Assembly (NCBI GenBank): GCA_004173455.1
Contig: SECL01000013.1
Coordinates: forward strand, 57,216-121,215
Direction of reading: 5' to 3'
DNA: 64,000 bases
Source of the DNA: Moraxellaceae bacterium
GTDB lineage: Bacteria; Pseudomonadota; Gammaproteobacteria; Pseudomonadales; Moraxellaceae
This document shows, piece by piece, positions 1 to 64,000 of this stretch. Numbering within the stretch: position 1 is the first letter of the stretch; each line of letters starts with the position of its first letter. Both the position numbers and the translations under genes were made by a program. The notes under the pieces were generated by a model. The model searched no databases. It was not told where the DNA came from and was given only the letters and a program-made list of their open reading frames with translations.

Positions 1-1056
1 CAGTTTGCGTTTTGGCAGGCGCTTGAACAGCAGCAGGTTATTGGTAAGCAGACGGGTTGGCAAATTTCGCATATCCTGTTGGAAGATGCTGGCCACCCCA
101 TTGCTTTTTTGCCGCTATTTATAAAAACTCACCATCGCGGCGAGTATGTATTTGATCATTCGTGGGCAGATGCCTACGCACGGCATGGCTTGAATTATTA
201 TCCACGGCTAGTGAGCAGTGTGCCGTTTACGCCAGTAACTGGCGAGCGATTGTTGGTTGCTCAAGGCTATGCTCTTGAGCAGGTGTGGCCAGTGGTTTTT
301 CAAGCGATCCAGCAACTTGCAACACAACAGCAGGCATCGTCGTGGCATGGTTTATTTATAGATCCAACCTTGCTGAGTTTTTTGCAAGGCCAATCAGACT
401 TGGCGATTCGTTCCCATTGTCAGTTTTTATGGCGCAATGAGGGATACGCGCAGTTTGATGATTTTCTGGCAGCATTAACTGCCAAAAAACGAAAAAGCAT
501 TAAAGTCGAGCGCCAGAAAATTGTTCAACAAGGCATTGAAGTGCAATGGATTGAAGGAGCGCAAATTACCTTTGAGGAAATTAGTTTTTTCTATCAGTGC
601 TATGCCAATACTTATTATGTGCGTGGTCAGCGTCCTTACCTGACCCGTGATTTTTTTTGGCAACTGGTTCAAACCATGCCCCAGCAGTTATTACTGGTCA
701 AAGCCAGCCGTGAGCAGCAGGGTATTGCTGCGGCATTGTTTTTTAAGGATGACCAGACGCTATACGGACGTTACTGGGGTGCTGTGGAGTCGGTGGATTG
801 TCTGCATTTTGAAGTTTGCTATTATCAGGGCATTGAGTATGCCATTACACAGCAATTACAGTTTTTTGATCCGGGCACACAAGGCGAGCATAAGCTGATT
901 CGCGGTTTTGCCCCTGTTTATACCTATTCGGCGCACTGGTTGGCGCGCCCTGAGTTTATGCAGGCCGTACAGGATTTTTGTGTACAGGAAAAAGACTATA
1001 TTGATGACTATTATCAGTCAGCACTGGCCAGTACACCTTTTAAACAGACACCATAA
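1..1056 (+). CDS. FemAB/GNAT-like protein (DUF482 family), 5' end cut off by window edge
   Basis: The reading frame is open from base 1. The codons before the TTG at 79 read as protein that fits the family (FWQALEQQQVIGKQTGWQ), so the gene starts outside the window and the TTG is not the real start. The product resembles the DUF482 / COG3146 'peptidogalycan biosynthesis' group with a FemAB-like acyltransferase fold. Family-like stretches include FDHSWADAY, the basic segment KKRKSIKVERQ and RGFAPVYTYSAHW. The substrate is unknown. It could be an aminoacyl or acyl transferase acting on an envelope molecule, but that is inference. The family assignment is fairly sure, the function is not. Confidence 0.75.
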   Translation, partial: QFAFWQALEQQQVIGKQTGWQISHILLEDAGHPIAFLPLFIKTHHRGEYVFDHSWADAYARHGLNYYPRLVSSVPFTPVTGERLLVAQGYALEQVWPVVFQAIQQLATQQQASSWHGLFIDPTLLSFLQGQSDLAIRSHCQFLWRNEGYAQFDDFLAALTAKKRKSIKVERQKIVQQGIEVQWIEGAQITFEEISFFYQCYANTYYVRGQRPYLTRDFFWQLVQTMPQQLLLVKASREQQGIAAALFFKDDQTLYGRYWGAVESVDCLHFEVCYYQGIEYAITQQLQFFDPGTQGEHKLIRGFAPVYTYSAHWLARPEFMQAVQDFCVQEKDYIDDYYQSALASTPFKQTP

Positions 1057-1125
1057 ATAATTGCTTTTAAGATATATGATTAACAGCCAGTTGCTCGGTT
1101 TAATATAGCGTAAGGGAGTATATTC

Positions 1126-1500
1126 ATGAATCAAGCTGTTTCAAACCAGACATCAAGCAATCTGCCATTAGCTATGCCGATTCGTAATTATAGCCAGTTT
1201 TATCGCTTTTACCTGACTGAACATAGCCATGTGATGAGTCGTCGCCTGCATGTCATGGGCAGTGTGGCAGGACTATATGGCATTTATAAAACCATTAAAA
1301 CAGGCCGTAAAAGCTATCTGCTCAAAGGCATAGTAACGGGTTATGCCTGTGCATGGGTTGGGCATTTTTTCTTTGAAAAAAACAAACCAGCTTCTTTTAA
1401 ACAGCCGTTTTACAGCTTTGTGTCAGACTGGCGCATGCTAAGTGATGTGTGTCGTGGCCGGGTGAGCCTGCGTCATCAGAAATATGATAAGGTTGATTAA
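1126..1500 (+). CDS. Mpo1-like / DUF962 membrane protein
   Basis: A 124-residue protein with the DUF962 (Mpo1/YGL010w-like) signature: FYRFYLTEHSH near residue 25, RRLHVMGSVAG, and AWVGHFFFEKNKPASFKQP near residue 85. The yeast member Mpo1 is a dioxygenase of 2-hydroxy fatty acids; whether bacterial members do this is not settled. The conserved histidines of the family are present in EHSH, RLH and GHFFFE. The central part (about 45-75) is hydrophobic and could span the membrane. The start ATG follows a GGGAG ribosome binding site. It lies 69 bases after the FemAB-like gene and may be co-transcribed with it. A terminator-like hairpin follows. Confidence 0.8.
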   Translation: MNQAVSNQTSSNLPLAMPIRNYSQFYRFYLTEHSHVMSRRLHVMGSVAGLYGIYKTIKTGRKSYLLKGIVTGYACAWVGHFFFEKNKPASFKQPFYSFVSDWRMLSDVCRGRVSLRHQKYDKVD

Positions 1501-1570
1501 GCTGAAAAATCAATCAGCGATTTGAGTCAATCAGGCTTTAGGGCTGTCATGTATGTTGATGAATATGAAA

Positions 1571-1601
1571 AACGGACTATGACTTAAGGTGATAGTCCGT
1601 T
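1571..1601 (+). terminator. Hairpin terminator after the Mpo1-like gene
   Basis: Ten-base perfect arms (AACGGACTAT and ATAGTCCGTT) enclose an 11-base loop, followed by a short T-rich stretch. It lies in the 194-base gap between the Mpo1-like gene and lemA. A preceding A-run means it could also work leftward. Confidence 0.6.
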
Positions 1602-1694
1602 TGTTATTGCAGCGATGCAAAAATGCGTTATGCAACTCTTTTTTATGGCATTATAAGAAAATGATTTAAACAATAAGAGACGGAGATTGATAAC

Positions 1695-2291
1695 ATGTGG
1701 GGATGGATTGTTTTTCTAGCCATTATTTTTGGTGGCTTGTTTTATATTATTGGATTGTTTAATGGACTGGTTGCCAAGCGCAATGCAGCCCGCAACGGTT
1801 TTTCCCAGATTGATGTGCAATTGCAGCGTCGCCATGACCTGATTCCTAGTCTGGTTGAGGCAACCCGCGCTTATATGAGTCATGAAAAAGACACGCTGGA
1901 ACGGGTGATTGCTGCGCGTGATGCAGCGGTACAGGCACAGCGCAATCTGGCTGCTAGTGGCACCTATCAATCGCCTGAGTTGATAGAAAAACTGGGACTG
2001 GCTGAACAACGCCTTGGCAATAGCCTTGCCCAATTTACTGCCGTGATGGAACAGTATCCTGACCTTAAGGCAGACAACGTGGTCAAGGAACTCATGGAAG
2101 AGCTGGGCAGTACCGAAAATCGGGTAGGTTTTGCGCGGCAGGCCTATAATGATCAGGTGATGTTTTACAATAATGCCTGTGAGATGTTTCCCAGTAATTT
2201 TATTGCCGGTGCATTTAGCTTTAAGCTCATGAAACTGCTGGTACTGGATGATCCAAAAACTGTGCGTGTTGCACCGCGCATCAATCTGTAA
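1695..2291 (+). CDS. lemA: LemA family protein
   Basis: A 198-residue protein with one N-terminal membrane segment (about residues 2-24) followed by the LemA coiled helical domain. Seen motifs are LVAKRNAARNGFSQIDVQLQ, the RRHDLIPSLVEA stretch typical of the family, ENRVGFARQAYND, and FYNNACEMFPSNFIA near the C terminus. LemA proteins are membrane anchored with the helical domain facing out; their molecular role is unclear. The next gene is an M48 metallopeptidase, a pairing seen in many bacteria that suggests the two act together. A GGAG ribosome binding site precedes the ATG. The family assignment is secure, the function open. Confidence 0.9.
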   Translation: MWGWIVFLAIIFGGLFYIIGLFNGLVAKRNAARNGFSQIDVQLQRRHDLIPSLVEATRAYMSHEKDTLERVIAARDAAVQAQRNLAASGTYQSPELIEKLGLAEQRLGNSLAQFTAVMEQYPDLKADNVVKELMEELGSTENRVGFARQAYNDQVMFYNNACEMFPSNFIAGAFSFKLMKLLVLDDPKTVRVAPRINL

Positions 2292-2352
2292 GCTGTTATT
2301 CAATTAGACTTCTTCTATAAGTCATAACATCCCACAAATAGGAACAATAAAC

Positions 2353-4278
2353 GTGGATTTCTGGGGCAGGCAAGAACAGGCAAAGCGCTACACACTGATA
2401 CTGCTCATGCTGTTTATGCTGGCGGTAGGCTTTACCATTTTTGTCATGAATCTGCTGGTGGGCATGGTGCTGTATCCGTTTGAGCAGTCCACGTCGTTTA
2501 TTCACCATTCACTCACTGCCATGATTATTGCCAGCATGCTGCTGGTGATTGTGGGTGGATCACTCTGGGAAGCCTATCGTTTACGGGAAGGCGGGCGTGC
2601 GCTGGCTGGTCGTCTGGGTGCGCGGCGCATTCAGTTTGAAACTACTGTGCCTGAAGAACGTATGCTGAAAAATGTGGTTGAGGAAATGTCAGTGGCCTCC
2701 AGTGTGCCGATGCCTGCGCTGTATGTGCTGGATGATGAACTGGGCGTCAATGCTTTTGTAGCAGGCTATCGTGCCATGGATATGGCATTGGTGGTAACGT
2801 GGGGTATGTTGCAGACGCTGGATCGTTATGAGTTACAGGGCGTGATTGCCCATGAATACAGCCATATTCGTCATGGCGATACCCAGCTTAATTTGCGTTT
2901 GGTGGCATGGGTAGCCGGACTGTTGGCTGTGAGCCAGCTGGGTAGCTGGATTGCTCAAACCGGGTTTTCTCTACAGCGTCATGTGCAGCGTAACCGACAT
3001 GCTGATGCAATGTTTATTGCTATTGGCGGGCTGGTCTGGCTGGTGGGTAGCCTTGGTGTGTTGATGGCACGTTTGCTCAAGTTTGCGATTTTAAGGCAGC
3101 GTGAGTTTCTGGCCGATGCATCCAGTATGCAGTTTACCCGTACCAATGGTGTGCTCCAGGCATTGCTAAGAATTCGCACACATCCTATTGGCACCCAGTT
3201 ACATGGTGTATATACCGAATCCATCAGCCATTTTTGTTTTGGGCAGGCACTGCATAGCAATAGCCTGTTTGCTACGCATCCTGAGCTGGATCAGCGAATT
3301 TGTGAAATCAGTCCGGCAGCATTGCGCCGTGCCAAGGTGCAAGAACGTATTCTGGCACGCAAGCAGGTTGATCAGATTGAAGCAGAAATGGCAGTACAAA
3401 AAGAAGTGTTGTCACTGGAGCAGGAACAGGAAATTGTGCCGATTGAGTGGCATGCGCCATTACCGCTGCCGACAGTTCGCCTGCATCCGGTTACTGTGAA
3501 TATCAAGGATGCCGTAAAACCATTAAACCCGCAAATGCGCCAAAATGCAGCGCGTCCTGATGTGATCAAGCGGGCTCTGAGTACATCAGCCGGTTGCCGC
3601 GAACTGCTGGCGGCTATTTTGGCCTTACGGCAGCAGATCGCCTGTGAGCCAGAAAAACATCAGGTGAGCCGAGCCATTGTTGAGGCCTTGGCAAGACTTG
3701 ATCCACGCCTGTATAACAGTATTTTTTTGCAAGCGATTGATGCACTGGGGGAATTGCCTGCCAGTGCTGGCCGTCAGTTACTCACCCGCTTGGCTGATAT
3801 TATCCAGCTTGATGGACATATCGGATTGTTGGATGTGCTGTTGCTGGAGCGGGTCAAATCCAAACTCAACCAGTTGCCGCCTGTGGTGCCAGTCGCCATG
3901 GGTCACTGTGGCACAGCCATTACGATTTTGGTAGAGGCGCTGTTGTATGTGCAAAAACTCAAACCGGAACAAATTGCACAGGCGCGCATTCGGGTGCTGC
4001 GAACCATCCTGTCAGCCCGCCAGTTTGAAGCTGCCCAGAAAAAAAGTATGACCGATGCGCCAGTCAATCTAGGGCAGGTGTTACAGCAATTGGCAGGGTT
4101 ACTTAAACGCGAGCGCATGAATATTCTGGCAGCGGCTGAAACGTGTCTATGGTCTGATATCATGATGAGTCAAGAAGAACAGGACGTGCTGGATTTGTTG
4201 TACTGGCGCATGGGGTTTGAGGCCAAGACACTGGCGGATTATACCGCCAGAAAAATTGCGCTTGAAATCAGTTCTTAA
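2353..4278 (+). CDS. M48 family membrane metallopeptidase (HtpX-like) with long C-terminal extension
   Basis: A 641-residue protein starting at GTG, with AGGAA about 9 bases upstream. Two N-terminal membrane segments (about 14-42 and 54-72) are followed by an M48 peptidase domain with the zinc motif HEYSH at residues 167-171 and a downstream EFLAD that should supply the third zinc ligand. Two further hydrophobic segments lie around 182-200 and 222-242. HtpX itself is about 290 residues, so the last 300 or so residues are extra; they look soluble, helical and rich in charged residues, with no motif I recognise. It lies 61 bases after lemA and is probably co-transcribed with it. Likely role: membrane protein quality control, inferred from HtpX. 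Confidence 0.85.
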   Translation: MDFWGRQEQAKRYTLILLMLFMLAVGFTIFVMNLLVGMVLYPFEQSTSFIHHSLTAMIIASMLLVIVGGSLWEAYRLREGGRALAGRLGARRIQFETTVPEERMLKNVVEEMSVASSVPMPALYVLDDELGVNAFVAGYRAMDMALVVTWGMLQTLDRYELQGVIAHEYSHIRHGDTQLNLRLVAWVAGLLAVSQLGSWIAQTGFSLQRHVQRNRHADAMFIAIGGLVWLVGSLGVLMARLLKFAILRQREFLADASSMQFTRTNGVLQALLRIRTHPIGTQLHGVYTESISHFCFGQALHSNSLFATHPELDQRICEISPAALRRAKVQERILARKQVDQIEAEMAVQKEVLSLEQEQEIVPIEWHAPLPLPTVRLHPVTVNIKDAVKPLNPQMRQNAARPDVIKRALSTSAGCRELLAAILALRQQIACEPEKHQVSRAIVEALARLDPRLYNSIFLQAIDALGELPASAGRQLLTRLADIIQLDGHIGLLDVLLLERVKSKLNQLPPVVPVAMGHCGTAITILVEALLYVQKLKPEQIAQARIRVLRTILSARQFEAAQKKSMTDAPVNLGQVLQQLAGLLKRERMNILAAAETCLWSDIMMSQEEQDVLDLLYWRMGFEAKTLADYTARKIALEISS

Positions 4279-4376
4279 AGATCAGTTTCTACATTTAGTA
4301 TCTAAGACATAGCCCCAAGATTCAGCCTTGAAATTTTAAGCTTAACCCTTCAAATCAATATACAATAAGCTCAAGA

Positions 4377-4388
4377 GAGACATGTCTC
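4377..4388. repeat. 12-base perfect palindrome upstream of leuA
   Basis: GAGACATGTCTC lies 82 bases before the leuA start, in the 192-base gap after the M48 gene. It could be an operator half-site pair or a short hairpin. No regulator can be named from the sequence. Confidence 0.3.
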
Positions 4389-4470
4389 GTTTTCAGTAGC
4401 TTCTTTTGCAGTTGCGATGTTGCTGTTTGAGCCACATCCATGCGTTTTTGATCAATAAGGACAGGTAGCC

Positions 4471-6018
4471 ATGACTAGCAACCGTTTAATCATATTTGAC
4501 ACTACTTTACGTGACGGGGAACAAAGTCCCGGTGCTGCCATGACCAAAGAGGAAAAACTCCGCGTCGCACGGCAACTGGAACGACTGGGTGTTGATGTGA
4601 TTGAAGCGGGTTTTGCGGCGGCCAGTCCCGGTGATTTTGATGCCATTTCAAGCATTGCCAGCGTGATCAAAGAGTCCACCATTTGTTCACTGGCACGCGC
4701 TAATGAAAAAGATATTCGTCGTGCTGGTGAAGCCATTAAGGCTGCCAATCGTGGACGAGTACATACCTTTATTGCCACCAGTCCCATTCATATGCAGTAC
4801 AAGTTGCGCATGAATGAAGAGCAGGTCATTGAAGCGGCTGTTAAAGCCATCAAGATTGCGCGTGAATACACCGATGATGTGGAATTTTCTGCCGAAGATG
4901 CCATTCGCTCCGAAGTGCCGTTTCTGGTACGCATTTTTGATGAAGTCATCAAGGCCGGTGCCAAAACCATCAATGTGCCGGACACGGTGGGTTATTCCAC
5001 CCCCGAGCTGATTTATGCGCGTTTTAAAACCCTGCTGGAGCAAGTGCCCAATTCGGATCAGGTGATCTGGTCGGCGCATTGTCATAATGATCTGGGCATG
5101 GCAGTGGCCAACTCGCTGGCAGCAGTGCAGGGCGGCGCGCGCCAGGTGGAATGTACCATTAATGGCTTGGGTGAACGGGCAGGCAATGCTGCGCTGGAAG
5201 AAATTGTGATGGCCACCCGCGTGCGCCATGATATTTATAATGTGACCACCAATATTCGTACTGAAGAAATTGTGCCGAGTTCACGGCTGGTATCGACCAT
5301 TACCGGTTATGTGGTACAACCTAACAAGGCGATTGTGGGTGCCAATGCATTTTCCCATGAATCCGGCATTCATCAGGATGGGATTTTAAAGCACCGCGAA
5401 ACCTATGAAATCATGCGTGCCGAGGATGTGGGCTGGAAAACCAACAAGCTGACTTTGGGTAAATTATCAGGCCGTGCAGCGTTTCGCGCGCGTCTGGATG
5501 AGCTGGGCATTGGGATCGAAAGTGATGAGCAGCTCAATGAACTGTTCGTGCGGTTCAAGGATTTGGCGGATCGTAAAAGTGAAATCTTTGATGCTGACTT
5601 ACACGCGCTGGTTGCAGGTCATCAAGGCTCAGATGTGGTACATCGCTATGAGCTGGTAGAGCTGGAAGTCACCAGCAAAACCGGACAGACCCCACGTGCC
5701 CATCTAGTGCTCAAAATTGATGGCAAAAATTGTCCAGTGAGCGAAAGCGGTTCCGGCCCTGTCGATGCGACTTTTAAAGCCATTGAAGTACTGGCCAAAA
5801 CTGGTTCCAACCTTGAGTTGTATCAGGTCAATGCTATTACTAGCGGCACAGACAGTCAGGGCGAAGTTGCCGTACGCCTCAACCAGCATGGCCGCATTGT
5901 GACCGGTCAGGGTGCCGATACCGACATTGTGATTGCCAGTGCCAAAGCCTATTTAGACGCTTTAAACTGGCTGGCTACCGAAGGCAAGGCCAATCCGCAA
6001 ACCGAAGAAGTGATGTAA
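4471..6018 (+). CDS. leuA: 2-isopropylmalate synthase
   Basis: Catalyses the first committed step of leucine synthesis: acetyl-CoA plus 2-oxoisovalerate gives 2-isopropylmalate, in the cytosol. The 515-residue length matches the LeuA1 type. The catalytic TIM barrel begins with [12 protein letters not shown] (residues 11-22); SAHCHNDLG carries metal-binding histidines, and [11 protein letters not shown] and [12 protein letters not shown] are family signatures. The C-terminal part (about 390-505) is the LeuA dimer domain that binds the feedback inhibitor leucine. The start ATG follows AGGACAGG. No leucine-rich leader peptide is convincing upstream. The next gene starts at the base after the stop codon. 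Confidence 0.97.
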
Positions 6019-6837
6019 ATGCAAAATGCCCGGCAGCACGCCATACTGACTGCGCTTGGTATCCGGCAATGGGTGCCCCGGGCTATTGCAACTACAGCTT
6101 TGCCTAGCGTGGCATTATGGCGCCACGCCAGCGATGCATTAGACAACAATAATAAGTTAGACAACACTAATAATTTAGACAGTCATGCTTTAGAAAAAAA
6201 TCATGAGCCGGAGCAAGTAGCACAGCTAACCACAGCTACGGCTGATCCACGTATTCACGAGTCTGCCAACCGCATGGTTCAGCCTGAAGTCGTGACAACT
6301 ATTGAAGCTGATCATCAGCATTATCATCATGACCCATTACAGTTTGACCAGCCGCAGCAAGCAGCCAAGCCTAGTCCTGATCTAGTGAAACAACTGCCTA
6401 CGCCTGATGTCATACAAAATATAGGACAGGACACTGATGTTATTGAAACTGAAATCTCTGCCACTACTCACCTATATAGCTTTCGCTTACAGGCATGTGA
6501 AATTAACCAATGGATTGTGTTAGTCAATGAAGCCGATTTGCAAAACCCGCAGTTAAATAGCCTGTGGAAAAATATCCTGCTGGCTTTTCGGCAGCCGGAA
6601 GTAAACCATTTTTCATGGCCGCTATCCGAAGGGCAACGCTGGCAACGCATGACAGGTTCTAAGGCGGCCTTGAATGGTTTGTTGTTTAGGCTGGGTTTGG
6701 ACAAACGGGTTGGCCTGATGAGCGAGCTGGCTGATGAGGTGTGTCCTGACCGGATTGAGCGACTGCCACATTTATCAGAGCTGATCGAACAACCACTAAA
6801 AAAACGCCTACTGTGGCAACTGCTCAACAATCAATAA
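6019..6837 (+). CDS. Probable DNA polymerase III psi subunit (HolD-like) with low-complexity insert
   Basis: A 272-residue protein whose ATG directly follows the leuA stop with no gap, so translation is probably coupled. The N terminus (ILTALGIRQWVPR, residues 9-21) resembles the start of E. coli HolD (LQQLGITQWSLRR). A second block (QWIVLVNEADLQNPQLNSLW, about 162-181) and the C-terminal LLWQLL also fit the psi pattern of a short alpha/beta domain. Between them (about 38-150) is a low-complexity stretch rich in Asn, Asp, His and Gln, which doubles the length relative to HolD (137). Psi links the clamp loader to chi and single-stranded-DNA-binding protein. The assignment rests on short motifs and is tentative. 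Confidence 0.5.
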   Translation: MQNARQHAILTALGIRQWVPRAIATTALPSVALWRHASDALDNNNKLDNTNNLDSHALEKNHEPEQVAQLTTATADPRIHESANRMVQPEVVTTIEADHQHYHHDPLQFDQPQQAAKPSPDLVKQLPTPDVIQNIGQDTDVIETEISATTHLYSFRLQACEINQWIVLVNEADLQNPQLNSLWKNILLAFRQPEVNHFSWPLSEGQRWQRMTGSKAALNGLLFRLGLDKRVGLMSELADEVCPDRIERLPHLSELIEQPLKKRLLWQLLNNQ

Positions 6838-6966
6838 AATAAAATGGCATGTCGTATACCAGCTAAGCCGTTATCTCAAATAATCTCAAACACAAATAAA
6901 CAGTCAAAATAATAAATCATGCTAGGCTTTGCCGTGTTTTAAAAACAGTTGGCAGGATTTTAGCCC

Positions 6967-7944
6967 ATGAAAAAAACGGTGGTTGGCTTTAGCAGCTTGG
7001 CGCATGATCTTCAGGAAAAAATCAACAAAAATTTTAACCTGCTGCTGCTTAATCCCAAAGCAGGCAATCTTGAGGCACAGTTTCAGGAGATGTTGCCACA
7101 GGCGGATGGCATGATCGGTTCTGGCCGTGTGCTGAATGAATCCATCCTGCAATACGCGCATAAGCTCAAAGTCATTTCCAGTATCTCGGTTGGTTTTGAC
7201 AATTATGATGTGGATTACCTGACGCAGCGCGGGATTGTGCTCACCAATACGCCGGATGTACTGACCGAAACCACGGCAGACCTTGCCTTTGCCTTACTCA
7301 TGGCCACCGCTCGCCGAGTGCCTGAGCTTGACCACTGGACTAAGCAGGGCAACTGGCGCAAAACCGTACAACCAGCCCAGTATGCTGTGGATGTGCATGG
7401 TAAAACTCTTGGCATTATTGGACTGGGCAATATTGGGGCAGCCATGGCGCGGCGTGGTTGCTTTGGTTTTAATATGAATATTGTGTATTACAGCCAGCAT
7501 GCCAAACCTGAGTTGGAGCAGCAGTTGGGCGCAAGGCGGTGTAGTTTGAATGAGCTGTTGCAGCAGTCAGATTTTGTGTCGCTGCATGTGGCGTTAAATG
7601 AGCAAACCCATCACCTGATTGGTCGCGAGCAAATTGCCCAAATGAAAAAAACCGCCATTTTAATTAATGTGGCACGCGGGCAGGTGATTGATGAGCAGGC
7701 ATTGATTGATGCGCTGCAACAGCAGCAGATATTGGGGGCTGGACTGGATGTTTACACCCAAGAACCCTTACAAATCTCGCCACTGTTTGCCATGGGCAAT
7801 GTGGTGACATTGCCGCATGTAGGTTCTGCAACTATCGAAACCCGACAGGCCATGAATAATCTGGCTTTTGATAATTTATATAAGGTTCTCAATGGGCAGC
7901 AATCCGCCTATATGGTTAATCCGACAGTTTGGCCAAATATTTAA
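6967..7944 (+). CDS. ghrB: D-isomer specific 2-hydroxyacid dehydrogenase (glyoxylate/hydroxypyruvate reductase B type)
   Basis: A 325-residue NAD(P)-dependent dehydrogenase that should reduce glyoxylate, hydroxypyruvate or 2-ketogluconate. The Rossmann motif GIIGLGNIGAAMARRG lies near residues 143-158. The catalytic arginine is in INVARGQVID and the histidine in TLPHVGSAT near residue 280, with a catalytic Glu expected in between. Length and the N-terminal VGFDNYDVDYLTQRGI and TPDVLTETTADLAFAL blocks match GhrB. The exact substrate cannot be read from sequence. It stands alone after a 129-base gap. No clear terminator follows. Confidence 0.85.
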   Translation: MKKTVVGFSSLAHDLQEKINKNFNLLLLNPKAGNLEAQFQEMLPQADGMIGSGRVLNESILQYAHKLKVISSISVGFDNYDVDYLTQRGIVLTNTPDVLTETTADLAFALLMATARRVPELDHWTKQGNWRKTVQPAQYAVDVHGKTLGIIGLGNIGAAMARRGCFGFNMNIVYYSQHAKPELEQQLGARRCSLNELLQQSDFVSLHVALNEQTHHLIGREQIAQMKKTAILINVARGQVIDEQALIDALQQQQILGAGLDVYTQEPLQISPLFAMGNVVTLPHVGSATIETRQAMNNLAFDNLYKVLNGQQSAYMVNPTVWPNI

Positions 7945-8091
7945 TTTACATCTTACAATAAGTTGCTAGAATGTGATTTGATCCACATTAAATGTTGTGT
8001 ATTGAGAATTATAGTATTTTTTATCAATCAATTACAGCACAGTGAATCAAATCAAAACAGGATTTTTGATACGGTATAGCCGGAGATATGC

Positions 8092-8268
8092 ATGAAAAAT
8101 CGTCAAGTGGACTCAATCACTGAATTACATTTACAGATTGAACGCTGGAGTAGTTCGCCCAACGCATCTAAGTCTTCTCATTTAGCCAATGGATATTTAT
8201 GGTTTTTTCTGGCGATTGTATTGGTAGTTGGTTTTATGATTTTAAGCCACATGGGAATTGCCAGCTAG
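8092..8268 (+). CDS. Small single-span membrane protein (58 residues)
   Basis: An ATG at 8092 preceded by GGAGAT at 5-base spacing opens a 58-codon frame ending in TAG. The first 33 residues are polar (ITELHLQIERWSSSPN), then comes one strong membrane span, GYLWFFLAIVLVVGFMIL (residues 34-51), and a short tail SHMGIAS. A good ribosome binding site, a polar N terminus and a clean span argue that it is real. I recognise no family. It lies between ghrB and the glyoxalase-like gene, and a role cannot be inferred. Confidence 0.6.
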   Translation: MKNRQVDSITELHLQIERWSSSPNASKSSHLANGYLWFFLAIVLVVGFMILSHMGIAS

Positions 8269-8334
8269 AATTAGCCAGCAATGCACAAGAAATATCAACC
8301 TTATTCGCGCCCATTGCTGATGCCGGTGTGACTG

Positions 8335-8703
8335 TTATTTTGCAAGATCCTGCCAAAAAATTAACCGGTTAAAAAACGGATCGGTAATTTGAAATTCTTG
8401 GGTATCCCACGGCGTTTGACTAAGTTCAGGTTTGGCAAACTGATAGTCTTTGGCCGCAAGCATCTGATGATATTGCTCAATATGATCACAGTGAATGCGG
8501 ATACTGCTGCCAGGGCTGGCATCGCCATGATGCTCCGATAAATGCAATAGACACTGATCTTTGGAAATTTGCAGATATAGCGGAAAGTTCTCTCCAAAAC
8601 GATGTTGCCAGTCCAGTTGAAAGCCTAAAAAATCAATATAAAACTCGGTTGCTTTTTCCACATTAAAAATACGAAGAATCGGCGTGATGTTTTGCAAGGT
8701 CAT
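8335..8703 (-). CDS. Glyoxalase/bleomycin-resistance (VOC) family protein
   Basis: A 122-residue protein with the VOC fold pattern: TPILRIFNVEKATEFYIDFLGF at the N terminus, GENFPLYLQIS and CLLHLSEHHGD in the middle, and FQITDPFFNRLIFW at the C terminus. The single-domain length fits the 'glyoxalase superfamily' proteins of the bleomycin-binding type. Members bind metal or small ligands, or sequester drugs; the ligand here is unknown. It is transcribed away from the flavodoxin-fold gene at 8976, with a 272-base region between them that should hold both promoters. Confidence 0.8.
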   Translation of the reverse strand: MTLQNITPILRIFNVEKATEFYIDFLGFQLDWQHRFGENFPLYLQISKDQCLLHLSEHHGDASPGSSIRIHCDHIEQYHQMLAAKDYQFAKPELSQTPWDTQEFQITDPFFNRLIFWQDLAK

Positions 8704-8975
8704 AACTATTGTTCCAATGGTTAGATGTTGAGTAAAAATCTTATTTTTGCCTGCTTTTATTTGATTGATTTTAGGTCACTTGATTTTACGTTTCCATGGT
8801 TCTCTAGTGTGATATTCAGCAGCAAGATTCAGTAAAAATTGTATCTGCTTTAGCCAAATGCTATGTTTCAATTAGTCTTAAGCGTATGAGCAATGGTTAG
8901 ATTGCCAAAAGTTTAGCGTTAAATGTTGAACCCGCATTTTTTATCAGTGAATTTTTCAGGAACAGGCTTTTTATC

Positions 8976-9686
8976 ATGAATGTACTTATTGTCCATGCAC
9001 ATCCCGAACCCCAGTCATTTACCACCGCCATGAAAGATCTGGCAGTTCAGGAATTGACCAATGCAGGTCATCAGGTAGAAGTGTCTGATTTGTATGCCCT
9101 CAATTTTAATCCGGTGGCTTCAGCCGCTGATTTTGGTAGTCGCAAAAACCCGGATTATCTGGTCTATGCACTGGAGCAACGCATTAATTATGAAAATCAG
9201 ACCATTGCACCGGATATTGCGGCTGAAATTGAAAAACTGGTGGCTGCTGATCTGGTGATTTTTAGCTTTCCGCTGTACTGGTTTTCGGTGCCTGCGATAT
9301 TAAAAGGCTGGATTGACCGGGTGCTGGTTTCTGGCCTGACCTATGGCGGCAAACGTTTTTATGATCAAGGTGGTTTAAAGGGCAAGAAAGCTTTGCTCAG
9401 TTTTACGCTGGGTGGTCGTGAGCACATGTTTGGCGCAGATGCTATTCATGGCGAGATTGAAACCATGTTGCGTCCGCTGCTACGCGGTACACTGTATTAT
9501 ACCGGTATGGATGTGTTGCCGCCGTTTATTGGCTACCATGTGCCGTATATCACTCTTGAAGCGCGTCAGCAAGTTTTGCAAGACTATACACACTATCTGC
9601 AAAATCTGGATCAACTACAGCCGCTTGAATTCCCAACGCTGGATCAGTTTGATGAGAAGTTATATCCGAAGAAAGCTTGGTCATAA
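8976..9686 (+). CDS. NAD(P)H-dependent quinone oxidoreductase (flavodoxin-like fold)
   Basis: A 236-residue FAD/FMN protein of the NQO1/KefF/MdaB group. Visible motifs are VLIVHAHPEPQSFTTAM (phosphate-binding loop, residues 3-19), DLVIFSFPLYWFSVPAILKGWIDRVL near 88-112, and LSFTLGGREHMFG near 143. Such enzymes reduce quinones by two electrons and protect against redox stress. The next gene, on the other strand, is QorB-like and also a quinone reductase. The start ATG is preceded by AGGAAC. Family sure, substrate not. Confidence 0.85.
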   Translation: MNVLIVHAHPEPQSFTTAMKDLAVQELTNAGHQVEVSDLYALNFNPVASAADFGSRKNPDYLVYALEQRINYENQTIAPDIAAEIEKLVAADLVIFSFPLYWFSVPAILKGWIDRVLVSGLTYGGKRFYDQGGLKGKKALLSFTLGGREHMFGADAIHGEIETMLRPLLRGTLYYTGMDVLPPFIGYHVPYITLEARQQVLQDYTHYLQNLDQLQPLEFPTLDQFDEKLYPKKAWS

Positions 9687-9772
9687 CTTTGGGTTTAAAC
9701 AAAAAAATTACTGATCAAAAATTAAGATTTTGATTTAAAGTATTATTTTTAATTCATTTTAGTGTGTTTCTA

Positions 9773-9808
9773 AGCTTACCGATTTTGTTTTCACTGGGTC
9801 GGTAAGCT
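9773..9808. repeat. Inverted repeat between convergent oxidoreductase genes
   Basis: Ten-base perfect arms (AGCTTACCGA / TCGGTAAGCT) with a 16-base loop lie between the two converging quinone reductase genes. The position suits a bidirectional terminator, but neither side has a proper T-run. Confidence 0.4.
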
Positions 9809-9841
9809 CAAAAATTATTTAGGACTTAAATCATGAAGGAC

Positions 9842-10696
9842 TTATAGAAGTCCTTGTCGCACGCAATCGCTTAAAGGTGTCGTGTCACGGCCTAGCAATT
9901 GTTTTAAACACCCACTGTCATCAAACAATGCACCGGATGCTGCACCGGCATCACTGTTGGCCAGCAGGTTGGCAACCGCAGGCTCAGTGCCCATATTAAT
10001 CAGCTTTTCACGGTAATCGTGTTCAGTCATATTAAAATAAACAATATTTTGCCCGGTTTGCCGGCTGGCTTCGCAGGCCAGTTCGGTTAAGGTATAGGCT
10101 TTATCACCAGCCAGTTCATACACCTTATTTTCATGTGCAAAAGTGGTGAGCACGATCGCAGCGGCTTCGGCATAATCCTGACGGCTGGCAGAAGAAATCT
10201 GGCCTTCATCTGCTGCACCAATAATCACATTCTGGTTTAAGGCTGCCTTTAAGCCGCTGGTGTAGTTTTCGGTGTACCAGCCATTACGTAAAATCGTGTA
10301 AGTTAGGCCAGATTTAAATAGGGTTTGTTCAGTCAGTAGGTGTTCTTCAGCCAACGCCAGCGGCGAGTGATCTGCATGGAGTAAGCTAGTGTAGACAACA
10401 TGTTTTACGCCTGCTTGTTGTGCCGCTTCAATCACATTGAAATGCTGCGCCGCGCGTTTGCCCACTTCGCTGGATGAAATCAGCAAGAGTTTTTCGGCAC
10501 CTACCAATGCGCTGTACAGGTTGTCCCTATCATCATAATTGGCCAGTCTGACTTCAATGCCTAGCGCGGCAAGTGCTGCTGCCTTATCGGCGTTACGCAC
10601 AATGACAACGATATTGTTGGCCGATGTGCGCTTGAGTAACGCTTCAATCACCAGATGGCCAAGTTTGCCCGTTGCTCCAGTTACCACAATGGACAT
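9842..10696 (-). CDS. qorB: NmrA-like NAD(P)H:quinone oxidoreductase (QorB type)
   Basis: A 284-residue atypical short-chain dehydrogenase. VTGATGKLGHLVIEALL (residues 4-20) is the NAD(P)-binding glycine motif, and KHVVYTSLLHAD, TILRNGWYTENY and SSASRQDYAEAAA are typical of E. coli QorB (YtfG). QorB reduces quinones with NADPH. It converges with the flavodoxin-fold quinone reductase, so two unrelated quinone reductases sit tail to tail. A GGAG site lies just before the start. Confidence 0.85.
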   Translation of the reverse strand: MSIVVTGATGKLGHLVIEALLKRTSANNIVVIVRNADKAAALAALGIEVRLANYDDRDNLYSALVGAEKLLLISSSEVGKRAAQHFNVIEAAQQAGVKHVVYTSLLHADHSPLALAEEHLLTEQTLFKSGLTYTILRNGWYTENYTSGLKAALNQNVIIGAADEGQISSASRQDYAEAAAIVLTTFAHENKVYELAGDKAYTLTELACEASRQTGQNIVYFNMTEHDYREKLINMGTEPAVANLLANSDAGAASGALFDDSGCLKQLLGRDTTPLSDCVRQGLL

Positions 10697-10800
10697 GCTG
10701 TTCTCCAGAATTTAGGTCTGGTTCTAATGTAATTTAAAATTTTTCTTAAACTATTGAGTTTTAGTAAGTATTTATTGTAATTGTTGCGCAGTAAACGCAT

Positions 10801-10827
10801 GCCCACGACTGTAAATGAGTCATGGGC
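10801..10827. terminator. Terminator-like hairpin downstream of copB
   Basis: Arms GCCCACGACT and AGTCATGGGC pair over ten positions with one mismatch and a 7-base loop. It lies 43 bases past the end of copB on the minus strand. There is no T-run, so the terminator call is tentative. Confidence 0.4.
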
Positions 10828-10869
10828 ACTTTAACTCCGGAAAGCTAAGAAAAGTGACCCATGATAAAT

Positions 10870-11844
10870 CTAGTACCAGAAATGAAGTCCTAACAGGATG
10901 TTGCGACTGCGACTGTTATCACCATGGTCTTTATACAGCGTTGCAGTTTTACCCACAAATTGCTCGTGCTCAAAACCAATATAAGGCGCCAACTGTGGCG
11001 TTATTTCATAGCGCAGGCGCAGTCCGGTATTCACTTGCGCCAGCCCTGCACCATAGCGATGTTCAATACTGGTTTTGCCGTAAGCCAGCAATTCAATTTT
11101 AGGCTGTAATACCCATTTCTGGCTAATATTAAGGTCGTAGCTGGCATTGAATCCAAGCTGGCTATTGCCCTTGGTCGAACCATAAAGAGTAGTCTCAATA
11201 TCAAACCAATAGGGGGCAAGACCACTGACTCCACCACCCAGCCATGTTTGATCGTTATTGTCTGCTACATACTCCTGCTTGAGGCCAAACGTGGTATTCC
11301 AGTAAGCCGAAAAAGGCCGCCACCACATCACACTGCTACTGGCCTGTTGCAGTTTATCCTGTTCAAGCTCTCCGCTAGTGTTGAGATAAAGCCGGTTATA
11401 GTCGTTGCCATACCAGAATTTTAGGTCATAGTGGCCGCCAATATGACCATCAGCGTAATCGGCATTACGGATTAGCTCCAGTGCTTCAGCCTCAAGGCTC
11501 CAAAAGTTCGGGCTACTCATCATGTGGTGAGTATCAAGGCTGCGGTAGCCATCTGAATAGTCAGGCTTGCGCAATCCGCTATTCATCTGCTTTTCATCAG
11601 GCAACGCTACATGAGTTACTGGTTTTGAATGCTCGGTATGTTCTACGCTGTCTACCTCAGGCAGATTTTGCATAGATACGGGACTCACTGTCGCCATTGT
11701 TGTGTCATGTGTTTTGTGATGCTGCTGTACTGGCGATTTATTCTCGAGTGGGACAGCCAGCACAAATGGCGAAAAGCTGATAAGAGTGGTTAGCAAGACA
11801 GTATTGATGCGCCAATTAAACGCATTGAATATTTGGAAATTCAT
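10870..11844 (-). CDS. copB: Copper resistance protein B, outer membrane
   Basis: A 324-residue exported protein with an N-terminal signal peptide (hydrophobic segment about 14-30, cleavage near VLAVP). The C-terminal two thirds is the CopB domain: AEALELIRNADYADGHIGG, WYGNDYNRLYL, WWRPFSAYWNTTFGLKQE, and a final beta pattern ending in LGLHFWY, as expected of an outer-membrane barrel. It lies 12 bases after copA. With CopA it is thought to bind or export periplasmic copper. The Met/His-rich linker of CopB is modest here, limited to a few HTEHS/HHMM stretches. Start supported by AGGAGCAGC upstream. Confidence 0.9.
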   Translation of the reverse strand: MNFQIFNAFNWRINTVLLTTLISFSPFVLAVPLENKSPVQQHHKTHDTTMATVSPVSMQNLPEVDSVEHTEHSKPVTHVALPDEKQMNSGLRKPDYSDGYRSLDTHHMMSSPNFWSLEAEALELIRNADYADGHIGGHYDLKFWYGNDYNRLYLNTSGELEQDKLQQASSSVMWWRPFSAYWNTTFGLKQEYVADNNDQTWLGGGVSGLAPYWFDIETTLYGSTKGNSQLGFNASYDLNISQKWVLQPKIELLAYGKTSIEHRYGAGLAQVNTGLRLRYEITPQLAPYIGFEHEQFVGKTATLYKDHGDNSRSRNILLGLHFWY

Positions 11845-11856
11845 GGTTTGCTGCTC

Positions 11857-13650
11857 CTATGCCACCACTACTTCGCGGAACATGCCTGCTTCCATGTGGT
11901 ACAGCAAATGGCAATGCCACGCCCAACGGCCATGAATGGCAGTCACATCAAAGCTGATTTTTTGGGCAGGTTGCACATTGATGGTGTGCTTACGTACCTG
12001 AAAGCAATTTGTTTGAGCATCGGCATTTGGATTGCATAGTTCGCTCCACATGCCATGTAAATGCATGGGATGGGTCATCATGGTGTCATTGACCAGTGTA
12101 AAGCGCACCCGTTCATTGGGTTTGAGGTGAACAGGTTTTGCTTCATGAAAGGTTTGGCCATCCATTCCCCACACATAGCGTTCCATATTACCAGTCAGGT
12201 GCAGCTCAATTTCCCGCGTTGGCATCCGGTTGTCCAGATTACCGCCAATGGTATGCAGGTCGGCGTAGGTCAGTACACGTCTTGCTTTGGCACTGTGCCG
12301 CAGATTCACGCCGGGATCATCAAGATTGGTGCGGGGCTGATCCACCCTCATATCTACATTAGGATTATTCATTTCGGTACTGGCATGCTGCACTTGGATT
12401 TTGTTTTTGAGGTTTGGGTTATGGCCAGAATGACTATCATGATTCATCGGCATACTACTGGCCATGGTGTGTCCCATATCCTGCATGCCCAGCCATTCCA
12501 CCGGGTCGAGTTCAGGCACCGCAGCGCTTAAGCCTGCCTGTGTGGCCAGCGTGCCACAGGCAAAGCCACTACGATCCATGCTTTGTGCAAAAATGGTATA
12601 GGCATCATCCACAGGTTGCACCAGCACATCATAGGTTTCTGCCACGCCAAGCCGAATTTCATCGACACTCACCGGTTCTACGTCCTGTCCATCAGCGGCA
12701 ATCACGGTCATTTTCAAGCCGGGAATCCGCAGGTCAAAAAAGCTATTGGCACTGCCATTAATAATCCGCAATCGCAATGTTTCACCTTTGTTAAACAAGC
12801 CTGTCCAGTTCTGATTTGGTGCAAGTCCATTCATCAAAAAAGTATAAGTACCCGCCGACAAATCAGCAAAATCAGTGGGACTCATGCGCATCTGGTTCCA
12901 CATTTGGCGCAATTGTACAGCTTGTCCAAAACCCTGTTGCTTGATGTCTTGCATCAGCTTGATGAGACTGGGCTTATGCCGATTATCAAAATGACTGTGT
13001 TTTTTTAGTTTGGACAGTAAATAAATCGGATCAAGGTCAGTCCAGTCAGACAGCAGCAAAATATGCTCACGATCAGCCGTATGTCGCTCACCCGCTTTTG
13101 GTTCAATAATAATAGCGCCCAGTAGACCGGTTTGCTCCTGAAAGGTTGAATGCGCGTGATACCAGTAAGTACCGCTTTGTTGTAACTGGAATTGATAAGT
13201 AAACACCTGATCCGGCCGGATGCCCTCAAAACTAATGCCGGGCACACCATCCATCTGGTAGGGCACTAGCAAGCCATGCCAGTGAATGGATGTATCCTGC
13301 TGCAAGTGGTTATGCACTCGAATGGTTACCGTGTCACCCTCGCGCAGGCGTAACAGTGGGCCGGGCAGTTGTCCATTTACAGTGGTAGCAATACGATCCT
13401 GACCGGAAAAATTGACAGCCTGATAGCCTACATGCAGGTCAAATATCTTACCTGTCAGCTCAGTATTTTGAATAATTTTAAGGTATTGACCTGATGAGGG
13501 TGTATTTTCTGCTGTAGTCAGAGTTTTGCCCAGACTAATATTGCTGACCAATAAACCGCTTAAACCGATGCCTTGTATAAACTGACGCCGTGAGGGAACG
13601 GACGAGCTAGAAGACAAAGCGTTAGAAAAACCGGAATAAAATAAAGACAT
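11857..13650 (-). CDS. copA: Copper resistance multicopper oxidase
   Basis: A 597-residue periplasmic multicopper oxidase of the CopA/PcoA type. It has a twin-arginine signal (SRRQFIQGIG, RR at 21-22). Copper-ligand motifs are seen in order: SIHWHGLL, YWYHAHSTFQEQ, HPMHLHGMW and WAWHCHLLYHMEAGM with the following FREV. A Met/His-rich insert (GHTMASSMPMNHDSHSGH) lies near residues 400-420 and probably binds copper. It oxidises Cu(I) to less toxic Cu(II). GAGG precedes the ATG with good spacing. It is the middle gene of an exported-protein/copA/copB operon. Confidence 0.95.
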   Translation of the reverse strand: MSLFYSGFSNALSSSSSVPSRRQFIQGIGLSGLLVSNISLGKTLTTAENTPSSGQYLKIIQNTELTGKIFDLHVGYQAVNFSGQDRIATTVNGQLPGPLLRLREGDTVTIRVHNHLQQDTSIHWHGLLVPYQMDGVPGISFEGIRPDQVFTYQFQLQQSGTYWYHAHSTFQEQTGLLGAIIIEPKAGERHTADREHILLLSDWTDLDPIYLLSKLKKHSHFDNRHKPSLIKLMQDIKQQGFGQAVQLRQMWNQMRMSPTDFADLSAGTYTFLMNGLAPNQNWTGLFNKGETLRLRIINGSANSFFDLRIPGLKMTVIAADGQDVEPVSVDEIRLGVAETYDVLVQPVDDAYTIFAQSMDRSGFACGTLATQAGLSAAVPELDPVEWLGMQDMGHTMASSMPMNHDSHSGHNPNLKNKIQVQHASTEMNNPNVDMRVDQPRTNLDDPGVNLRHSAKARRVLTYADLHTIGGNLDNRMPTREIELHLTGNMERYVWGMDGQTFHEAKPVHLKPNERVRFTLVNDTMMTHPMHLHGMWSELCNPNADAQTNCFQVRKHTINVQPAQKISFDVTAIHGRWAWHCHLLYHMEAGMFREVVVA

Positions 13651-13692
13651 GATCGTTCCTCAATATGATGTGCGGATAATTAAAAAACAGCA

Positions 13693-14172
13693 TCAATTGA
13701 GAAATTGCGGAGGACGCTCCAGATCGCGTACCCATGCCTGTAATGGTGTGACGATTAGATAAAAGGATTTGCTAGCCAGTAATGGATTTTCAATGCGGTC
13801 AACGTGCTGTGAAATATCAACAGGTGGTGTGTACAATGAGCAGCTTAAAGCACACTGATGATGTGTCCCCGCAGAAGAACTCTCAACGTTTGCCCCCTGT
13901 TGATCCGGTTTATTTTTTTTAAAAGTATGCTGTTGCACTGATCCATAACGCGCCTCAGTTGAGGCCACTGCCTGATGACAACTTCGAAATGACATGCTGC
14001 TATAGGATTGTTTGTGCGACTGTGCAGCCACATGTTGCCAACAACTGGTTCCAGCATTTACCAGTAGCAAACAGACAAAACCAACCAGCATTTTTTTCAG
14101 GCTAGCTTTTAAGGGGATCAAGCGGTTGTCTTGAGAAAAAAGATTCAACACGCAAAAATTTGCCGAGTGCAT
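13693..14172 (-). CDS. Exported Cys/His-containing protein at the head of the copper operon
   Basis: A 159-residue protein 42 bases upstream of copA and co-directed. A hydrophobic segment, LVGFVCLLLVNAGTSCW (about 29-45), could be a signal or membrane anchor; ATG codons exist at residue 1 and residue 28, and neither has a clear ribosome binding site. The mature part has Cys/His spacing typical of small copper-operon proteins (HHQCALSC near 107-114) and ends in ERPPQFL. Proteins of this kind (DUF2946- or CopL-like) often sit before copAB. I cannot assign it to either family with confidence. A role in periplasmic copper binding or regulation is inferred from position. Confidence 0.6.
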   Translation of the reverse strand: MHSANFCVLNLFSQDNRLIPLKASLKKMLVGFVCLLLVNAGTSCWQHVAAQSHKQSYSSMSFRSCHQAVASTEARYGSVQQHTFKKNKPDQQGANVESSSAGTHHQCALSCSLYTPPVDISQHVDRIENPLLASKSFYLIVTPLQAWVRDLERPPQFLN

Positions 14173-14362
14173 AGTCTGATTTTATACAGTAATTCTAATC
14201 GTTTTGCAGTCTGTTTTTACGGCTGGTTTCGTTTTGTCAGGATTATACAAGCTGGTAGACAAAGGATAGTGGTTATATTGCAAAATTCCTGTAGATAAAT
14301 AGAAGCAGGCCTTGCACAATCGTTAAAAATAAAGATGTTGCAACGCAGGTTTACGCTCATTC

Positions 14363-16015
14363 ATGAACAAAAAGGTTTATTGTTTTTTTGCAGCCTGTGG
14401 CTTGCTGTGTAATGCGGCTGGTGCAGCCACTGATTCCGTTAATTTAAGTATAAATAATCTCCATAACAATGTGCTGCCTTTTGATCCGCAAGCTACAACC
14501 TCTCAGGTATTTCAATCTGAACGCGATGCTACTGGAGTATTCAATAGACGGCTTAATAGTACCGAAGCCAGCATGCTCAACAGCAGCAACCGCCATAATA
14601 ATCTAGATTCTGGCCATGCAGATTTTGGGGTTGAAATTCCTGATCTAGGTGCCGGAAGCAGCCTGCTGGAGCAGCAACAGGAAACCCGGCTTGGCGAAAT
14701 GGTGCTACGCCAGATTGGTCAGGAAATGCCACTGTATAATGATCCCTGGACGCAAGATGAGCTAAGCCAGATATTTAACCGGATATATATCGCCAGTGGC
14801 ATGAGCGCGGTGGCACCGCTTGGGCTGGTTGTTATTGAAGACAATTCCATCAATGCTTTTGCCGTTCCGGGAGGTTTATTTGCCCTCAATACCGGTCTGG
14901 TGTTGTCGGTTAAAACCAATGATGAGCTAGCAGGCGTGATGGGACATGAAATAGCCCACATTTCGCAACGTCATTATAGTCGTAGTAAAGAAGCCTTCAA
15001 AAATCAGGCACTCATTACCTTGGGCAGTATGCTGGCCAGTATCCTGCTGGCTTCCCAGTCCTCTGATGCGGCAGGTGCAGTGGCATTAGGCGCTCAGGCT
15101 GCCATGATAGACCGTCAGTTGTCTTATAGCCGTAATCAGGAACGTGAGGCAGATCGGGTCGGCATGCGACTGATGTATGCCGCTGGTTATAATCCGGTGG
15201 CAATGGCTGATTTTTTTGAAACCATGAATCGCAAAACCGGCACTGTTAGTTTTATGCCGGATTTCTGGCTCACCCATCCGTTATCCACTGAGCGCATGAG
15301 TGAAGCCCGCCTGCGTGCCAGCCAGTATCCAGCAATAAAAGCACGCCTTGACATACCAGATGATCGCAATCAAGCCCTGCATGAACAAAACAAGTTGCAT
15401 GTGATGCAATATCGCATGGCGGTTTTGAGCAATCAGGTGAATGAAAATCGTTTGGTGGTGGCTGCCCAACGTGATCCAGCCGCCATACCGGCATTGGCGC
15501 TATTTTATGCCAGAGCCGGCAAGTACACACAAGCGCGTGCCTTGGCCAGCCAGTTTGCCCAGCAGCAACCCGACATGGTAATTGCAGCGATTACGCAAAC
15601 TGAAATTGAGCTGATGGCTAATCAACCCCAACAGGCGCTAGATATTATTTTACCCCAAAGCCGGATTATGCCGGAAAACCGGGCGTTGGCAATTTATACC
15701 GCGCAAGCTTATAGTGCACTGGTTCAAGGTCAGGCGGCGCTAGAGCTGTTGCAGCCATTGGTGAACAAAAATCCGCGAGATGTGGTGGTATGGCAAGCCA
15801 TGGAAGCTGCTGCCAGTCGTTTGCCAGAAAGTGAGTTAAAAACCCTGCAACTGTTGCGCTTTCGGGCAGAAAATGAATTCTGGCATGGCAATGTCGACAA
15901 GGCGATCCGATCACTGATGCGTGCCAGCAAACTGGCGCAAAATAACTACAGCATGCAAGCCAGAATAGAAAAGCGATTGGATGAAATGCAAGAAGCCCGC
16001 AAATTTCGGGGATGA
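14363..16015 (+). CDS. bepA: Periplasmic M48 protease/chaperone with TPR domain (BepA)
   Basis: A 550-residue BepA (YfgC)-type protein. A signal peptide (about 1-21) is followed by a region with low similarity, then the M48 domain with zinc motif HEIAH at residues 195-199 and the later Glu in NQEREADRVGMRLM. The C-terminal 200 residues form a TPR-like helical repeat (AQAYSALVQGQAALELLQPL). BepA degrades or helps fold stalled LptD and BAM components in the periplasm. It is longer than the E. coli protein (487). It starts 190 bases from the divergent copper operon. This is the second M48 protein in the window. Confidence 0.9.
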   Translation: MNKKVYCFFAACGLLCNAAGAATDSVNLSINNLHNNVLPFDPQATTSQVFQSERDATGVFNRRLNSTEASMLNSSNRHNNLDSGHADFGVEIPDLGAGSSLLEQQQETRLGEMVLRQIGQEMPLYNDPWTQDELSQIFNRIYIASGMSAVAPLGLVVIEDNSINAFAVPGGLFALNTGLVLSVKTNDELAGVMGHEIAHISQRHYSRSKEAFKNQALITLGSMLASILLASQSSDAAGAVALGAQAAMIDRQLSYSRNQEREADRVGMRLMYAAGYNPVAMADFFETMNRKTGTVSFMPDFWLTHPLSTERMSEARLRASQYPAIKARLDIPDDRNQALHEQNKLHVMQYRMAVLSNQVNENRLVVAAQRDPAAIPALALFYARAGKYTQARALASQFAQQQPDMVIAAITQTEIELMANQPQQALDIILPQSRIMPENRALAIYTAQAYSALVQGQAALELLQPLVNKNPRDVVVWQAMEAAASRLPESELKTLQLLRFRAENEFWHGNVDKAIRSLMRASKLAQNNYSMQARIEKRLDEMQEARKFRG

Positions 16016-16070
16016 TCAAGCCTTATTTTAAAAAGAATAGTTTTCATGCTAATCGATGACTGATATTACC

Positions 16071-17216
16071 TTAAGCATCAGTCACCGGTTCAGGTTTGGG
16101 CAAAAATGCCGTTTCATGCACCTGCTCGGCCAGAAACTCTGGCTTAATATCAATCAGCATCCGGCCATAAGCCCGTAACCACCATACCAGTTGCGCAGTG
16201 AAGGGCACCGTTGCCGTGACCCGCACCTCGCCAGATTCCAATTTTTCAACAGTCTGGTCTTCGCTCAAACGTGACTCAAAAAAGGTTTGTCCGGCTTTGG
16301 CATGGAATAATAGCTCAATAAAAATGGGCTCTACGCTTTGCTGGTTATAGGAAGTAAAGCCCAGTGCACCAGCGGCCAGATAGTCATCAATATTAAAATC
16401 AACCGGATGCATCGAGCGGCTTTCCAGCACTGTGGCATGACTAAACCGATGCAGGGCAAACTGACGCACATCCGGCCTGTCATGGCGTGTGCAAATCAAA
16501 TAAATAATAGCCCCACGCTGCACCAGTGCCAGTGGGTTTAGGGTATAAACCGTATCTTCACCCTGATGCGCACGTGCCTTATAGGTCACGCGCAACTGGC
16601 GATCCTGCAACAATGCTTCATAAATACTTTGCTGGGCGCGGGCATCCACTGCGGGTGGAATGAGTGGCTGGGTCGCAGGGACAATGCGCACCCGGTTAAT
16701 CCACTGGCGCACGTTATTGTGTTCGGAAGACAGGCTGCGCCGTGCAAGGTCAAACCATGGCCGCATCTCATCTAGCAGACTGGGCGGCAGCAAATGCTTG
16801 AGGTGATCTTCCACCATCATAAAGGTGACGGCTTGTGAGCTATTCATGTGCGGTAAGCTCTGGATTGGTGCGTCTTCCTGCCAACGCCAACCTTGCGGCG
16901 TTTCCTTGTTGCTTTCAATCGGAAAGCGCCCTGCAATCTGGTTTAAGTCGCGCTGAATGGTACGAATACTGATATCAATGCCTTCGCGCTGCAACTGTTC
17001 CTGTAACTGACGCGTACCAATCCATTTGCCGGTTGGCAGTTTGGATAAAATCTGCCATTGACGATACAGGCTATTGACCGTTTCCTTTTCATTGGAAGAC
17101 GCGCTAGCAGGCTTGGCTGTTTTTTTGATGGGCTGCTTCTGTCTTGCTTGTTGTGTGACCTGTTGGGTTGCTGGTGCGGCATGTTTAGTCACTTGCGCTT
17201 TTTTTGGCAGACTCAT
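16071..17216 (-). CDS. WYL-domain transcriptional regulator
   Basis: A 381-residue regulator. I chose the ATG at 17216, which has GGAG about 10 bases upstream, over an in-frame ATG at 17285 that lacks any ribosome binding site. A Lys/Gln/Ala-rich N-terminal tail comes first, then a helix-turn-helix of the DeoR/YafY type (GTRQLQEQLQREGIDISIRTIQRDLNQIA), then the WYL domain (VTYKARAHQGEDTVYTLNPLALVQRGAIIYLICTR in its core) and a WCX C-terminal extension. WYL domains sense nucleic acids or small ligands; the target here is unknown. It converges with bepA. Confidence 0.85.
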   Translation of the reverse strand: MSLPKKAQVTKHAAPATQQVTQQARQKQPIKKTAKPASASSNEKETVNSLYRQWQILSKLPTGKWIGTRQLQEQLQREGIDISIRTIQRDLNQIAGRFPIESNKETPQGWRWQEDAPIQSLPHMNSSQAVTFMMVEDHLKHLLPPSLLDEMRPWFDLARRSLSSEHNNVRQWINRVRIVPATQPLIPPAVDARAQQSIYEALLQDRQLRVTYKARAHQGEDTVYTLNPLALVQRGAIIYLICTRHDRPDVRQFALHRFSHATVLESRSMHPVDFNIDDYLAAGALGFTSYNQQSVEPIFIELLFHAKAGQTFFESRLSEDQTVEKLESGEVRVTATVPFTAQLVWWLRAYGRMLIDIKPEFLAEQVHETAFLPKPEPVTDA

Positions 17217-17699
17217 TCCCTTGTATCTCCATCCTGCATGGCCATTGTTTGAACCGCCTTGATTAAACCAGCTAAACCATAGCAAAAAAAAGCGTGATTT
17301 ATTAGCTTATCGGACTAAATTATTTTTTTGCCGGAATGATTTGTATAAATCACAGTCATTTTTACAGGCATCACCTGCTAACAGGATAGGCTTGTTCATT
17401 TTTGGATCACTTGAACCAACCATGTAATTGCTCAGTAAAATTGCTTACAGCAAATCGCTAAATTCACTGCAAAAAATACGCACTGTTACATGAAAAACAA
17501 TTCGCTCTAAATAACGCTAATGACTGTGTTTACACGCTTTGGTCATGATAACAATACATCGGAATCGTGTTTATTTATCAAGTTTTAGGCGCGCCTGCTT
17601 TTAGTGCAATTTAGTGTGCCGGTATTTTTCTAGTACTTTCTCACTGATTTGGTATTCGCCTTGCATAACATGATTTACAAGTTTGAGAAGGGCTCGATC
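17217..17699. other. 483-base intergenic region between the WYL regulator and the Anbu operon
   Basis: AT-rich and non-coding in all frames apart from chance openings. It should contain the divergent promoters of the WYL regulator and the Anbu operon. I see no convincing promoter pair, hairpin or RNA gene. Confidence 0.5.
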
Positions 17700-19259
17700 A
17701 TGACTGCAATCTCCAGTGAGATTTCTGAAACATCTATTAATCTATCTAATGACACATTAGCTAGCGGTGCTTTAGCCGCTGATATTGCCCATGGCCTACT
17801 ACCGAATTTCTTTAATGAAATGTCGCTCGATAGCGGGGATATCAGGCAAAGTTACCAGAATTTTTACCATTGGTTAAATCGCCAAAGTATTGAGAAGCTC
17901 AGCCAACTCAATGCGCAAGCCACCTCACATTTTTATAAAAAAGGCATCACCTTTACGGTTTATAGTGATGCAGATGGCACAGAGCGGGTGATTCCGTTTG
18001 ATATTATTCCACGTATTATTGAACAAAAAGAATGGAAAACTCTTGAAGTCGGCTGCGAACAACGCATTCGTGCCTTAAATGCTTTTTTGCATGATGTTTA
18101 CCATAACCAAGATATCATTCGGGCGGGAATTGTGCCCGCCGAGCAGGTTATTGCGCACGATTGCTTTCAGCCATGGATGCTCAATATTGATTTGCCAGGT
18201 CAAGTCTATGCCCAGATTAGTGGTATTGATCTGATCCGTCATGGAGATGGGCAATACTATGTGCTAGAGGACAACCTGCGAACGCCTTCAGGGGTATCCT
18301 ATATGCTAGAAGGCCGTGCGATTAGCCAAAAGCTGATGCCAGAAGCCTTTAGCACTCATAAAATTGCACCGGTTCATGATTATCCTGCCTTACTCAAACA
18401 AACCCTAATTGCCAATTCACTGGTCGAGAACCCAACGATTGTGGTGCTCACGCCGGGTCGTTTTAATAGTGCCTATTATGAACATGCATTTTTGGCACGG
18501 GAAATGGGTGTGCCACTGGTCAACGGCTATGATTTGTTTGTTGAAGGCAATGAAGTCTTTTTAAAATCAATTCGTGGCAAGGTGAGGGTAGATATGATCT
18601 ATCGTCGTCTGGATGATCCATTTCTTGATCCGCTGGCCTTTCGTCCTGACAGTATGCTGGGCGTACCGGGTCTAATGGCTGCCTATCGTGCTGGAAAAGT
18701 CATGATCGCCAATGCGCCCGGAACAGGGGTTGCAGACGATAAATCCATTTATCCGTATGTGGGCGACATGATTGAATTTTATTTGGGTGAAAAGCCGATT
18801 TTGCATAATGTGCCGACATGGCAATGCCGCAAAAAAGAAGACTTAAACTATGTGCTGGCGCATTTGCCTGAACTGGTGGTCAAGGAAGCCCAAGGCTCAG
18901 GTGGTTATGGCATGCTCATTGGTGCCAAGGCCACACAGGCAGAACTGGATGATTTTCGCCGCCGCTTAACCAATGACCCCAGTGCGTATATTGCACAGCC
19001 TACGCTGGCTTTATCAGTTTGCCCAACGCTGGTCAAAGAAGGTATTGCACCCCGTCATATTGATTTGCGTCCTTTTGTACTCAGCAGTCCCGGGCAGGTA
19101 AAAATCACTCCCGGTGGCCTAACCCGCGTTGCCTTGACAGAAGGCTCGCTGATCGTGAATTCCTCTCAGGGCGGCGGCACCAAAGACACTTGGATTGTTG
19201 ATATGCAACAAACGACCCTTTCTGTGATGACGCACGATGCGGCGGGAGGCATTGCATGA
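17700..19259 (+). CDS. Circularly permuted type 2 ATP-grasp protein (Anbu operon)
   Basis: A 519-residue protein of the DUF404/407 (COG2308) family. I chose the ATG at 17700, preceded by AGAAGG at 7 bases, over an in-frame ATG at 17649. Family blocks include RVIPFDIIPRII, GCEQRIRALNAFLHDVYH, EDNLRTPSGVSYMLEGR, VVLTPGRFNSAYYEHAFLAREMG, VVKEAQGSGGYGML and DLRPFVLSS. Such proteins are predicted peptide ligases and occur with an alpha-E protein, a transglutaminase and the Anbu protease, exactly the next three genes here. It overlaps the alpha-E gene by 4 bases. The product of the putative ligation is unknown. Confidence 0.9.
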   Translation: MTAISSEISETSINLSNDTLASGALAADIAHGLLPNFFNEMSLDSGDIRQSYQNFYHWLNRQSIEKLSQLNAQATSHFYKKGITFTVYSDADGTERVIPFDIIPRIIEQKEWKTLEVGCEQRIRALNAFLHDVYHNQDIIRAGIVPAEQVIAHDCFQPWMLNIDLPGQVYAQISGIDLIRHGDGQYYVLEDNLRTPSGVSYMLEGRAISQKLMPEAFSTHKIAPVHDYPALLKQTLIANSLVENPTIVVLTPGRFNSAYYEHAFLAREMGVPLVNGYDLFVEGNEVFLKSIRGKVRVDMIYRRLDDPFLDPLAFRPDSMLGVPGLMAAYRAGKVMIANAPGTGVADDKSIYPYVGDMIEFYLGEKPILHNVPTWQCRKKEDLNYVLAHLPELVVKEAQGSGGYGMLIGAKATQAELDDFRRRLTNDPSAYIAQPTLALSVCPTLVKEGIAPRHIDLRPFVLSSPGQVKITPGGLTRVALTEGSLIVNSSQGGGTKDTWIVDMQQTTLSVMTHDAAGGIA

Positions 19260-19858
19260 TTTTATTATTATCGACTGCCTCAAATTTGTACTGGCTGGGT
19301 CGTTATATGATCCGTATTGATGGGCTGTGTCGTTTGCTGCCATTTACAGATGATGAGGAAGCCTTGCAATTTTCCCATGCGTTTTCCCTGTCTGCTTGGA
19401 ATGCCAAAACGCTCAACACTTTGCTGCTTGATCCCAACCAGCCAGCATCCATTACCGCCACGTTGGAAGCAGTACGCGAAAACATGCAATGTGTGCGTGG
19501 TGTGATTAGTCAGGAAGTTTTTGAGTCACTCAATATTTTGACCAATCCCAAGCAGAAAGTTAAGCATCAGGTATGTGAGCTGATTTCCGGATGCTGCGAA
19601 GCAATACTGGAGGAAGATGACAATGTGCGTTTGTTTTGGCAACTTGGGCAATGTATTGAACAAATTGATAATGCCTTGCGCCTCAAACGTGCCCCAGATC
19701 TAGCCATTCAGGACTTGCGTACCGTGGTTGAAATGCTGTCACCGATTGGCTGGATCGCGCTGGAAGCACCATGGGTAGAGTTGCAACACAACAAGGATAT
19801 TACGGCACTTTATAGCTTTTGTGACCAAATGCAGGCATTGTTTGAGGAAGGTCCATGA
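19256..19858 (+). CDS. Short alpha-E domain protein (Anbu operon)
   Basis: A 200-residue protein in the alpha-E position of the operon. The start STASNLYWLGRYMIRIDGL (residues 6-24) matches the family opening (TAxNLYWLGRYxER). Most alpha-E proteins have about 310 residues, so roughly a third is missing, and the C-terminal half looks divergent. Both ends overlap neighbours by 4 bases (ATGA), so there is no sign of decay or of a frameshift. It overlaps the ATP-grasp and transglutaminase genes. The function is unknown; it is thought to partner the ATP-grasp enzyme. Confidence 0.8.
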   Translation: MILLLSTASNLYWLGRYMIRIDGLCRLLPFTDDEEALQFSHAFSLSAWNAKTLNTLLLDPNQPASITATLEAVRENMQCVRGVISQEVFESLNILTNPKQKVKHQVCELISGCCEAILEEDDNVRLFWQLGQCIEQIDNALRLKRAPDLAIQDLRTVVEMLSPIGWIALEAPWVELQHNKDITALYSFCDQMQALFEEGP

Positions 19859-20631
19859 AGCTGGTGATTAATCATCAAACGCACTATACCTATGAAAGTG
19901 CGGTAAAAAGAAGTAATCAATATATTCGATTAACACCCCAAACTTTTGCGCATCAGGTTGTTCATGCATGGCAACTGGCAGCACCGGGCAATAAATGCAC
20001 TCAGCAGGATGGCTTTGGCAATATCTGGACGAGCCTGACGGTCAATCAGCCGCATCAGGAACTACTGATCATGGCGCAAGGCGAAGTTGAAATTTATCCC
20101 GTTGAAGGGGTTGAAGATAACCGTCTGTCACCGATGTTTTTTACTCATGCGACCGAAACCACAACTTGCCATGAACCGCTGCTAGATTTTGTAGCGCAAT
20201 ATGGCAAAGGCATTGACCGCAATGCTTTAATTGATTTATCCAGCGCTATTTTAGAGCACATGCCCTATACACCGTTATCCACCACGGTCATGACCACCGC
20301 CGCTGAAGCATTTGATTTGGCGCAGGGTGTTTGTCAGGATCATACTCATGTTTTTCTGGCGTGTGCCCGTTATTTAAACTTGCCAGCGCGTTATGTATCA
20401 GGATATTTGCACAGCAGTGACAGCACGCATTTATCTACTCATGCATGGGCGGAAGTGTACCTGAATGGCAAATGGTACTGTTTTGATACGTCTAACCAAC
20501 TTTTCTCGCTCGATCATCATGTATATTTAGCAACAGGCCGTGATTATTTTGATGCTGCTCCGGTACGTGGAACACGACAGGGTGGCGGCGAGGAGTCCAT
20601 GCGAGCATTGGTGCAAGTACTGGCCAGCTAA
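19855..20631 (+). CDS. Transglutaminase-like protease-fold protein (Anbu operon)
   Basis: A 258-residue protein with an N-terminal bacterial transglutaminase-associated region (INHQTHYTYESAVKRSNQYIRLTPQ) and a transglutaminase core. The catalytic triad is visible: Cys160 in AQGVCQDHTH, His196 in STHAWAEVY and Asp211 in CFDTSN. In Anbu operons this enzyme is predicted to cut or modify a peptide made by the ATP-grasp partner; that is inference. It overlaps the alpha-E gene by 4 bases and is followed 86 bases later by the Anbu gene. Confidence 0.9.
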   Translation: MKLVINHQTHYTYESAVKRSNQYIRLTPQTFAHQVVHAWQLAAPGNKCTQQDGFGNIWTSLTVNQPHQELLIMAQGEVEIYPVEGVEDNRLSPMFFTHATETTTCHEPLLDFVAQYGKGIDRNALIDLSSAILEHMPYTPLSTTVMTTAAEAFDLAQGVCQDHTHVFLACARYLNLPARYVSGYLHSSDSTHLSTHAWAEVYLNGKWYCFDTSNQLFSLDHHVYLATGRDYFDAAPVRGTRQGGGEESMRALVQVLAS

Positions 20632-20717
20632 GGCGCTTTGTTTCTACTGGATTGGTTCAACTGGAAAAGTAGAGAGTAATTTGTTAGTTTACTCCTCAAA
20701 TTTAGACAGGAAGAGTT

Positions 20718-21455
20718 ATGACCTATTGTGTAGCAATGCGACTTGAGGAAGGACTGGTATTTGTGAGTGATTCGCGCACCAATGCCGGGGTAGACCATAT
20801 TGCAATATTTCGCAAGCTGCATCGTTTTGGGGTCAGGGGTGAACGGATTATTGTATTGCAAACAGCAGGGAATCTTGCAACTTCACAGGCAGTCATTACC
20901 CGTTTACAGCAACAGATTCAAACCAATGCCGAGCGTAACCTGCACAATGTAAGCTCTTTGTTTGAAGCAGCCGAGATTGTTGGTGAGTGCATGGCGCATG
21001 AAATCCAGCATGTTACTGGTCTGGCTCAAAGCAATGAATATGACTTTTCCAGCTCCATTTTAATTGGTGGCCAGATCAAGGGCGAGGCACCAGAGCTTTA
21101 TAGCATTTATCCGCAAGGGAATTTTATTGCCGCTACGATGGACACGCCATATTTCCAGATTGGCGAAAGTAAGTATGGCAAGCCAATTCTGGATCGCGCG
21201 TTGAATTATCATACGCCATTGGACAAGGCCTTGCGTTGCGCTTTAATTTCGTTTGATTCCACTATCCGTTCTAACGTGTCTGTCGGCACGCCGCTAGATC
21301 TAATCGTCTATCGGGCGAATGAGTTTAACTTGCCGGAAGGCCGCCGCTTGTACGACACCGATCCGTATTTTTCCATGATCCGCCAGCAGTGGTCGGATGG
21401 CTTACGCAGTACTATGACCAATTTACCGCAGGCACCGGATGATTATTGGCGTTAA
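20718..21455 (+). CDS. Anbu, proteasome-type protease
   Basis: A 245-residue Ntn-hydrolase of the Anbu (bacterial proteasome homologue) family. Thr2 directly follows Met1 (MTYCVAMRL), giving the N-terminal nucleophile; FVSDSRTNAGVD supplies the Asp and FRKLHRFG the Lys of the proteasome-type active site. The gene order ATP-grasp, alpha-E, transglutaminase, Anbu is the classic operon. Anbu forms a helical or ring-like assembly in the studied cases, and its substrates are not known. The ATG follows AGGAAGAG. A 13-base inverted repeat closes the operon. Confidence 0.93.
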   Translation: MTYCVAMRLEEGLVFVSDSRTNAGVDHIAIFRKLHRFGVRGERIIVLQTAGNLATSQAVITRLQQQIQTNAERNLHNVSSLFEAAEIVGECMAHEIQHVTGLAQSNEYDFSSSILIGGQIKGEAPELYSIYPQGNFIAATMDTPYFQIGESKYGKPILDRALNYHTPLDKALRCALISFDSTIRSNVSVGTPLDLIVYRANEFNLPEGRRLYDTDPYFSMIRQQWSDGLRSTMTNLPQAPDDYWR

Positions 21456-21466
21456 CGGTTGAGGAG

Positions 21467-21500
21467 GTAGTGCCTAATACAATAATTTATTAGGCACTAC
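21467..21500. terminator. Inverted repeat at the end of the Anbu operon
   Basis: Perfect 13-base arms (GTAGTGCCTAATA / TATTAGGCACTAC) enclose an 8-base loop between the converging Anbu gene and the small membrane-protein gene. It very likely ends transcription from one or both sides, although T-runs are lacking. Confidence 0.6.
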
Positions 21501-21522
21501 TATAGTAAGTAAAATCCTTATT

Positions 21523-21963
21523 TTAAATATTAGAGAAAATTTTATTAAATATATTAATTATTTTTTTAGCTTCAAACCAGAAACCTATCTGTACAAATAT
21601 ATAGCCAAATGTAATTAAAGCAGTTATGCCAGCTATAAGTGTTAAAGGTGCAGCAGTTAACACCAGTACTATTAAGCCAATAAGTAAAAAAGTAAACCAT
21701 ATAAATAAGAAGATAATTATAGGCCAATGCATTCTTATAGAAATATTAACGCTAATGTTATTGGTAGTTTTAGTAATTTCTCCAACAGCAATTGGCAAAA
21801 AAGAGTTTCTATAATTTATATTTCGCTGAATAGTAAAAGCATTATCTTTATAAGTTAATAATGAATAACTATTTGCCGAACAGCTAGATTTAAAAATTTG
21901 CATGACTTCACCTGATGGCTTATCAGACATTTTTTTGCAGGCAAAATAAGGAATAAGCTTCAT
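21523..21963 (-). CDS. Small membrane protein of unknown function, coupled to alr
   Basis: A 146-residue protein whose ATG directly abuts the alr stop codon, so its translation is probably coupled. Residues about 82-105 (IIIFLFIWFTFLLIGLIV) and 106-128 are hydrophobic and should form two membrane spans; the N-terminal 75 residues are polar and predicted cytosolic or periplasmic, with three Cys. The gene is clearly more AT-rich than alr and dnaB, with many ATA and TTA codons, which may mean recent acquisition or weak selection. I recognise no family. Confidence 0.65.
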   Translation of the reverse strand: MKLIPYFACKKMSDKPSGEVMQIFKSSCSANSYSLLTYKDNAFTIQRNINYRNSFLPIAVGEITKTTNNISVNISIRMHWPIIIFLFIWFTFLLIGLIVLVLTAAPLTLIAGITALITFGYIFVQIGFWFEAKKIINIFNKIFSNI

Positions 21964-23079
21964 TTAAATTATTATTCGCTTAGGCCGATTGGTCAGCCGA
22001 CATAATAGCTCATAGCCAATGGTATTGTTATGCTGGGCAATCAGGTCAACGGATGGGTTATCACCCCATAACGTGACTTCATCGCCAATATGAATACTTG
22101 TTGGCAGATCGGTTAAATCGACTGCCAGCAAGTCCATACTCACACGACCAAGTAGCGGCGCATCATAGCCCTGAATGCTGACATAAGCGCCCTGCGTTAA
22201 AGCGCGTGGATAGCCATCGCCATAACCTATGGCAACAATTCCCAAGCGGGTAGGACGGGTTGTGGCATAGCGAGAACCATAACCAACCACTTTCCCGACG
22301 TCCAATTGCTGAATGGCAATCAGGTTACTTTTTAGGTGCATGACTGGCTGTAAATCCAGCTTGGCTGCGCTGATCTCATCGTAAGGCGATGAACCGTACA
22401 GCATAATACCGGGGCGCACATAATCAAAATGCAGCTCTGGCCAGTTAAAAATGGCAGCCGAGTTACAGCATGATGCCTCAATCGGTTCCAGTTGCTGCTT
22501 TAAATGTAAAAAAGTCTGGATTTGCTGCTGGTTTAAGGGATGATCCGGCACATCAGCATTGGCAAAATGCATGGTCAAGACTAATTCAAACCCTGCGGCA
22601 CGTAATTGACGGGCAGCATCCAGTAGCGCATCAGGCTTTAAACCCAAGCGATTCATACCACTATTGAGTTTTAACCAGATTTTCAGGTTATGTTGCTGAT
22701 AAATTTCTGGATGCGCCAAAGCCCACTGCACCTGTTGTTGCTGGTGTATTACGCATTCAAATTGTTGCTGGCTGGCTTCTAGCCATTCAGCCAGGCTAAA
22801 CACCCCTTCAATCAGTGTAATAGGGTGCAAGCAGCCAAGTTGCCGGAGCTGGCGTGCTTCATCAATACACGCTACACCAAAGCCATTAGTGTCCTGCAAG
22901 GCATTTAGGGCAAATGCAATGCCATGCCCATAAGCATCTGCCTTGACCATACAAATAACTTTGCTGTGCGGGGCAAGCTCACGCACACGCTTGAAGTTAT
23001 GTTGCAAGGCAGAGGTACTAAGCTCCACTCTGGGCTGGCGTTTTGTCAACGTATCCATCATCAAGGCAGGATTATTCAT
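21964..23079 (-). CDS. alr: Alanine racemase
   Basis: Interconverts L- and D-alanine with pyridoxal phosphate, supplying D-Ala for peptidoglycan. In 371 residues I see the PLP lysine (Lys46 in ICMVKADAYGHG), the second catalytic block GYGSRYATTRPTRLGIVAIGYGDGYPRAL with its Tyr, and VSMDLLAVDLTD near the C terminus. It lies 18 bases after dnaB and is co-directed with it, an arrangement known in Acinetobacter and Pseudomonas. It is followed directly by a small membrane-protein gene. Confidence 0.97.
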   Translation of the reverse strand: MNNPALMMDTLTKRQPRVELSTSALQHNFKRVRELAPHSKVICMVKADAYGHGIAFALNALQDTNGFGVACIDEARQLRQLGCLHPITLIEGVFSLAEWLEASQQQFECVIHQQQQVQWALAHPEIYQQHNLKIWLKLNSGMNRLGLKPDALLDAARQLRAAGFELVLTMHFANADVPDHPLNQQQIQTFLHLKQQLEPIEASCCNSAAIFNWPELHFDYVRPGIMLYGSSPYDEISAAKLDLQPVMHLKSNLIAIQQLDVGKVVGYGSRYATTRPTRLGIVAIGYGDGYPRALTQGAYVSIQGYDAPLLGRVSMDLLAVDLTDLPTSIHIGDEVTLWGDNPSVDLIAQHNNTIGYELLCRLTNRPKRIII

Positions 23080-23097
23080 TGCGGTTGATCATTCTTT

Positions 23098-24549
23098 TTA
23101 TTCGTCGTCATCTGCATTACGATAATATTCAGGGCTTAAGTTTTCAAACTTGGTGAATTGACCTTCAAACGCCAAACGCACAGTACCAATCGGGCCGTTA
23201 CGCTGCTTGCCAATAATAATTTCAGCTGTGCCCGCTTCCTTGGATTCCTTGTTATACACGTCATCGCGATAAATAAACATGATCAAGTCGGCATCCTGCT
23301 CAATAGCACCCGATTCCCGCAAGTCGGACATAATCGGGCGCTTATTTGGCCGGTTCTCAAGGCTGCGGTTAAGCTGTGACAAGGCAATTACCGGACAGTT
23401 CATTTCCTTGGCCAAGGCCTTTAAGCTGCGTGAAATTTCCGAAATTTCACCCACCCGGTTATCGCCCATGCCGGGAACTTTCATCAGTTGCAGGTAATCC
23501 ACCATAATCGCACCCAGTTTGCCGCCATGGTTTTTGGCAACTCGGCGCGCGCGCGAACGCAATTCATTGGGTGGCAGAGCAGAGGAGTCATCAATATATA
23601 AGTACTTGCTTTGCAACTGCATGAGCGTGCTGGAAAACTTGACCCAGTCACCTTCTTCAAGCCGACCCGAACGCAAGCGCCCTTGGTGAATACGGCCAAA
23701 TGATGAGATCAAACGTGTTGCGATGGAGTCGGCTGGCATTTCCATAGAAAACACCAATGCGGGTAAATCAGCATTAAACAGCACACTTTCAATCAAGTTC
23801 ATGGCAAATGTGGTTTTGCCCATACTGGGACGTGCTGCCACAATAATCAGGTCGCCGGGTTGCATCCCGAAAGTCTTGTTATCCAGCTCAACAAAACCGG
23901 TTGAGACACCCGTGATTGGACTATCATTTTTTTGTAATTCCTCAACCTTGTGCAGTACATTCTTAAGTACGCCTATCAAGGGTTGTGGCCCGGCCTCCCG
24001 GTTACGGTTATTGTGTTGTTCACTAATGGCAAAAATACGGCTTTCGGTACTGTCCAGAATATCGGTAACAGATTTTCCTTTGGAATCATAGGCAGTTTGT
24101 AGCAGGTCATTGCCAGCTTTAATCAGCTCGCGCAGGGCAGACAGTTCTTTGACTTTTTCAGCATAAGCCGTCAGGTTATACAAGCTGGCCGGACTTTCTG
24201 CCAGCAGTTGCATCAGATAGGCTTCACCGCCGCTTTCTTCTAATTGATGATTTTTACTTAGCCAATCATTCACCAGTACCGCATCGTAGGGCATGTTGGT
24301 GCCTGCCAGATGGCTAATAGCACGAAAAATCAGCCGATGGCGTACGGCATAAAAATCGTTTTCATGCAGTAAGTCGCTGATACTGTCCCACGATTCTGAA
24401 ATGGTCATCAGCGCCGCCAGTACAGCTTGCTCCATGGATAGGTTATGCGGTGGAACACGGACTTCACGGCCATTGGGAAGCATATGCACGATGTTGCCGT
24501 CGGCTGGTGTATTGGTCGCCGTAGCGTCAAGTGCAGAAGACAAAGTCAT
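23098..24549 (-). CDS. dnaB: Replicative DNA helicase
   Basis: Hexameric 5'-3' helicase of the replication fork. The 483-residue length is normal. The N-terminal domain (NLSMEQAVLAALM, residues 37-49) is followed by the RecA-like domain with Walker A RPSMGKTTFAMN, the Walker B region AIMVDYLQLM, and ALSQLNRSLENR with SDLRESGAIEQDAD near the C terminus. No intein is seen. It lies between the rplI operon and alr; a strong terminator separates it from rplI, so it should have its own promoter in the 218-base gap. Confidence 0.98.
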   Translation of the reverse strand: MTLSSALDATATNTPADGNIVHMLPNGREVRVPPHNLSMEQAVLAALMTISESWDSISDLLHENDFYAVRHRLIFRAISHLAGTNMPYDAVLVNDWLSKNHQLEESGGEAYLMQLLAESPASLYNLTAYAEKVKELSALRELIKAGNDLLQTAYDSKGKSVTDILDSTESRIFAISEQHNNRNREAGPQPLIGVLKNVLHKVEELQKNDSPITGVSTGFVELDNKTFGMQPGDLIIVAARPSMGKTTFAMNLIESVLFNADLPALVFSMEMPADSIATRLISSFGRIHQGRLRSGRLEEGDWVKFSSTLMQLQSKYLYIDDSSALPPNELRSRARRVAKNHGGKLGAIMVDYLQLMKVPGMGDNRVGEISEISRSLKALAKEMNCPVIALSQLNRSLENRPNKRPIMSDLRESGAIEQDADLIMFIYRDDVYNKESKEAGTAEIIIGKQRNGPIGTVRLAFEGQFTKFENLSPEYYRNADDDE

Positions 24550-24689
24550 AGTGAATATCCCAAATAATTAAACCCAAATCCGTATGCGTATTAAAGCAAA
24601 AATCGGGCTTGCGGTGTGCTGTTTTAAAAGGCAGTTGGCTAAATATCAGAATGAGCTACTGAAAATTAAAGACATTTTTATGCAATAAA

Positions 24690-24715
24690 AAAAGCATGCC
24701 CGAAAGCATGCTTTT
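24690..24715 (-). terminator. Intrinsic terminator of the rpsF-rpsR-rplI operon
   Basis: Read leftward, AAAAGCATGC and GCATGCTTTT form a 10-base stem with a 6-base loop, followed by a run of seven T including the end of the stem. It lies 52 bases past the rplI stop. Confidence 0.85.
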
Positions 24716-24767
24716 AACTAAATGATTCTAAAAAGAATTATTTGGTAGACTGAAAATTCAGCAGCGA

Positions 24768-25214
24768 TTATTCAGAAACAATCGTTACCAGAACTTCAGC
24801 GGTAACATCATGATGCAGTTGGACTGCAACATTGAATTCACCAGTGTGACGCAGCGCACCGTTAGGCAGGCGTACTTCAGCACGATCAACTTCAATGCCA
24901 GAGGCAGTCAGAGCATCAGCAATATCACGAGTACCGATCGAACCGAACAGTTTACCTTCATCGCCTGCTTTAGCAGTAATGACGACATTCACTTCGTTCA
25001 GTTTGTCAGCACGGCTTTGTGCAGAAGACAATACTTCAGCTTCTTGCTTTTCCAGCTCGGCACGACGCGCTTCAAACGCAGAGGTGTTGGCTTCGGTGGC
25101 AGAAACTGCTTTACCTTGAGGGATCAAATAGTTACGACCGTAACCTGCTTTTACAGATACTTTGTCGCCTAGTTTGCCCAGGTTTTTAATGCGTTGTAAC
25201 AGAATAATGTCCAC
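24768..25214 (-). CDS. rplI: 50S ribosomal protein L9
   Basis: A 148-residue L9 of normal length. The N-terminal rRNA-binding domain has [19 protein letters not shown] residues ([19 protein letters not shown]) and [16 protein letters not shown]; a long connecting helix and the C-terminal domain ([15 protein letters not shown], about 100-114) follow. It is the last gene of rpsF-rpsR-rplI, 8 bases after rpsR, and is followed by the operon terminator. Confidence 0.98.
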
Positions 25215-25222
25215 AGATCACC

Positions 25223-25450
25223 TCACTTATGATTATCAGTGTAAGGGATCAAAGCCAAATAGCGAGATTGCTTGATAGCAAGTGCCAGTTGACGTTGATA
25301 ACGAGCCTTAGTCCCAGTAATACGGCTAGGAACGATCTTGCCGTTCTCAGTCACGTACTGTTTTAAGGTATCGATATCTTTATAGTCGATGTATGCAACT
25401 TTCTCAGCGGTAAAGCGGCAGAACTTGCGACGACGGTAAAAACGTGCCAT
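25223..25450 (-). CDS. rpsR: 30S ribosomal protein S18
   Basis: A 75-residue S18 of normal length, with the conserved [11 protein letters not shown] and [28 protein letters not shown] blocks. S18 forms a heterodimer with S6, encoded 11 bases upstream. In other bacteria the S6:S18 pair binds the operon leader to limit its own synthesis. No zinc-type Cys set is present beyond the single Cys in KFCRF. Confidence 0.98.
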
Positions 25451-25461
25451 GTGAGTTCTCC

Positions 25462-25863
25462 TTACGCTTCAGCAGCTTGGTTTTGATCTTGGTCATTAGA
25501 TTGACCATCATCATTACGCTGGGCTTTACGAGCGCGTTTTTCTTCAGCACTTTTAGCCAGCAGTGATTCTTCAGTAATTGCCTTTTCACGACGGATAATC
25601 AGGTTACGGATAATCGCATCGTTATAACGGAACAATTCTTCAAGCTCATCCAGAGTTGCCTGACCACATTCAACGTTCATCAGAATGTAATGGGCTTTAT
25701 GGATTTTGTTGATTGGGTAAGCCAGTTGACGGCGACCCCAGTCTTCAAGACGGTGGATTTGACCGCCAGCTTCTTTGATTTGGGTGAGATAGCGTTCAAC
25801 CATCCCAACAACCTGGTCGCTTTGGTCTGGATGAACCAAAAGCACGATTTCGTAATGACGCAT
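25462..25863 (-). CDS. rpsF: 30S ribosomal protein S6
   Basis: A 133-residue S6. The start at 25863 ([17 protein letters not shown]) has AAGGAGC upstream and matches all S6 proteins; a longer in-frame opening to 25923 runs into the leader and is not used. Motifs are the N-terminal [13 protein letters not shown] and the block around [14 protein letters not shown]. The C-terminal tail (after about 105) is long, charged and acidic ([17 protein letters not shown]). First gene of rpsF-rpsR-rplI. Confidence 0.97.
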
Positions 25864-25887
25864 ATTAAGCTCCTTACGGTTTAGACA

Positions 25888-25911
25888 GCCACTGATTCCA
25901 ACATCAATGGC
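25888..25911 (-). promoter_or_regulatory. Hairpin in the rpsF leader, candidate S6:S18 autoregulation site
   Basis: On the transcript, GCCATTGAT and ATCAGTGGC form a 9-pair stem (one G-T pair) with a 6-base loop. It is followed by TCTAAACCG and then the rpsF ribosome binding site. Leaders of rpsF in many bacteria carry an RNA bound by the S6:S18 complex with an unpaired CCG. The CCG here lies just 3' of the stem, so the match is suggestive only. Confidence 0.4.
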
Positions 25912-25961
25912 AAGGAGTAACACGAAAAAAATTATTTTCGCGTGCTATAAAGCAGTGCGTT

Positions 25962-25989
25962 ATTCTATAGAAAAGCTGAAAATATACAA
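25962..25989 (-). promoter_or_regulatory. Candidate promoter of the rpsF operon
   Basis: Read leftward, TTGTAT (25989-25984) and TAGAAT (25967-25962) are separated by 16 bases. This would start transcription near 25955 and give a leader of about 90 bases. The -35 match is weak. Confidence 0.4.
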
Positions 25990-26002
25990 GGAAATAATTA
26001 CT

Positions 26003-26776
26003 CTATTGCCGAAGTAAAAACACCACATAGCCTTTGAAGTATGGGTTTTTTTCAAAATTAGGCTTGGCCAACCACTGACCATGTTGAACCAGCCCAATTT
26101 TAAAAGGCATTTTAAGATGGACAAGAGCTGGTAAGTAGGCTTGATAGTGCACTATGGTTTGTGTGCCCTGATAGGTCTGAATCACAACTTCATCGACCAC
26201 CTGCTGCAATAAAGCCAGACTGCCTTGATCGGCATTCACCCAATCCATTAAGCCCGTAATGCTGAGTTGATAGCGTGCAGGAAGCTGTTGGCGGATACGC
26301 TGCAAAAATTCAGTGTAGGACTTGATATGTCCGGTCGCAGAATCAAAATCAATTTGCAGGCCAGCCACCTGATTGCCATAGTTTTGCCAGCTATCAAGCC
26401 GCCGTACCAGCGCCTGCATCAATTCCGGTGTCCATTGCAGGGTTGTGGTACGGTAGACCAGCCAGACCTTCGCGGGAACTAATGATATGAAGCCCATACC
26501 TTGAGGGCTAAAAACAAGCTGCTGTTGGCTACGCGAAAAGCCAATTTCACCTTGTAAAATATACAGTTCCTTGGCATGCGGCAGGTAAGGGGCTGGATTC
26601 ACGCGTCCCCAGATCCAGAATTGCTGATAGTGTGCGGCATTCACGGTCTGATCAGCATCTGGCAGTGGCTGGCAGGCGGTTAAGATCAAACCGATAAGCA
26701 ACCATTTCAACCTTAAGTGACGTGTTCCAAAAATGCGCACTTTATTTACCAGAAATATTTTTGTTCTTTGGTCCAT
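26003..26776 (-). CDS. DUF3142 domain lipoprotein
   Basis: A protein of up to 257 residues with the DUF3142 pattern: FWIWGRVNP near residue 52, VAGLQIDFDSATGHIKSYTEFLQRIRQQLP near 140-170, SITGLMDWVNAD, and EVVIQTYQGT near 195. A lipobox LTAC follows a hydrophobic segment. From the ATG at 26776 the signal would be 35 residues long; a GTG at 26740, just after the previous stop, would give a classic 23-residue lipoprotein signal and may be the true start. DUF3142 has a TIM-barrel-like look, but its function is unknown. It overlaps or abuts the 730-residue gene. Confidence 0.75.
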   Translation of the reverse strand: MDQRTKIFLVNKVRIFGTRHLRLKWLLIGLILTACQPLPDADQTVNAAHYQQFWIWGRVNPAPYLPHAKELYILQGEIGFSRSQQQLVFSPQGMGFISLVPAKVWLVYRTTTLQWTPELMQALVRRLDSWQNYGNQVAGLQIDFDSATGHIKSYTEFLQRIRQQLPARYQLSITGLMDWVNADQGSLALLQQVVDEVVIQTYQGTQTIVHYQAYLPALVHLKMPFKIGLVQHGQWLAKPNFEKNPYFKGYVVFLLRQ

Positions 26777-28938
26777 TGACTGTCAGGGTAGTCCTGTTTT
26801 AGCTGGTTAAACCAGTTTTGACGCACGGTCTTATCGACTGCCTCGCCGCCACAATCGTTTTCCCCCGCAGGCGCATAGCAGTTGATCGCACGATACAGCG
26901 CATATACTTTGATTTCATCATTTGCACTGGTATTAATAATCTTTTTATACACTTCGCCACGTGAGAAGGCAGCACCCTTAAATGGCCGCATTCCTGCACC
27001 TAAAGGCCGGTTTAAATCGCGACTGTCTGTAGCATGATTATCATCGTCAACATAATCAGATTCCAGATTATAGTTTAACCAGTTAAATTGGCTTAAGCGG
27101 ACAAATTCACCCAGACACAGCAGGCTTATTTCATCAGTTGGTTTTGTGGCTAGCGTTTGGGCAAGAGTAGATAGTGCAGGGCAGGAAAGCTGATCATTGA
27201 TCTTGGTTCCTTTCCATAAAAACACGCTAAATTTGGGCTGAGTTTTAAAAGTGTCTTTTGCACTATCCGAAGCCTGATACTGAGCCGCATTAGAGGGCAA
27301 ATATTTTAATGCATCAACAAATTGCGGGTACTGCTGATAATTTAATGTCTTATATAGCAAAACAAAGCGAGCCGCCTGTTTTTCCTGTGTGCTAGTACTT
27401 TTGGAGTTGATTACTGATTCAAGCAAATTGGCATCGGCCGCATTTTTAATGATTATAGCCCGTATCGCAGAATCTTGGATCAAGCTACCTGAGGTAAAAA
27501 ATGCAGCAAAGTCCTTGCTGTGTTGCAGATTTAAAGCCAACATTAGTTCAACCATTGGATGTTGGTACGGTGCGCTGGCAGAACCAAGCAATACCGTCCA
27601 CAGCGTTTTTGCGTCGTCGTGATGGCTGGTTTGTTCTAAAATACGTCCTTTTAAGACAAACTGGCTAAGTTGTAGATAGGTTAGACGCGCTGGTGGATTG
27701 CCTTTGGGTAAATAATTCAGCGCTTGATCCGGCTTGTTTTGGACTAAAAATAGGTGAATCGCCAGTAGGTAGTGATATAGTTCAGGTTGGGTTCTAAAAT
27801 AATCCTGTTGCGCCTGCAATGCATTCCAGCTTAAAGGCTTATATTTTTCCGAACTGCTTTTACGCATGTACATCAAATCATACGTCGCTAAAAAGAACGG
27901 ATCTTTAAAATTGGCTAGGTTAAAACGTCGATTTTCAAAAATGCGTTGATTAATTTCTTCTGGCACACGCATTAGCTCCAGATTAAATTGTGGATTCTGA
28001 CTATGGTCAAATTGCCACAAAAACTCATCAATTAACTGGCGCTGCTGACCACCCAACCAGTATAGCCTGCGTAATAAGCCGCGTGCTGAGGCACTATATT
28101 GACCCTTGGGATACTTTTTAAAATACTGGGTAATAGCATCAAAGGCTTCAGTCAACACGTCTTTTTCTATTTTAGCTGAGGAAGCTGAACCATATTCATC
28201 CAGTCCTGTGTTGTAAGCATTTTCTACTGCTGTTCGCGTTTGCATGTAACTGGCCGTTTCTGCAATCCACGGCGTAGCCACTGTCATCAGCGCACCATAA
28301 ATTTTTTGTGCAGCCGAATAGTTACCATTATAAAAGGCAATCGTGCCGTTAATATAAGAAACATACTGGCGTACCAGTGCGCTCCATTCTGGTTGCATTT
28401 TAATAAAAGTGAGTGCGTTATCGCATTGAGGCGTGATGGCCTGTCGCTGCGTGATTAGGAATTTTTTTTCAGCCGGTTTTAAAGCGGTGTCTTTATTCAC
28501 TTGATTAATAAAAGCCATAGTCCCTGCATCATTGCCTCGGCAGCGTTCTTCAGTCAGGCTAATCCAGCTAGCGTCATAAGGTTCGGGCTTTGAAGACTGT
28601 TGCCGTTGGGAAGGCACTGCATTGCTGATCGCCAGTTTAAACTCAGAAGCATCAAATGGCACCGCGCCATATTGTTCTGTCCAGGACGGGGTAGATGCGG
28701 GCACATCAATTTTTGCCAATTGCTTGTCTGCCAGTAGCAGGCGCATATTGGTTTCATTATCATTGGTAGGTACTAAAACAGGCAAATTGCTACATATATC
28801 GTAGTGTTTCATTTGCGCTGACCAGTTTAGCGAACAATAGGTATCAAAACTGGCATAGCTGGTGATGGGCAATAATAAAAAAGCACCGGTTAAAAGTGCT
28901 TTGTTTAAATGCACACCGCTATTAAAAAGTCTTATCAT
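26746..28938 (-). CDS. Exported 730-residue protein of unknown function, paired with DUF3142 lipoprotein
   Basis: A signal peptide (hydrophobic about 13-29, ending SYAS) is followed by a large domain of mostly helical, TPR-like character, for example YLLAIHLFLVQNKPDQALNYLP and LKGRILEQTSHHDDAKTLWTVLL. Several Cys (CSLNW, CSNL, ERCRG, PQCD, CYAPAGENDCGG) suggest disulphides in the periplasm. I recognise no enzyme motif. It is co-directed with and overlaps the DUF3142 gene, so the two probably form an envelope unit. A TPR-like scaffold with a lipoprotein partner fits, but this is inference. Confidence 0.7.
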   Translation of the reverse strand: MIRLFNSGVHLNKALLTGAFLLLPITSYASFDTYCSLNWSAQMKHYDICSNLPVLVPTNDNETNMRLLLADKQLAKIDVPASTPSWTEQYGAVPFDASEFKLAISNAVPSQRQQSSKPEPYDASWISLTEERCRGNDAGTMAFINQVNKDTALKPAEKKFLITQRQAITPQCDNALTFIKMQPEWSALVRQYVSYINGTIAFYNGNYSAAQKIYGALMTVATPWIAETASYMQTRTAVENAYNTGLDEYGSASSAKIEKDVLTEAFDAITQYFKKYPKGQYSASARGLLRRLYWLGGQQRQLIDEFLWQFDHSQNPQFNLELMRVPEEINQRIFENRRFNLANFKDPFFLATYDLMYMRKSSSEKYKPLSWNALQAQQDYFRTQPELYHYLLAIHLFLVQNKPDQALNYLPKGNPPARLTYLQLSQFVLKGRILEQTSHHDDAKTLWTVLLGSASAPYQHPMVELMLALNLQHSKDFAAFFTSGSLIQDSAIRAIIIKNAADANLLESVINSKSTSTQEKQAARFVLLYKTLNYQQYPQFVDALKYLPSNAAQYQASDSAKDTFKTQPKFSVFLWKGTKINDQLSCPALSTLAQTLATKPTDEISLLCLGEFVRLSQFNWLNYNLESDYVDDDNHATDSRDLNRPLGAGMRPFKGAAFSRGEVYKKIINTSANDEIKVYALYRAINCYAPAGENDCGGEAVDKTVRQNWFNQLKQDYPDSQWTKEQKYFW

Positions 28939-28981
28939 CTCATTATCTCTTATTGTTTTATAAAATAATGAAAATTTACGT

Positions 28982-28995
28982 GCTAACGCGTTAGC
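28982..28995. repeat. 14-base perfect palindrome between cyoE and the 730-residue protein gene
   Basis: GCTAACGCGTTAGC is GC-rich inside an AT-rich gap of 104 bases, 44 bases before the start of the 730-residue gene. A weaker repeat (AATCATT / AATGATT, 29011-29035) lies next to it, nearer cyoE. One may end cyo transcription; the palindrome could also be an operator. Confidence 0.35.
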
Positions 28996-29042
28996 GCAAT
29001 GTTAAGCCAAAATCATTAGACCCAGAAAAATGATTCACTATT

Positions 29043-29927
29043 TTATAGTTTAAACATAAAAATATGGTTAGGATATAGCCGATAATCAATCGAAATGACC
29101 ACACTAAAAATGGTAATTAGAATTACTGAGAATAAAAAGAAACGTCGTGCCCAGACACGATCATCAACCGCTTTAAAACCACTTACTGCCAGATACAACC
29201 AATAGGCACACAGACCTGCAAATATCACCAGATAAATCAGGCCAACATAACCCAACACATACAGCAGACTACCGATTAAGGTAAACAGCAAGACATAAAC
29301 GGCGGATTGTAGCTTGGTAATATAAATCCCTTTTTTGGCAGGCAATACGGGAATACGCGCTGAAACATAATCATTAAGACGAAAAACCGCAATGGCAAAA
29401 GAGTGCGGCATTTGCCAGATACAAAATAGGATAAATAAAATCAATGCACCAGCATCAAACTGGTTGGCAACGGCACAATAGCCAATCACCGGAGGACAGG
29501 CACCTGAAAGGCTACCAATCAGCGTCTGATGAACAGAGTGACGCTTTAGATAAAGACTGTATAAAACCACATAGACAAAAAAACCTATAGCAGCAAATGC
29601 AACTGCCAGTAGATTGGTAAAGCAGTAAAGCAGAGCAAACCCGAATAATCCCAGTACAGCGGCATAAATAAATGCCGCTGTACTTGAAATCGACTTTTTG
29701 ACAAGTGCGCGATTTCGGGTTCGCTCCATTTTGATGTCAATATCCTGATCAATGATATTGTTTACTACACAACCTGAGGCAACAACCAGTGAGGTTCCAA
29801 GCAAAGTAACCAACAGAAGCCACAAATCAATGTTGCCTTGGGAGGCTAGAAAAAAGCCTCCCATCACCGAAATGAAATTACCAAAGATAATTCCAGGCTT
29901 GGTTAAGTAAATAAACTTCTTAATCAT
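29043..29927 (-). CDS. cyoE: Protoheme IX farnesyltransferase (heme O synthase)
   Basis: Converts heme B to heme O for the cyo oxidase; a UbiA-type prenyltransferase with about nine membrane spans. In 294 residues the first Asp-rich motif is NNIIDQDIDIKMERTRNR (about 55-72), and a second conserved region is the loop after GSLSGACPPVIGYCA (about 135-149). It is the last gene of cyoABCDE, 12 bases after cyoD. Length and position are as expected. Confidence 0.96.
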   Translation of the reverse strand: MIKKFIYLTKPGIIFGNFISVMGGFFLASQGNIDLWLLLVTLLGTSLVVASGCVVNNIIDQDIDIKMERTRNRALVKKSISSTAAFIYAAVLGLFGFALLYCFTNLLAVAFAAIGFFVYVVLYSLYLKRHSVHQTLIGSLSGACPPVIGYCAVANQFDAGALILFILFCIWQMPHSFAIAVFRLNDYVSARIPVLPAKKGIYITKLQSAVYVLLFTLIGSLLYVLGYVGLIYLVIFAGLCAYWLYLAVSGFKAVDDRVWARRFFLFSVILITIFSVVISIDYRLYPNHIFMFKL

Positions 29928-29939
29928 TCATCAAGCCAA

Positions 29940-30290
29940 TTAGGACATCATAAAGTAATGCAGATAATCCATGACCCAGATTGAGCCAATGATTAGGATT
30001 GCAATGGTCAGAACAGTATAAACAAATGCAACCAGGTTCCAGCGCTGCTCTGAAGATGAATTCAAATGCAGGAAGAACACCAATTGCACCAGAACCTGTG
30101 CAATAGCAGTCACAACAATGGTCCATACCAGTGGGCCACGTTCAAAGCTGCCCGGCTGTTCCACATTCTGCATCACCATCCAGAAAGGAATAATGGTGAG
30201 AACAATGGAAATAATCAGACCAATGACATACTGTTTGGTACTGCCGTGACTTGCGCCAGCTGCATCGGTATGTTGTGCATGATGACCCAT
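29940..30290 (-). CDS. cyoD: Cytochrome o ubiquinol oxidase subunit IV
   Basis: A 116-residue small subunit with three membrane spans (about 23-42, 51-72 and 82-105), preceded by a His-rich N terminus. Family pattern: YVIGLIISIVLTIIPFWMV and FFLHLNSSSEQRWN. It assists assembly of the CuB centre in the E. coli enzyme. The start overlaps the cyoC stop by one base. Confidence 0.95.
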   Translation of the reverse strand: MGHHAQHTDAAGASHGSTKQYVIGLIISIVLTIIPFWMVMQNVEQPGSFERGPLVWTIVVTAIAQVLVQLVFFLHLNSSSEQRWNLVAFVYTVLTIAILIIGSIWVMDYLHYFMMS

Positions 30291-30907
30291 TATATGGCTC
30301 CTAACAAGTAAACCACACTAAATACGCAAATCCAGACAATATCCAGAAAGTGCCAGAACAGGCTTAAACAAGCCAGACGGCGCGTATTTGGTAAGGTAAG
30401 ACCATTTTTTGCAATCTGAACCATCAGTACGATCATCCAGATCAGACCACAAGTTACGTGGATACCATGCGTACCCACTAAACTGAAGTAAGAGCTTAAG
30501 AATGCGCTTACGTTAGGGCCATGACCAATGGAAATCAAATGATGGAACTCATAGATTTCCATGCCAATAAAGCCGGCACCCAGAACAAAGGTAACCGCTA
30601 ACCAGCCCAGAACCTGACCTACTTTTTCTTTGTAGCGTGCCAGAACTGCCATACCAAAGGTAAAGCTACTGACCAACAGGAAAAAGGTTTCAACCATCAC
30701 AAAGCTTAGGGATTCCCCAAAAACTTCCTGAGAGGTTGGTCCACCGGCAGAGTGGGTGTTCAATACAGCATAGGCCACGAAGAGACTTGAGAACAAGATC
30801 AAGTCACTCATGATATAGGTCCAGAAACCGAATACGGTTATATCTGTATCATCATGATGATGATGATCGTGACCTTGCTCGCCTTGATGATGAATTACGT
30901 CAGACAT
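30290..30907 (-). CDS. cyoC: Cytochrome o ubiquinol oxidase subunit III
   Basis: A 205-residue membrane protein with five spans and the heme-copper oxidase subunit III pattern: [44 protein letters not shown] and [19 protein letters not shown] His-rich N terminus ([15 protein letters not shown]) precedes the first span; it may bind metal and is longer than in E. coli. It lies 3 bases after cyoB. Confidence 0.96.
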
Positions 30908-30910
30908 ATC

Positions 30911-32896
30911 TTAGCCCTGCTTTTGAAACTGCTCAAGTTTATGGAAGCGTTCATTTTCAATACGCTCAACTTCAGCAGCGGGTACATAGTAGTCCACTTT
31001 TTTGGTAAATGAACTCACGATGAACGTAATGATTGCGGCTGCCAGTGCTGCAATAGCCAGCCACCAGATATACCAGGTCATGGCAAAGCCGAATACAAAC
31101 AGTATAGCACCCACGACAACACCTGCTGCCCGATTAGTCGGCATATGGATGTCTTCGTAGCTGGTAGGACGCTGGTAAGCCACGCCTTTTTCTTTGGCAA
31201 CCCAGAATGCATCAATTTCATCAGCATGCGGGGTATGGGCAAAGTTATAGAATGGGGCAGGTGAAGTGGTGCTCCACTCTAAAGTACGGCCACCCCATAC
31301 ATCGCCAACCATATCAATGTTCTTTTTGCGATCGCGAAAGCTCACAGCAATTTGAATTAATTGACAGATTACACCAATCAGTACAAACACAGTACCAACC
31401 ATGGCAACGTACAGGTAAGGTGTCCAGTCCGGATTGTCGAATGTATTTAGGCGACGGGTCATACCCATAAAGCCAAGCACATACAGTGGCATAAAGGTCA
31501 GGTAGAAACCGAGAATCCAGCACCAGAAAGATGCACGGCCCCAAGATTCGTTTAGTGTAAAACCAAACATTTTTGGGAACCAGTAGGTCAATGCGGCAAA
31601 CATACCAAACACCACACCACCGATAATCACGTTATGGAAGTGGGCAACCAGGAACAGGGAGTTATGTACAACAAAGTCAGCAGGCGGAATAGCCAGCAGT
31701 ACACCTGTCATACCACCAATGGAGAAAGTCACCAAAAAGCCCATTGTCCACAGCATTGGTACTGTAAAGTTGATGCGGCCTTTGTACATGGTAAACAACC
31801 AGCTGAAAATTTTCACGCCAGTTGGAATTGCAATAACCATAGTCATGATGCCAAAGAACGCGTTAACGTTGGCACCGGCACCCATGGTGAAAAAGTGGTG
31901 AACCCAGACAACGTACGACAGGAAACCAATCGCAACAGTTGCATACACCATTGTGTTATAACCAAACAGGTATTTACGGCTAAAGGTCGCAACAATTTCT
32001 GAAAACGCACCAAAAGCAGGAAGTACCAGAATGTAAACTTCAGGATGACCCCAAGTCCAGATCAGGTTGACATACAGCATTGGGCTGCCACCGGCTTCAT
32101 TGGTAAAGAAGTGCATACCAAATAAGCGATCTACAGTGAGCATGGCCAGTGTGCCAGTCAAGATCGGGAATACGGCGATCATTAGAATCACAGTAACCAG
32201 AATGGTCCAGGTGAAAATAGGCATTTTCATCAATGTCATGCCGGGGGCACGCATTTTGATGATGGTAACGAAGAAGTTAACACCGGTTAGCAGGGTTCCC
32301 AGACCTGAAATCTGCAATGACCAGATATAGTAATCTACCCCGACGCCCGGGCTATACTCAATCCCCGATAGCGGCGGATAAGCCAGCCAGCCAGTTGCGG
32401 CAAACTCACCCAGTACCAGTGACATCATCACCAGCGCAGCACTGACCGCAAACAGCCAGAAGCTCACCGAGTTCAGCAATGGAAATGCCACATCGCGCGC
32501 ACCGATTTGCAACGGCACAACAATGTTCATCAGACCTACTACCAGACCCATGGCCACGAAGAAAATCATGATCACGCCATGGGCGGTAAAAATCTGGTCA
32601 TAATGTTCGGGATGAAGATAGCCTTCACCACCGCCTGATGCCAGTACCTGTTGCAAACGCATCATGAACGCATCAGAGAAACCACGGAGCAGCATTACCA
32701 TGGACACGACAACATACATGATGCCGATCTTTTTATGATCTACAGTAGTAAACCATTCAGTCCAGAGGTAATTCCACTTTTTAAAATAGGTAATGGCGGC
32801 GAGCAATAATAGCCCACCCAGAATCATGCCGCCAACAGTGACCTGCACGATTGGATCGTGAGGTATTGCCTCGAAATTTAACCTTCCTAACAACAT
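30911..32896 (-). CDS. cyoB: Cytochrome o ubiquinol oxidase subunit I
   Basis: The catalytic subunit: reduces oxygen with electrons from ubiquinol and pumps protons. The 661 residues hold about 15 spans. Heme and CuB ligands are seen in [25 protein letters not shown] (His with the Tyr cross-link region), [12 protein letters not shown] and [11 protein letters not shown]. The N-terminal extension and the C-terminal extra spans are as in E. coli CyoB. It lies 3 bases after cyoA. Confidence 0.98.
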
Positions 32897-32899
32897 GCT

Positions 32900-33931
32900 T
32901 TATTCCTCTACAACAGTATCATGACTGCCTTCAGCGCCATGCCCACTTTCATGTCCAGATTGAGATGAAGTGTGGCCATGCTGTGCTGCCATATACTGAT
33001 CTATAATGGTCTTAAATAGGTTAGGCTGTACAGAAGAGAAGTACATCACAGGATTTGGATGATGTGGGCGATTTTTTGGATCATCACGCAGGGCATGAAG
33101 GGCATCCATTGTCAGTGCATTCGGAGATGCCTTAACCTGATTTACCCAGGCCGCATATTCCTCATCAGTGACTGAATGAGCTCTAAAGCGCATGTTGGAG
33201 AAGCCAAATCCACTATAGTTTGCGGACATGCCACGATAGCCATCATCAGGACCGAAGCCCGGTTTGCCATCTTTATCACTTAATTCATTGGCAATTAAAT
33301 GAAGTTGAGTCTGCATACCTGCCATCGCATAAACCTGTCCACCCAGTTGTGGGATAAAGAACGAGTTCATGGCAGCATTGGAGGTAATGCGGAAATTCAC
33401 AGGCGTATTCACCGGGAAAACAATTTCATTGACTGTAGCAATGTTTTGTTCCGGATAAATAAACACCCATTTCCATTGTTCAGCAACCACCTGAATAGTC
33501 ACTGGCTGCTTTTTGACCTGGTTGGCAAGCGCCTGATCAGGATTGTTTTGAACAGACTGGGCGATTTTCTCTGCGGTAATTGGCTTGTATGGATCAAGAC
33601 TGTGAGATGTTGTTCCAGCCAGATAAGCCAATGCACAAATAATCAGAACTGGTACACCCCAGACCACAATTTCAATTTTGGTCGAGTGCGCCCAAGTCGG
33701 TAAATACTCAGAAGATGCATTACCCTGGCGATATTTCCAGCCAAAGTAAAATGTCATCAGAATGGCAGGGATCACAACCAGAAGCATCAATACAAAAGAA
33801 ATGATGATCAGGTCGCGTTGCTCAATTCCGATTTGACCCTTTGAGTTGAAGATGACGATGTCTCCGCCACAGCCTGTCAGTAAGACGGCCATAGCACATA
33901 AAGACAATACGGCTAAAAAGGTTTGTCTCAT
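32900..33931 (-). CDS. cyoA: Cytochrome o ubiquinol oxidase subunit II
   Basis: A 343-residue lipoprotein subunit. The signal ends in the lipobox LLTGC (Cys21); two membrane spans (about 41-65 and 86-106) and a periplasmic cupredoxin-like domain follow (AEQWKWVFIYPEQNIATVNEI, MNSFFIPQLGGQVYAMAGMQT). As expected for quinol oxidases, the CuA-binding cysteines are absent. The C-terminal tail is His/Ser/Gly-rich. First gene of cyoABCDE. Confidence 0.96.
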   Translation of the reverse strand: MRQTFLAVLSLCAMAVLLTGCGGDIVIFNSKGQIGIEQRDLIIISFVLMLLVVIPAILMTFYFGWKYRQGNASSEYLPTWAHSTKIEIVVWGVPVLIICALAYLAGTTSHSLDPYKPITAEKIAQSVQNNPDQALANQVKKQPVTIQVVAEQWKWVFIYPEQNIATVNEIVFPVNTPVNFRITSNAAMNSFFIPQLGGQVYAMAGMQTQLHLIANELSDKDGKPGFGPDDGYRGMSANYSGFGFSNMRFRAHSVTDEEYAAWVNQVKASPNALTMDALHALRDDPKNRPHHPNPVMYFSSVQPNLFKTIIDQYMAAQHGHTSSQSGHESGHGAEGSHDTVVEE

Positions 33932-34095
33932 TTTACAACCTCGGTTAAGAGTCCCATTAGAGCGAAAAAGAAAAATGGGTTTGCTATTAGAGTGCTTGCG
34001 TGATTACAGCTTGCCATTGTACAGGTCGAAAACAGGTAAAAAATCAAACTGACATGCGATGCACCAAAAAGTGCAGCACTGCTACTTTACGTGGC

Positions 34096-34101
34096 ATTAT
34101 A
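34096..34101 (-). promoter_or_regulatory. Candidate -10 element of the cyo operon
   Basis: A perfect TATAAT on the minus strand, 165 bases before cyoA. The region 16-18 bases upstream has no recognisable -35, so the promoter may need an activator or may lie elsewhere. Confidence 0.35.
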
Positions 34102-34339
34102 GCCTTAACTACGGATACGAAGCTATAACAATTCATGACCATATCTGCTTAATAATAATTTTTAAGTACCTGTAATTTAGACTGATGTTGTAAATCCCTA
34201 GTTTTTATAAGGTATTCTGAAAGCTAAAGATGTATTTGAAATAAAAGAATGATGATTCAATGATAAATAGTGTAATTTTAAGTTTGATTTAAGATTTAGT
34301 TTGTTGTTTTTGTCATTTAAAAATAAAAAAACTTACTCA

Positions 34340-34384
34340 TAAGCACTAAAAAAACAACTCTTAAAGATATTTTTTTAGTGCTTA
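34340..34384. repeat. 15-base perfect inverted repeat downstream of moeA
   Basis: TAAGCACTAAAAAAA and TTTTTTTAGTGCTTA flank a 15-base loop, 40 bases past the moeA stop. The inner A7/T7 tracts let it act as a terminator for the moa operon in the leftward direction. The symmetry and size also recall a small mobile-repeat end, which cannot be tested here. Confidence 0.55.
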
Positions 34385-34424
34385 CTTTTAATGTAATGAC
34401 ATTAGACTGACATAAAGAGGATAA

Positions 34425-35729
34425 TTATAGCGGTATAAACAGAGCAACGCTTTCTGGTGTGATAGTTTGGTAAGCTGGAATTCTAACCAATGCACTTGCT
34501 AACGCCATATTGCTGAGCATATGTGACTGCTGTTTGGGCAATATCGTTAAGTGATTTTGGCCATTAATATCAATAGAGCGCTGCATACGAAGCAAGCGTT
34601 CACGACTATCAGCTTTTAAATCAGTAGCCATTTGGCCTGTTTGCCAGTGTGGTGATGAGTTGTGACGATTTTGCAGATAATTGAGTAGGGTTTTTACATG
34701 CAGATGCAGTCCTATCAGCACTGCCGCAGGATTGCCCGGTAAACCCAATAAGTAGCTTTGATGCCGATTTTGAGGGTTAGGATCTTGTGGATTGAAATTT
34801 TGGGAGTGGTGAAAACTGGCAAAATAGAGCGGTTTACCCGGTTTTTGCGCGACTTGCCAGAAAATTTGCTGTGCGCCCAGTTGCATGGACACGGGACGGA
34901 TCAGGTCATAATCACCGACAGAAACCCCGCCTGTGGTCAATACCAGATCAAAGTGGTGTAAGGCATGCTGTAGTGTTTGTCTGAGTGGCTCAGCTTCATC
35001 ATTGACATGCTGAATATGGATTTGAGGGTAGCCTTGTTCGGCAAGCCAGCTTGAAATGAGGGGGCCATTGGCATCAAAAACTTGTGCTTCGTGATCCCTT
35101 TGGCTACTGATTTCATTCCCTGTAATGAGTACTGCAATTTTGGGCTGGCGATGCACGTTGACCTGTTGTACACCTGCCATGCTTAAGGCAGCAATTAGCC
35201 CGCTATTGAGCTGGTCGCCCTGTTTGGCCAATATCGTCCCTTTGGCCAACTCTTCACCTTGATAGCGAATGTCAGTACCCACATTGATTGGCTGCATCAG
35301 CTCAATATGGTGTTGCTCGCGCTGTACAATTTCCTGCCGTGCAATCGTATCGGCTCCACAAGGGATTTTACCCCCTGTAAAAATCCGGATGGATTGCCCT
35401 GCGTGTAAGGTGAGTTGTTGTTCTATACCCGCCCGAATTTCACCAATGAGTTCAAACTTACGCAGGCCTGCATCAATATCTTCCTGACGTAGGGCATAAC
35501 CATCTACAGCGCTCTGGTCAAATAGTGGCAACTCTACAGGCGATATTATATCTTGTGCCAATATATACCGATGCGCCTTAAGAAGCGGTAGGCTAATCAC
35601 AGGTAGGCGCTGAACACTCGCATAACTGGCCAAGGCATCATCCAAGCTAATCAGTCCCTCATGGCTGCATTCGTGGCCAGATTTTAAGGGCAAAGATAAC
35701 GAGGTATCAGTAGGAACTGGCTGGCTCAT
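34425..35729 (-). CDS. moeA: Molybdopterin molybdotransferase
   Basis: Inserts molybdate into adenylylated molybdopterin, the last step of molybdenum cofactor synthesis. In 434 residues I see ELPLFDQSAVDGYAL (about 60-75), IRIFTGGKIPCGADTI, the MoCF-domain blocks IAVLITGNEI and TTGGVSVGDYDLI, and LGLPGNPAAVLIG near 335. The C-terminal domain follows. It overlaps moaCB by 4 bases and is the last gene of the moa-moe run. Confidence 0.96.
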   Translation of the reverse strand: MSQPVPTDTSLSLPLKSGHECSHEGLISLDDALASYASVQRLPVISLPLLKAHRYILAQDIISPVELPLFDQSAVDGYALRQEDIDAGLRKFELIGEIRAGIEQQLTLHAGQSIRIFTGGKIPCGADTIARQEIVQREQHHIELMQPINVGTDIRYQGEELAKGTILAKQGDQLNSGLIAALSMAGVQQVNVHRQPKIAVLITGNEISSQRDHEAQVFDANGPLISSWLAEQGYPQIHIQHVNDEAEPLRQTLQHALHHFDLVLTTGGVSVGDYDLIRPVSMQLGAQQIFWQVAQKPGKPLYFASFHHSQNFNPQDPNPQNRHQSYLLGLPGNPAAVLIGLHLHVKTLLNYLQNRHNSSPHWQTGQMATDLKADSRERLLRMQRSIDINGQNHLTILPKQQSHMLSNMALASALVRIPAYQTITPESVALFIPL

Positions 35730-36649
35730 TCATAACCTCCGGGATGCGGCAGGTCACGGCAGACGTCAAAAATATGCACTAATGCGGGCAATAGAGCCGC
35801 CATGGATTCGGTTGCACCCCCACGGCTACCCGGCAAGGTAATCAGCAATGAGCGATCAATAAAACCGGCAACACCACGCGACATGGCAGCATACGGGGTA
35901 CGCTGCTGGCCAAAAGCACGGGCAGCTTCCATCAGGCCGGGCAATTCACGCTGGATCAAGGGCTTTAATGTGTCTACAGTAATATCGCGCTTACCAATAC
36001 CAGTACCGCCCACTGTAATCACACAAGCATACTCATCAATCAGTTTGAGCACTAAATCATGTAACTGGTCGGATTCATCGGGCAACACTTGATAATGAAT
36101 CGGATTAAAACCCGCTTGCTCTAGCGTATTCACCACGGCTTTACCAGCAGTATCCGGTTTACGACCTGCGGCAACAGTATCAGACAGCACAATCACAGCG
36201 GCTGAAACAGCCTGCCGTAACTCGCGCTTATAATGCGATTTGCCGCCTTTTTTCTCTTGTAGTTTGCACTCGCGGATAATTAGTTCATGCGGTTCGCAAT
36301 GCGGTTTGAGCATGTCATAAATGGTGAGCACCGCAAGACTTGCCGCAGTCAAAGCTTCCATTTCGACACCGGTAGGGCCAATGGTTTCCACTTCGGCGCT
36401 GGCAATGACGCGGTCTTCAAGCAGCTCAAAATCCACATCGGCGCGGTAAATGGGCAAGGGATGACACAACGGAATCAATTCATCCGTGCGTTTGGCGGCC
36501 AGAATGCCAGCAATACGGGCAGTTTTTAAGGCATCACCTTTTTCAGTCTGGCCAGATCGCAGCAGGTCAATACAATATGGTGGCGCCAAAAGCTCGGCAG
36601 TGGCAGTGGCTTTACGGTAGCTGTCGGGTTTCATGCCAACGTTTTTCAT
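35726..36649 (-). CDS. moaCB: Bifunctional MoaC-MoaB fusion (molybdenum cofactor synthesis)
   Basis: A 307-residue fusion. Residues 1-150 are MoaC, the cyclic pyranopterin monophosphate synthase, with KGDALKTARIAGILAAKRTDELIPLCHPLP and the catalytic stretch ETIGPTGVEMEALTAAS and Lys-rich KKGGKSHY. Residues 155-307 are MoaB/MogA-like, with AAVIVLSDTVAAGRKPDTAGK, VITVGGTGIGKRDITVDTL and ITLPGSRGG, the molybdopterin adenylyltransferase type. Such fusions occur in several bacteria. It lies 77 bases after moaE and overlaps moeA. Confidence 0.93.
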   Translation of the reverse strand: MKNVGMKPDSYRKATATAELLAPPYCIDLLRSGQTEKGDALKTARIAGILAAKRTDELIPLCHPLPIYRADVDFELLEDRVIASAEVETIGPTGVEMEALTAASLAVLTIYDMLKPHCEPHELIIRECKLQEKKGGKSHYKRELRQAVSAAVIVLSDTVAAGRKPDTAGKAVVNTLEQAGFNPIHYQVLPDESDQLHDLVLKLIDEYACVITVGGTGIGKRDITVDTLKPLIQRELPGLMEAARAFGQQRTPYAAMSRGVAGFIDRSLLITLPGSRGGATESMAALLPALVHIFDVCRDLPHPGGYE

Positions 36650-36726
36650 TATAGCTTCTCGGGTTATAGTTTCTCAGTTTTTGCAAAACCTAAAATGATC
36701 AGTAATAGGGTGGTAGATTGCGTTAC

Positions 36727-37344
36727 CTATTCTTTAGTAACTTTAGGTTCTTGGGTAACTTTTGGCGTTGGTGTTGACGGAAGTGGGTCAAGCTGAAAAA
36801 TCTCGTGAAAATGACCTTGTGGATTTTTCTGATTCTGGAATTCCTGTGTTTGAAAAATCAAACGTGAACTATCATTTTGAAAATCCCGACGAATGCAACA
36901 ACCATCAACAAATACGCTACTACCGTCGCTATAAAATTCTTCTTTCCACACCGGCACTTCATGCTTCACACGCTCGACAGCTTCTTCGCAGGCCGCAAAG
37001 GCTTCACGGCGGTGATCGGCGCGCGCAACCGCATAAATGGCCACGTCGCCAATAGCTAAATGGCCAATCCGGTGTACAACGCGCACATAAGATACGCCAT
37101 ATTCCTTTTCAATTTCTTGTTCAATCTGGCGGATCATTTTTTCAGCCAGCGGTTTATAAGCCGTGTATTTCAGGCTTTCAACATCTTTGCCATCATGATG
37201 ATTGCGCACGGTGCCGGCAAATAGCGTTAATCCGCCACAGTCAGGGAAGTGTTGCATGGCCAGCAGGTTATTTAGGTCAATCTCGTGATCCTGAATCCGT
37301 TCTACATTTTCATTTATTCTGGGCGTATTTGTCGGGTTATCCAT
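36727..37344 (-). CDS. moaE: Molybdopterin synthase catalytic subunit
   Basis: Transfers sulfur from MoaD thiocarboxylate to cyclic pyranopterin monophosphate. Motifs: GGLTLFAGTVRNHHDGKDVESL (about 37-58), VRVVHRIGHLAIGDVAIYAVA, DHRREAFAACEEAVERVKHEVPVWKEEFY with the catalytic Lys region. At 205 residues it is about 50 longer than usual; the extra part is a C-terminal tail with no known motif (about 150-205, Pro/Thr/Lys-rich at the end). It lies 3 bases after moaD. Confidence 0.94.
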   Translation of the reverse strand: MDNPTNTPRINENVERIQDHEIDLNNLLAMQHFPDCGGLTLFAGTVRNHHDGKDVESLKYTAYKPLAEKMIRQIEQEIEKEYGVSYVRVVHRIGHLAIGDVAIYAVARADHRREAFAACEEAVERVKHEVPVWKEEFYSDGSSVFVDGCCIRRDFQNDSSRLIFQTQEFQNQKNPQGHFHEIFQLDPLPSTPTPKVTQEPKVTKE

Positions 37345-37347
37345 GCT

Positions 37348-37596
37348 TTAACCTCCAGCAACCGGTGGAAGTAAGGCAATACGGGTATTGGCAACCACCA
37401 GCATGGAGCGGGATACCAGTTCATCACCAATGGCACAGGCGCAGCGTTCAAGGTTTTCGCTTAAGTCAGGTTTGACTTCAGCCAGTTGTTTAAGTGCCTG
37501 CTCCAAAGTTATTGGCGTTTGAATAGGCAGGCTCAGTTCTGATTCATTGGCCAGTTTGCCAAGACGACCATAAAATTCAAAGGTGATGTGTGACAT
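37348..37596 (-). CDS. moaD: Molybdopterin synthase sulfur carrier subunit
   Basis: An 82-residue ubiquitin-like sulfur carrier that ends in the required Gly-Gly (LPPVAGG), which is thiocarboxylated before sulfur transfer by MoaE. The beta-grasp pattern ITFEFYGRLGKLA at the start and NTRIALLPPVAGG at the end are typical. The next gene, moaE, is its partner. Confidence 0.93.
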   Translation of the reverse strand: MSHITFEFYGRLGKLANESELSLPIQTPITLEQALKQLAEVKPDLSENLERCACAIGDELVSRSMLVVANTRIALLPPVAGG

Positions 37597-37619
37597 TCAA
37601 ATATTTATCCTGAACAAAG

Positions 37620-37982
37620 TTAATGGCTGTTGACTAAGGTGCTATATCCCGCAGAATCATAACCATCTTTAATTTGGTTAATAACATTTTGAATCTGCCA
37701 TTCCAGTTCATCCTGATTGCAGCGATATTCATTAATCGTTCCAAAAGTTGAGTAACTTGAAGTATTGTAACCATTTTCAATATCATTAAACCAAAGTACT
37801 GAATTGCCAAAAACAGCGACTACCCAAAAACCTTCACCTTGATCACCATAAGATTTTTGTTGCCATTTTTGTGGTGAAATTTTAATTACTTCCCATAATT
37901 TGCGTTGTGCAATCGACATACGATCATAAGCTTTATTAATAGAATCTAATATTTCTTCCTCAGAGATAGGTAACCAGCTCAT
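37620..37982 (-). CDS. Unknown 120-residue protein inside the moa operon
   Basis: The ATG at 37982 starts MSWLPISEEEILDSINKAYD, 5 bases after the moaA stop; an in-frame TTG at 37991 is less likely. The sequence is acidic, with GDQGEGFWVVAVFGNSVLWFNDIENGYNTSSYSTFG in its centre, an aromatic-rich block that suggests a compact alpha/beta domain of the kind seen in small immunity-like or SMI1-like proteins, though I cannot prove a family. It sits between moaA and moaD and is not a known cofactor gene. It is more AT-rich than its neighbours. Function unknown. Confidence 0.65.
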   Translation of the reverse strand: MSWLPISEEEILDSINKAYDRMSIAQRKLWEVIKISPQKWQQKSYGDQGEGFWVVAVFGNSVLWFNDIENGYNTSSYSTFGTINEYRCNQDELEWQIQNVINQIKDGYDSAGYSTLVNSH

Positions 37983-37987
37983 AAATA

Positions 37988-39022
37988 TCAACCGCCCATC
38001 GCATGCATGCTGATTTTGCGTACGGGTGCCTGCTGGTGCGCAATAAATCCAGCCTTTTTATGCCAGACGGCTTGCAGAATGACCTGTTGCAATAGGGCTG
38101 CATTGTTTTGCTGTAGCAGTGGCCGAATCGCTGTGCCGCTATTGGCAAACAGGCAGGTAAATAACTCACCGGTAGCGGTGATACGCAAGCGATCACAGGT
38201 CTGGCAAAAAGGTTTGCTAATGGTAGAAATAATACCCAGTTCAAATTGGTCATTTAACCGATAAATCGTGGCTGGCTCGTTCGCACGCTGCTGTTTTTTA
38301 ATATGAAAATGTGTGGCGAGCGTCTGGATAATCTGATCTTCAGTAATGACCTTGGCTGCCTGCCAATTGCTGGGCGCATCAAGCGGCATATATTCAATAA
38401 AGCGCAGGGGTAAATTGTGTGCATACGCCCATTGCGTGAGTTCTACAATTTCATGCTCATTTTGTCCAGCCACAATCACGCAGTTGAGCTTAACCGGAAT
38501 ACCTGCGTCAACGGCGGCTTGTATGCCATCCAGTACTGGTTTAAGTGGCCGCTGGGTCATGTCTAGAAAAGTCGCTGGATTGATACTGTCCAGACTGATA
38601 TTAAGGTCATCAAGGCCTGCCAGTTTTAAGTCTTTGGCATATTTTTTGAGATAATAGGCATTGGTGGTCATGGAAATGCGTTGCAGACCAATTTTTCTTA
38701 AAGTATTTAGGCTCTGGATAAAATGAACCACGCCCTGACGCATTAATGGTTCACCGCCAGTCAAACGAATATGCCGAATGCCAAGGCCAACCATCGCGGT
38801 GGCAAATTTTAATAATTCTTCAAAATTTAGGATGTCTTTTTTAGCCAGCCATTCGGGTTGATCCGGCATGCAATAGCTACAGCGAAAATTACAACGATCG
38901 GTGAGGGAAATGCGGAGTTTGTTTTTATGTCGACCGAATTGGTCTACCAGTGATGAAGCTGCGTTATGGGGTATAAGTTCTTTTAAGTATTCAGGATGAA
39001 CAGTGGTGACTAAAGCAGTCAT
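37988..39022 (-). CDS. moaA: GTP 3',8-cyclase
   Basis: Radical SAM enzyme for the first step of molybdenum cofactor synthesis. The N-terminal iron-sulfur cluster motif is Cys44, Cys48, Cys51 (CNFRCSYC), followed by MPDQPEWL and RLTGGEPLMR. The second cluster lies in FCQTCDRLRI and ELFTCLF. It ends in the conserved Gly-Gly (MGG) needed for activity. Length 344 is normal. It overlaps mobA by 4 bases. Confidence 0.97.
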   Translation of the reverse strand: MTALVTTVHPEYLKELIPHNAASSLVDQFGRHKNKLRISLTDRCNFRCSYCMPDQPEWLAKKDILNFEELLKFATAMVGLGIRHIRLTGGEPLMRQGVVHFIQSLNTLRKIGLQRISMTTNAYYLKKYAKDLKLAGLDDLNISLDSINPATFLDMTQRPLKPVLDGIQAAVDAGIPVKLNCVIVAGQNEHEIVELTQWAYAHNLPLRFIEYMPLDAPSNWQAAKVITEDQIIQTLATHFHIKKQQRANEPATIYRLNDQFELGIISTISKPFCQTCDRLRITATGELFTCLFANSGTAIRPLLQQNNAALLQQVILQAVWHKKAGFIAHQQAPVRKISMHAMGG

Positions 39023-39711
39023 TGTTTTGCTCCTGAATCAAAATGGTCTGAAAAAATAGATATTTCGCTAGCATAGCATTGCTCGGCCAGTGCGACATCC
39101 TTCGCTGTGTTTAAATTGAGGGGCAAAATGTTATCAGTTGCAAACTCTGCTACGGCAGCCTGTTGTTCAAATAACCAGTGCCGTACTGCATACTGGCCAT
39201 TGGCAATTGCTTGTTCCAGACTGGCGCGCACACTGCAATGCACTAGGCAAAAGGGGTAGAGTGCTTGCTGGTTAAAGCGGGCATAGGCAACTTTAGTATT
39301 TTTTTTCTTGATGGCTTGCCAAAATTGAGCAATGCAATCTTTGAGCAATAGCGATAAATCACAGGGAATAATGAGCACATAGTCATGCTGTGCATGGACT
39401 AACGCACTGTGTATACCTGCTAGCGGCCCTTTAAAATCTGGCCAGTGGTCGCTAACGATACGGCAAGTCGGCAATAGTTGCTGGTAAGCTGTTTGATTGC
39501 GATTGGCATTAATCAAAATATCATCACTTAAAGATGCAATTTGCTGATAAAGATTCATGACCAATGGTTGGCCACGAAACAGCACTAATCCTTTATCCTG
39601 TCCCTGCATACGGGTAGCACGACCGCCAGCCAGTATGACAATGCTGATCCTTAAGTCGTTTTCGACCAATATTTTGGTAGCAGACCCATCAGCAATAGTT
39701 TGTAGTGCCAC
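39019..39711 (-). CDS. mobA: Molybdenum cofactor guanylyltransferase
   Basis: Adds GMP to molybdopterin to give the bis-MGD cofactor that nitrate reductases use. The nucleotide-binding loop LAGGRATRMQGQDKGLVLFRGQPL (about 27-50) and the block GPLAGIHSALVHAQHDYVLIIPCDL (about 95-119) are diagnostic. The N-terminal 20 residues are extra. It lies 68 bases after nasA and overlaps moaA, linking cofactor supply to the enzyme that needs it. Confidence 0.93.
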   Translation of the reverse strand: MALQTIADGSATKILVENDLRISIVILAGGRATRMQGQDKGLVLFRGQPLVMNLYQQIASLSDDILINANRNQTAYQQLLPTCRIVSDHWPDFKGPLAGIHSALVHAQHDYVLIIPCDLSLLLKDCIAQFWQAIKKKNTKVAYARFNQQALYPFCLVHCSVRASLEQAIANGQYAVRHWLFEQQAAVAEFATDNILPLNLNTAKDVALAEQCYASEISIFSDHFDSGAKQ

Positions 39712-39779
39712 TTTTCCTGCCTGTAATGAATAATCTACTGCGTGATTGCGCGTTATAATTGGTTATCGGTTTCCATCTC

Positions 39780-42623
39780 TTAGGATTCTACCAGACAGGT
39801 AGCAATTAGAGTGCGAATCTCCGGTACACAAGAGCCACAATTACCACCTGCTTTAACACAGGCGGTCACTTGTTTGGGCGTGGTCAGGCCTTTTTCCCGA
39901 ATGGCATTTAAAATGGTATTTTTGCCCACTTTAAAGCAGGAGCAGACCAGTGGCCCGGCATCATTGGTGCTACCCAATGGCGCACCGGCCAGAATTGCCA
40001 TGCGGTCACGGCTACTGAGGCGTGATTTGATAAACAGGCTGGCAATCCATTCACGGTTGGGCAGTAGCTCACGCGGTGCAATATAAATGCAGGCGTGAAT
40101 TTGGCTGTCTACCATAATGGCAGCATGATAAATGCCGCTGCTATGATCGCTGTATTCGAGCCAGTCGGCCTGATCGTTGTCAAGCAGTTTGGCCAGTGCT
40201 GGATGACTGAGCAACATGGTTTTGCCATATTCGGATACGGTATTGATTTTTTGGCGGCCAGCCAGTTCATAACGCGATGCGGCCTGTGTTTGAACGTGCG
40301 TCCACCATGCGGCCTGTTCCAGATTCAGCGCATAGCGACTATACGCCACACCTTGCCATTGCACATGAAACGGCTCAATACGCACCGGTGTATGCTTGAA
40401 TTCCGGTTCGCCAGAAATAGGGTCAACTACTGGATTAACCAGTGCGCCGACACGCGCATCCGAAGCAGTTTGGGCTGTCCAGTGGATAGGCACAAACACC
40501 TGCCCCCGACGCATATTGCCGGAACATTGCACCCGTGCTACCAGTGTTCCCCATTGTGAATGCAAGCGTGCCAGTTCATTTTGCTTGATGCCAAACAGCA
40601 GGGCATCGTTGGGGTGCATGTCAATAAAAGGTTCTGGAATATGCCCTCCCAGCGTTGGGGCAAGTCCGGTGCGGGTCATGCTGTGCCACTGGTCACGAAT
40701 CCGCCCTGAGTTGAGTGACAGCGGATAATCACGGCTGGTTTTATGGCGTGGCGGCTCATATTTGACACTAACAAAGCGCGCCTTGCCATCAGGGTGGGAA
40801 AAACGATTGTTGGTGAGTAGCCGGCTAGTGCCCTGATAAGGCGTAAGCACTGGCCATTGTAACGGTGGCAGGGCATCATAAGCTGGCTTGCTTAAGCCAC
40901 ATAAACCTTTGAGGTTAAAGTAGCGAAAATCAAAATTTGTGGTAGGTTGTTCATTAGCCACTGCTCGAACAAAGTTCTCGCCTTGCGCAGCGGAAACGCC
41001 ATGCATTTCTGGCTCGCTGCTCATATTTTCAAATGCTGAAAGCCGGGCATGTTCATCAAAAATTTCTGAGGGGTGATGATAGTCAAACGCAGCCTCAAAC
41101 CCCATGCGTTTGGCCACCTGACTAATGGCCCACCAGTCCGGCATGGCTTCGCCGGGAGAGTTTAAAAATGCGCGCTGGCGTGAAATACACCGCTCAGAAT
41201 TGGTGACAGTGCCATCTTTTTCGCCCCAACCCAGTGCGGGCAGTAGCACATCCGCATACGCCGTAGTGTCAGTTTTGGCGCTAATATCAGACACCACCAC
41301 AAAATCACAATTTGACAGGGCACGTTTGACTTGATCGGCATTGGGCAGGCTGACCACAGGATTGGTGGCCATGATCCAGATGGCTTTAATACGACCTGCT
41401 TCTACGGCTTCAAACAGCTCAACGGCTTTCAAGCCATTTTCCGAGGCAATCAAGGGGCTTTGCCAGAAACGCTGAACCCGATCACGCTGCACTGGGTTGT
41501 TGAGTTCCATGTGTGCGGCCAGCATGTTAGCCAGACCGCCCACTTCACGGCCGCCCATGGCGTTGGGCTGGCCAGTCATGGAAAAAGGCCCCATGCCGGG
41601 TTTGCCGATGCGTCCGGTATATAGGTGGCAGTTGATGATACTGTTGACTTTATCAGTACCCTGACTGGACTGGTTAACGCCCATGGAAAACAGGGTTATG
41701 ACTTTTTCGGTCTGGGCAAATTTGTCAAAAAAAGCCTCAAGGCTTTGTAATTGCACACCACAAAGCTCCGCCAGCGTTTTAATATTGCGATGTTCGCCAG
41801 CGTGCTGAAGCGCCTCTGACAGGCCTTGTGTATGTGCAGTGACAAATTGCTGATCCTGTGCTTTATGTTGATGTAGCCAGTGTAATAATCCATTAAATAA
41901 AGCAACGTCGGTGCCGGAAAGTAGTGGTAGGTGAATATCAGCAATATCGCAGGTGGCTGTGTGACGCGGGTCTATCACCACCACACATAAATTTGGATTG
42001 TTTTCTTTGGCTTTGGCAATGCGCTGAAATAGCACCGGATGGCACCACGCCGTATTGGAGCCAACCAGCACAATCATGTCGGCCAGTTCAAAATCTTCAT
42101 AGCAGCCGGGTACAATGTCTTCACCAAAGGCACGCTTGTGGCCTGCAACTGCCGAGGACATGCACAGACGTGAATTGGTGTCGATATTGGCGGTGCCCAG
42201 AAAGCCTTTTACAAACTTGTTGGCCACATAATAGTCTTCGGTTAGCAACTGACCCGATACGTAAAAGGCCACGCTGTCCGCGCCATGTTCGTCAATGGTT
42301 GCTTTAAAGGTGGTGGCAATTTTATCCAGTGCCTGTGACCATAAAACTTGTTCAGTTTGTCCATTGGCCTGAAATTGCGGAAACAGCAAACGGCTTTGTG
42401 TGCCAATGGTTTCAGCCAGACTGCTGCCTTTGACACACAGGCGACCCTGATTGGCAGGATGGGTCGCAATGCCCTTGACCTGATGGTTGTGGGTCAAAGA
42501 TTTTTTGGTTTTTTGGACTTCCACGCCGCAACCTACACCGCAATAAGGGCAGGTGGTGTGGGTGCTTTGAGCTGTATCCGGCATTTGTTGTACTGTAATG
42601 GGTTTGGATACGATGCTATTCAT
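39780..42623 (-). CDS. nasA: Assimilatory nitrate reductase, catalytic subunit
   Basis: Reduces nitrate to nitrite in the cytosol with a bis-MGD cofactor. Of 947 residues the N terminus carries the [4Fe-4S] motif TCPYCGVGCGVEV (Cys25, 28, 32) and GRLCVKGSSL; the molybdopterin oxidoreductase core follows (MSSAVAGHKRAFGEDIVPG, NCHLYTGRIGKPGMGPFSMTGQPNAMGGREVG) and then the dinucleotide-binding domain. A C-terminal BFD-type [2Fe-2S] domain is present (VCSCFKVGKN, GGNCGSCVPE, about 895-940). No Tat signal, fitting an assimilatory enzyme. Confidence 0.96.
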   Translation of the reverse strand: MNSIVSKPITVQQMPDTAQSTHTTCPYCGVGCGVEVQKTKKSLTHNHQVKGIATHPANQGRLCVKGSSLAETIGTQSRLLFPQFQANGQTEQVLWSQALDKIATTFKATIDEHGADSVAFYVSGQLLTEDYYVANKFVKGFLGTANIDTNSRLCMSSAVAGHKRAFGEDIVPGCYEDFELADMIVLVGSNTAWCHPVLFQRIAKAKENNPNLCVVVIDPRHTATCDIADIHLPLLSGTDVALFNGLLHWLHQHKAQDQQFVTAHTQGLSEALQHAGEHRNIKTLAELCGVQLQSLEAFFDKFAQTEKVITLFSMGVNQSSQGTDKVNSIINCHLYTGRIGKPGMGPFSMTGQPNAMGGREVGGLANMLAAHMELNNPVQRDRVQRFWQSPLIASENGLKAVELFEAVEAGRIKAIWIMATNPVVSLPNADQVKRALSNCDFVVVSDISAKTDTTAYADVLLPALGWGEKDGTVTNSERCISRQRAFLNSPGEAMPDWWAISQVAKRMGFEAAFDYHHPSEIFDEHARLSAFENMSSEPEMHGVSAAQGENFVRAVANEQPTTNFDFRYFNLKGLCGLSKPAYDALPPLQWPVLTPYQGTSRLLTNNRFSHPDGKARFVSVKYEPPRHKTSRDYPLSLNSGRIRDQWHSMTRTGLAPTLGGHIPEPFIDMHPNDALLFGIKQNELARLHSQWGTLVARVQCSGNMRRGQVFVPIHWTAQTASDARVGALVNPVVDPISGEPEFKHTPVRIEPFHVQWQGVAYSRYALNLEQAAWWTHVQTQAASRYELAGRQKINTVSEYGKTMLLSHPALAKLLDNDQADWLEYSDHSSGIYHAAIMVDSQIHACIYIAPRELLPNREWIASLFIKSRLSSRDRMAILAGAPLGSTNDAGPLVCSCFKVGKNTILNAIREKGLTTPKQVTACVKAGGNCGSCVPEIRTLIATCLVES

Positions 42624-42697
42624 GGATATTCCTTAACTCTCTCAGTTGAGTTGTCTTGACAGCAAAACAATTTAGACGCGATAACGCTGCGCTAAGC

Positions 42698-42721
42698 GTT
42701 ACTTTTGAGAGCAAAAGTAAC
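42698..42721. repeat. REP-like hairpin element, copy 1
   Basis: GTTACTTTTG and CAAAAGTAAC form a perfect 10-base stem with an AGAG loop, followed by CAAAAC and, further on, GCAAACTCG. A second overlapping stem (TAACGCT/AGCGTTA) adjoins it. A related element lies at 44508-44533. It sits in the 199-base gap between the NirD fusion and nasA. Confidence 0.6.
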
Positions 42722-42822
42722 CAAAACTCTTTGTTATTGGCAAACTCGCCATCCATGGCTCGAACAATGCCAATAACCACATCCCTGTATTTCACCATCT
42801 ATTGCTTGATTAAATAACGGTG

Positions 42823-44418
42823 TTAACTGGCCTGTTTCATGGCAAAGTCGCGGCCAAACAACAGGCGGTTACGGATTGAGCTGATGTCGGTTTGTTCACT
42901 AATGAGTTCGGCATACCATGAACCATCGCGTGCATCGCCATACAGGACGGCACCTTGCACTTGATTGTTTTTCAGGATCAGGCGCTTGTAGATGCCGCGT
43001 TTGGTGTCGCGAATCACCAGATCTTCACAGCTTTCATCACTGTCCAGATTGCCTGCCGAAAACACTTCAACACCACTGACCTTTAATTGAGTAGCAAGCT
43101 GCGTGCCACGATACTGAATGCTGCCGCGTTCGGCCAACTGGGTGGCGCAAACAAAAGCTTGTCCCCACAGCGGCTCAACCAGTCCATAAGCAATACCGCG
43201 ATGCTGCACACATTCGCCCACCGCATACACACGCGGGTCAAAGGTTTGCATGATGTCATTCACCACCACGCCACGTTCGCAGTGCAAGCCCGCAGATTTG
43301 GCCAGTTCAATATTTGGGCGAATACCAACCGCCATCACCACCAGATCCGCCGGAATTTCACGGCCATCTTTCAGCAAAATGCCAGTAACACGTTCATTAC
43401 CCAGAATTTTGTCGGTTTGTGCGCTGAGTTCAATGCGCATGCCACGTTGTTCCAGTGTGGTTTTCAGCATGTCAGCCGCCACATGATCCAGCTGGCGTTC
43501 CATCAGGCGATCCATGAGATGAATAATGGTGACTTTCATGCCACGCTTGTTAAGGCCGTGTGCTGCTTCAAGACCCAAAAGGCCACCGCCAATCACCACC
43601 GCATGCTCATAGTTTTCGGCAGCATCGATCATTTTGTTGATGTCATAAATATCGCGGAACGTGGTGACGCCCTCTAGCTCACGGCCTTCCAGCGGGAGTA
43701 CAAAAGGAGAAGAACCTGTTGCAATCACCAGACGGTCATAGGAGGTGGTATAACCGGATTTAGCCACTACCAGGCGACGTTTGCGGTCAATTTTCACCAC
43801 CTCATCACCGGCATTAAAGGTAATCCCGCGCTCGGCATACCAGCTATGCGGATGCAGCATGATGTCATCCAGCTTTTTTTCACCGGACAATACAGGCGAC
43901 AGCATGATGCGGTTGTAGTTGCCATGTGGCTCGGCACCAAACACTTCAATCTCATACAGATCAGGGGCAATTTCCAGCAGTTCTTCCAGCATGCGCATGC
44001 CCGCTAGACCATTGCCCACCATGACCAGCCGCATTTTTTCTTCACGTGCCTGTGGTGTGGTGATGTAGGTTTTTTGCGGCACACTGCCAATAAAGATAGT
44101 GCCATCTACCACCTGAACCGGATAGGCCGGCACCTGATATTGGGCATCTTCAATACAGCGGCCGGTGGCCAGACTATAATGCTGCTTGTAAATGGGCGAG
44201 GCGACCACACGTTCACCCTGCAAGTCGCCCACAATACCGCGTGACAATACATTGGAACCACTCGCTGGATCATGATTACCAATGGCATAAATCCGGTCAT
44301 CTTCGCGCATGCGGAATACTGCAACCTGCTGGCCATTGATCAGGGCGCATGCACCGGTATCTGGAGCAATTTCTGTTAAGGCGCAAACCTCAATCCATGT
44401 ATTAACCATTTGATTCAT
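42823..44418 (-). CDS. Nitrite reductase small-subunit (NirD) domain fused to FAD/NAD(P) oxidoreductase
   Basis: A 531-residue fusion. Residues 1-115 are a NirD-type Rieske-like fold (ICALTEIAPDTGACALINGQQVAVFRM-like start, VASPIYKQHYSLATGRCIED) that lacks the Rieske Cys/His cluster ligands, as NirD does. From about 127 a pyridine-nucleotide-disulphide oxidoreductase follows: MRLVMVGNGLAGMRMLEELLE, the second GGGLLGLEAAHGLNKRG, and AVGIRPNIELAKSAGL, resembling the N-terminal half of NirB/NasB. It probably passes electrons from NAD(P)H to NasA or NirB; which one is not shown. Confidence 0.85.
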   Translation of the reverse strand: MNQMVNTWIEVCALTEIAPDTGACALINGQQVAVFRMREDDRIYAIGNHDPASGSNVLSRGIVGDLQGERVVASPIYKQHYSLATGRCIEDAQYQVPAYPVQVVDGTIFIGSVPQKTYITTPQAREEKMRLVMVGNGLAGMRMLEELLEIAPDLYEIEVFGAEPHGNYNRIMLSPVLSGEKKLDDIMLHPHSWYAERGITFNAGDEVVKIDRKRRLVVAKSGYTTSYDRLVIATGSSPFVLPLEGRELEGVTTFRDIYDINKMIDAAENYEHAVVIGGGLLGLEAAHGLNKRGMKVTIIHLMDRLMERQLDHVAADMLKTTLEQRGMRIELSAQTDKILGNERVTGILLKDGREIPADLVVMAVGIRPNIELAKSAGLHCERGVVVNDIMQTFDPRVYAVGECVQHRGIAYGLVEPLWGQAFVCATQLAERGSIQYRGTQLATQLKVSGVEVFSAGNLDSDESCEDLVIRDTKRGIYKRLILKNNQVQGAVLYGDARDGSWYAELISEQTDISSIRNRLLFGRDFAMKQAS

Positions 44419-44507
44419 TTTGGTATTTCTCTATAAATTCATTTTGAAAGGATCACGATGGAGCCTGTCGCTTGAGGCTTTGAACTAAGGATTAACCTTC
44501 GGTTCGA

Positions 44508-44533
44508 CCTACTTTTCTTTCGGGAAAAGTAGG
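44508..44533. repeat. REP-like hairpin element, copy 2
   Basis: CCTACTTTTC and GAAAAGTAGG form a 10-base stem around a 6-base loop, followed by CAAAAC and then GCAAAACTCG. Stem architecture and flanks match the element at 42698-42721. It lies in the gap between nirB and the NirD fusion. Confidence 0.6.
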
Positions 44534-44596
44534 CAAAACCATTTTCTTTCGCAAAACTCGTTTGATACCATCAGCATAGTTAATTGATTACAGTAT

Positions 44597-44610
44597 TGAT
44601 GTGCATCAAT
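44597..44610. promoter_or_regulatory. FNR/Anr-type binding palindrome
   Basis: TTGATGTGCATCAA matches TTGAT-N4-ATCAA exactly and is extended by one T/A pair and more on each side (18-base symmetry with a 2-base centre). It lies 179 bases before the NirD fusion and about 67 bases past nirB. At -41.5 from a start near 44562 it could activate the NirD fusion and nasA. No FNR gene is in the window. Confidence 0.5.
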
Positions 44611-44676
44611 AAATTTAGATGTAATCCTGTCTCAAACAATTGCGAAAGACCCAAAAGCAAAGCTCTTCCATTTCAA

Positions 44677-47214
44677 TTAAACTTCTGCAACCACTGGAAT
44701 ACGTTTTTTTGCTGCACGTTCGCTATCATTAATCGGGCGAATCTGTCCGCGCTCAGCAACAAATTCAATATGCTCATCCGCTTTTGCACTATTTACAAAA
44801 GTACGGAAACGCTGGCGAATTTCCGGATTGGTGACTGCGTTTTTCCATTCATCTTCATAAGTGGCAATAATGATGGCCATTTCCGCTTCAAGCTCAGCAC
44901 CCAAACCTAAGGAATCGTGAATAATCACGTCTTTGAGGTAATCAAGGCCACCTTCCAGATTGTCACGCCATACACTGGTGCGTTGCAGGCGGTCGGCCGT
45001 GCGGATATAGAACATAAAGAAGCGGTCAATATATTTGATCAGGTCTGCGGTACTGAGGTCTGCGGCCAGCAGTTCGGCATGACGCGGTTTCATGCCGCCG
45101 TTGCCACATACATACATATTCCAGCCGTTTTCAGTGGCAATCACACCCACATCTTTACCTTGCGCTTCGGCACACTCACGGGTACAGCCAGACACGGCCA
45201 TTTTCAGTTTGTGCGGAGAACGCAAACCCTTGTAGCGGTTTTCCAGATCAATCGCCAGCTTGACCGAATCTCCAACACCATAGCGGCACCAGGTACTGCC
45301 CACACAGGATTTGACGGTACGCAGCGACTTGCCATAGGCATGACCAGATTCAAAACCGGCATCAATCAGCTTTTCCCAGATTTCAGGCAACTGATGCACT
45401 TGTGCGCCAAACAAATCAATGCGCTGGCCACCGGTGATTTTGGTATAAAGGCCGTAGTCCTTGGCAATCTGGCCAATCACAATCAGGCCTTCCGGGGTAA
45501 TTTCGCCACCAGCAATGCGCGGTACAATCGAGTAACTGCCATCTTTCTGGATGTTGCCCATAAAGTAGTCGTTGCTGTCTTGCAGGCCAGCATGCTGTGG
45601 CTTGAGAATAAAATCATTCCAGCAAGAGGCCAAAATATTGGATGCGGTTGGCTTGCAAATGTCACAGCCTAGACCGCTGCCATGCTTGTGCAGCAATTCT
45701 TCAAAGCTTTGGATTTTGCCCACACGCACCAGATGGTAAATTTCCTGACGTGAATAGGGGAAGTGTTCGCAAAGATGATTGTTGACGGTCACGCCTTGAC
45801 GTTTCAGTTCGGATTTTAAAACCTGAGTGACCAATGGCGCACAACCACCACAGGAACTAGCGGCTTTGGTGCATTTTTTCAAACTGGCCAGCGTGGTGTT
45901 ACCCGCACCAATCGCACTGCATAAATCAGCCTTGGTTACATTGTTACACGAGCACATTACCGCTGAATCAGGCAGCAAGTCTACACCTGCGCCACCACTT
46001 GCTTTAGGTACATTACCGGTTGCAGGCAAAATCAGCGCTTCGGGCTGTTCTGGCAAATCCATGCCGTTGAGCATCATTTGCAGCAGGTCGCCGTATTCAG
46101 CCGCATCACCCACCAGCACCGCACCCAGCAGGCGGGTTTTATCCTTGTTGACGACCAGCTTTTTATACACCTGTCTGGTTTCATCGCAGAACTGATAGGA
46201 CAGGCTATCGGGGGTCATCGCGTGCGCATCACCAATGGAAGCCACATCTACGCCCATGAGTTTTAGTTTGGTGCTCATGTCAGCGCCGGCAAAGGTCTTG
46301 CTGGGCTGTTCCAGAATATGATCAGCGGCAACACGCGCCATGTCATAGCCCGGTGCAACCAGACCAAAAATCTTGTTTTGCCATAGCGCACATTCACCAA
46401 TGGCATAGATGTCGTGGTCAGAGGCCTGGCAGTAATCATTAATCACGATGCCGCCACGCTCACCCAGCGCAAGGCCAGCCTGACGCGCAAGCTCATCACG
46501 TGGACGAATGCCAGCAGAAAATACGATCATGTCAGTTTCAAGAAAAGATCCATCAGCAAAGTTCATTTTGTGGAAGGCATTGTCGCCATCCACAATTTCG
46601 GTAGTAGCTTTCTGGGTATGCACACCCACGCCTAGTTGTTCAATTTTCTTGCGCAGTACCTTGCCGCCGCCATCATCAATTTGCACGGCCATCAAGCGTG
46701 GAGCAAATTCCACCACATGGGTTTGCAGGCCTAAGTCTTTTAATGCCTTTGCGGCTTCCAGTCCCAACAGACCACCGCCAATCACCACACCGGTTTTAGC
46801 AGACAAACTGGCATTGCGCATGGCATCCATATCTTCAATGGTGCGATACACAAAGCAGTTGTCACGATCCTTGCCGGGTAGTGGCGGCACAAACGGATAG
46901 GAGCCGGTGGCCAGTACCAGTTTGTCATAGTCAATCTGGCGGCCATCTGCGGTCGTGACTGTTTTATTGGCCGTATCAATACTGGTGGCCTTGGTGTTCA
47001 GGTGCAGGGCAATACCGTAGGCATCGGCAAAATCATGGCGTGCCAGTAGTAAATCATCGGCACTTTTACCGGAAAAATATTCGGTAAGGTGTACGCGGTC
47101 GTAAGCAGGACGCGGTTCTTCGGCAATGACGGTAATTTCTACATCGGCCTGATCAACTAGACCTTCAATGAGTTTATGACCCACCATACCATGACCAATT
47201 ACAACGATTTTCAT
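44677..47214 (-). CDS. nirB: NAD(P)H-dependent nitrite reductase, large subunit
   Basis: Reduces nitrite to ammonium in the cytosol. Of 845 residues, the first 400 are an FAD/NAD(P) oxidoreductase (VVIGHGMVGHKLIEGL, GGGLLGLEAAKALKDLG). A BFD-type [2Fe-2S] region follows (VMCSCNNVTKADL, SCGGCAPLV). The C-terminal hemoprotein has the siroheme/[4Fe-4S] Cys set in CVGSTWCRYG and SGCTRECAEAQGKD. Length and domain order match NirB. The small subunit NirD is not separate but appears fused in the next gene. Confidence 0.97.
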   Translation of the reverse strand: MKIVVIGHGMVGHKLIEGLVDQADVEITVIAEEPRPAYDRVHLTEYFSGKSADDLLLARHDFADAYGIALHLNTKATSIDTANKTVTTADGRQIDYDKLVLATGSYPFVPPLPGKDRDNCFVYRTIEDMDAMRNASLSAKTGVVIGGGLLGLEAAKALKDLGLQTHVVEFAPRLMAVQIDDGGGKVLRKKIEQLGVGVHTQKATTEIVDGDNAFHKMNFADGSFLETDMIVFSAGIRPRDELARQAGLALGERGGIVINDYCQASDHDIYAIGECALWQNKIFGLVAPGYDMARVAADHILEQPSKTFAGADMSTKLKLMGVDVASIGDAHAMTPDSLSYQFCDETRQVYKKLVVNKDKTRLLGAVLVGDAAEYGDLLQMMLNGMDLPEQPEALILPATGNVPKASGGAGVDLLPDSAVMCSCNNVTKADLCSAIGAGNTTLASLKKCTKAASSCGGCAPLVTQVLKSELKRQGVTVNNHLCEHFPYSRQEIYHLVRVGKIQSFEELLHKHGSGLGCDICKPTASNILASCWNDFILKPQHAGLQDSNDYFMGNIQKDGSYSIVPRIAGGEITPEGLIVIGQIAKDYGLYTKITGGQRIDLFGAQVHQLPEIWEKLIDAGFESGHAYGKSLRTVKSCVGSTWCRYGVGDSVKLAIDLENRYKGLRSPHKLKMAVSGCTRECAEAQGKDVGVIATENGWNMYVCGNGGMKPRHAELLAADLSTADLIKYIDRFFMFYIRTADRLQRTSVWRDNLEGGLDYLKDVIIHDSLGLGAELEAEMAIIIATYEDEWKNAVTNPEIRQRFRTFVNSAKADEHIEFVAERGQIRPINDSERAAKKRIPVVAEV

Positions 47215-47241
47215 GTCATTTTCCTCTTTGTATGGCTTGAA

Positions 47242-48600
47242 TTAAGCAACTTGCTGTTTGTTAAAATCCGCACTGTCACGGCTTGCCTGTTTGGCCAGAA
47301 TGGCTTCATCGAACAGCGCTTGTTCTTTTTGTTTGTGGGCCACACTAAAGCGCACGGCAATGGCGCAGACCGAAGCCACCATCACAAAAATGCCAATCAG
47401 ATGCAGGGTAGATTGCATATCCAGCATTCCTTTGAGCAAAAAGCCTGCGGCCACTGCGCCCACATTGCCACCCGCACCAATGATGCCTGCAACACCGCCT
47501 AGCGAATTGCGGTCGATGAAGGGCACCAGCGCATAGGTCGCACCGCAAGACATGTGAGTAAATAAACCGAAGAACGTCATGGCTAAAATAGCCAGCAATG
47601 GTGTTTGCATACTGGAGAACAACAGCAAGCCAAACCCTTCTAGTAAGATCAGGATGAACAGGAGTAACGTACGGCCATCCAGTCCTTTTGTAAGTGCTAC
47701 CTTGTCAGAAATATAGCCACCCAGCGCACGGGCAAACAGTGCCAGCAAGCCAAATATCCCTGCGGCTAGACCGGCTTGTTTTAAGCTAAAGCCAAATTGG
47801 TCAACATAGTAACTGGCGGCAATGGTATGAATGAAAATTTCCACCCCGAAGCAGGCACCGTAAGTAATAAACAGCATCCACACGCGGTAGTTTTTGGCGG
47901 CAGTCAACAGCACGGCCATGCCACTTTTCTTGCCACTACCGACTTCAAGCCCTTGTTCACGTAGCTCTTTGTAGTTGCCTTCTGGGCAGTCCTGCGTCAG
48001 CTTCCAGTACATGATGCCCACAATCAGCATCAGCACACCGGGAACCAGCAGGGCAATCCGCCAGCCAAGCGCTTGTTCAACCCCAAACATCACAATGGCT
48101 GCCAGAATCAGCGGCATAATGGCCTGAGTTGCACCACCACCAGCATTACCCCAACCCGCAGAAGCTGCGTTGGCAGTACCCACCACATTGGGTGCAAACA
48201 TTACCGAGGTGTGATACTGGGTAATCACAAAGCTGGCACCAATGGCACCAATCAGCAGGCGAAAAAACAGGAAGCTTTCATAGCTTTGCGCGGCAGCCAC
48301 ACCAAAGACAGGAATACAGCCCAGAAGCAGTAGTGCCGAATAGGTTTTGCGTGGGCCAAACCGGTCACACAGCGGCCCAACAATAATGCGCACCACAATG
48401 GTAATTGCCACAGCAGCAATATTGATATTAGCAATCTGGTCTTTGGTCAGGCCAAATTCACCCTTGATCACCGGCATGAGCGGTGCGCAGGCAAACCAGG
48501 CAAAAAAGCAGACAAAAAAAGCCAGCCAGCTTAAATGAAATGCACGCATGGCTGGCGTTTTGAAACTGAATAAGTCTATTGATGTGGCCTTGGACGACAT
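47242..48600 (-). CDS. narK: Nitrate/nitrite transporter (NarK family, MFS)
   Basis: A 452-residue, 12-span major-facilitator protein that imports nitrate (or exchanges nitrite). The nitrate signature appears as GWGNAGGGATQAIMPLI (about 150) and the second as GGVAGIIGAGGNVGAVAAGFLL (about 373). The start is MSSKATSIDLFSFKT, with AGGAG upstream. First gene of the minus-strand nitrate operon; 27 bases precede nirB. The leader holds a sigma-54 promoter and tandem hairpins. Confidence 0.95.
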   Translation of the reverse strand: MSSKATSIDLFSFKTPAMRAFHLSWLAFFVCFFAWFACAPLMPVIKGEFGLTKDQIANINIAAVAITIVVRIIVGPLCDRFGPRKTYSALLLLGCIPVFGVAAAQSYESFLFFRLLIGAIGASFVITQYHTSVMFAPNVVGTANAASAGWGNAGGGATQAIMPLILAAIVMFGVEQALGWRIALLVPGVLMLIVGIMYWKLTQDCPEGNYKELREQGLEVGSGKKSGMAVLLTAAKNYRVWMLFITYGACFGVEIFIHTIAASYYVDQFGFSLKQAGLAAGIFGLLALFARALGGYISDKVALTKGLDGRTLLLFILILLEGFGLLLFSSMQTPLLAILAMTFFGLFTHMSCGATYALVPFIDRNSLGGVAGIIGAGGNVGAVAAGFLLKGMLDMQSTLHLIGIFVMVASVCAIAVRFSVAHKQKEQALFDEAILAKQASRDSADFNKQQVA

Positions 48601-48664
48601 AGCAACTCCTGAAAACCTTAATGGAGGGTTTTTTCAATACAAATTGAAAATAGCCAAACAGAAG

Positions 48665-48684
48665 TGCGGGCGTCGTTGACCGCA
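48665..48684 (-). promoter_or_regulatory. ANTAR-type hairpin P2 in the nas leader
   Basis: On the transcript TGCGG and CCGCA pair, then a T-C mismatch, then a C-G pair closing the hexaloop AACGAC (A at position 1, G at position 4). It follows P1 after 11 bases. Paired hairpins with A1/G4 hexaloops are the known target of ANTAR antiterminators such as NasT. Confidence 0.6.
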
Positions 48685-48695
48685 AAAAATTCTTT

Positions 48696-48719
48696 AACAT
48701 GCTCAACGCTGATCATGTT
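48696..48719 (-). promoter_or_regulatory. ANTAR-type hairpin P1 in the nas leader
   Basis: AACATG and CATGTT pair, then an A-G mismatch, then TC/GA closing the hexaloop AGCGTT (A1, G4). It begins one base after the start predicted from the sigma-54 promoter, so it forms the 5' end of the leader RNA. The NasT gene lies 4 kb away in the same cluster. Confidence 0.6.
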
Positions 48720-48730
48720 GCCAGTAACTA

Positions 48731-48747
48731 AGCAAAGGGTGTGCCAA
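48731..48747 (-). promoter_or_regulatory. Sigma-54 promoter of the nitrate operon
   Basis: Read leftward, TTGGCACACCCTTTGCT has the -24 GG and -12 GC with the required 10 bases between them and matches TGGCAC-N5-TTGCT. Transcription should start near 48720. This implies control by RpoN and an enhancer-binding activator, probably NtrC, under nitrogen limitation. Confidence 0.75.
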
Positions 48748-48864
48748 AATATTAAGTTATTGAATTTATTAAATTATTTTATGATTTGGTTAGGGTTTGA
48801 ATCGAAATATTAATTTTATTCATATATTTTAAAAGGCATGCACTACAATAAATCACTACGTTGG

Positions 48865-48894
48865 TGCATTTATTTGCAACAGCCAGCAAATGCA
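48865..48894. repeat. Inverted repeat upstream of the ModE-like gene and the nas promoter
   Basis: TGCATTT and AAATGCA (7 bases each) flank 16 bases that contain TTTGC/GCAAA. It lies 145-175 bases upstream of the predicted nas start and just before the ModE-like gene's ribosome binding site. The distance suits an activator site for the sigma-54 promoter, but the match to the NtrC consensus is poor. Confidence 0.3.
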
Positions 48895-48927
48895 TTAAAA
48901 CAATAGTTCAATAGGAGAAAAATCAAT

Positions 48928-49302
48928 ATGACGACCCAGCTTGAGTCCAGCATTGGCTTTTCCCCCATCGCTGTACGCCTGCGCCTGATGCATCAGGACA
49001 ACATTGCTTTTGGCCCCGGTAAGGCTGATTTGCTCGAAGCAATTGCTCAAAGTGGCTCTATCTCACAGGCTGCCAAACAGATGGGCATGAGTTATCGTCG
49101 TGCCTGGCAACTGGTCGATACCATGAATCGCTGTTTTGCCACCCCGTTGGTAGAAACCCAGGCTGGCGGTAGCTTGGGCGGCGGCACAGCATTGACCCAC
49201 ACTGGGATAAAAGTATTGAATTTATTTAGAAAAATGGAACAGGAGCTGTTGCAGCAAAGCAGCGCTTATCAGCAACAATGGAATGATTTATTAAAGCCCT
49301 GA
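48928..49302 (+). CDS. ModE-like winged-helix regulator without molybdate-binding domain
   Basis: A 124-residue protein with the ModE/LysR-type winged helix: GPGKADLLEAIAQSGSISQAAKQMGMSYRRAWQLVDTMN (about 31-69) and the wing TQAGGSLGGGTALTHTG. ModE of E. coli (262 residues) has two C-terminal molybdate-binding (TOBE/Mop) domains, missing here. Short ModE forms exist in several genera. It precedes modABC, and a ModE-type palindrome lies between it and modA. Divergent from narK. AGGAGAAA precedes the ATG. Confidence 0.88.
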   Translation: MTTQLESSIGFSPIAVRLRLMHQDNIAFGPGKADLLEAIAQSGSISQAAKQMGMSYRRAWQLVDTMNRCFATPLVETQAGGSLGGGTALTHTGIKVLNLFRKMEQELLQQSSAYQQQWNDLLKP

Positions 49303-49360
49303 TGTATTGTTTGCAAAATAATAGTTGTGAGTGCAAGCCAATATGTCTATTTTAACCAAG

Positions 49361-49384
49361 CGTTATATTCTTGCAGATATGACG
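49361..49384. promoter_or_regulatory. ModE-type operator before modA
   Basis: CGTTATAT and ATATGACG, separated by 8 bases, form a near-palindrome (one mismatch) 100 bases before modA. It has the CGTTATAT half-site known from ModE operators of E. coli. TAAGAT (49391-49396) downstream could be a -10 element, so a bound regulator would block it. Confidence 0.55.
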
Positions 49385-49483
49385 GTGTGCTAAGATTCAT
49401 GTGTTCCGCCCAGTTTATTAAACGCATTTATGGTTATATTTCAAGCCAAAAAACCAACCTAGATTTAAACTTTGAGTTAGATA

Positions 49484-50257
49484 ATGAATATATTAAATCC
49501 ATTCATGGCCGTTGGAATACTACTGGCCAGTAGCTTGTCCAGTGTGGCACAGGCAGAAAATATCAAGGTTTATGCGGCCGCCAGCCTGACCAATGCCATT
49601 GGCGATATTGCCAAACAGTTTGAAAAAACCCATCCCAGAACCACAGTCACCCCAGTATTTGGTGCGTCCTCCCTGTTGGCCAAGCAAGTAGAAGCCGGTG
49701 CGCCTGCTGATCTTTTCTTTTCAGCCGATGAAAAATGGATGGATTATCTGGTCAGTAAAAACAAAGTTACAGCCAGTCAGCCAGTGGCTTTACTGAACAA
49801 TCAACTGGTGGTCATTGCACCAAAAGGACGCACGTTTGCCTTTAAGGCACAACCCACTTTTAGATTTGATCAGGCTTTTAAGGGACATGTGTGTACTGGA
49901 CAACTGGAATCCGTACCGGCCGGAATCTATGCCAAACAAAGCTTAGTCAAGCTCAACTGGCTAGACAATCTGCAAGGCCGCATTGTAGAAACGGATGATG
50001 TACGTGGCGCGCTGGCATTTGTTGAACGCGGCGAGTGTGCAGCCGGCATTGTGTATGCCACTGATGCCAAAATTAGCAACAAGGTCAGTGTGGTTGGGGT
50101 GTTACCAGAAAGTACCCATCAGCCGATTATTTATCCTCTGGCTTTAACGGTACAAGGACAGTCAAAACGCGAGGCGCAACAATTTTTGCACTATCTCAAA
50201 AGCAGCCCGGCAGCCCACGCGACTTTTCAGCACTATGGATTTGCAATAAAGCCATGA
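49484..50257 (+). CDS. modA: Molybdate-binding periplasmic protein
   Basis: A 257-residue substrate-binding protein with a signal peptide (cleavage after AQA, residue 24). Motifs: VYAAASLTNAIGDIAKQFEK, FGASSLLAKQVEAGAPADLFFSADEKWMDYL, and the later VERGECAAGIVYATDA, typical of ModA with the molybdate-binding Ser residues. It delivers molybdate to ModBC. 57 bases separate it from modB. Confidence 0.95.
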   Translation: MNILNPFMAVGILLASSLSSVAQAENIKVYAAASLTNAIGDIAKQFEKTHPRTTVTPVFGASSLLAKQVEAGAPADLFFSADEKWMDYLVSKNKVTASQPVALLNNQLVVIAPKGRTFAFKAQPTFRFDQAFKGHVCTGQLESVPAGIYAKQSLVKLNWLDNLQGRIVETDDVRGALAFVERGECAAGIVYATDAKISNKVSVVGVLPESTHQPIIYPLALTVQGQSKREAQQFLHYLKSSPAAHATFQHYGFAIKP

Positions 50258-50314
50258 TCTCTGTCAGCATTCTTGGCTTGAATATCATGATTTTTCATCT
50301 GTTGCGATCTGTTT

Positions 50315-51049
50315 ATGCTGAGTCCCGATGTGCTTCCTGCTGATTTGTTAACACCTCAGGAGCTGAGTGCGCTGTATTTGTCGGCCAAAATTGCGCTGGT
50401 GGCCACACTGATTAGCCTGCCTTTTGCAATGTGGTTAGGCTGGGCTTTGGCGCGTTACCAGTTTCGCGGCAAGTTTATTGTCGAGGCGGCTTTGCAATTG
50501 CCCATGGTATTGCCGCCAGTAGTGCTGGGTTATTTATTATTAATTGCGTTTGGCACGCAAGGCTTTATTGGCCGCTATTTGCTCCAGTGGTTTGATATTC
50601 AATTGGCATTTAACTGGAAAGGTGCAGTACTGGCATCAATGATCATGGCTTTTCCACTCATGGTGCAGCCGATCAAACTGGCATTTCAAATGGTCGATCA
50701 TCGGCTGGAGCAGGCTGCGGCAACACTGGGCGCCAAGCCGTGGCAGGTGTTTTTAACCATTAGTCTGCCACTGGCGAGTTCTGGGGTGATTATTGGCAGT
50801 ATTTTGTGCTTTAGCCGTAGTCTGGGCGAATTTGGTGCAACCATGACCTTTGTGGGCAATATTCCCAGTGAAACCCGGACTATTCCGCTGGCGATTTATT
50901 CCTTTATCCAGCAACCGGATGGTGAAGCTGCGGCTGCTCGCCTTGTGGTGTTGTCCATGTTGCTGGCGTTTGCAGCACTATTGGCCAATTATTGGATCAC
51001 CCAGCGTTACCAGCAAAAAATAGGATACCTGTCACGTGCTCAGTTGTGA
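50315..51049 (+). CDS. modB: Molybdate ABC transporter permease
   Basis: A 244-residue permease with about five membrane spans and the binding-protein-dependent loop EQAAATLGAKPWQVFLTISLPLASSG (about 131-156). The block ALQLPMVLPPVVLGYLLL is typical of ModB. The start MLSPDVLPADLLTPQELSAL is longer at the N terminus than in E. coli. It overlaps modC by 14 bases. Confidence 0.94.
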   Translation: MLSPDVLPADLLTPQELSALYLSAKIALVATLISLPFAMWLGWALARYQFRGKFIVEAALQLPMVLPPVVLGYLLLIAFGTQGFIGRYLLQWFDIQLAFNWKGAVLASMIMAFPLMVQPIKLAFQMVDHRLEQAAATLGAKPWQVFLTISLPLASSGVIIGSILCFSRSLGEFGATMTFVGNIPSETRTIPLAIYSFIQQPDGEAAAARLVVLSMLLAFAALLANYWITQRYQQKIGYLSRAQL

Positions 51050-51728
51050 TATTCGCTATTGGCGTGGCAATTTTGAATTAAACGTGAGTTTTCAGGCGCA
51101 CGTTCACACTCAAGCTATAAACCAGTCCCAGAGTCAAACCCAACTTCAAAATCAATCACAGGTTGTTGGTATTTTAGGAGCTTCTGGCGCAGGTAAAAGT
51201 ACCTTGCTCAAGGTGCTGGCCGGATTGCTCAAACCTCAGCAAGGCCGGATTGATTTTAATGGTCAGAGCTTTTTTGACAGTCAGACTCGTACGTTTATGC
51301 CCAGTTACCAGCGTCATGTTGGACTGGTGTTTCAGGATGGGCAGTTGTTTCCGCATTTAAGCGTGCAGCAAAACCTGCTCTATGGTTACCGGCATTTAAA
51401 GCCAGCCCAGCGTCGTTTTGAGTTGGCGCAGATTGTCGCGCTGCTGGAAATCGAAGCGTTGATAGACCGTCGCACCACTGAGCTTTCAGGCGGGGAAGCA
51501 CAGCGGGTGGCACTGGGGCGGGCGTTGCTGTATTCACCCCAATTATTGTTACTGGATGAGCCATTATCTGCACTGGATGTGCGGCTCAAACAGCAAATCC
51601 TGCCATTCTTTGCCCGTATCCGCGATGAAATCCACATGCCAATGATTTATGTCACCCATCAACCCGCTGAGCTAGAATTTCTGGGCGCACAGATCCTGCA
51701 TATGCAACATGGCAGACTGATTGACTAA
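51036..51728 (+). CDS. modC: Molybdate ABC transporter ATPase, short form without TOBE domain
   Basis: A 230-residue ATPase: Walker A GASGAGKST (about 48-56), Q-loop VFQDGQLFPHLS, signature LSGGEAQRVALGRAL, Walker B LLLLDEPLSALD, and the switch His in YVTHQPAELE. E. coli ModC (352) has a C-terminal TOBE domain that binds molybdate; it is absent. A Gln/Ser/Asn-rich stretch (NQSQSQTQLQNQSQ, about 29-42) sits before Walker A and looks like a small expansion. Convergent with nasS. Confidence 0.93.
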   Translation: MLSCDIRYWRGNFELNVSFQAHVHTQAINQSQSQTQLQNQSQVVGILGASGAGKSTLLKVLAGLLKPQQGRIDFNGQSFFDSQTRTFMPSYQRHVGLVFQDGQLFPHLSVQQNLLYGYRHLKPAQRRFELAQIVALLEIEALIDRRTTELSGGEAQRVALGRALLYSPQLLLLDEPLSALDVRLKQQILPFFARIRDEIHMPMIYVTHQPAELEFLGAQILHMQHGRLID

Positions 51729-51762
51729 GCATTGATCAGGCGAATCAAGGAAATTCTGAGAT

Positions 51763-52926
51763 TTAAGCGCCAACCAGCATGTATTGTGCCTGTTGCTGCG
51801 TCCAGCCTTTACTGATTAAATAATGGACGGCTTGTCGGGTATCAATGGTATGTTTTTGCAGGCTGGACAGGCTTAACTGTTCTGGCAGGTTTTCTTGCTG
51901 GCTCAATAACTGATAGGCAGCATCAAAACAGGCCATATCACAGGATTGCTGCGACAGACTGGCCAGATCAATTGGCTGCTGCCACTGTTGCCAGCGAATA
52001 ATTTGTAGACTCACCCAGGCATAATCTGCTGGCTTGGGTCGTGCATTCAAACCTGTCAAAAAGCGTGCAGGATTACCGGCACTAAAACCTTGCAGTGCCG
52101 CGTTTAGCCAGCTTTCCGGTAGTTCCAGCACATTGAGCTGTTCAAGAATTTTAATCAGCTCGGCATAGTGCGCTTGGGTAGCCAGTTCATATTGTGCTTT
52201 TAACAGCGCTGCTACGAGCGCCCGATGCGTGTTTGGATTGGCCAGCGCCCACGCTTTTGTCACACCCAGTACCTTGTCGGCACCATGTGGCCAGATCGCC
52301 TGTGTATTGGTCACCACTTGTCCAATACCTGCTGATGCAGCAGCGGTATTCCACGGTTCACCCACACAAAATCCATCAATACGGCCAGCTTGCAACTGCT
52401 CAACCATCTGTGAGGGCGGCACAGTATAAAACTCTATGGATTGTTCATCCAGATCAGCCAGCGACAGCCACTCCCGCAATAGATAATGATGCAGCGAAAA
52501 CTGGAATACATGCGCAAGCTTGAGTATCTTGCCTTGTTGCACCACCTGTTGTAACGCCTGTGCATTTTCACGCGGGGTGTTGTGGTGATAATCCATCTCC
52601 AGTTGCTGTGCCAACTGCGATGACAAACTAATCGCAGCCCAGTTTTCAGACAAGGTAAGCGCACTCACAAAAGGCACACCCACCTGATCCGCGCCTAGAT
52701 TAGCCGCCAGAATCATGGGTGCCAGACATTGCGCGGCATCTAATGCACCGTAGGCCAGACGGTCACGCAAACTCGCCCACGACACTTCCTTGGCCAAGCT
52801 GACATCAAGACCAAACTGTTTAAAAAACCCGCGATGCCACGCCCAGATAATAGGTGCAGAATCCAGTAAGGGCATAAAACCAATGGTAACTTGGGTTTTT
52901 TCCAGTGCTTGCAGGCGTGTTTGCAT
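51763..52926 (-). CDS. nasS: Cytosolic nitrate sensor (NasS, NrtA-like)
   Basis: A 387-residue protein of the NrtA/SsuA binding-protein fold but with no signal peptide, fitting NasS. Motifs: VTIGFMPLLDSAPIIWAWHRGFF near residue 13, YGALDAAQCLAPMI, and GRIDGFCVGEPWNTAAAS, the nitrate-pocket stretch. In Azotobacter, Pseudomonas and Paracoccus NasS holds NasT inactive until nitrate or nitrite binds. Its start overlaps the nasT stop (TAATG). Confidence 0.9.
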   Translation of the reverse strand: MQTRLQALEKTQVTIGFMPLLDSAPIIWAWHRGFFKQFGLDVSLAKEVSWASLRDRLAYGALDAAQCLAPMILAANLGADQVGVPFVSALTLSENWAAISLSSQLAQQLEMDYHHNTPRENAQALQQVVQQGKILKLAHVFQFSLHHYLLREWLSLADLDEQSIEFYTVPPSQMVEQLQAGRIDGFCVGEPWNTAAASAGIGQVVTNTQAIWPHGADKVLGVTKAWALANPNTHRALVAALLKAQYELATQAHYAELIKILEQLNVLELPESWLNAALQGFSAGNPARFLTGLNARPKPADYAWVSLQIIRWQQWQQPIDLASLSQQSCDMACFDAAYQLLSQQENLPEQLSLSSLQKHTIDTRQAVHYLISKGWTQQQAQYMLVGA

Positions 52927-53519
52927 TAGTGTTCTCCCTGATGATCCAGCAGTTCGGCGGCGGCCAGTACAATGCGCGCCGCCTCTCCTAGTGTCATGCG
53001 TTTGGCCATGGCATTTTTGCGCAATAGGGCATAGGCGGCATTTTCATCCAGTTGTTTTAAACGCATTAAAATGGCTTTGGCACGGTCTATATCCCGCCGA
53101 TCGGCCAAGCGAGTGCGGGTATCATCCAGATCCGCCAGCAGCTTTTGGTGCTCCTTAAACTGGGCAATCGCCACATCCAGAATGGGTTTTAGGCGCTGGG
53201 CATCAATGCCATCGACAATATAGGCAGTCACGCCGGCACGAACGGCATCACTGATGGTTTGCGGGTCGGATTGCTTGGTAAACAGCACAATAGGGCGCGG
53301 CGCACGTGCCGTCATGTGGGCACAGTTTTCCAGCATATCGCGTGCCGGATTATCCATGTCCACCAGCACAATATCGGCATCTAGCTGCTCGACCACATCA
53401 ACCAGATTGTCCTGTGCAGAAAGCTGTGCAACCACGGTATAGCTGGCCGCCGCCAAAGTTTCAGTCAAATAGGCGGCACGATGAATATCGTCATCAATCA
53501 GGATAATGCGTAACGACAT
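52926..53519 (-). CDS. nasT: ANTAR-domain antiterminator (NasT)
   Basis: A 197-residue response-regulator-like protein. I use the ATG at 53519 (MSLRIILIDDD), preceded by GGAGAA, not the upstream in-frame start at 53543. The receiver domain has DIVLVDMDNP and VLFTKQSDP; the ANTAR RNA-binding domain (about 140-195) contains DRRDIDRAKAILMRLKQLDENAAYALLRKNAMAKRMTL. It should bind the tandem hairpins upstream of narK and allow read-through when nitrate is present. Confidence 0.93.
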   Translation of the reverse strand: MSLRIILIDDDIHRAAYLTETLAAASYTVVAQLSAQDNLVDVVEQLDADIVLVDMDNPARDMLENCAHMTARAPRPIVLFTKQSDPQTISDAVRAGVTAYIVDGIDAQRLKPILDVAIAQFKEHQKLLADLDDTRTRLADRRDIDRAKAILMRLKQLDENAAYALLRKNAMAKRMTLGEAARIVLAAAELLDHQGEH

Positions 53520-53780
53520 GATTTCTCCAACTGGCTGCACCAAAGTGGTGGCTAGCGCTTACAAATGCACGATTCAGCGCCATTGGTGAATCAAACAGGG
53601 TCAAATTCATCATTTATTTTAAGGCAGCATTGCCTGCAATAGAATTTCGGTTTATTTCGTCCGCTAAAACAGCAACAACTCCGCCACCTAATTATCAGCA
53701 GCAGAATTGGTTTGTATTCTTGATCGTTTAAGAAGCAATAACTATGCCGTTCAAGACAACAGCATGGGATTTAGACGTAA

Positions 53781-54575
53781 TTAATCCGCATCTACCACGA
53801 GGGTTTTTGCCAAACGATCGTGCAGGGTGCGACGACGCTCAGAAAAGATAAAGGCAAAATCTATAATGATAAAAAACAAAGCAAAATAATTAATCATGAT
53901 AAAGACAATGGAACGAAGCAAAAAGCTGCGGGTTAGTGGGGGAATCTGGCTATTTTGATCGTCCACAATTTTAATTTTTAATGCTTTTTTGCCAATCGAC
54001 TGGCCACTTTTATACAGAAAAAAAGCCTGCATCGCAAAATACAGCAGTATATAAATACCAACAGCCCAATACACGGCTGTAGGCAAAGTACCCAACAGGT
54101 TTAGTAGTTGTTCCTGTTGCTGCGTGGTTGGTAGCACCGACTGCCCCGAAATAGCCTGATACTGCTTGATAAAATCCGGATTAATAAACTGGCCGAAAAT
54201 AAATGAGCTGGGCAGCCACAACAGCAAAATATCAATGATCTTGGCCAATACACGTTTATTCACTGAGGCCAAATTAAAAGCCATTGAACTAGGTGCTTGC
54301 TTACTGTGATTGATCCATGCGTTTTTGTTTTGCTGGCCTGACGATGAAGTAGCAGCCGTGGTTTGACTTGGAGCAGGCTGATTTGAAAAAGGCGAACCAC
54401 TAGGCTGATACACCATTTGGCCATGTGTTAAGTTGCCCAAGGGTTTCCATTCACTCATGCCCTCATGCCAAGCCAAATCAGTCAACAGCACTTGTCCACT
54501 GGCGAGCATCTGATTGACCTGTTCCAGACTATACGGCCCAGCTTGTTCATTGTTACGTGCCAGATAAATTTGCAT
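53781..54575 (-). CDS. GYF-domain / RDD membrane protein
   Basis: A 264-residue protein. Residues 1-50 are a GYF_2-type domain (YLARNNEQAGPYSLEQVNQMLASGQVLLTDLAWHEGMSEWKPL). After a Gln/Ser-rich linker comes an RDD domain with three spans (about 110-128, 160-183, 228-252) and the family residues in NKRVLAKIIDILLLWLPSSF and GQSIGKKALKIKIV. RDD proteins are thought to transport or scaffold; the role here is unknown. It stands alone between nasT and ppsA. Confidence 0.88.
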   Translation of the reverse strand: MQIYLARNNEQAGPYSLEQVNQMLASGQVLLTDLAWHEGMSEWKPLGNLTHGQMVYQPSGSPFSNQPAPSQTTAATSSSGQQNKNAWINHSKQAPSSMAFNLASVNKRVLAKIIDILLLWLPSSFIFGQFINPDFIKQYQAISGQSVLPTTQQQEQLLNLLGTLPTAVYWAVGIYILLYFAMQAFFLYKSGQSIGKKALKIKIVDDQNSQIPPLTRSFLLRSIVFIMINYFALFFIIIDFAFIFSERRRTLHDRLAKTLVVDAD

Positions 54576-54805
54576 GTGTTAAACCTTAAAACCAAAAAGT
54601 TGCTTTGCGGTATTTTAATTAAAAAGACCCATTTGCATGGGTCAATAAGACAAGAATTTTAGACTTACTCATGCCAGATTAAGCTGTATATAAGATTAGG
54701 AACTGCAATAGCTTAAGCTTGGAACTTAGTCAGTCGGGCATAGTATGATGAAGTGCTGCCACTAAGCCCTGCTGACTAGGCATGGACAAGGTAATTAGGC
54801 GCCCT

Positions 54806-57196
54806 TTATGCGCCTTTGCTGGCCTGATCTTCCGCGAGGAAGAACCAAGTTTCTAGCACAGAGTCCGGATTCAGGGAAACCGAATCAATGCCTTGTTCCA
54901 TCAGCCATAGCGCCAGGTCAGGATGATCGGACGGACCTTGACCACAAATACCAATGTATTTGCCCGCTTTATTACAGGCATCAATAGCCATGGACAGCAA
55001 GGTTTTTACGGCTTCATCACGCTCGTCAAACAGGTGCGATACAATACCGGAATCACGATCCAGACCCAAGGTTAACTGGGTTAAGTCATTGGAACCAATT
55101 GAGTAGCCATCAAAATGCTCAAGGAATTTGTCAGCCAGTAATGCATTGGTTGGCAATTCGCACATCATAATGACTTCAAGGCCATTTTCGCCACGGCGTA
55201 AGCCATTGGCGGCTAACAGCTCAATCACGCGCACTGCTTCATTAACGGTGCGCACAAATGGAATCATGATTTTGACGTTGGTCAAACCCATTTCATCACG
55301 AACTTTTTTTAGCGCACGACATTCTAGCTCGAAGCAGTCACGGAAGTTGTCAGACACATAGCGGCTAGCACCGCGGAAACCCAGCATTGGATTTTCTTCT
55401 TCCGGCTCATACAGCTTGCCGCCAATCAGATTGGCATATTCATTGGACTTAAAGTCCGACATACGCACAATCACCGGCTTGTCTGCAAAGGCTGCGGCCA
55501 GTGTCGAAATGCCTTCCACCAGTTTTTCAACATAAAAATCAATCGGTGACGCATAACCAGCAGTACGCGCCATCACCGCAGCACGGGTTTCACGCGGCAG
55601 GCTTTCAATGTTCAACAATGCCTTAGGATGTACACCAATCATACGGTTGATGATGAACTCAAGACGTGCCAGACCAATGCCCTGATTGGGAATCTGGGCA
55701 AAATCAAAGGCACGATCCGGATTACCCACGTTCATCATGATTTTGAACGGCAGCGGCGGCATGGATTCAATAGAGTTACGCTGGATTTCAAAGTCCAGTG
55801 CGCCTTCATAAATATAGCCAGTATCACCCTCAGCACAGGAAACAGTCACAGCCTGATCTTCGGTCAGTACTTCGGTGGCATTACCACAGCCCACAATGGC
55901 TGGCACGCCCAGTTCACGCGCAATAATAGCCGCATGACAGGTACGTCCGCCACGGTTGGTCACAATCGCAGAAGCCCGCTTCATGACCGGTTCCCAGTCG
56001 GGGTCAGTCATGTCAGAAACTAATACATCGCCCGGTTGAACTTTATCCATTTCCTTGATTGAGGTCACAATGCGGACTTTACCAGAACCAATGCGCTGGC
56101 CAATGGAGCGACCTTCACAAATGACATTGCCTTTTTGCTTGAGCAAATAACGTTCCATGGTGCCAACATTTTGACGGCTTTTTACCGTTTCAGGACGCGC
56201 CTGAACAATATACAGCTTGCCGTCATCGCCATCTTTAGCCCATTCAATATCCATGGCACTGCCATAGTGTTTTTCAATAATCAGAGCTTGTTTGGCCAGT
56301 TCAGTCAGTTCATGGTCATTGAGTGCAAACTGATGACGTTCCGATTTTTCAACATCCACAATCACCGTGGATTTACCGGTTTCGCCGGTTTCGCCATAAA
56401 TCATTTTCTGGTGTTTGCTACCCAGATTGCGACGCACGATTGCCAGCTTGCCATTTTCCAGTAATGGCTTGGAGATATAAAACTCATCCGGGTTAACAGC
56501 ACCCTGTACCACCATTTCACCCAGACCATAAGAGGCAGTGATAAACACCACATCACGGAAACCTGACTCGGTGTCCAGCGTAAACATCACACCGGCCGCA
56601 CCTGTTTCGCTACGTACCATGCGCTGGATACCAGCCGACAATGCGACATTGGAATGGGCATAACCCTGATGCACGCGGTAAGCAATGGCACGGTCATTAA
56701 ACAGTGAAGCAAATACTTCCTTGACCGCAACCAACACGTTATCAATGCCGCGGATATTTAAGAAAGTTTCCTGTTGGCCGGCAAACGAGGCATCCGGCAA
56801 ATCTTCGGCAGTGGCAGAAGAACGCACTGCAACCGCAATATCCGGATTGTCACCCGCCAATGCTGCAAACGCTTCACGGATTTCACTTTCAAGTTCTGGC
56901 GTGAGGGGAGTGTCAATCACCCACTGACGGATTTTGGCACCCGTTTCTGTGAGCGCCTGAACGTCTTCAACATTAAGTGAATCAAGTTCGGCCTGAATTT
57001 TGGCATTGAGGCCGCTTTGTTCAAGGAAGTCACGATAGGCTTGTGCTGTTGTTGCAAAGCCACCCGGTACACTAACACCCGCATTGGACAAATGACTGAT
57101 CATTTCACCCAGCGACGCATTTTTGCCGCCTACGGTTTCTACGTCATGCTTGCCCAGTTTTTCTAAACCAATTACGCGCGCTTCCAAAATTGACAC
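54806..57196 (-). CDS. ppsA: Phosphoenolpyruvate synthase
   Basis: Makes PEP from pyruvate and ATP for gluconeogenesis. In 796 residues: N-terminal ATP-binding [12 protein letters not shown] and [23 protein letters not shown]; phosphohistidine [21 protein letters not shown] (about 415-435); C-terminal PEP domain with [36 protein letters not shown] and [11 protein letters not shown]. The GTG at 57196 has no usable ribosome binding site; a TTG at 57187 has GGAG 8 bases upstream and may be the real start. Divergent from ppsR. Confidence 0.97.
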
Positions 57197-57204
57197 TCCG
57201 TTTT

Positions 57205-57230
57205 AAAAACATTGCTGGATCGCAGCAATG
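57205..57230 (-). terminator. Terminator-like hairpin in the ppsA leader
   Basis: Read leftward, CATTGCTG and CAGCAATG form a perfect 8-base stem with a 5-base loop, directly followed by five T. It lies 9-34 bases upstream of the ppsA coding start. As the next gene upstream is divergent, it may act as an attenuator of ppsA. Confidence 0.45.
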
Positions 57231-57334
57231 ATACAAGAATGCACCGCCTACAGGATAGTGACAGGCGACAGCTATTAAATATCAGGTTACTATAAAGATA
57301 ATGTTCACTTTAGACAAATAGTAAAGAGGTTAAA

Positions 57335-58171
57335 ATGGTCGATAAAACAGCAGTGCGTCGCAGTGTATTTTTTGTTTCAGATGGTACAGCGATTACTGCC
57401 GAAACACTCGGCCATTCACTTTTGGCACAATTTACTACGGTTGAGTTTGATATCCATATTATTCCTTACGTTGATAGTGAAGAGCGTGCCTTGGATGTCG
57501 TGACCGAAATTAATCGCTGTGCGTTACGCGATGGTGCGCCGCCGCTGGTGTTTGATACGCTGGTGGATCCGCTGGTGAGGAATGTGATTGGTTCGGCCAA
57601 TGCGGTCAATCTGGATGTATTTGAAGGGCTGATTAGCAAAATGGCCAGTGAGCTTGGGGTGGAAGCTTCGCCACGGATTGGTAATGCGCACAGTAGTGTC
57701 GATTCTGAAAACTATAAATCGCGTATTGATGCAGTGCATTATGCGCTGGACAATGATGATGGTGCCAAAACCCGTCACTACGACATGGCAGACCTCATTC
57801 TGATTGGCGTATCACGTTCCGGCAAAACCCCAACCTCTATTTATTTGGCCATGCAGTTTGGTATCCGGGTTGCCAATTATCCCATTACCGAAGATGATCT
57901 TGACGACAATCGTCTGCCCAAGGTTCTTAAGGAACACAAGAAAAAACTGTTTGGCCTGATGATTGAACCCGAGCGACTGGTTGCGATCCGTACCGAACGC
58001 AAAGCCAATAGCCGTTATGCCAGCTTTCAACAGTGCCAAATGGAATTACGCGCCATTCAGGGCATTTATATTTCTGAAGGCATTCCTTTTCTTAATGTTT
58101 CAGAAATGTCGATTGAAGAAATTTCCACCCGTATCCTGCAAACCACTGGTTTAAAGCGCCGCATTAGCTAA
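57335..58171 (+). CDS. ppsR: PEP synthase regulatory protein (kinase/pyrophosphorylase)
   Basis: A 278-residue DUF299 protein that turns PpsA off by ADP-dependent phosphorylation and on again by phosphate-dependent dephosphorylation. The P-loop GVSRSGKTPTSIYLAMQFG (about 157-175) is the family hallmark; the start SVFFVSDGTAITAETLGHSLL and the block DSENYKSRIDAVHYALDNDDG are typical. It is divergent from its target, ppsA, 138 bases apart, as in many proteobacteria. Confidence 0.95.
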   Translation: MVDKTAVRRSVFFVSDGTAITAETLGHSLLAQFTTVEFDIHIIPYVDSEERALDVVTEINRCALRDGAPPLVFDTLVDPLVRNVIGSANAVNLDVFEGLISKMASELGVEASPRIGNAHSSVDSENYKSRIDAVHYALDNDDGAKTRHYDMADLILIGVSRSGKTPTSIYLAMQFGIRVANYPITEDDLDDNRLPKVLKEHKKKLFGLMIEPERLVAIRTERKANSRYASFQQCQMELRAIQGIYISEGIPFLNVSEMSIEEISTRILQTTGLKRRIS

Positions 58172-58363
58172 ATTGTAGCCTAGTTTTAGCTTATTGCTGC
58201 GCTGTTTCCATATTGCTTGCCTGTACGGTATTTTTTAGGCCAGCAGGCAGCTCAATAACGTTTTATTGCTTAGCCTTACAATTCAATAATTTAAAAATCT
58301 AATGCAACTGTCCCATAGTTTGGGCTGGTTGTATGTGCTGTGCAAATTAATTGAGGTTAGGTC

Positions 58364-60070
58364 ATGAGTAGTCGGCTGGGAAGAAGTATATTGGGGCAAA
58401 TTAGTAGCCTAATCGCAGGGTCAATGATCATGCGTGCAAGTGTCTGGGTGATTGCAATTGTCTACAGTATTGTCAGTCTGGCATCGTGGAGTTATAGCGA
58501 AAATGTGATGGGACTGTTTTTTTCAAGCAGCGTTCGCCACACCCTGACCCTGATTGCCGTCGTGCTAAGCCTGCTGGGTCTTTACGATGTGATCCAGAAA
58601 AAACACACCTTGCTACGCGCCTATCCAGTGGTAGGGCATTTGCGTTATCTATTTGAAATTTTTCGCCCTGAGTTTCGCCAGTATTTTTTTGAAGGCGAAA
58701 ATGACTATTTGCCGTTTTCCCGAGCACAGCGCAGTCTGGTGTACCAGCGTGCCAAGCAGCAAAGTTCTGAAAAACCTTTTGGTACTTTGCTGGATGTTTA
58801 CCAGCCTGATTACGAATTTATCAGCCATTCGGTCAAACCGGCCAAGCGTTCAGATCCCGATACCTTTCGCGTGATGATTGGTAATGAGCAATGTAAGCAA
58901 CCGTATTCTGCCTCAATTTTTAATATTTCTGCCATGAGTTTTGGCAGTCTTAGTGCCAATGCGATCCGTGCCTTAAACAAAGGTGCAAAGCTGGGTGGCT
59001 TTTCGCATGATACCGGTGAGGGCAGTATTAGTCCCTATCATCTGGAGTTTGGCGGTGATCTGGTGTGGGAGCTGGGCAGTGCGTATTTTGGCTGTCGGGA
59101 TGGTTTTGGCCAGTTTGATGCCGAAAAATTTGCACAACAGGCGGCATTACCTAGCGTTAAAATGATTGAAATAAAACTCAGTCAGGGCGCTAAACCGGGT
59201 CATGGCGGCATATTACCCAAAGAAAAAATCACCCCGCAAATTGCAGCCGTACGCGGTATTCCAATGACCGAAGACTGTATCTCTCCACCGGGACATTCTA
59301 CCTTTTCAACGCCGCTGGAGTTAATGGCCTTTATTCGTCAGCTGCGTGAGCTGTGTGGTGGTAAGCCTGTTGGATTCAAGCTGTGCGTTGGCCAGCCATG
59401 GGAATTTATGGCCATTGTTAAAGCCATGCTGGAAACCAATACCATTCCTGATTTTATTGTGGTGGATGGTGCAGAAGGCGGTACAGGCGCAGCACCAATG
59501 GAATTTGTCAACCATATTGGCGCGCCCATGCGCGAAGGCTTGCTGTTTGTGCATAACACATTGGTGGGTGCCAACCTGCGTGACAAAATCAAGCTGGGTG
59601 CTGCCGGAAAAGTAGTCAGCGCCTTTGATATTATCCGGGCATTTGCACTGGGAGCAGACTGGGTCAATGCAGGGCGTGGTTTTATGTTTGCGTTAGGCTG
59701 TATTCAGTCGTTGAGCTGCAATACCAACAAGTGCCCAACGGGTGTGGCAACCCAGAGCGAATCACGTCAAAAAACCCTATATGTGCCCGACAAAGCGGAA
59801 CGGGTTTATCATTTTCAGCATAATACTTTGCATGAGCTATCGGAAATGATTGCCGCCGCCGGATTATCACATCCTGAGGAAATTGAAGCGCATCATTTGG
59901 TTCGCCGCTTTTCAGAAACTGAAATTAGAACCTATGCGCAAATGCTTTATTATATGAAACCCGGAGAATTGCTCAGCGGCAATATCAGTAGTGATTTTTA
60001 TGCTGAAAGCTGGAAAGCGGCCAATTCTGCTTCTTTTGACCGTATTTGTTCACCGGTATCCACAGTGTAA
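58364..60070 (+). CDS. Stand-alone FMN-binding glutamate synthase-domain protein
   Basis: A 568-residue protein with two N-terminal membrane spans (about 19-42 and 50-71) and a glutamate synthase FMN/TIM-barrel domain: FNISAMSFGSLSANAIRALNKGAKLGGFSHDTGEGSISPYH-type block, KLSQGAKPGHGGILP, VDGAEGGTGAAP, and the iron-sulfur Cys set CNTNKCPTGVATQ. It lacks the glutaminase domain of GltB. Similar 'FMN-binding glutamate synthase family' proteins are widespread; their reaction is unproven. Monocistronic. Confidence 0.9.
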   Translation: MSSRLGRSILGQISSLIAGSMIMRASVWVIAIVYSIVSLASWSYSENVMGLFFSSSVRHTLTLIAVVLSLLGLYDVIQKKHTLLRAYPVVGHLRYLFEIFRPEFRQYFFEGENDYLPFSRAQRSLVYQRAKQQSSEKPFGTLLDVYQPDYEFISHSVKPAKRSDPDTFRVMIGNEQCKQPYSASIFNISAMSFGSLSANAIRALNKGAKLGGFSHDTGEGSISPYHLEFGGDLVWELGSAYFGCRDGFGQFDAEKFAQQAALPSVKMIEIKLSQGAKPGHGGILPKEKITPQIAAVRGIPMTEDCISPPGHSTFSTPLELMAFIRQLRELCGGKPVGFKLCVGQPWEFMAIVKAMLETNTIPDFIVVDGAEGGTGAAPMEFVNHIGAPMREGLLFVHNTLVGANLRDKIKLGAAGKVVSAFDIIRAFALGADWVNAGRGFMFALGCIQSLSCNTNKCPTGVATQSESRQKTLYVPDKAERVYHFQHNTLHELSEMIAAAGLSHPEEIEAHHLVRRFSETEIRTYAQMLYYMKPGELLSGNISSDFYAESWKAANSASFDRICSPVSTV

Positions 60071-60375
60071 TGACAATGCACTCACAAGATGGTAATTATA
60101 GAAAGTATATTAAATTGCTGATCCTATTCATGTAACTGTCTGTCATGATATAGTCTTTTAAGTAATATCAGGCCTTGGTTGATAACGAGGCCTGTAACTT
60201 TTAGTTGGGTTTATCATTTACTTAAAATTATTAATATGAATAAGTTATAAAAATGAGCTGATGGTTTTTAGAAGTTTTTTTGTATAAAAAAAATACATTG
60301 AATAAAGTTCCTATACATTTTGAATCTTAAAAAAAATTAGTATAACTATTCAAATAAATTGGGAATAGCGCCACC
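60071..60375. other. 305-base AT-rich intergenic region
   Basis: Between the glutamate-synthase-like gene and the esterase. It contains the hairpin listed at 60169-60194 and, nearer the esterase, runs of A and T that should hold its promoter; no clear -35/-10 pair stands out. The esterase has only a weak ribosome binding site (GGGAATAGCG). No gene seen. Confidence 0.5.
60169..60194 (+). terminator. Hairpin after the glutamate-synthase-like gene
   Basis: CAGGCCT and AGGCCTG (7 bases) with a 12-base loop, then TAACTTTTAG. It lies about 100 bases past the stop, so it is a moderately supported terminator. Confidence 0.5.
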
Positions 60376-61365
60376 ATGAAAACAGATTCACAAATGCAGG
60401 CTGTACTGGATCAACTGGCAAAATTTAATGCTCCACCCATCGAAAAATTAAGCCCCGAAAATGCGCGTAACAATCCCACACCCAAAAATGCAGTTGAAGA
60501 AATGGCCGCAGACAGTGCACTGATTCGTTCTAAAAATCTGTTAATGCCCAGCTTGCCTGAACCAGTCGCCAATATTAACCATATCCTGATTCCCACTGAG
60601 GCAGGTGAAGTATTGGCTCGCGTGTATGTTCCTGAAGGTGATGGGCCTTTTCCAGTTATTGTTTATTTTCATGGCGGTGGCTGGGTTATTGCTAATCTTG
60701 ATGTGTATGAACCATCCTGTCGCCGTCTGTGTAATGCGGCTGACAGCATTGTGGTATCAGTGGCGTATCGTCAGGCACCTGAGCACAAGTTTCCTGCTGC
60801 GGTTGATGATGCCTATACTGCGCTACAATGGGTATTGGAAAATGCAGCGGCATTAAATGGTGATCCGCTCAAGGTGGCGGTTGCGGGTGAAAGTGCAGGG
60901 GGTAATCTGGCGACTGTCGCTTGCCTGCGTGCCATGGATGAAGGCGGGCTTATGCCAGTGGCACAATTGCTGGTATATCCGGTGACCGATAGCCAGATGA
61001 ACTCTCCTTCCTATACCGAGCAAGCCGAAGCCAAACCGCTAAATGCCGCCATGATGCAGTGGTTTTGGGGGCATTATCTCAATCACATGAGTGACGGTGA
61101 ACATGCTTATGCTTCACCGTTGCGAGCGCCTGACTTGACAGGTTTACCGCCAGCCACTGTGATTACCGCTGAGCTTGATCCATTGCGTGATGAGGGTGAA
61201 ACTTATGCCCAACGTCTGGCAGATGCTGGCGTGCCAGTGAATACACGACGCTATGCAGGGGTCACCCATGAGTTTTTTGGATTGGCAGGTGCAGTAGGGA
61301 AAGCCAAGGATGCGGTGGATTTTGCTGTTAGCAATCTGCGCAAGGCCTTTGGCCAAGATGAATAA
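60376..61365 (+). CDS. HSL-type alpha/beta hydrolase (esterase/lipase)
   Basis: A 329-residue cytosolic esterase of the hormone-sensitive-lipase family. Oxyanion-hole motif YFHGGGWV (about 95-102), nucleophile GESAGGNLA (Ser near 173), acid Asp in TAELDPLRDEG (about 269) and His in GVTHEFFG (about 299). It hydrolyses short to medium esters; the substrate is not known. It is followed by two strong terminators, so it is a single-gene unit. Confidence 0.92.
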   Translation: MKTDSQMQAVLDQLAKFNAPPIEKLSPENARNNPTPKNAVEEMAADSALIRSKNLLMPSLPEPVANINHILIPTEAGEVLARVYVPEGDGPFPVIVYFHGGGWVIANLDVYEPSCRRLCNAADSIVVSVAYRQAPEHKFPAAVDDAYTALQWVLENAAALNGDPLKVAVAGESAGGNLATVACLRAMDEGGLMPVAQLLVYPVTDSQMNSPSYTEQAEAKPLNAAMMQWFWGHYLNHMSDGEHAYASPLRAPDLTGLPPATVITAELDPLRDEGETYAQRLADAGVPVNTRRYAGVTHEFFGLAGAVGKAKDAVDFAVSNLRKAFGQDE

Positions 61366-61388
61366 AAGATGATTTAAAAACAAATCAT

Positions 61389-61423
61389 GTAAAAAAGCTC
61401 AACATGCCTGTTGGCTTTTTTAC
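61389..61423 (+). terminator. Intrinsic terminator 1 after the esterase
   Basis: GTAAAAAAGC and GCTTTTTTAC enclose an inner CAACA/TGTTG stem with one bulged T. It lies 24 bases past the stop codon. Confidence 0.85.
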
Positions 61424-61430
61424 AAGGTCT

Positions 61431-61468
61431 AAAAAAGGATATGACATAGTCTGTCGTGTCCTTTTTTT
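61431..61468. terminator. Intrinsic terminator 2, probably bidirectional
   Basis: A 16-pair stem with two G-T pairs (AAAAAAGGATATGACA / TGTCGTGTCCTTTTTT), 5-base loop and T7. Symmetric A/T runs let it also stop the leftward gene at 61559. Confidence 0.85.
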
Positions 61469-61558
61469 CGTGCGGATTTTTTTAAAATAGCTTTTTAAAA
61501 TTCATTTTTAGCAATCTTGGCAATTCTAGCTTAGTAATTCTAGTGACAACAGAACAGG

Positions 61559-62290
61559 TCAAAGCGTGAATTGACGAAATTCCTTGATCTCTTTTGCTTT
61601 GGGCCACTGTTGCACTAAGCTGGCCGCATACTGCTGGGCACGGCTGGCAAAGTTTACATCAAACCAGCCGGAATATTTATCAATATCATCGATCCGCAAA
61701 ATATGTGTTCGGTCAATCACCAGCAGATAGTCTGTTTCCATAACAGGGGTTTCGAGCAGGCTACTGGCTTGCCTAAGCTGTATACGGCTGGAAATACGTT
61801 GTGCCAGTTTAACCAGTTGATGTGACGTTGCCTGCTGATCAGCAAGGTTATTGAGTAGTATCAGTACCTCACGTTTGGGTGAATACTTGATAAAATCCAG
61901 CAAACGCTGGCCAATTTGCGCCTCATCAAATAGCGTGTGCATGCTGGGTAATATCAACAACACTTCGCGCCGCGCTAACGTAAGCAATTTGATTATTGTA
62001 TTTTGCAGCACGTCCTTACCGGATATGGCAATGCGCTGATCTGGAAGTGGTTCAGTATCAGTGGGACGAGGTTGAATCGGCTGTTGCATCGTTAAATCGA
62101 TAGCAGTATGCGCTTCAATCTCAGCTTGCTTAATTACTATGGGCTGCGTATCGGGCAGTTCGATAGGCGCTACGCGCACTGCTACAGGAACGTACTCTAT
62201 TCCTTTGTCTCTGCTGTCGTCGTCTAAATCTATAGCTGGATCATCAGCATGGCTGATCGGATCAGGTGGCATAGAACGGGCGTCATCCAT
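61559..62290 (-). CDS. Uncharacterised protein next to roxA (DUF7931-like?)
   Basis: A 243-residue protein. I use the ATG at 62290 (MDDARSMPPDP), which has GGGAGAG 6 bases upstream; an in-frame start at 62341 has none. The first 90 residues are acidic and low-complexity; the rest is an alpha/beta domain with KLLTLARREVLLILPSMHTL, REVLILLNN and DYLLVIDRTHILRI, reminiscent of a degenerate phospholipase-D-like half domain with no HKD motif. It may match the DUF7931 family, from memory only. Function unknown. Co-directed with roxA. Confidence 0.65.
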   Translation of the reverse strand: MDDARSMPPDPISHADDPAIDLDDDSRDKGIEYVPVAVRVAPIELPDTQPIVIKQAEIEAHTAIDLTMQQPIQPRPTDTEPLPDQRIAISGKDVLQNTIIKLLTLARREVLLILPSMHTLFDEAQIGQRLLDFIKYSPKREVLILLNNLADQQATSHQLVKLAQRISSRIQLRQASSLLETPVMETDYLLVIDRTHILRIDDIDKYSGWFDVNFASRAQQYAASLVQQWPKAKEIKEFRQFTL

Positions 62291-62413
62291 TACAACTCTC
62301 CCACAGCGATTTAGCAGTTGGCACGTTGAAACTGTAACCACCTTTAAAATGTAGCCACACTAAAACTGTAGCAATAAACCAAATGATTTATTGCTTACAA
62401 TTGTACAAAAAGC

Positions 62414-63616
62414 TTATTCAGGTATCTGAATCAGCACAATTGCATCTTCATACAAATGACAGAACATGGCCAATAGTTGCTGCGTATTTTCAGAAGTATT
62501 TAAGTCCGAATCTGAGTCTAAATCCTGTGTCGTAAAAGATTGCAGATTCAATACTTCGCCATCTGCCAGCCGTTTGAGCACGGGTGCAAGGTGAGTGGGG
62601 ACATCTAATGGCTCACCTTGTGCCCAGAATTCCAGTTGCGCATTGTCTGCATGGCGATATAGCAATCGTGTGGCAGGTTCACGCTGAATAATCGCGCCTT
62701 CCTGTAATAACTCCTGCAACTCTTGCGTACTGAGGGCTTCATTTTCCGGCAAGCTGTCGGGATATTTGGTTTCGGTTAACAGGCTTAATGCTGCTTCATC
62801 AAAATAACTGGTATTTTGCAGCAATTGAATCACCTGCTGTTTTAACATGGCCAAATCGGTGCTACTGACTTCGCCCGCAGACTGAATAGTACGGTTGGCA
62901 AGATCAGGCACTGGAATCTGGGTGTCCGGCTTGCTCAGCAAATGATCCGTGAAGTCATCCAGCAATTGGGTTTTATCAGGCATGCGAAAACCAAACGATA
63001 GGGTCAGACAGTTGTCTTCTGCCACGCCATAATGCGACAGAGTAGGCGGCACATACAACAAATCCCCCGGTTCAAGGATTTCATCAAACTGCACATCCAT
63101 ATCGGCCAGCAAGCGTAGCGGTTGATTCGGCAGTAACTCAGTCTCTGGGGTGCAATATTGTCCCAGTTGCCAACGGCGCGTGCCATAAGACTGCACCAGA
63201 AATACATCATACTGGTCATAATGACGGCCTACCGAGCCACCTTTGGGCGCGTAGGACACCATAATATCATCACGGCGCCATTGTGGAATAAAATCAAAAT
63301 GCTGCCATAACTGCGCAATCTCAGGTGAAAAATGATCCAGCGCCTGTACCAGTAAAGTCCACAATGGCGGCAGTTTCTTAAAATCCTTGCCGGTTAAGGG
63401 CGAGTTTTTGACCCGCCATTGCTCATTTTGGGCACCTTGCTGGGTTAGTAAGCGGGCAGTCACGCCTTCTTCCTGCGCCAGTTCCACAATCTCATCAGGC
63501 ACCAGTAAACCTTTAACCTGTGGCATGGCATTTTTAACCAGTAACGGCTTTTTTTGCCAGTAGTCGGCAAAGAATTCAGCAGCACTAATGCCACCCAACA
63601 CCTGTAAATTTTGCAT
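62414..63616 (-). CDS. roxA: Ribosomal protein L16 arginine hydroxylase (JmjC/cupin)
   Basis: A 400-residue Fe(II)/2-oxoglutarate oxygenase of the YcfD/RoxA type. The iron motif H-x-D lies in GRHYDQYDVFLVQ (about 132-144), with the distal His in PTLSHYGVAEDN near 193; SYGTRRWQLG is also diagnostic. The N-terminal KKPLLVKNA and a C-terminal winged-helix-like dimer part complete the protein. It hydroxylates an arginine of ribosomal protein L16. Length is a little above E. coli YcfD (373). Confidence 0.93.
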   Translation of the reverse strand: MQNLQVLGGISAAEFFADYWQKKPLLVKNAMPQVKGLLVPDEIVELAQEEGVTARLLTQQGAQNEQWRVKNSPLTGKDFKKLPPLWTLLVQALDHFSPEIAQLWQHFDFIPQWRRDDIMVSYAPKGGSVGRHYDQYDVFLVQSYGTRRWQLGQYCTPETELLPNQPLRLLADMDVQFDEILEPGDLLYVPPTLSHYGVAEDNCLTLSFGFRMPDKTQLLDDFTDHLLSKPDTQIPVPDLANRTIQSAGEVSSTDLAMLKQQVIQLLQNTSYFDEAALSLLTETKYPDSLPENEALSTQELQELLQEGAIIQREPATRLLYRHADNAQLEFWAQGEPLDVPTHLAPVLKRLADGEVLNLQSFTTQDLDSDSDLNTSENTQQLLAMFCHLYEDAIVLIQIPE

Positions 63617-64000
63617 GTGATCGCATCTTCCTATCTGAACAATAAATAAAACCGCTGGCTCAGTGCAGCATTAAAAGGCTAATTTAATATCCTAGTGTAA
63701 ATTTTGGCCTACTAAAATATAATCCAACCCAATACAACACAGTTAAAACTATAGTAAAACTAAAAACAATAAGACTAAAAATATAAAAGGGCGAAACCAG
63801 TTCACCCTTTTAACCCTACATTATTTAATCATGCCTTAATTGCTGTAACCCAAGCGTCGAAGCAATCGAAGTGGCGGATTAATTAATTTTGGGGCTGTAG
63901 TAGCACAGGTTAGATTTTCGTCCAAATGAGCAATGTTTTTAATTGCTCTTTAGGCGACCCATAATTGAATCTAAACCTTGCGAAGCAGTGCTTCTCATCT
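63617..64000. other. Unresolved 384-base right edge with structured sequence
   Basis: Bases 63617-63784 are AT-rich and should hold the roxA promoter. Beyond a leftward terminator (63785-63811) lies a more GC-rich stretch with long imperfect pairing: GGTTAGATT (63908-63916) with AATCTAAACC near 63968, and GAGCAAT/ATTGCTC inside. Minus-strand reading gives short open stretches in two frames (one ending LRRLGYSN at the TAA near 63837, one entering from the edge and stopping at 63939), so a degraded gene or a structured RNA are both possible. Confidence 0.3.
63785..63811 (-). terminator. Strong hairpin terminator facing left
   Basis: AAAAGGGCGAA and TTCACCCTTTT pair over 11 positions with one mismatch and a 5-base loop. 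On the minus strand it is followed by a T-rich tail (TATATTTTT). It implies a leftward transcript entering from the right edge. Confidence 0.75.

Follow-up and report, generated by a model that had tools for sequence, protein, structure and literature searches.

In Azotobacter, the NasS–NasT pair controls the nas genes by antitermination at a hairpin-bearing leader. The NasS–NasT systems of Paracoccus and Bradyrhizobium, as described in PMC3795266, PMC5424462 and PMC6759348, share NasT, NasS and a hairpin leader, and control is again ascribed to antitermination. In Paracoccus, NasT is held by NasS when nitrate is absent (PMC3795266). The RNA targets of ANTAR proteins include the EutV, NasR and AmiR leaders. 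These are tandem stem-loops, here P1 and P2, whose hexaloops have A as the first base and G as the fourth (A1/G4); their stems show compensatory changes, and the genomes that carry them also code for an ANTAR protein (PMC3369931). Ramesh et al. (2012) found terminators for approximately 30% of their hits in ANTAR-bearing organisms, and translation control was already proposed there for other, terminator-less hits (PMC3369931). Translation is also the output of the actinobacterial and mycobacterial ANTAR RNAs, which mostly lack terminators; in many of them the dual stem itself covers the ribosome-binding region or the initiation codon, and the protein reportedly acts as a repressor (PMC8164766). 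The narK leader described here has the tandem A1/G4 stems, the compensatory changes and the ANTAR protein of the first group. It differs from that group, as portrayed in PMC3369931, in that no terminator overlapping P2 was found, the second pair of P2 is mismatched, and P2 is complementary to the ribosome site. It likewise shares NasT, NasS and a hairpin leader with the Paracoccus and Bradyrhizobium systems but, unlike those, yields no terminator. Unlike the RNAs of PMC8164766, it places P2 upstream of the ribosome site, and NasT is predicted to activate. Searches of the open PMC literature, PMC8934654 and PMC12316311 included, yielded no paper linking the narK RNA motif with NasT, nor any in which an ANTAR protein activates the translation of nitrate genes, a result that does not prove such papers absent.

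The locus lies in a 64,000-nucleotide stretch of DNA (the window) whose source is regarded as an Alkanindiges of the family Moraxellaceae. Among the matches listed, the nearest named narK loci are those of A. illinoisensis and A. hydrocarboniclasticus (93%). Features are on the minus strand unless stated otherwise. The nitrate/nitrite transporter gene narK (47242–48600; TIGR00886, 307.6 bits, 4 below the cut-off) is the first of ten minus-strand ORFs in line, which extend to 34425, the limit to which ORFs were listed. Its ATG is at 48600, and its Shine–Dalgarno stretch CAGGAGUUGC (48602–48611) contains CAGGAG. A NasS–NasT pair had been placed nearby in an initial annotation of this DNA, correctly: nasT (52926–53519; ATG at 53519, with the ORF list beginning at TTG 53543) encodes a receiver plus ANTAR protein, no second ANTAR protein having been found in this genome, and its sensor partner is nasS-like (51763–52926; NMT1_2 domain). 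Between narK and nasST, on the plus strand at 48928–51728, lie divergent ORFs that read as a molybdate regulator-like gene, modA, modB and modC, in keeping with the molybdenum cofactor genes downstream. Between nirB and the nitrate reductase gene, window positions 42823–44418 encode a NirD-type Rieske domain fused to a NirB-type N-terminal half.

Sigma-54 promoters are recognized by GG and GC doublets at −24/−12. Both doublets are present in the box upstream of narK, TTGGCAC-N5-TTGC (48732–48747, read by eye and counted as a pattern across the genome), whose core matches at 11 of 11 positions. An RpoN gene is encoded in the same genome. The exact pattern has three listings in the 3.0 Mb genome; with at most one mismatch it occurs at 145 places, against 40 for its reversed version. 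Taking the GC as −13/−12, the narK start is predicted at 48720. The promoter, its exact spacing and its predicted start agree with the first annotation. A start at about 48720 would also make P1 the first element of the narK RNA. The arrangement is general in the family. All 47 Moraxellaceae narK leaders with a P2 have a sigma-54 box matching at 8–11 of 11 positions (11/11 in 21 leaders, 10/11 in 17, 9/11 in 5 and 8/11 in 4). The P1 loop lies 5–11 bases past the predicted start in 44 of the 47, and the predicted transcript thus opens with P1 almost everywhere; of the three exceptions, L027 has a longer leader, and L019 and L050 were mis-assigned by the scan. In four Alkanindiges genomes the region from the predicted +2 through the AT-rich hairpin discussed below is almost identical, and the DNA 5′ of the promoter has drifted. 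A block within that upstream DNA, ATGCACCA...GTAGTG...TAGTGCAT (48838–48869), about 90–120 bp 5′ of the promoter, is largely kept in all four genomes and is a possible enhancer site. The NtrC consensus has no match at up to four mismatches upstream in the four Alkanindiges and none at up to three mismatches across the 47 narK loci.

P1 (48696–48719; hexaloop AGCGTT at 48710–48705) extends from the predicted +2 and forms the first ANTAR stem-loop. After a linker of 11 bases comes P2 (48665–48684; hexaloop AACGAC at 48677–48672), with a U.C mismatch at its second pair. The tandem hairpins were confirmed at these coordinates, with A1 and G4 in both loops. RNAfold of the free leader RNA of the window departs from the first annotation in closing A1–U6 in P1 and leaving P2 unformed, and the whole window leader folds no better than shuffled versions (z −1.02). 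A covariance model of P1/P2 was built on 31 elements, 19 terminator-less and 12 from hits of the Rfam family RF03032; the window leader, itself one of the 31, scores 38.6 bits (E 6.6e-6 for its own genome). Over the alignment 90.6% of P1/P2 cells are paired, against 72.2% after shuffling and 33–52% in slid registers. Changes on both sides occur at 8 of the 11 pairs (70 cells against 21.8 when shuffled), namely at 6 of 7 pairs in P1 and 2 of 4 in P2. Compensatory changes in relatives, which the initial annotation had named as a check, are therefore present, with controls far lower. Within Moraxellaceae P2 varies little, its C.U mismatch becoming U.C (40 and 7 of the 47 leaders). RNAalifold over the whole leader returns P1 and P2 only, and a hypothesis-free column scan ranked a P1 pair first; several other high-ranking pairs of that scan connect columns that are coding or far apart, and appear to be effects of clade or alignment. 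A long hairpin past P2 (P3/P4, CUGAUCG with CGUUCAG) is seen in many Acinetobacter folds, lacks clear covariation and was set aside.

Relatives of narK were found in 38 of 149 Moraxellaceae genomes. Among the 50 listed upstream regions, all of which were read, 47 have the P1/P2 element. The scans demanded A1/G4, and the figure of 47 counts loci having such a P2; by eye, the P1 loop of L050 starts with G. The element is missing at three loci, namely L044 and L048, each a second narK copy, and L046, the sole narK of genome G007. The element co-occurs with an ANTAR protein. Exactly one ANTAR protein is encoded in each of the 37 narK genomes with the element, the window genome included, and none in G007, the single narK genome without it, where L046 retains a sigma-54 box. 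ANTAR proteins occur in 7 of 20 family members without narK. These counts cover Moraxellaceae genomes. The narK leader is likely to be a target RNA of the ANTAR protein NasT; its assignment to NasT is well supported, and NasT would bind P1 and P2.

A described RNA family with the same layout is RF03032, the narK RNA, which reportedly stems from Weinberg et al. (2017). At gathering thresholds Rfam finds nothing in the window. At a relaxed threshold RF03032 matches 48745–48667 with 16.8 bits (E 1.1; gathering cut-off 43.2), the alignment covering the entire model, positions 1–72. Its consensus reads GGCAC-N5-UUGC, then a hairpin with loop AACGGC, then CGAC-AAAGAC-GUCG; the window has the same GGCAC-N5-UUGC, a hairpin with an A1/G4 hexaloop and a second stem, in the same order. 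A search of 369 Gammaproteobacteria genomes with RF03032 returned 16 hits in 15 genomes (L052–L067), two of them above the cut-off. Both hexaloops can be read in 14 of the 16, which also have a terminator of −21 to −39 kcal/mol overlapping P2; the other two, L062 and L066, look like chance. Within 100 bases, 11 of the 14 elements carry a sigma-54 box that matches at nine or more of 11 positions, and 14 of the 15 genomes have a NasT match (E below 1e-30 in 11). On the strength of these hexaloops, boxes and NasT matches, RF03032 reads as a sigma-54 promoter, a NasT P1/P2 target and a terminator, the promoter being common, not universal. RF03032 thereby gains a likely function. The difference from the window is the strong terminator that follows directly after P2 in 14 of 16 RF03032 hits and is lacking in the window leader.

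The missing terminator, already a concern in the initial annotation, was the key to classifying the window leader, which belongs to a terminator-less form. Two scans of this leader found no intrinsic terminator. The AT-rich hairpin at 48631–48650, put forward in the initial annotation as the terminator candidate, is present and lacks a U-run, as was stated there, but neither scan calls it a terminator. The window leader thus shows no terminator overlapping P2, the feature that marks ANTAR antiterminators. Scanning the 47 Moraxellaceae narK leaders gave a strongest candidate of −14.2 kcal/mol, a 61-base AU-ended stem in L041, and next −10.3 in three Alkanindiges including the window; the remaining leaders had weaker candidates or nothing. 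In another set of 50 leaders, drawn from named records that are the best 80 of those listed (46 additional leaders from Moraxellaceae and 4 from Nevskiales), the strongest candidate reached −10.1. Across these 97 leaders of narK type no clear intrinsic terminator was found. The picture outside this group is different. The covariance model of the P1/P2 element, designated R1, was run against the 369 Gammaproteobacteria genomes, and all 26 class-wide elements outside the window's own genome have a terminator, of −16.5 to −39.1; a sigma-54 box of that quality within 100 bases is seen in only 8 of the 26. The terminator counts from R1 and RF03032 depend on each other, since the two sets of hits share roughly ten sites and R1 was trained on a set that included 12 RF03032 hits. 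The two forms also differ within P2. Its second pair is mismatched in 97 of 97 terminator-less leaders (81 C.U, 15 U.C and 1 C.A), found with a search pattern that permitted paired letters too, and is paired in 26 of 26 terminator-type elements (one, L161, was mis-registered by the script and is paired by eye). The P2 mismatch is a sequence mark that sorts the terminator form from the terminator-less form. Both can occur in one lineage, since an Acinetobacter sequence (L031, 3705–3860) has P1–P2, a −21.5 kcal/mol terminator and a sigma-54 box before a formate/nitrite-transporter-like gene (translation by reading). Within the order Nevskiales, the Hydrocarboniphaga leader reads as the terminator form; two loci each from Nevskia and Solimonas are of the terminator-less form.

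In the minimum free energy fold of the window leader, the sequences of P2 are engaged elsewhere. The segment GCACUUCUG (48659–48667), which overlaps the 3′ end of P2, is predicted to pair with the Shine–Dalgarno stretch; in the unconstrained window fold its partner is CAGGAG-U-UGC. ACGACG, the P2 loop plus closing base (48671–48676), is predicted to pair with UGUCGU (48599–48594) in the start region. Most of the Acinetobacter leaders examined in this way pair the 3′ arm of P2 with the Shine–Dalgarno sequence and the 5′ arm with bases ahead of the start codon; the register differs, and the predicted effect is the same. In 40 of the 47 free folds the probability of the outer P2 pair is 0.00–0.01. 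The strongest Shine–Dalgarno partner lies in the P2 loop, the 3′ arm or the next six bases in 40 of 47, at 5–16 bases after the start of the P2 loop. Complementarity was tested by swapping segments between lineages, with permutations. For P2 against the start region in 18 groups, the native mean z is −1.55 and the swapped −0.77 (permutation p 0.0001); of the controls, reversed P2 gives −0.35 with p 0.02, which counts against the reading, and the 25 bases preceding the start region give +0.26 (p 0.58). The nine most distant groups alone give p 0.03. With linker plus P2 in 20 groups, the native mean is −1.85 against −0.77 swapped, and none of 20 000 permutations was as good; the reversed control gives −0.18 (p 0.24), and the Alkanindiges narK leader itself −2.4. 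The permutation p-values are optimistic because the Acinetobacter groups are interrelated. Excess complementarity is absent from both Nevskia leaders.

On average, opening the start region costs more than in shuffled versions (mean z 1.32; 45 leaders, after exclusion of two of the 47 for a mis-assigned P1). The excess is strong in several Acinetobacter and absent in Nevskia, and in the window leader opening costs no more than in shuffles (z −0.02; −0.11 in a second test). Shuffling the 18 P2 bases lowers both start-region pairing and opening cost (mean z 0.81 and 0.80 in 23 leaders). When P2 is forced to fold, predicted Shine–Dalgarno access rises in 25 of the 47 leaders and falls in 11. Taken on its own, the folding of the window leader argues weakly for masking. 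Absolute occlusion of the start region was rejected as a discriminator: the 97 leaders with the element average 10.3, against 3.1, 7.5 and 13.2 in the three without it. Opening energies in the window are 6.2 for narK and 0.4–14.5 for its other genes. Linker–codon pairing, sought by covariation within the family, was also dropped; the register peak is at 0, but the value is 0.709 against 0.708 with permuted partners.

Complementarity between P2 and the ribosome site points to control of translation rather than antitermination. The narK leader probably acts as a translation switch in which P2 sequences mask the ribosome site and NasT relieves the masking. Under nitrogen limitation, RpoN would start narK transcription at about 48720. 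Without nitrate, NasS would hold NasT, and the P2 stem, weakened by its mismatch, would stay open; its loop and 3′ arm would then pair with the narK Shine–Dalgarno and start-codon region. When nitrate is present, NasT would be free to bind both hairpins and keep P2 folded, leaving the ribosome site exposed. Untranslated narK RNA might lower expression of the downstream genes further, by polarity. We infer NasT binding as well as the masking in the cell and the direction of control. The dual control proposed in the initial annotation is retained as regards the sigma-54 promoter, RpoN, the adjoining NasS–NasT pair and the ANTAR target. Its antitermination step is not, given that no clear terminator is seen in 97 leaders and that P2 is instead complementary to the ribosome site.

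Antitermination deserves consideration nonetheless, as the NasT and ANTAR targets of Proteobacteria and Firmicutes treated in PMC3369931 and PMC6759348 are described as antiterminators. It would require a weak terminator overlapping P2 that the scans missed, or the AT-rich stem. One candidate is GCC...GGC at 48671–48653 followed by UAUUUU, which would stop transcription unless NasT folds P2; the terminator of L031 and the −14.2 candidate in the narK-type leader L041 give this view some encouragement. Against it, the two scans find no terminator-like stem in the window leader, GCC...GGC reaches only −3.5 in the sister leader L004, and the lack of clear terminators in narK-type leaders contrasts with obvious ones in every wider element. 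Classical antitermination is accordingly unlikely here. The same lack of an intrinsic terminator would suit Rho-dependent or coupling control, with NasT at P1/P2 blocking Rho or altering pausing and the complementarity being secondary. The porin-site leader described below, nearly 390 bases long with a conserved 9-codon ORF, would also suit Rho. The excess of native over swapped complementarity is not predicted by such control, which we consider rather improbable.

NasT might instead repress, its complex with P1/P2 blocking ribosomes as in the mycobacterial ANTAR RNAs, for which PMC8164766 offers the precedent; as PMC6759348 relates, narK is up in a Bradyrhizobium nasT mutant under denitrification. 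The geometry is unfavourable: P2 ends 53 bases 5′ of the narK Shine–Dalgarno sequence, so bound NasT would not cover it. Moreover, a nitrate-released protein that represses nitrate uptake makes little sense, and another group found narK down without NasT under assimilation (as reported in PMC6759348). Repression by NasT is thus very unlikely. That the hairpins and promoter are functionless neighbours by chance is the least credible possibility and can practically be dismissed: although the window leader does not fold better than shuffles, conservation, co-occurrence with the ANTAR protein and near-identity of the leader in four Alkanindiges beside diverged upstream DNA all speak against chance, and the compensatory changes contradict it.

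Extension of the translation switch beyond this one leader is more tentative. The narK leaders may represent a second class of ANTAR switch, in which NasT activates translation through a mismatched P2, a prospect we rate at somewhat under even chances. This class would have taken the place of the terminator form at the narK genes of Moraxellaceae and of some Nevskiales, and in Alkanindiges would also govern nasT and a 9-codon peptide before a porin gene. If so, the entire nitrate circuit would run on translation switches, and a leader family with ribosome-site masking in place of a terminator would be a direct case of activation. Nitrogen limitation (through RpoN) and nitrate (through NasT) would be linked in a single transcript, inside its initial 60 bases.

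The nasT leader (53751–53517) has a sigma-54-like box AACGGCATAGTTATTGC (53735–53751), identical in four of four Alkanindiges genomes. It is followed by a P1-like hairpin GGC[AATGCT]GCC (53619–53637) and a P2-like hairpin GATTCA.C[AATGGC]G.TGAATC (53571–53592). The latter's loop keeps A1 and G4 in the four genomes and varies at positions 5 and 6 (AATGGC, AATGAC and AATGTT). R1 misses this pair at E <= 1 because of its longer linker. In folds of all four leaders, CCAA of the P2-like strand pairs with UUGG in the nasT Shine–Dalgarno stretch, and autoregulation of nasT is possible. A second element in the window's genome was found by R1 on the same contig, 41 kb outside the window (E 7.8e-5; L149, 1501–1900); there, 388 bases separate the start of the element from the ATG of the porin gene. 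Directly after its P2 come the Shine–Dalgarno sequence GGAGG and a 9-codon ORF, MLIFHDNKT, which is repeated with synonymous changes in a second Alkanindiges genome (L190, 1501–1900). In the fold of the own-genome porin leader the P2 arms pair with the Shine–Dalgarno sequence of this ORF, but not above shuffles. Two further matches were discarded: L150 in the window's genome (E 0.78) is a weak model match, and L191 from another Alkanindiges gives a poor alignment with the porin leader and seems a chance match. Two Acinetobacter sequences (L192 and L193, 1480–1790) have a second terminator-less element before a small ORF, about 285 bases 5′ of a nirB-like gene; in their folds, linker and P2 pair with the coding region of the small ORF. 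Many of the R1 hits among L151–L176 precede genes that read as nitrate ABC transporter binding-protein-like.
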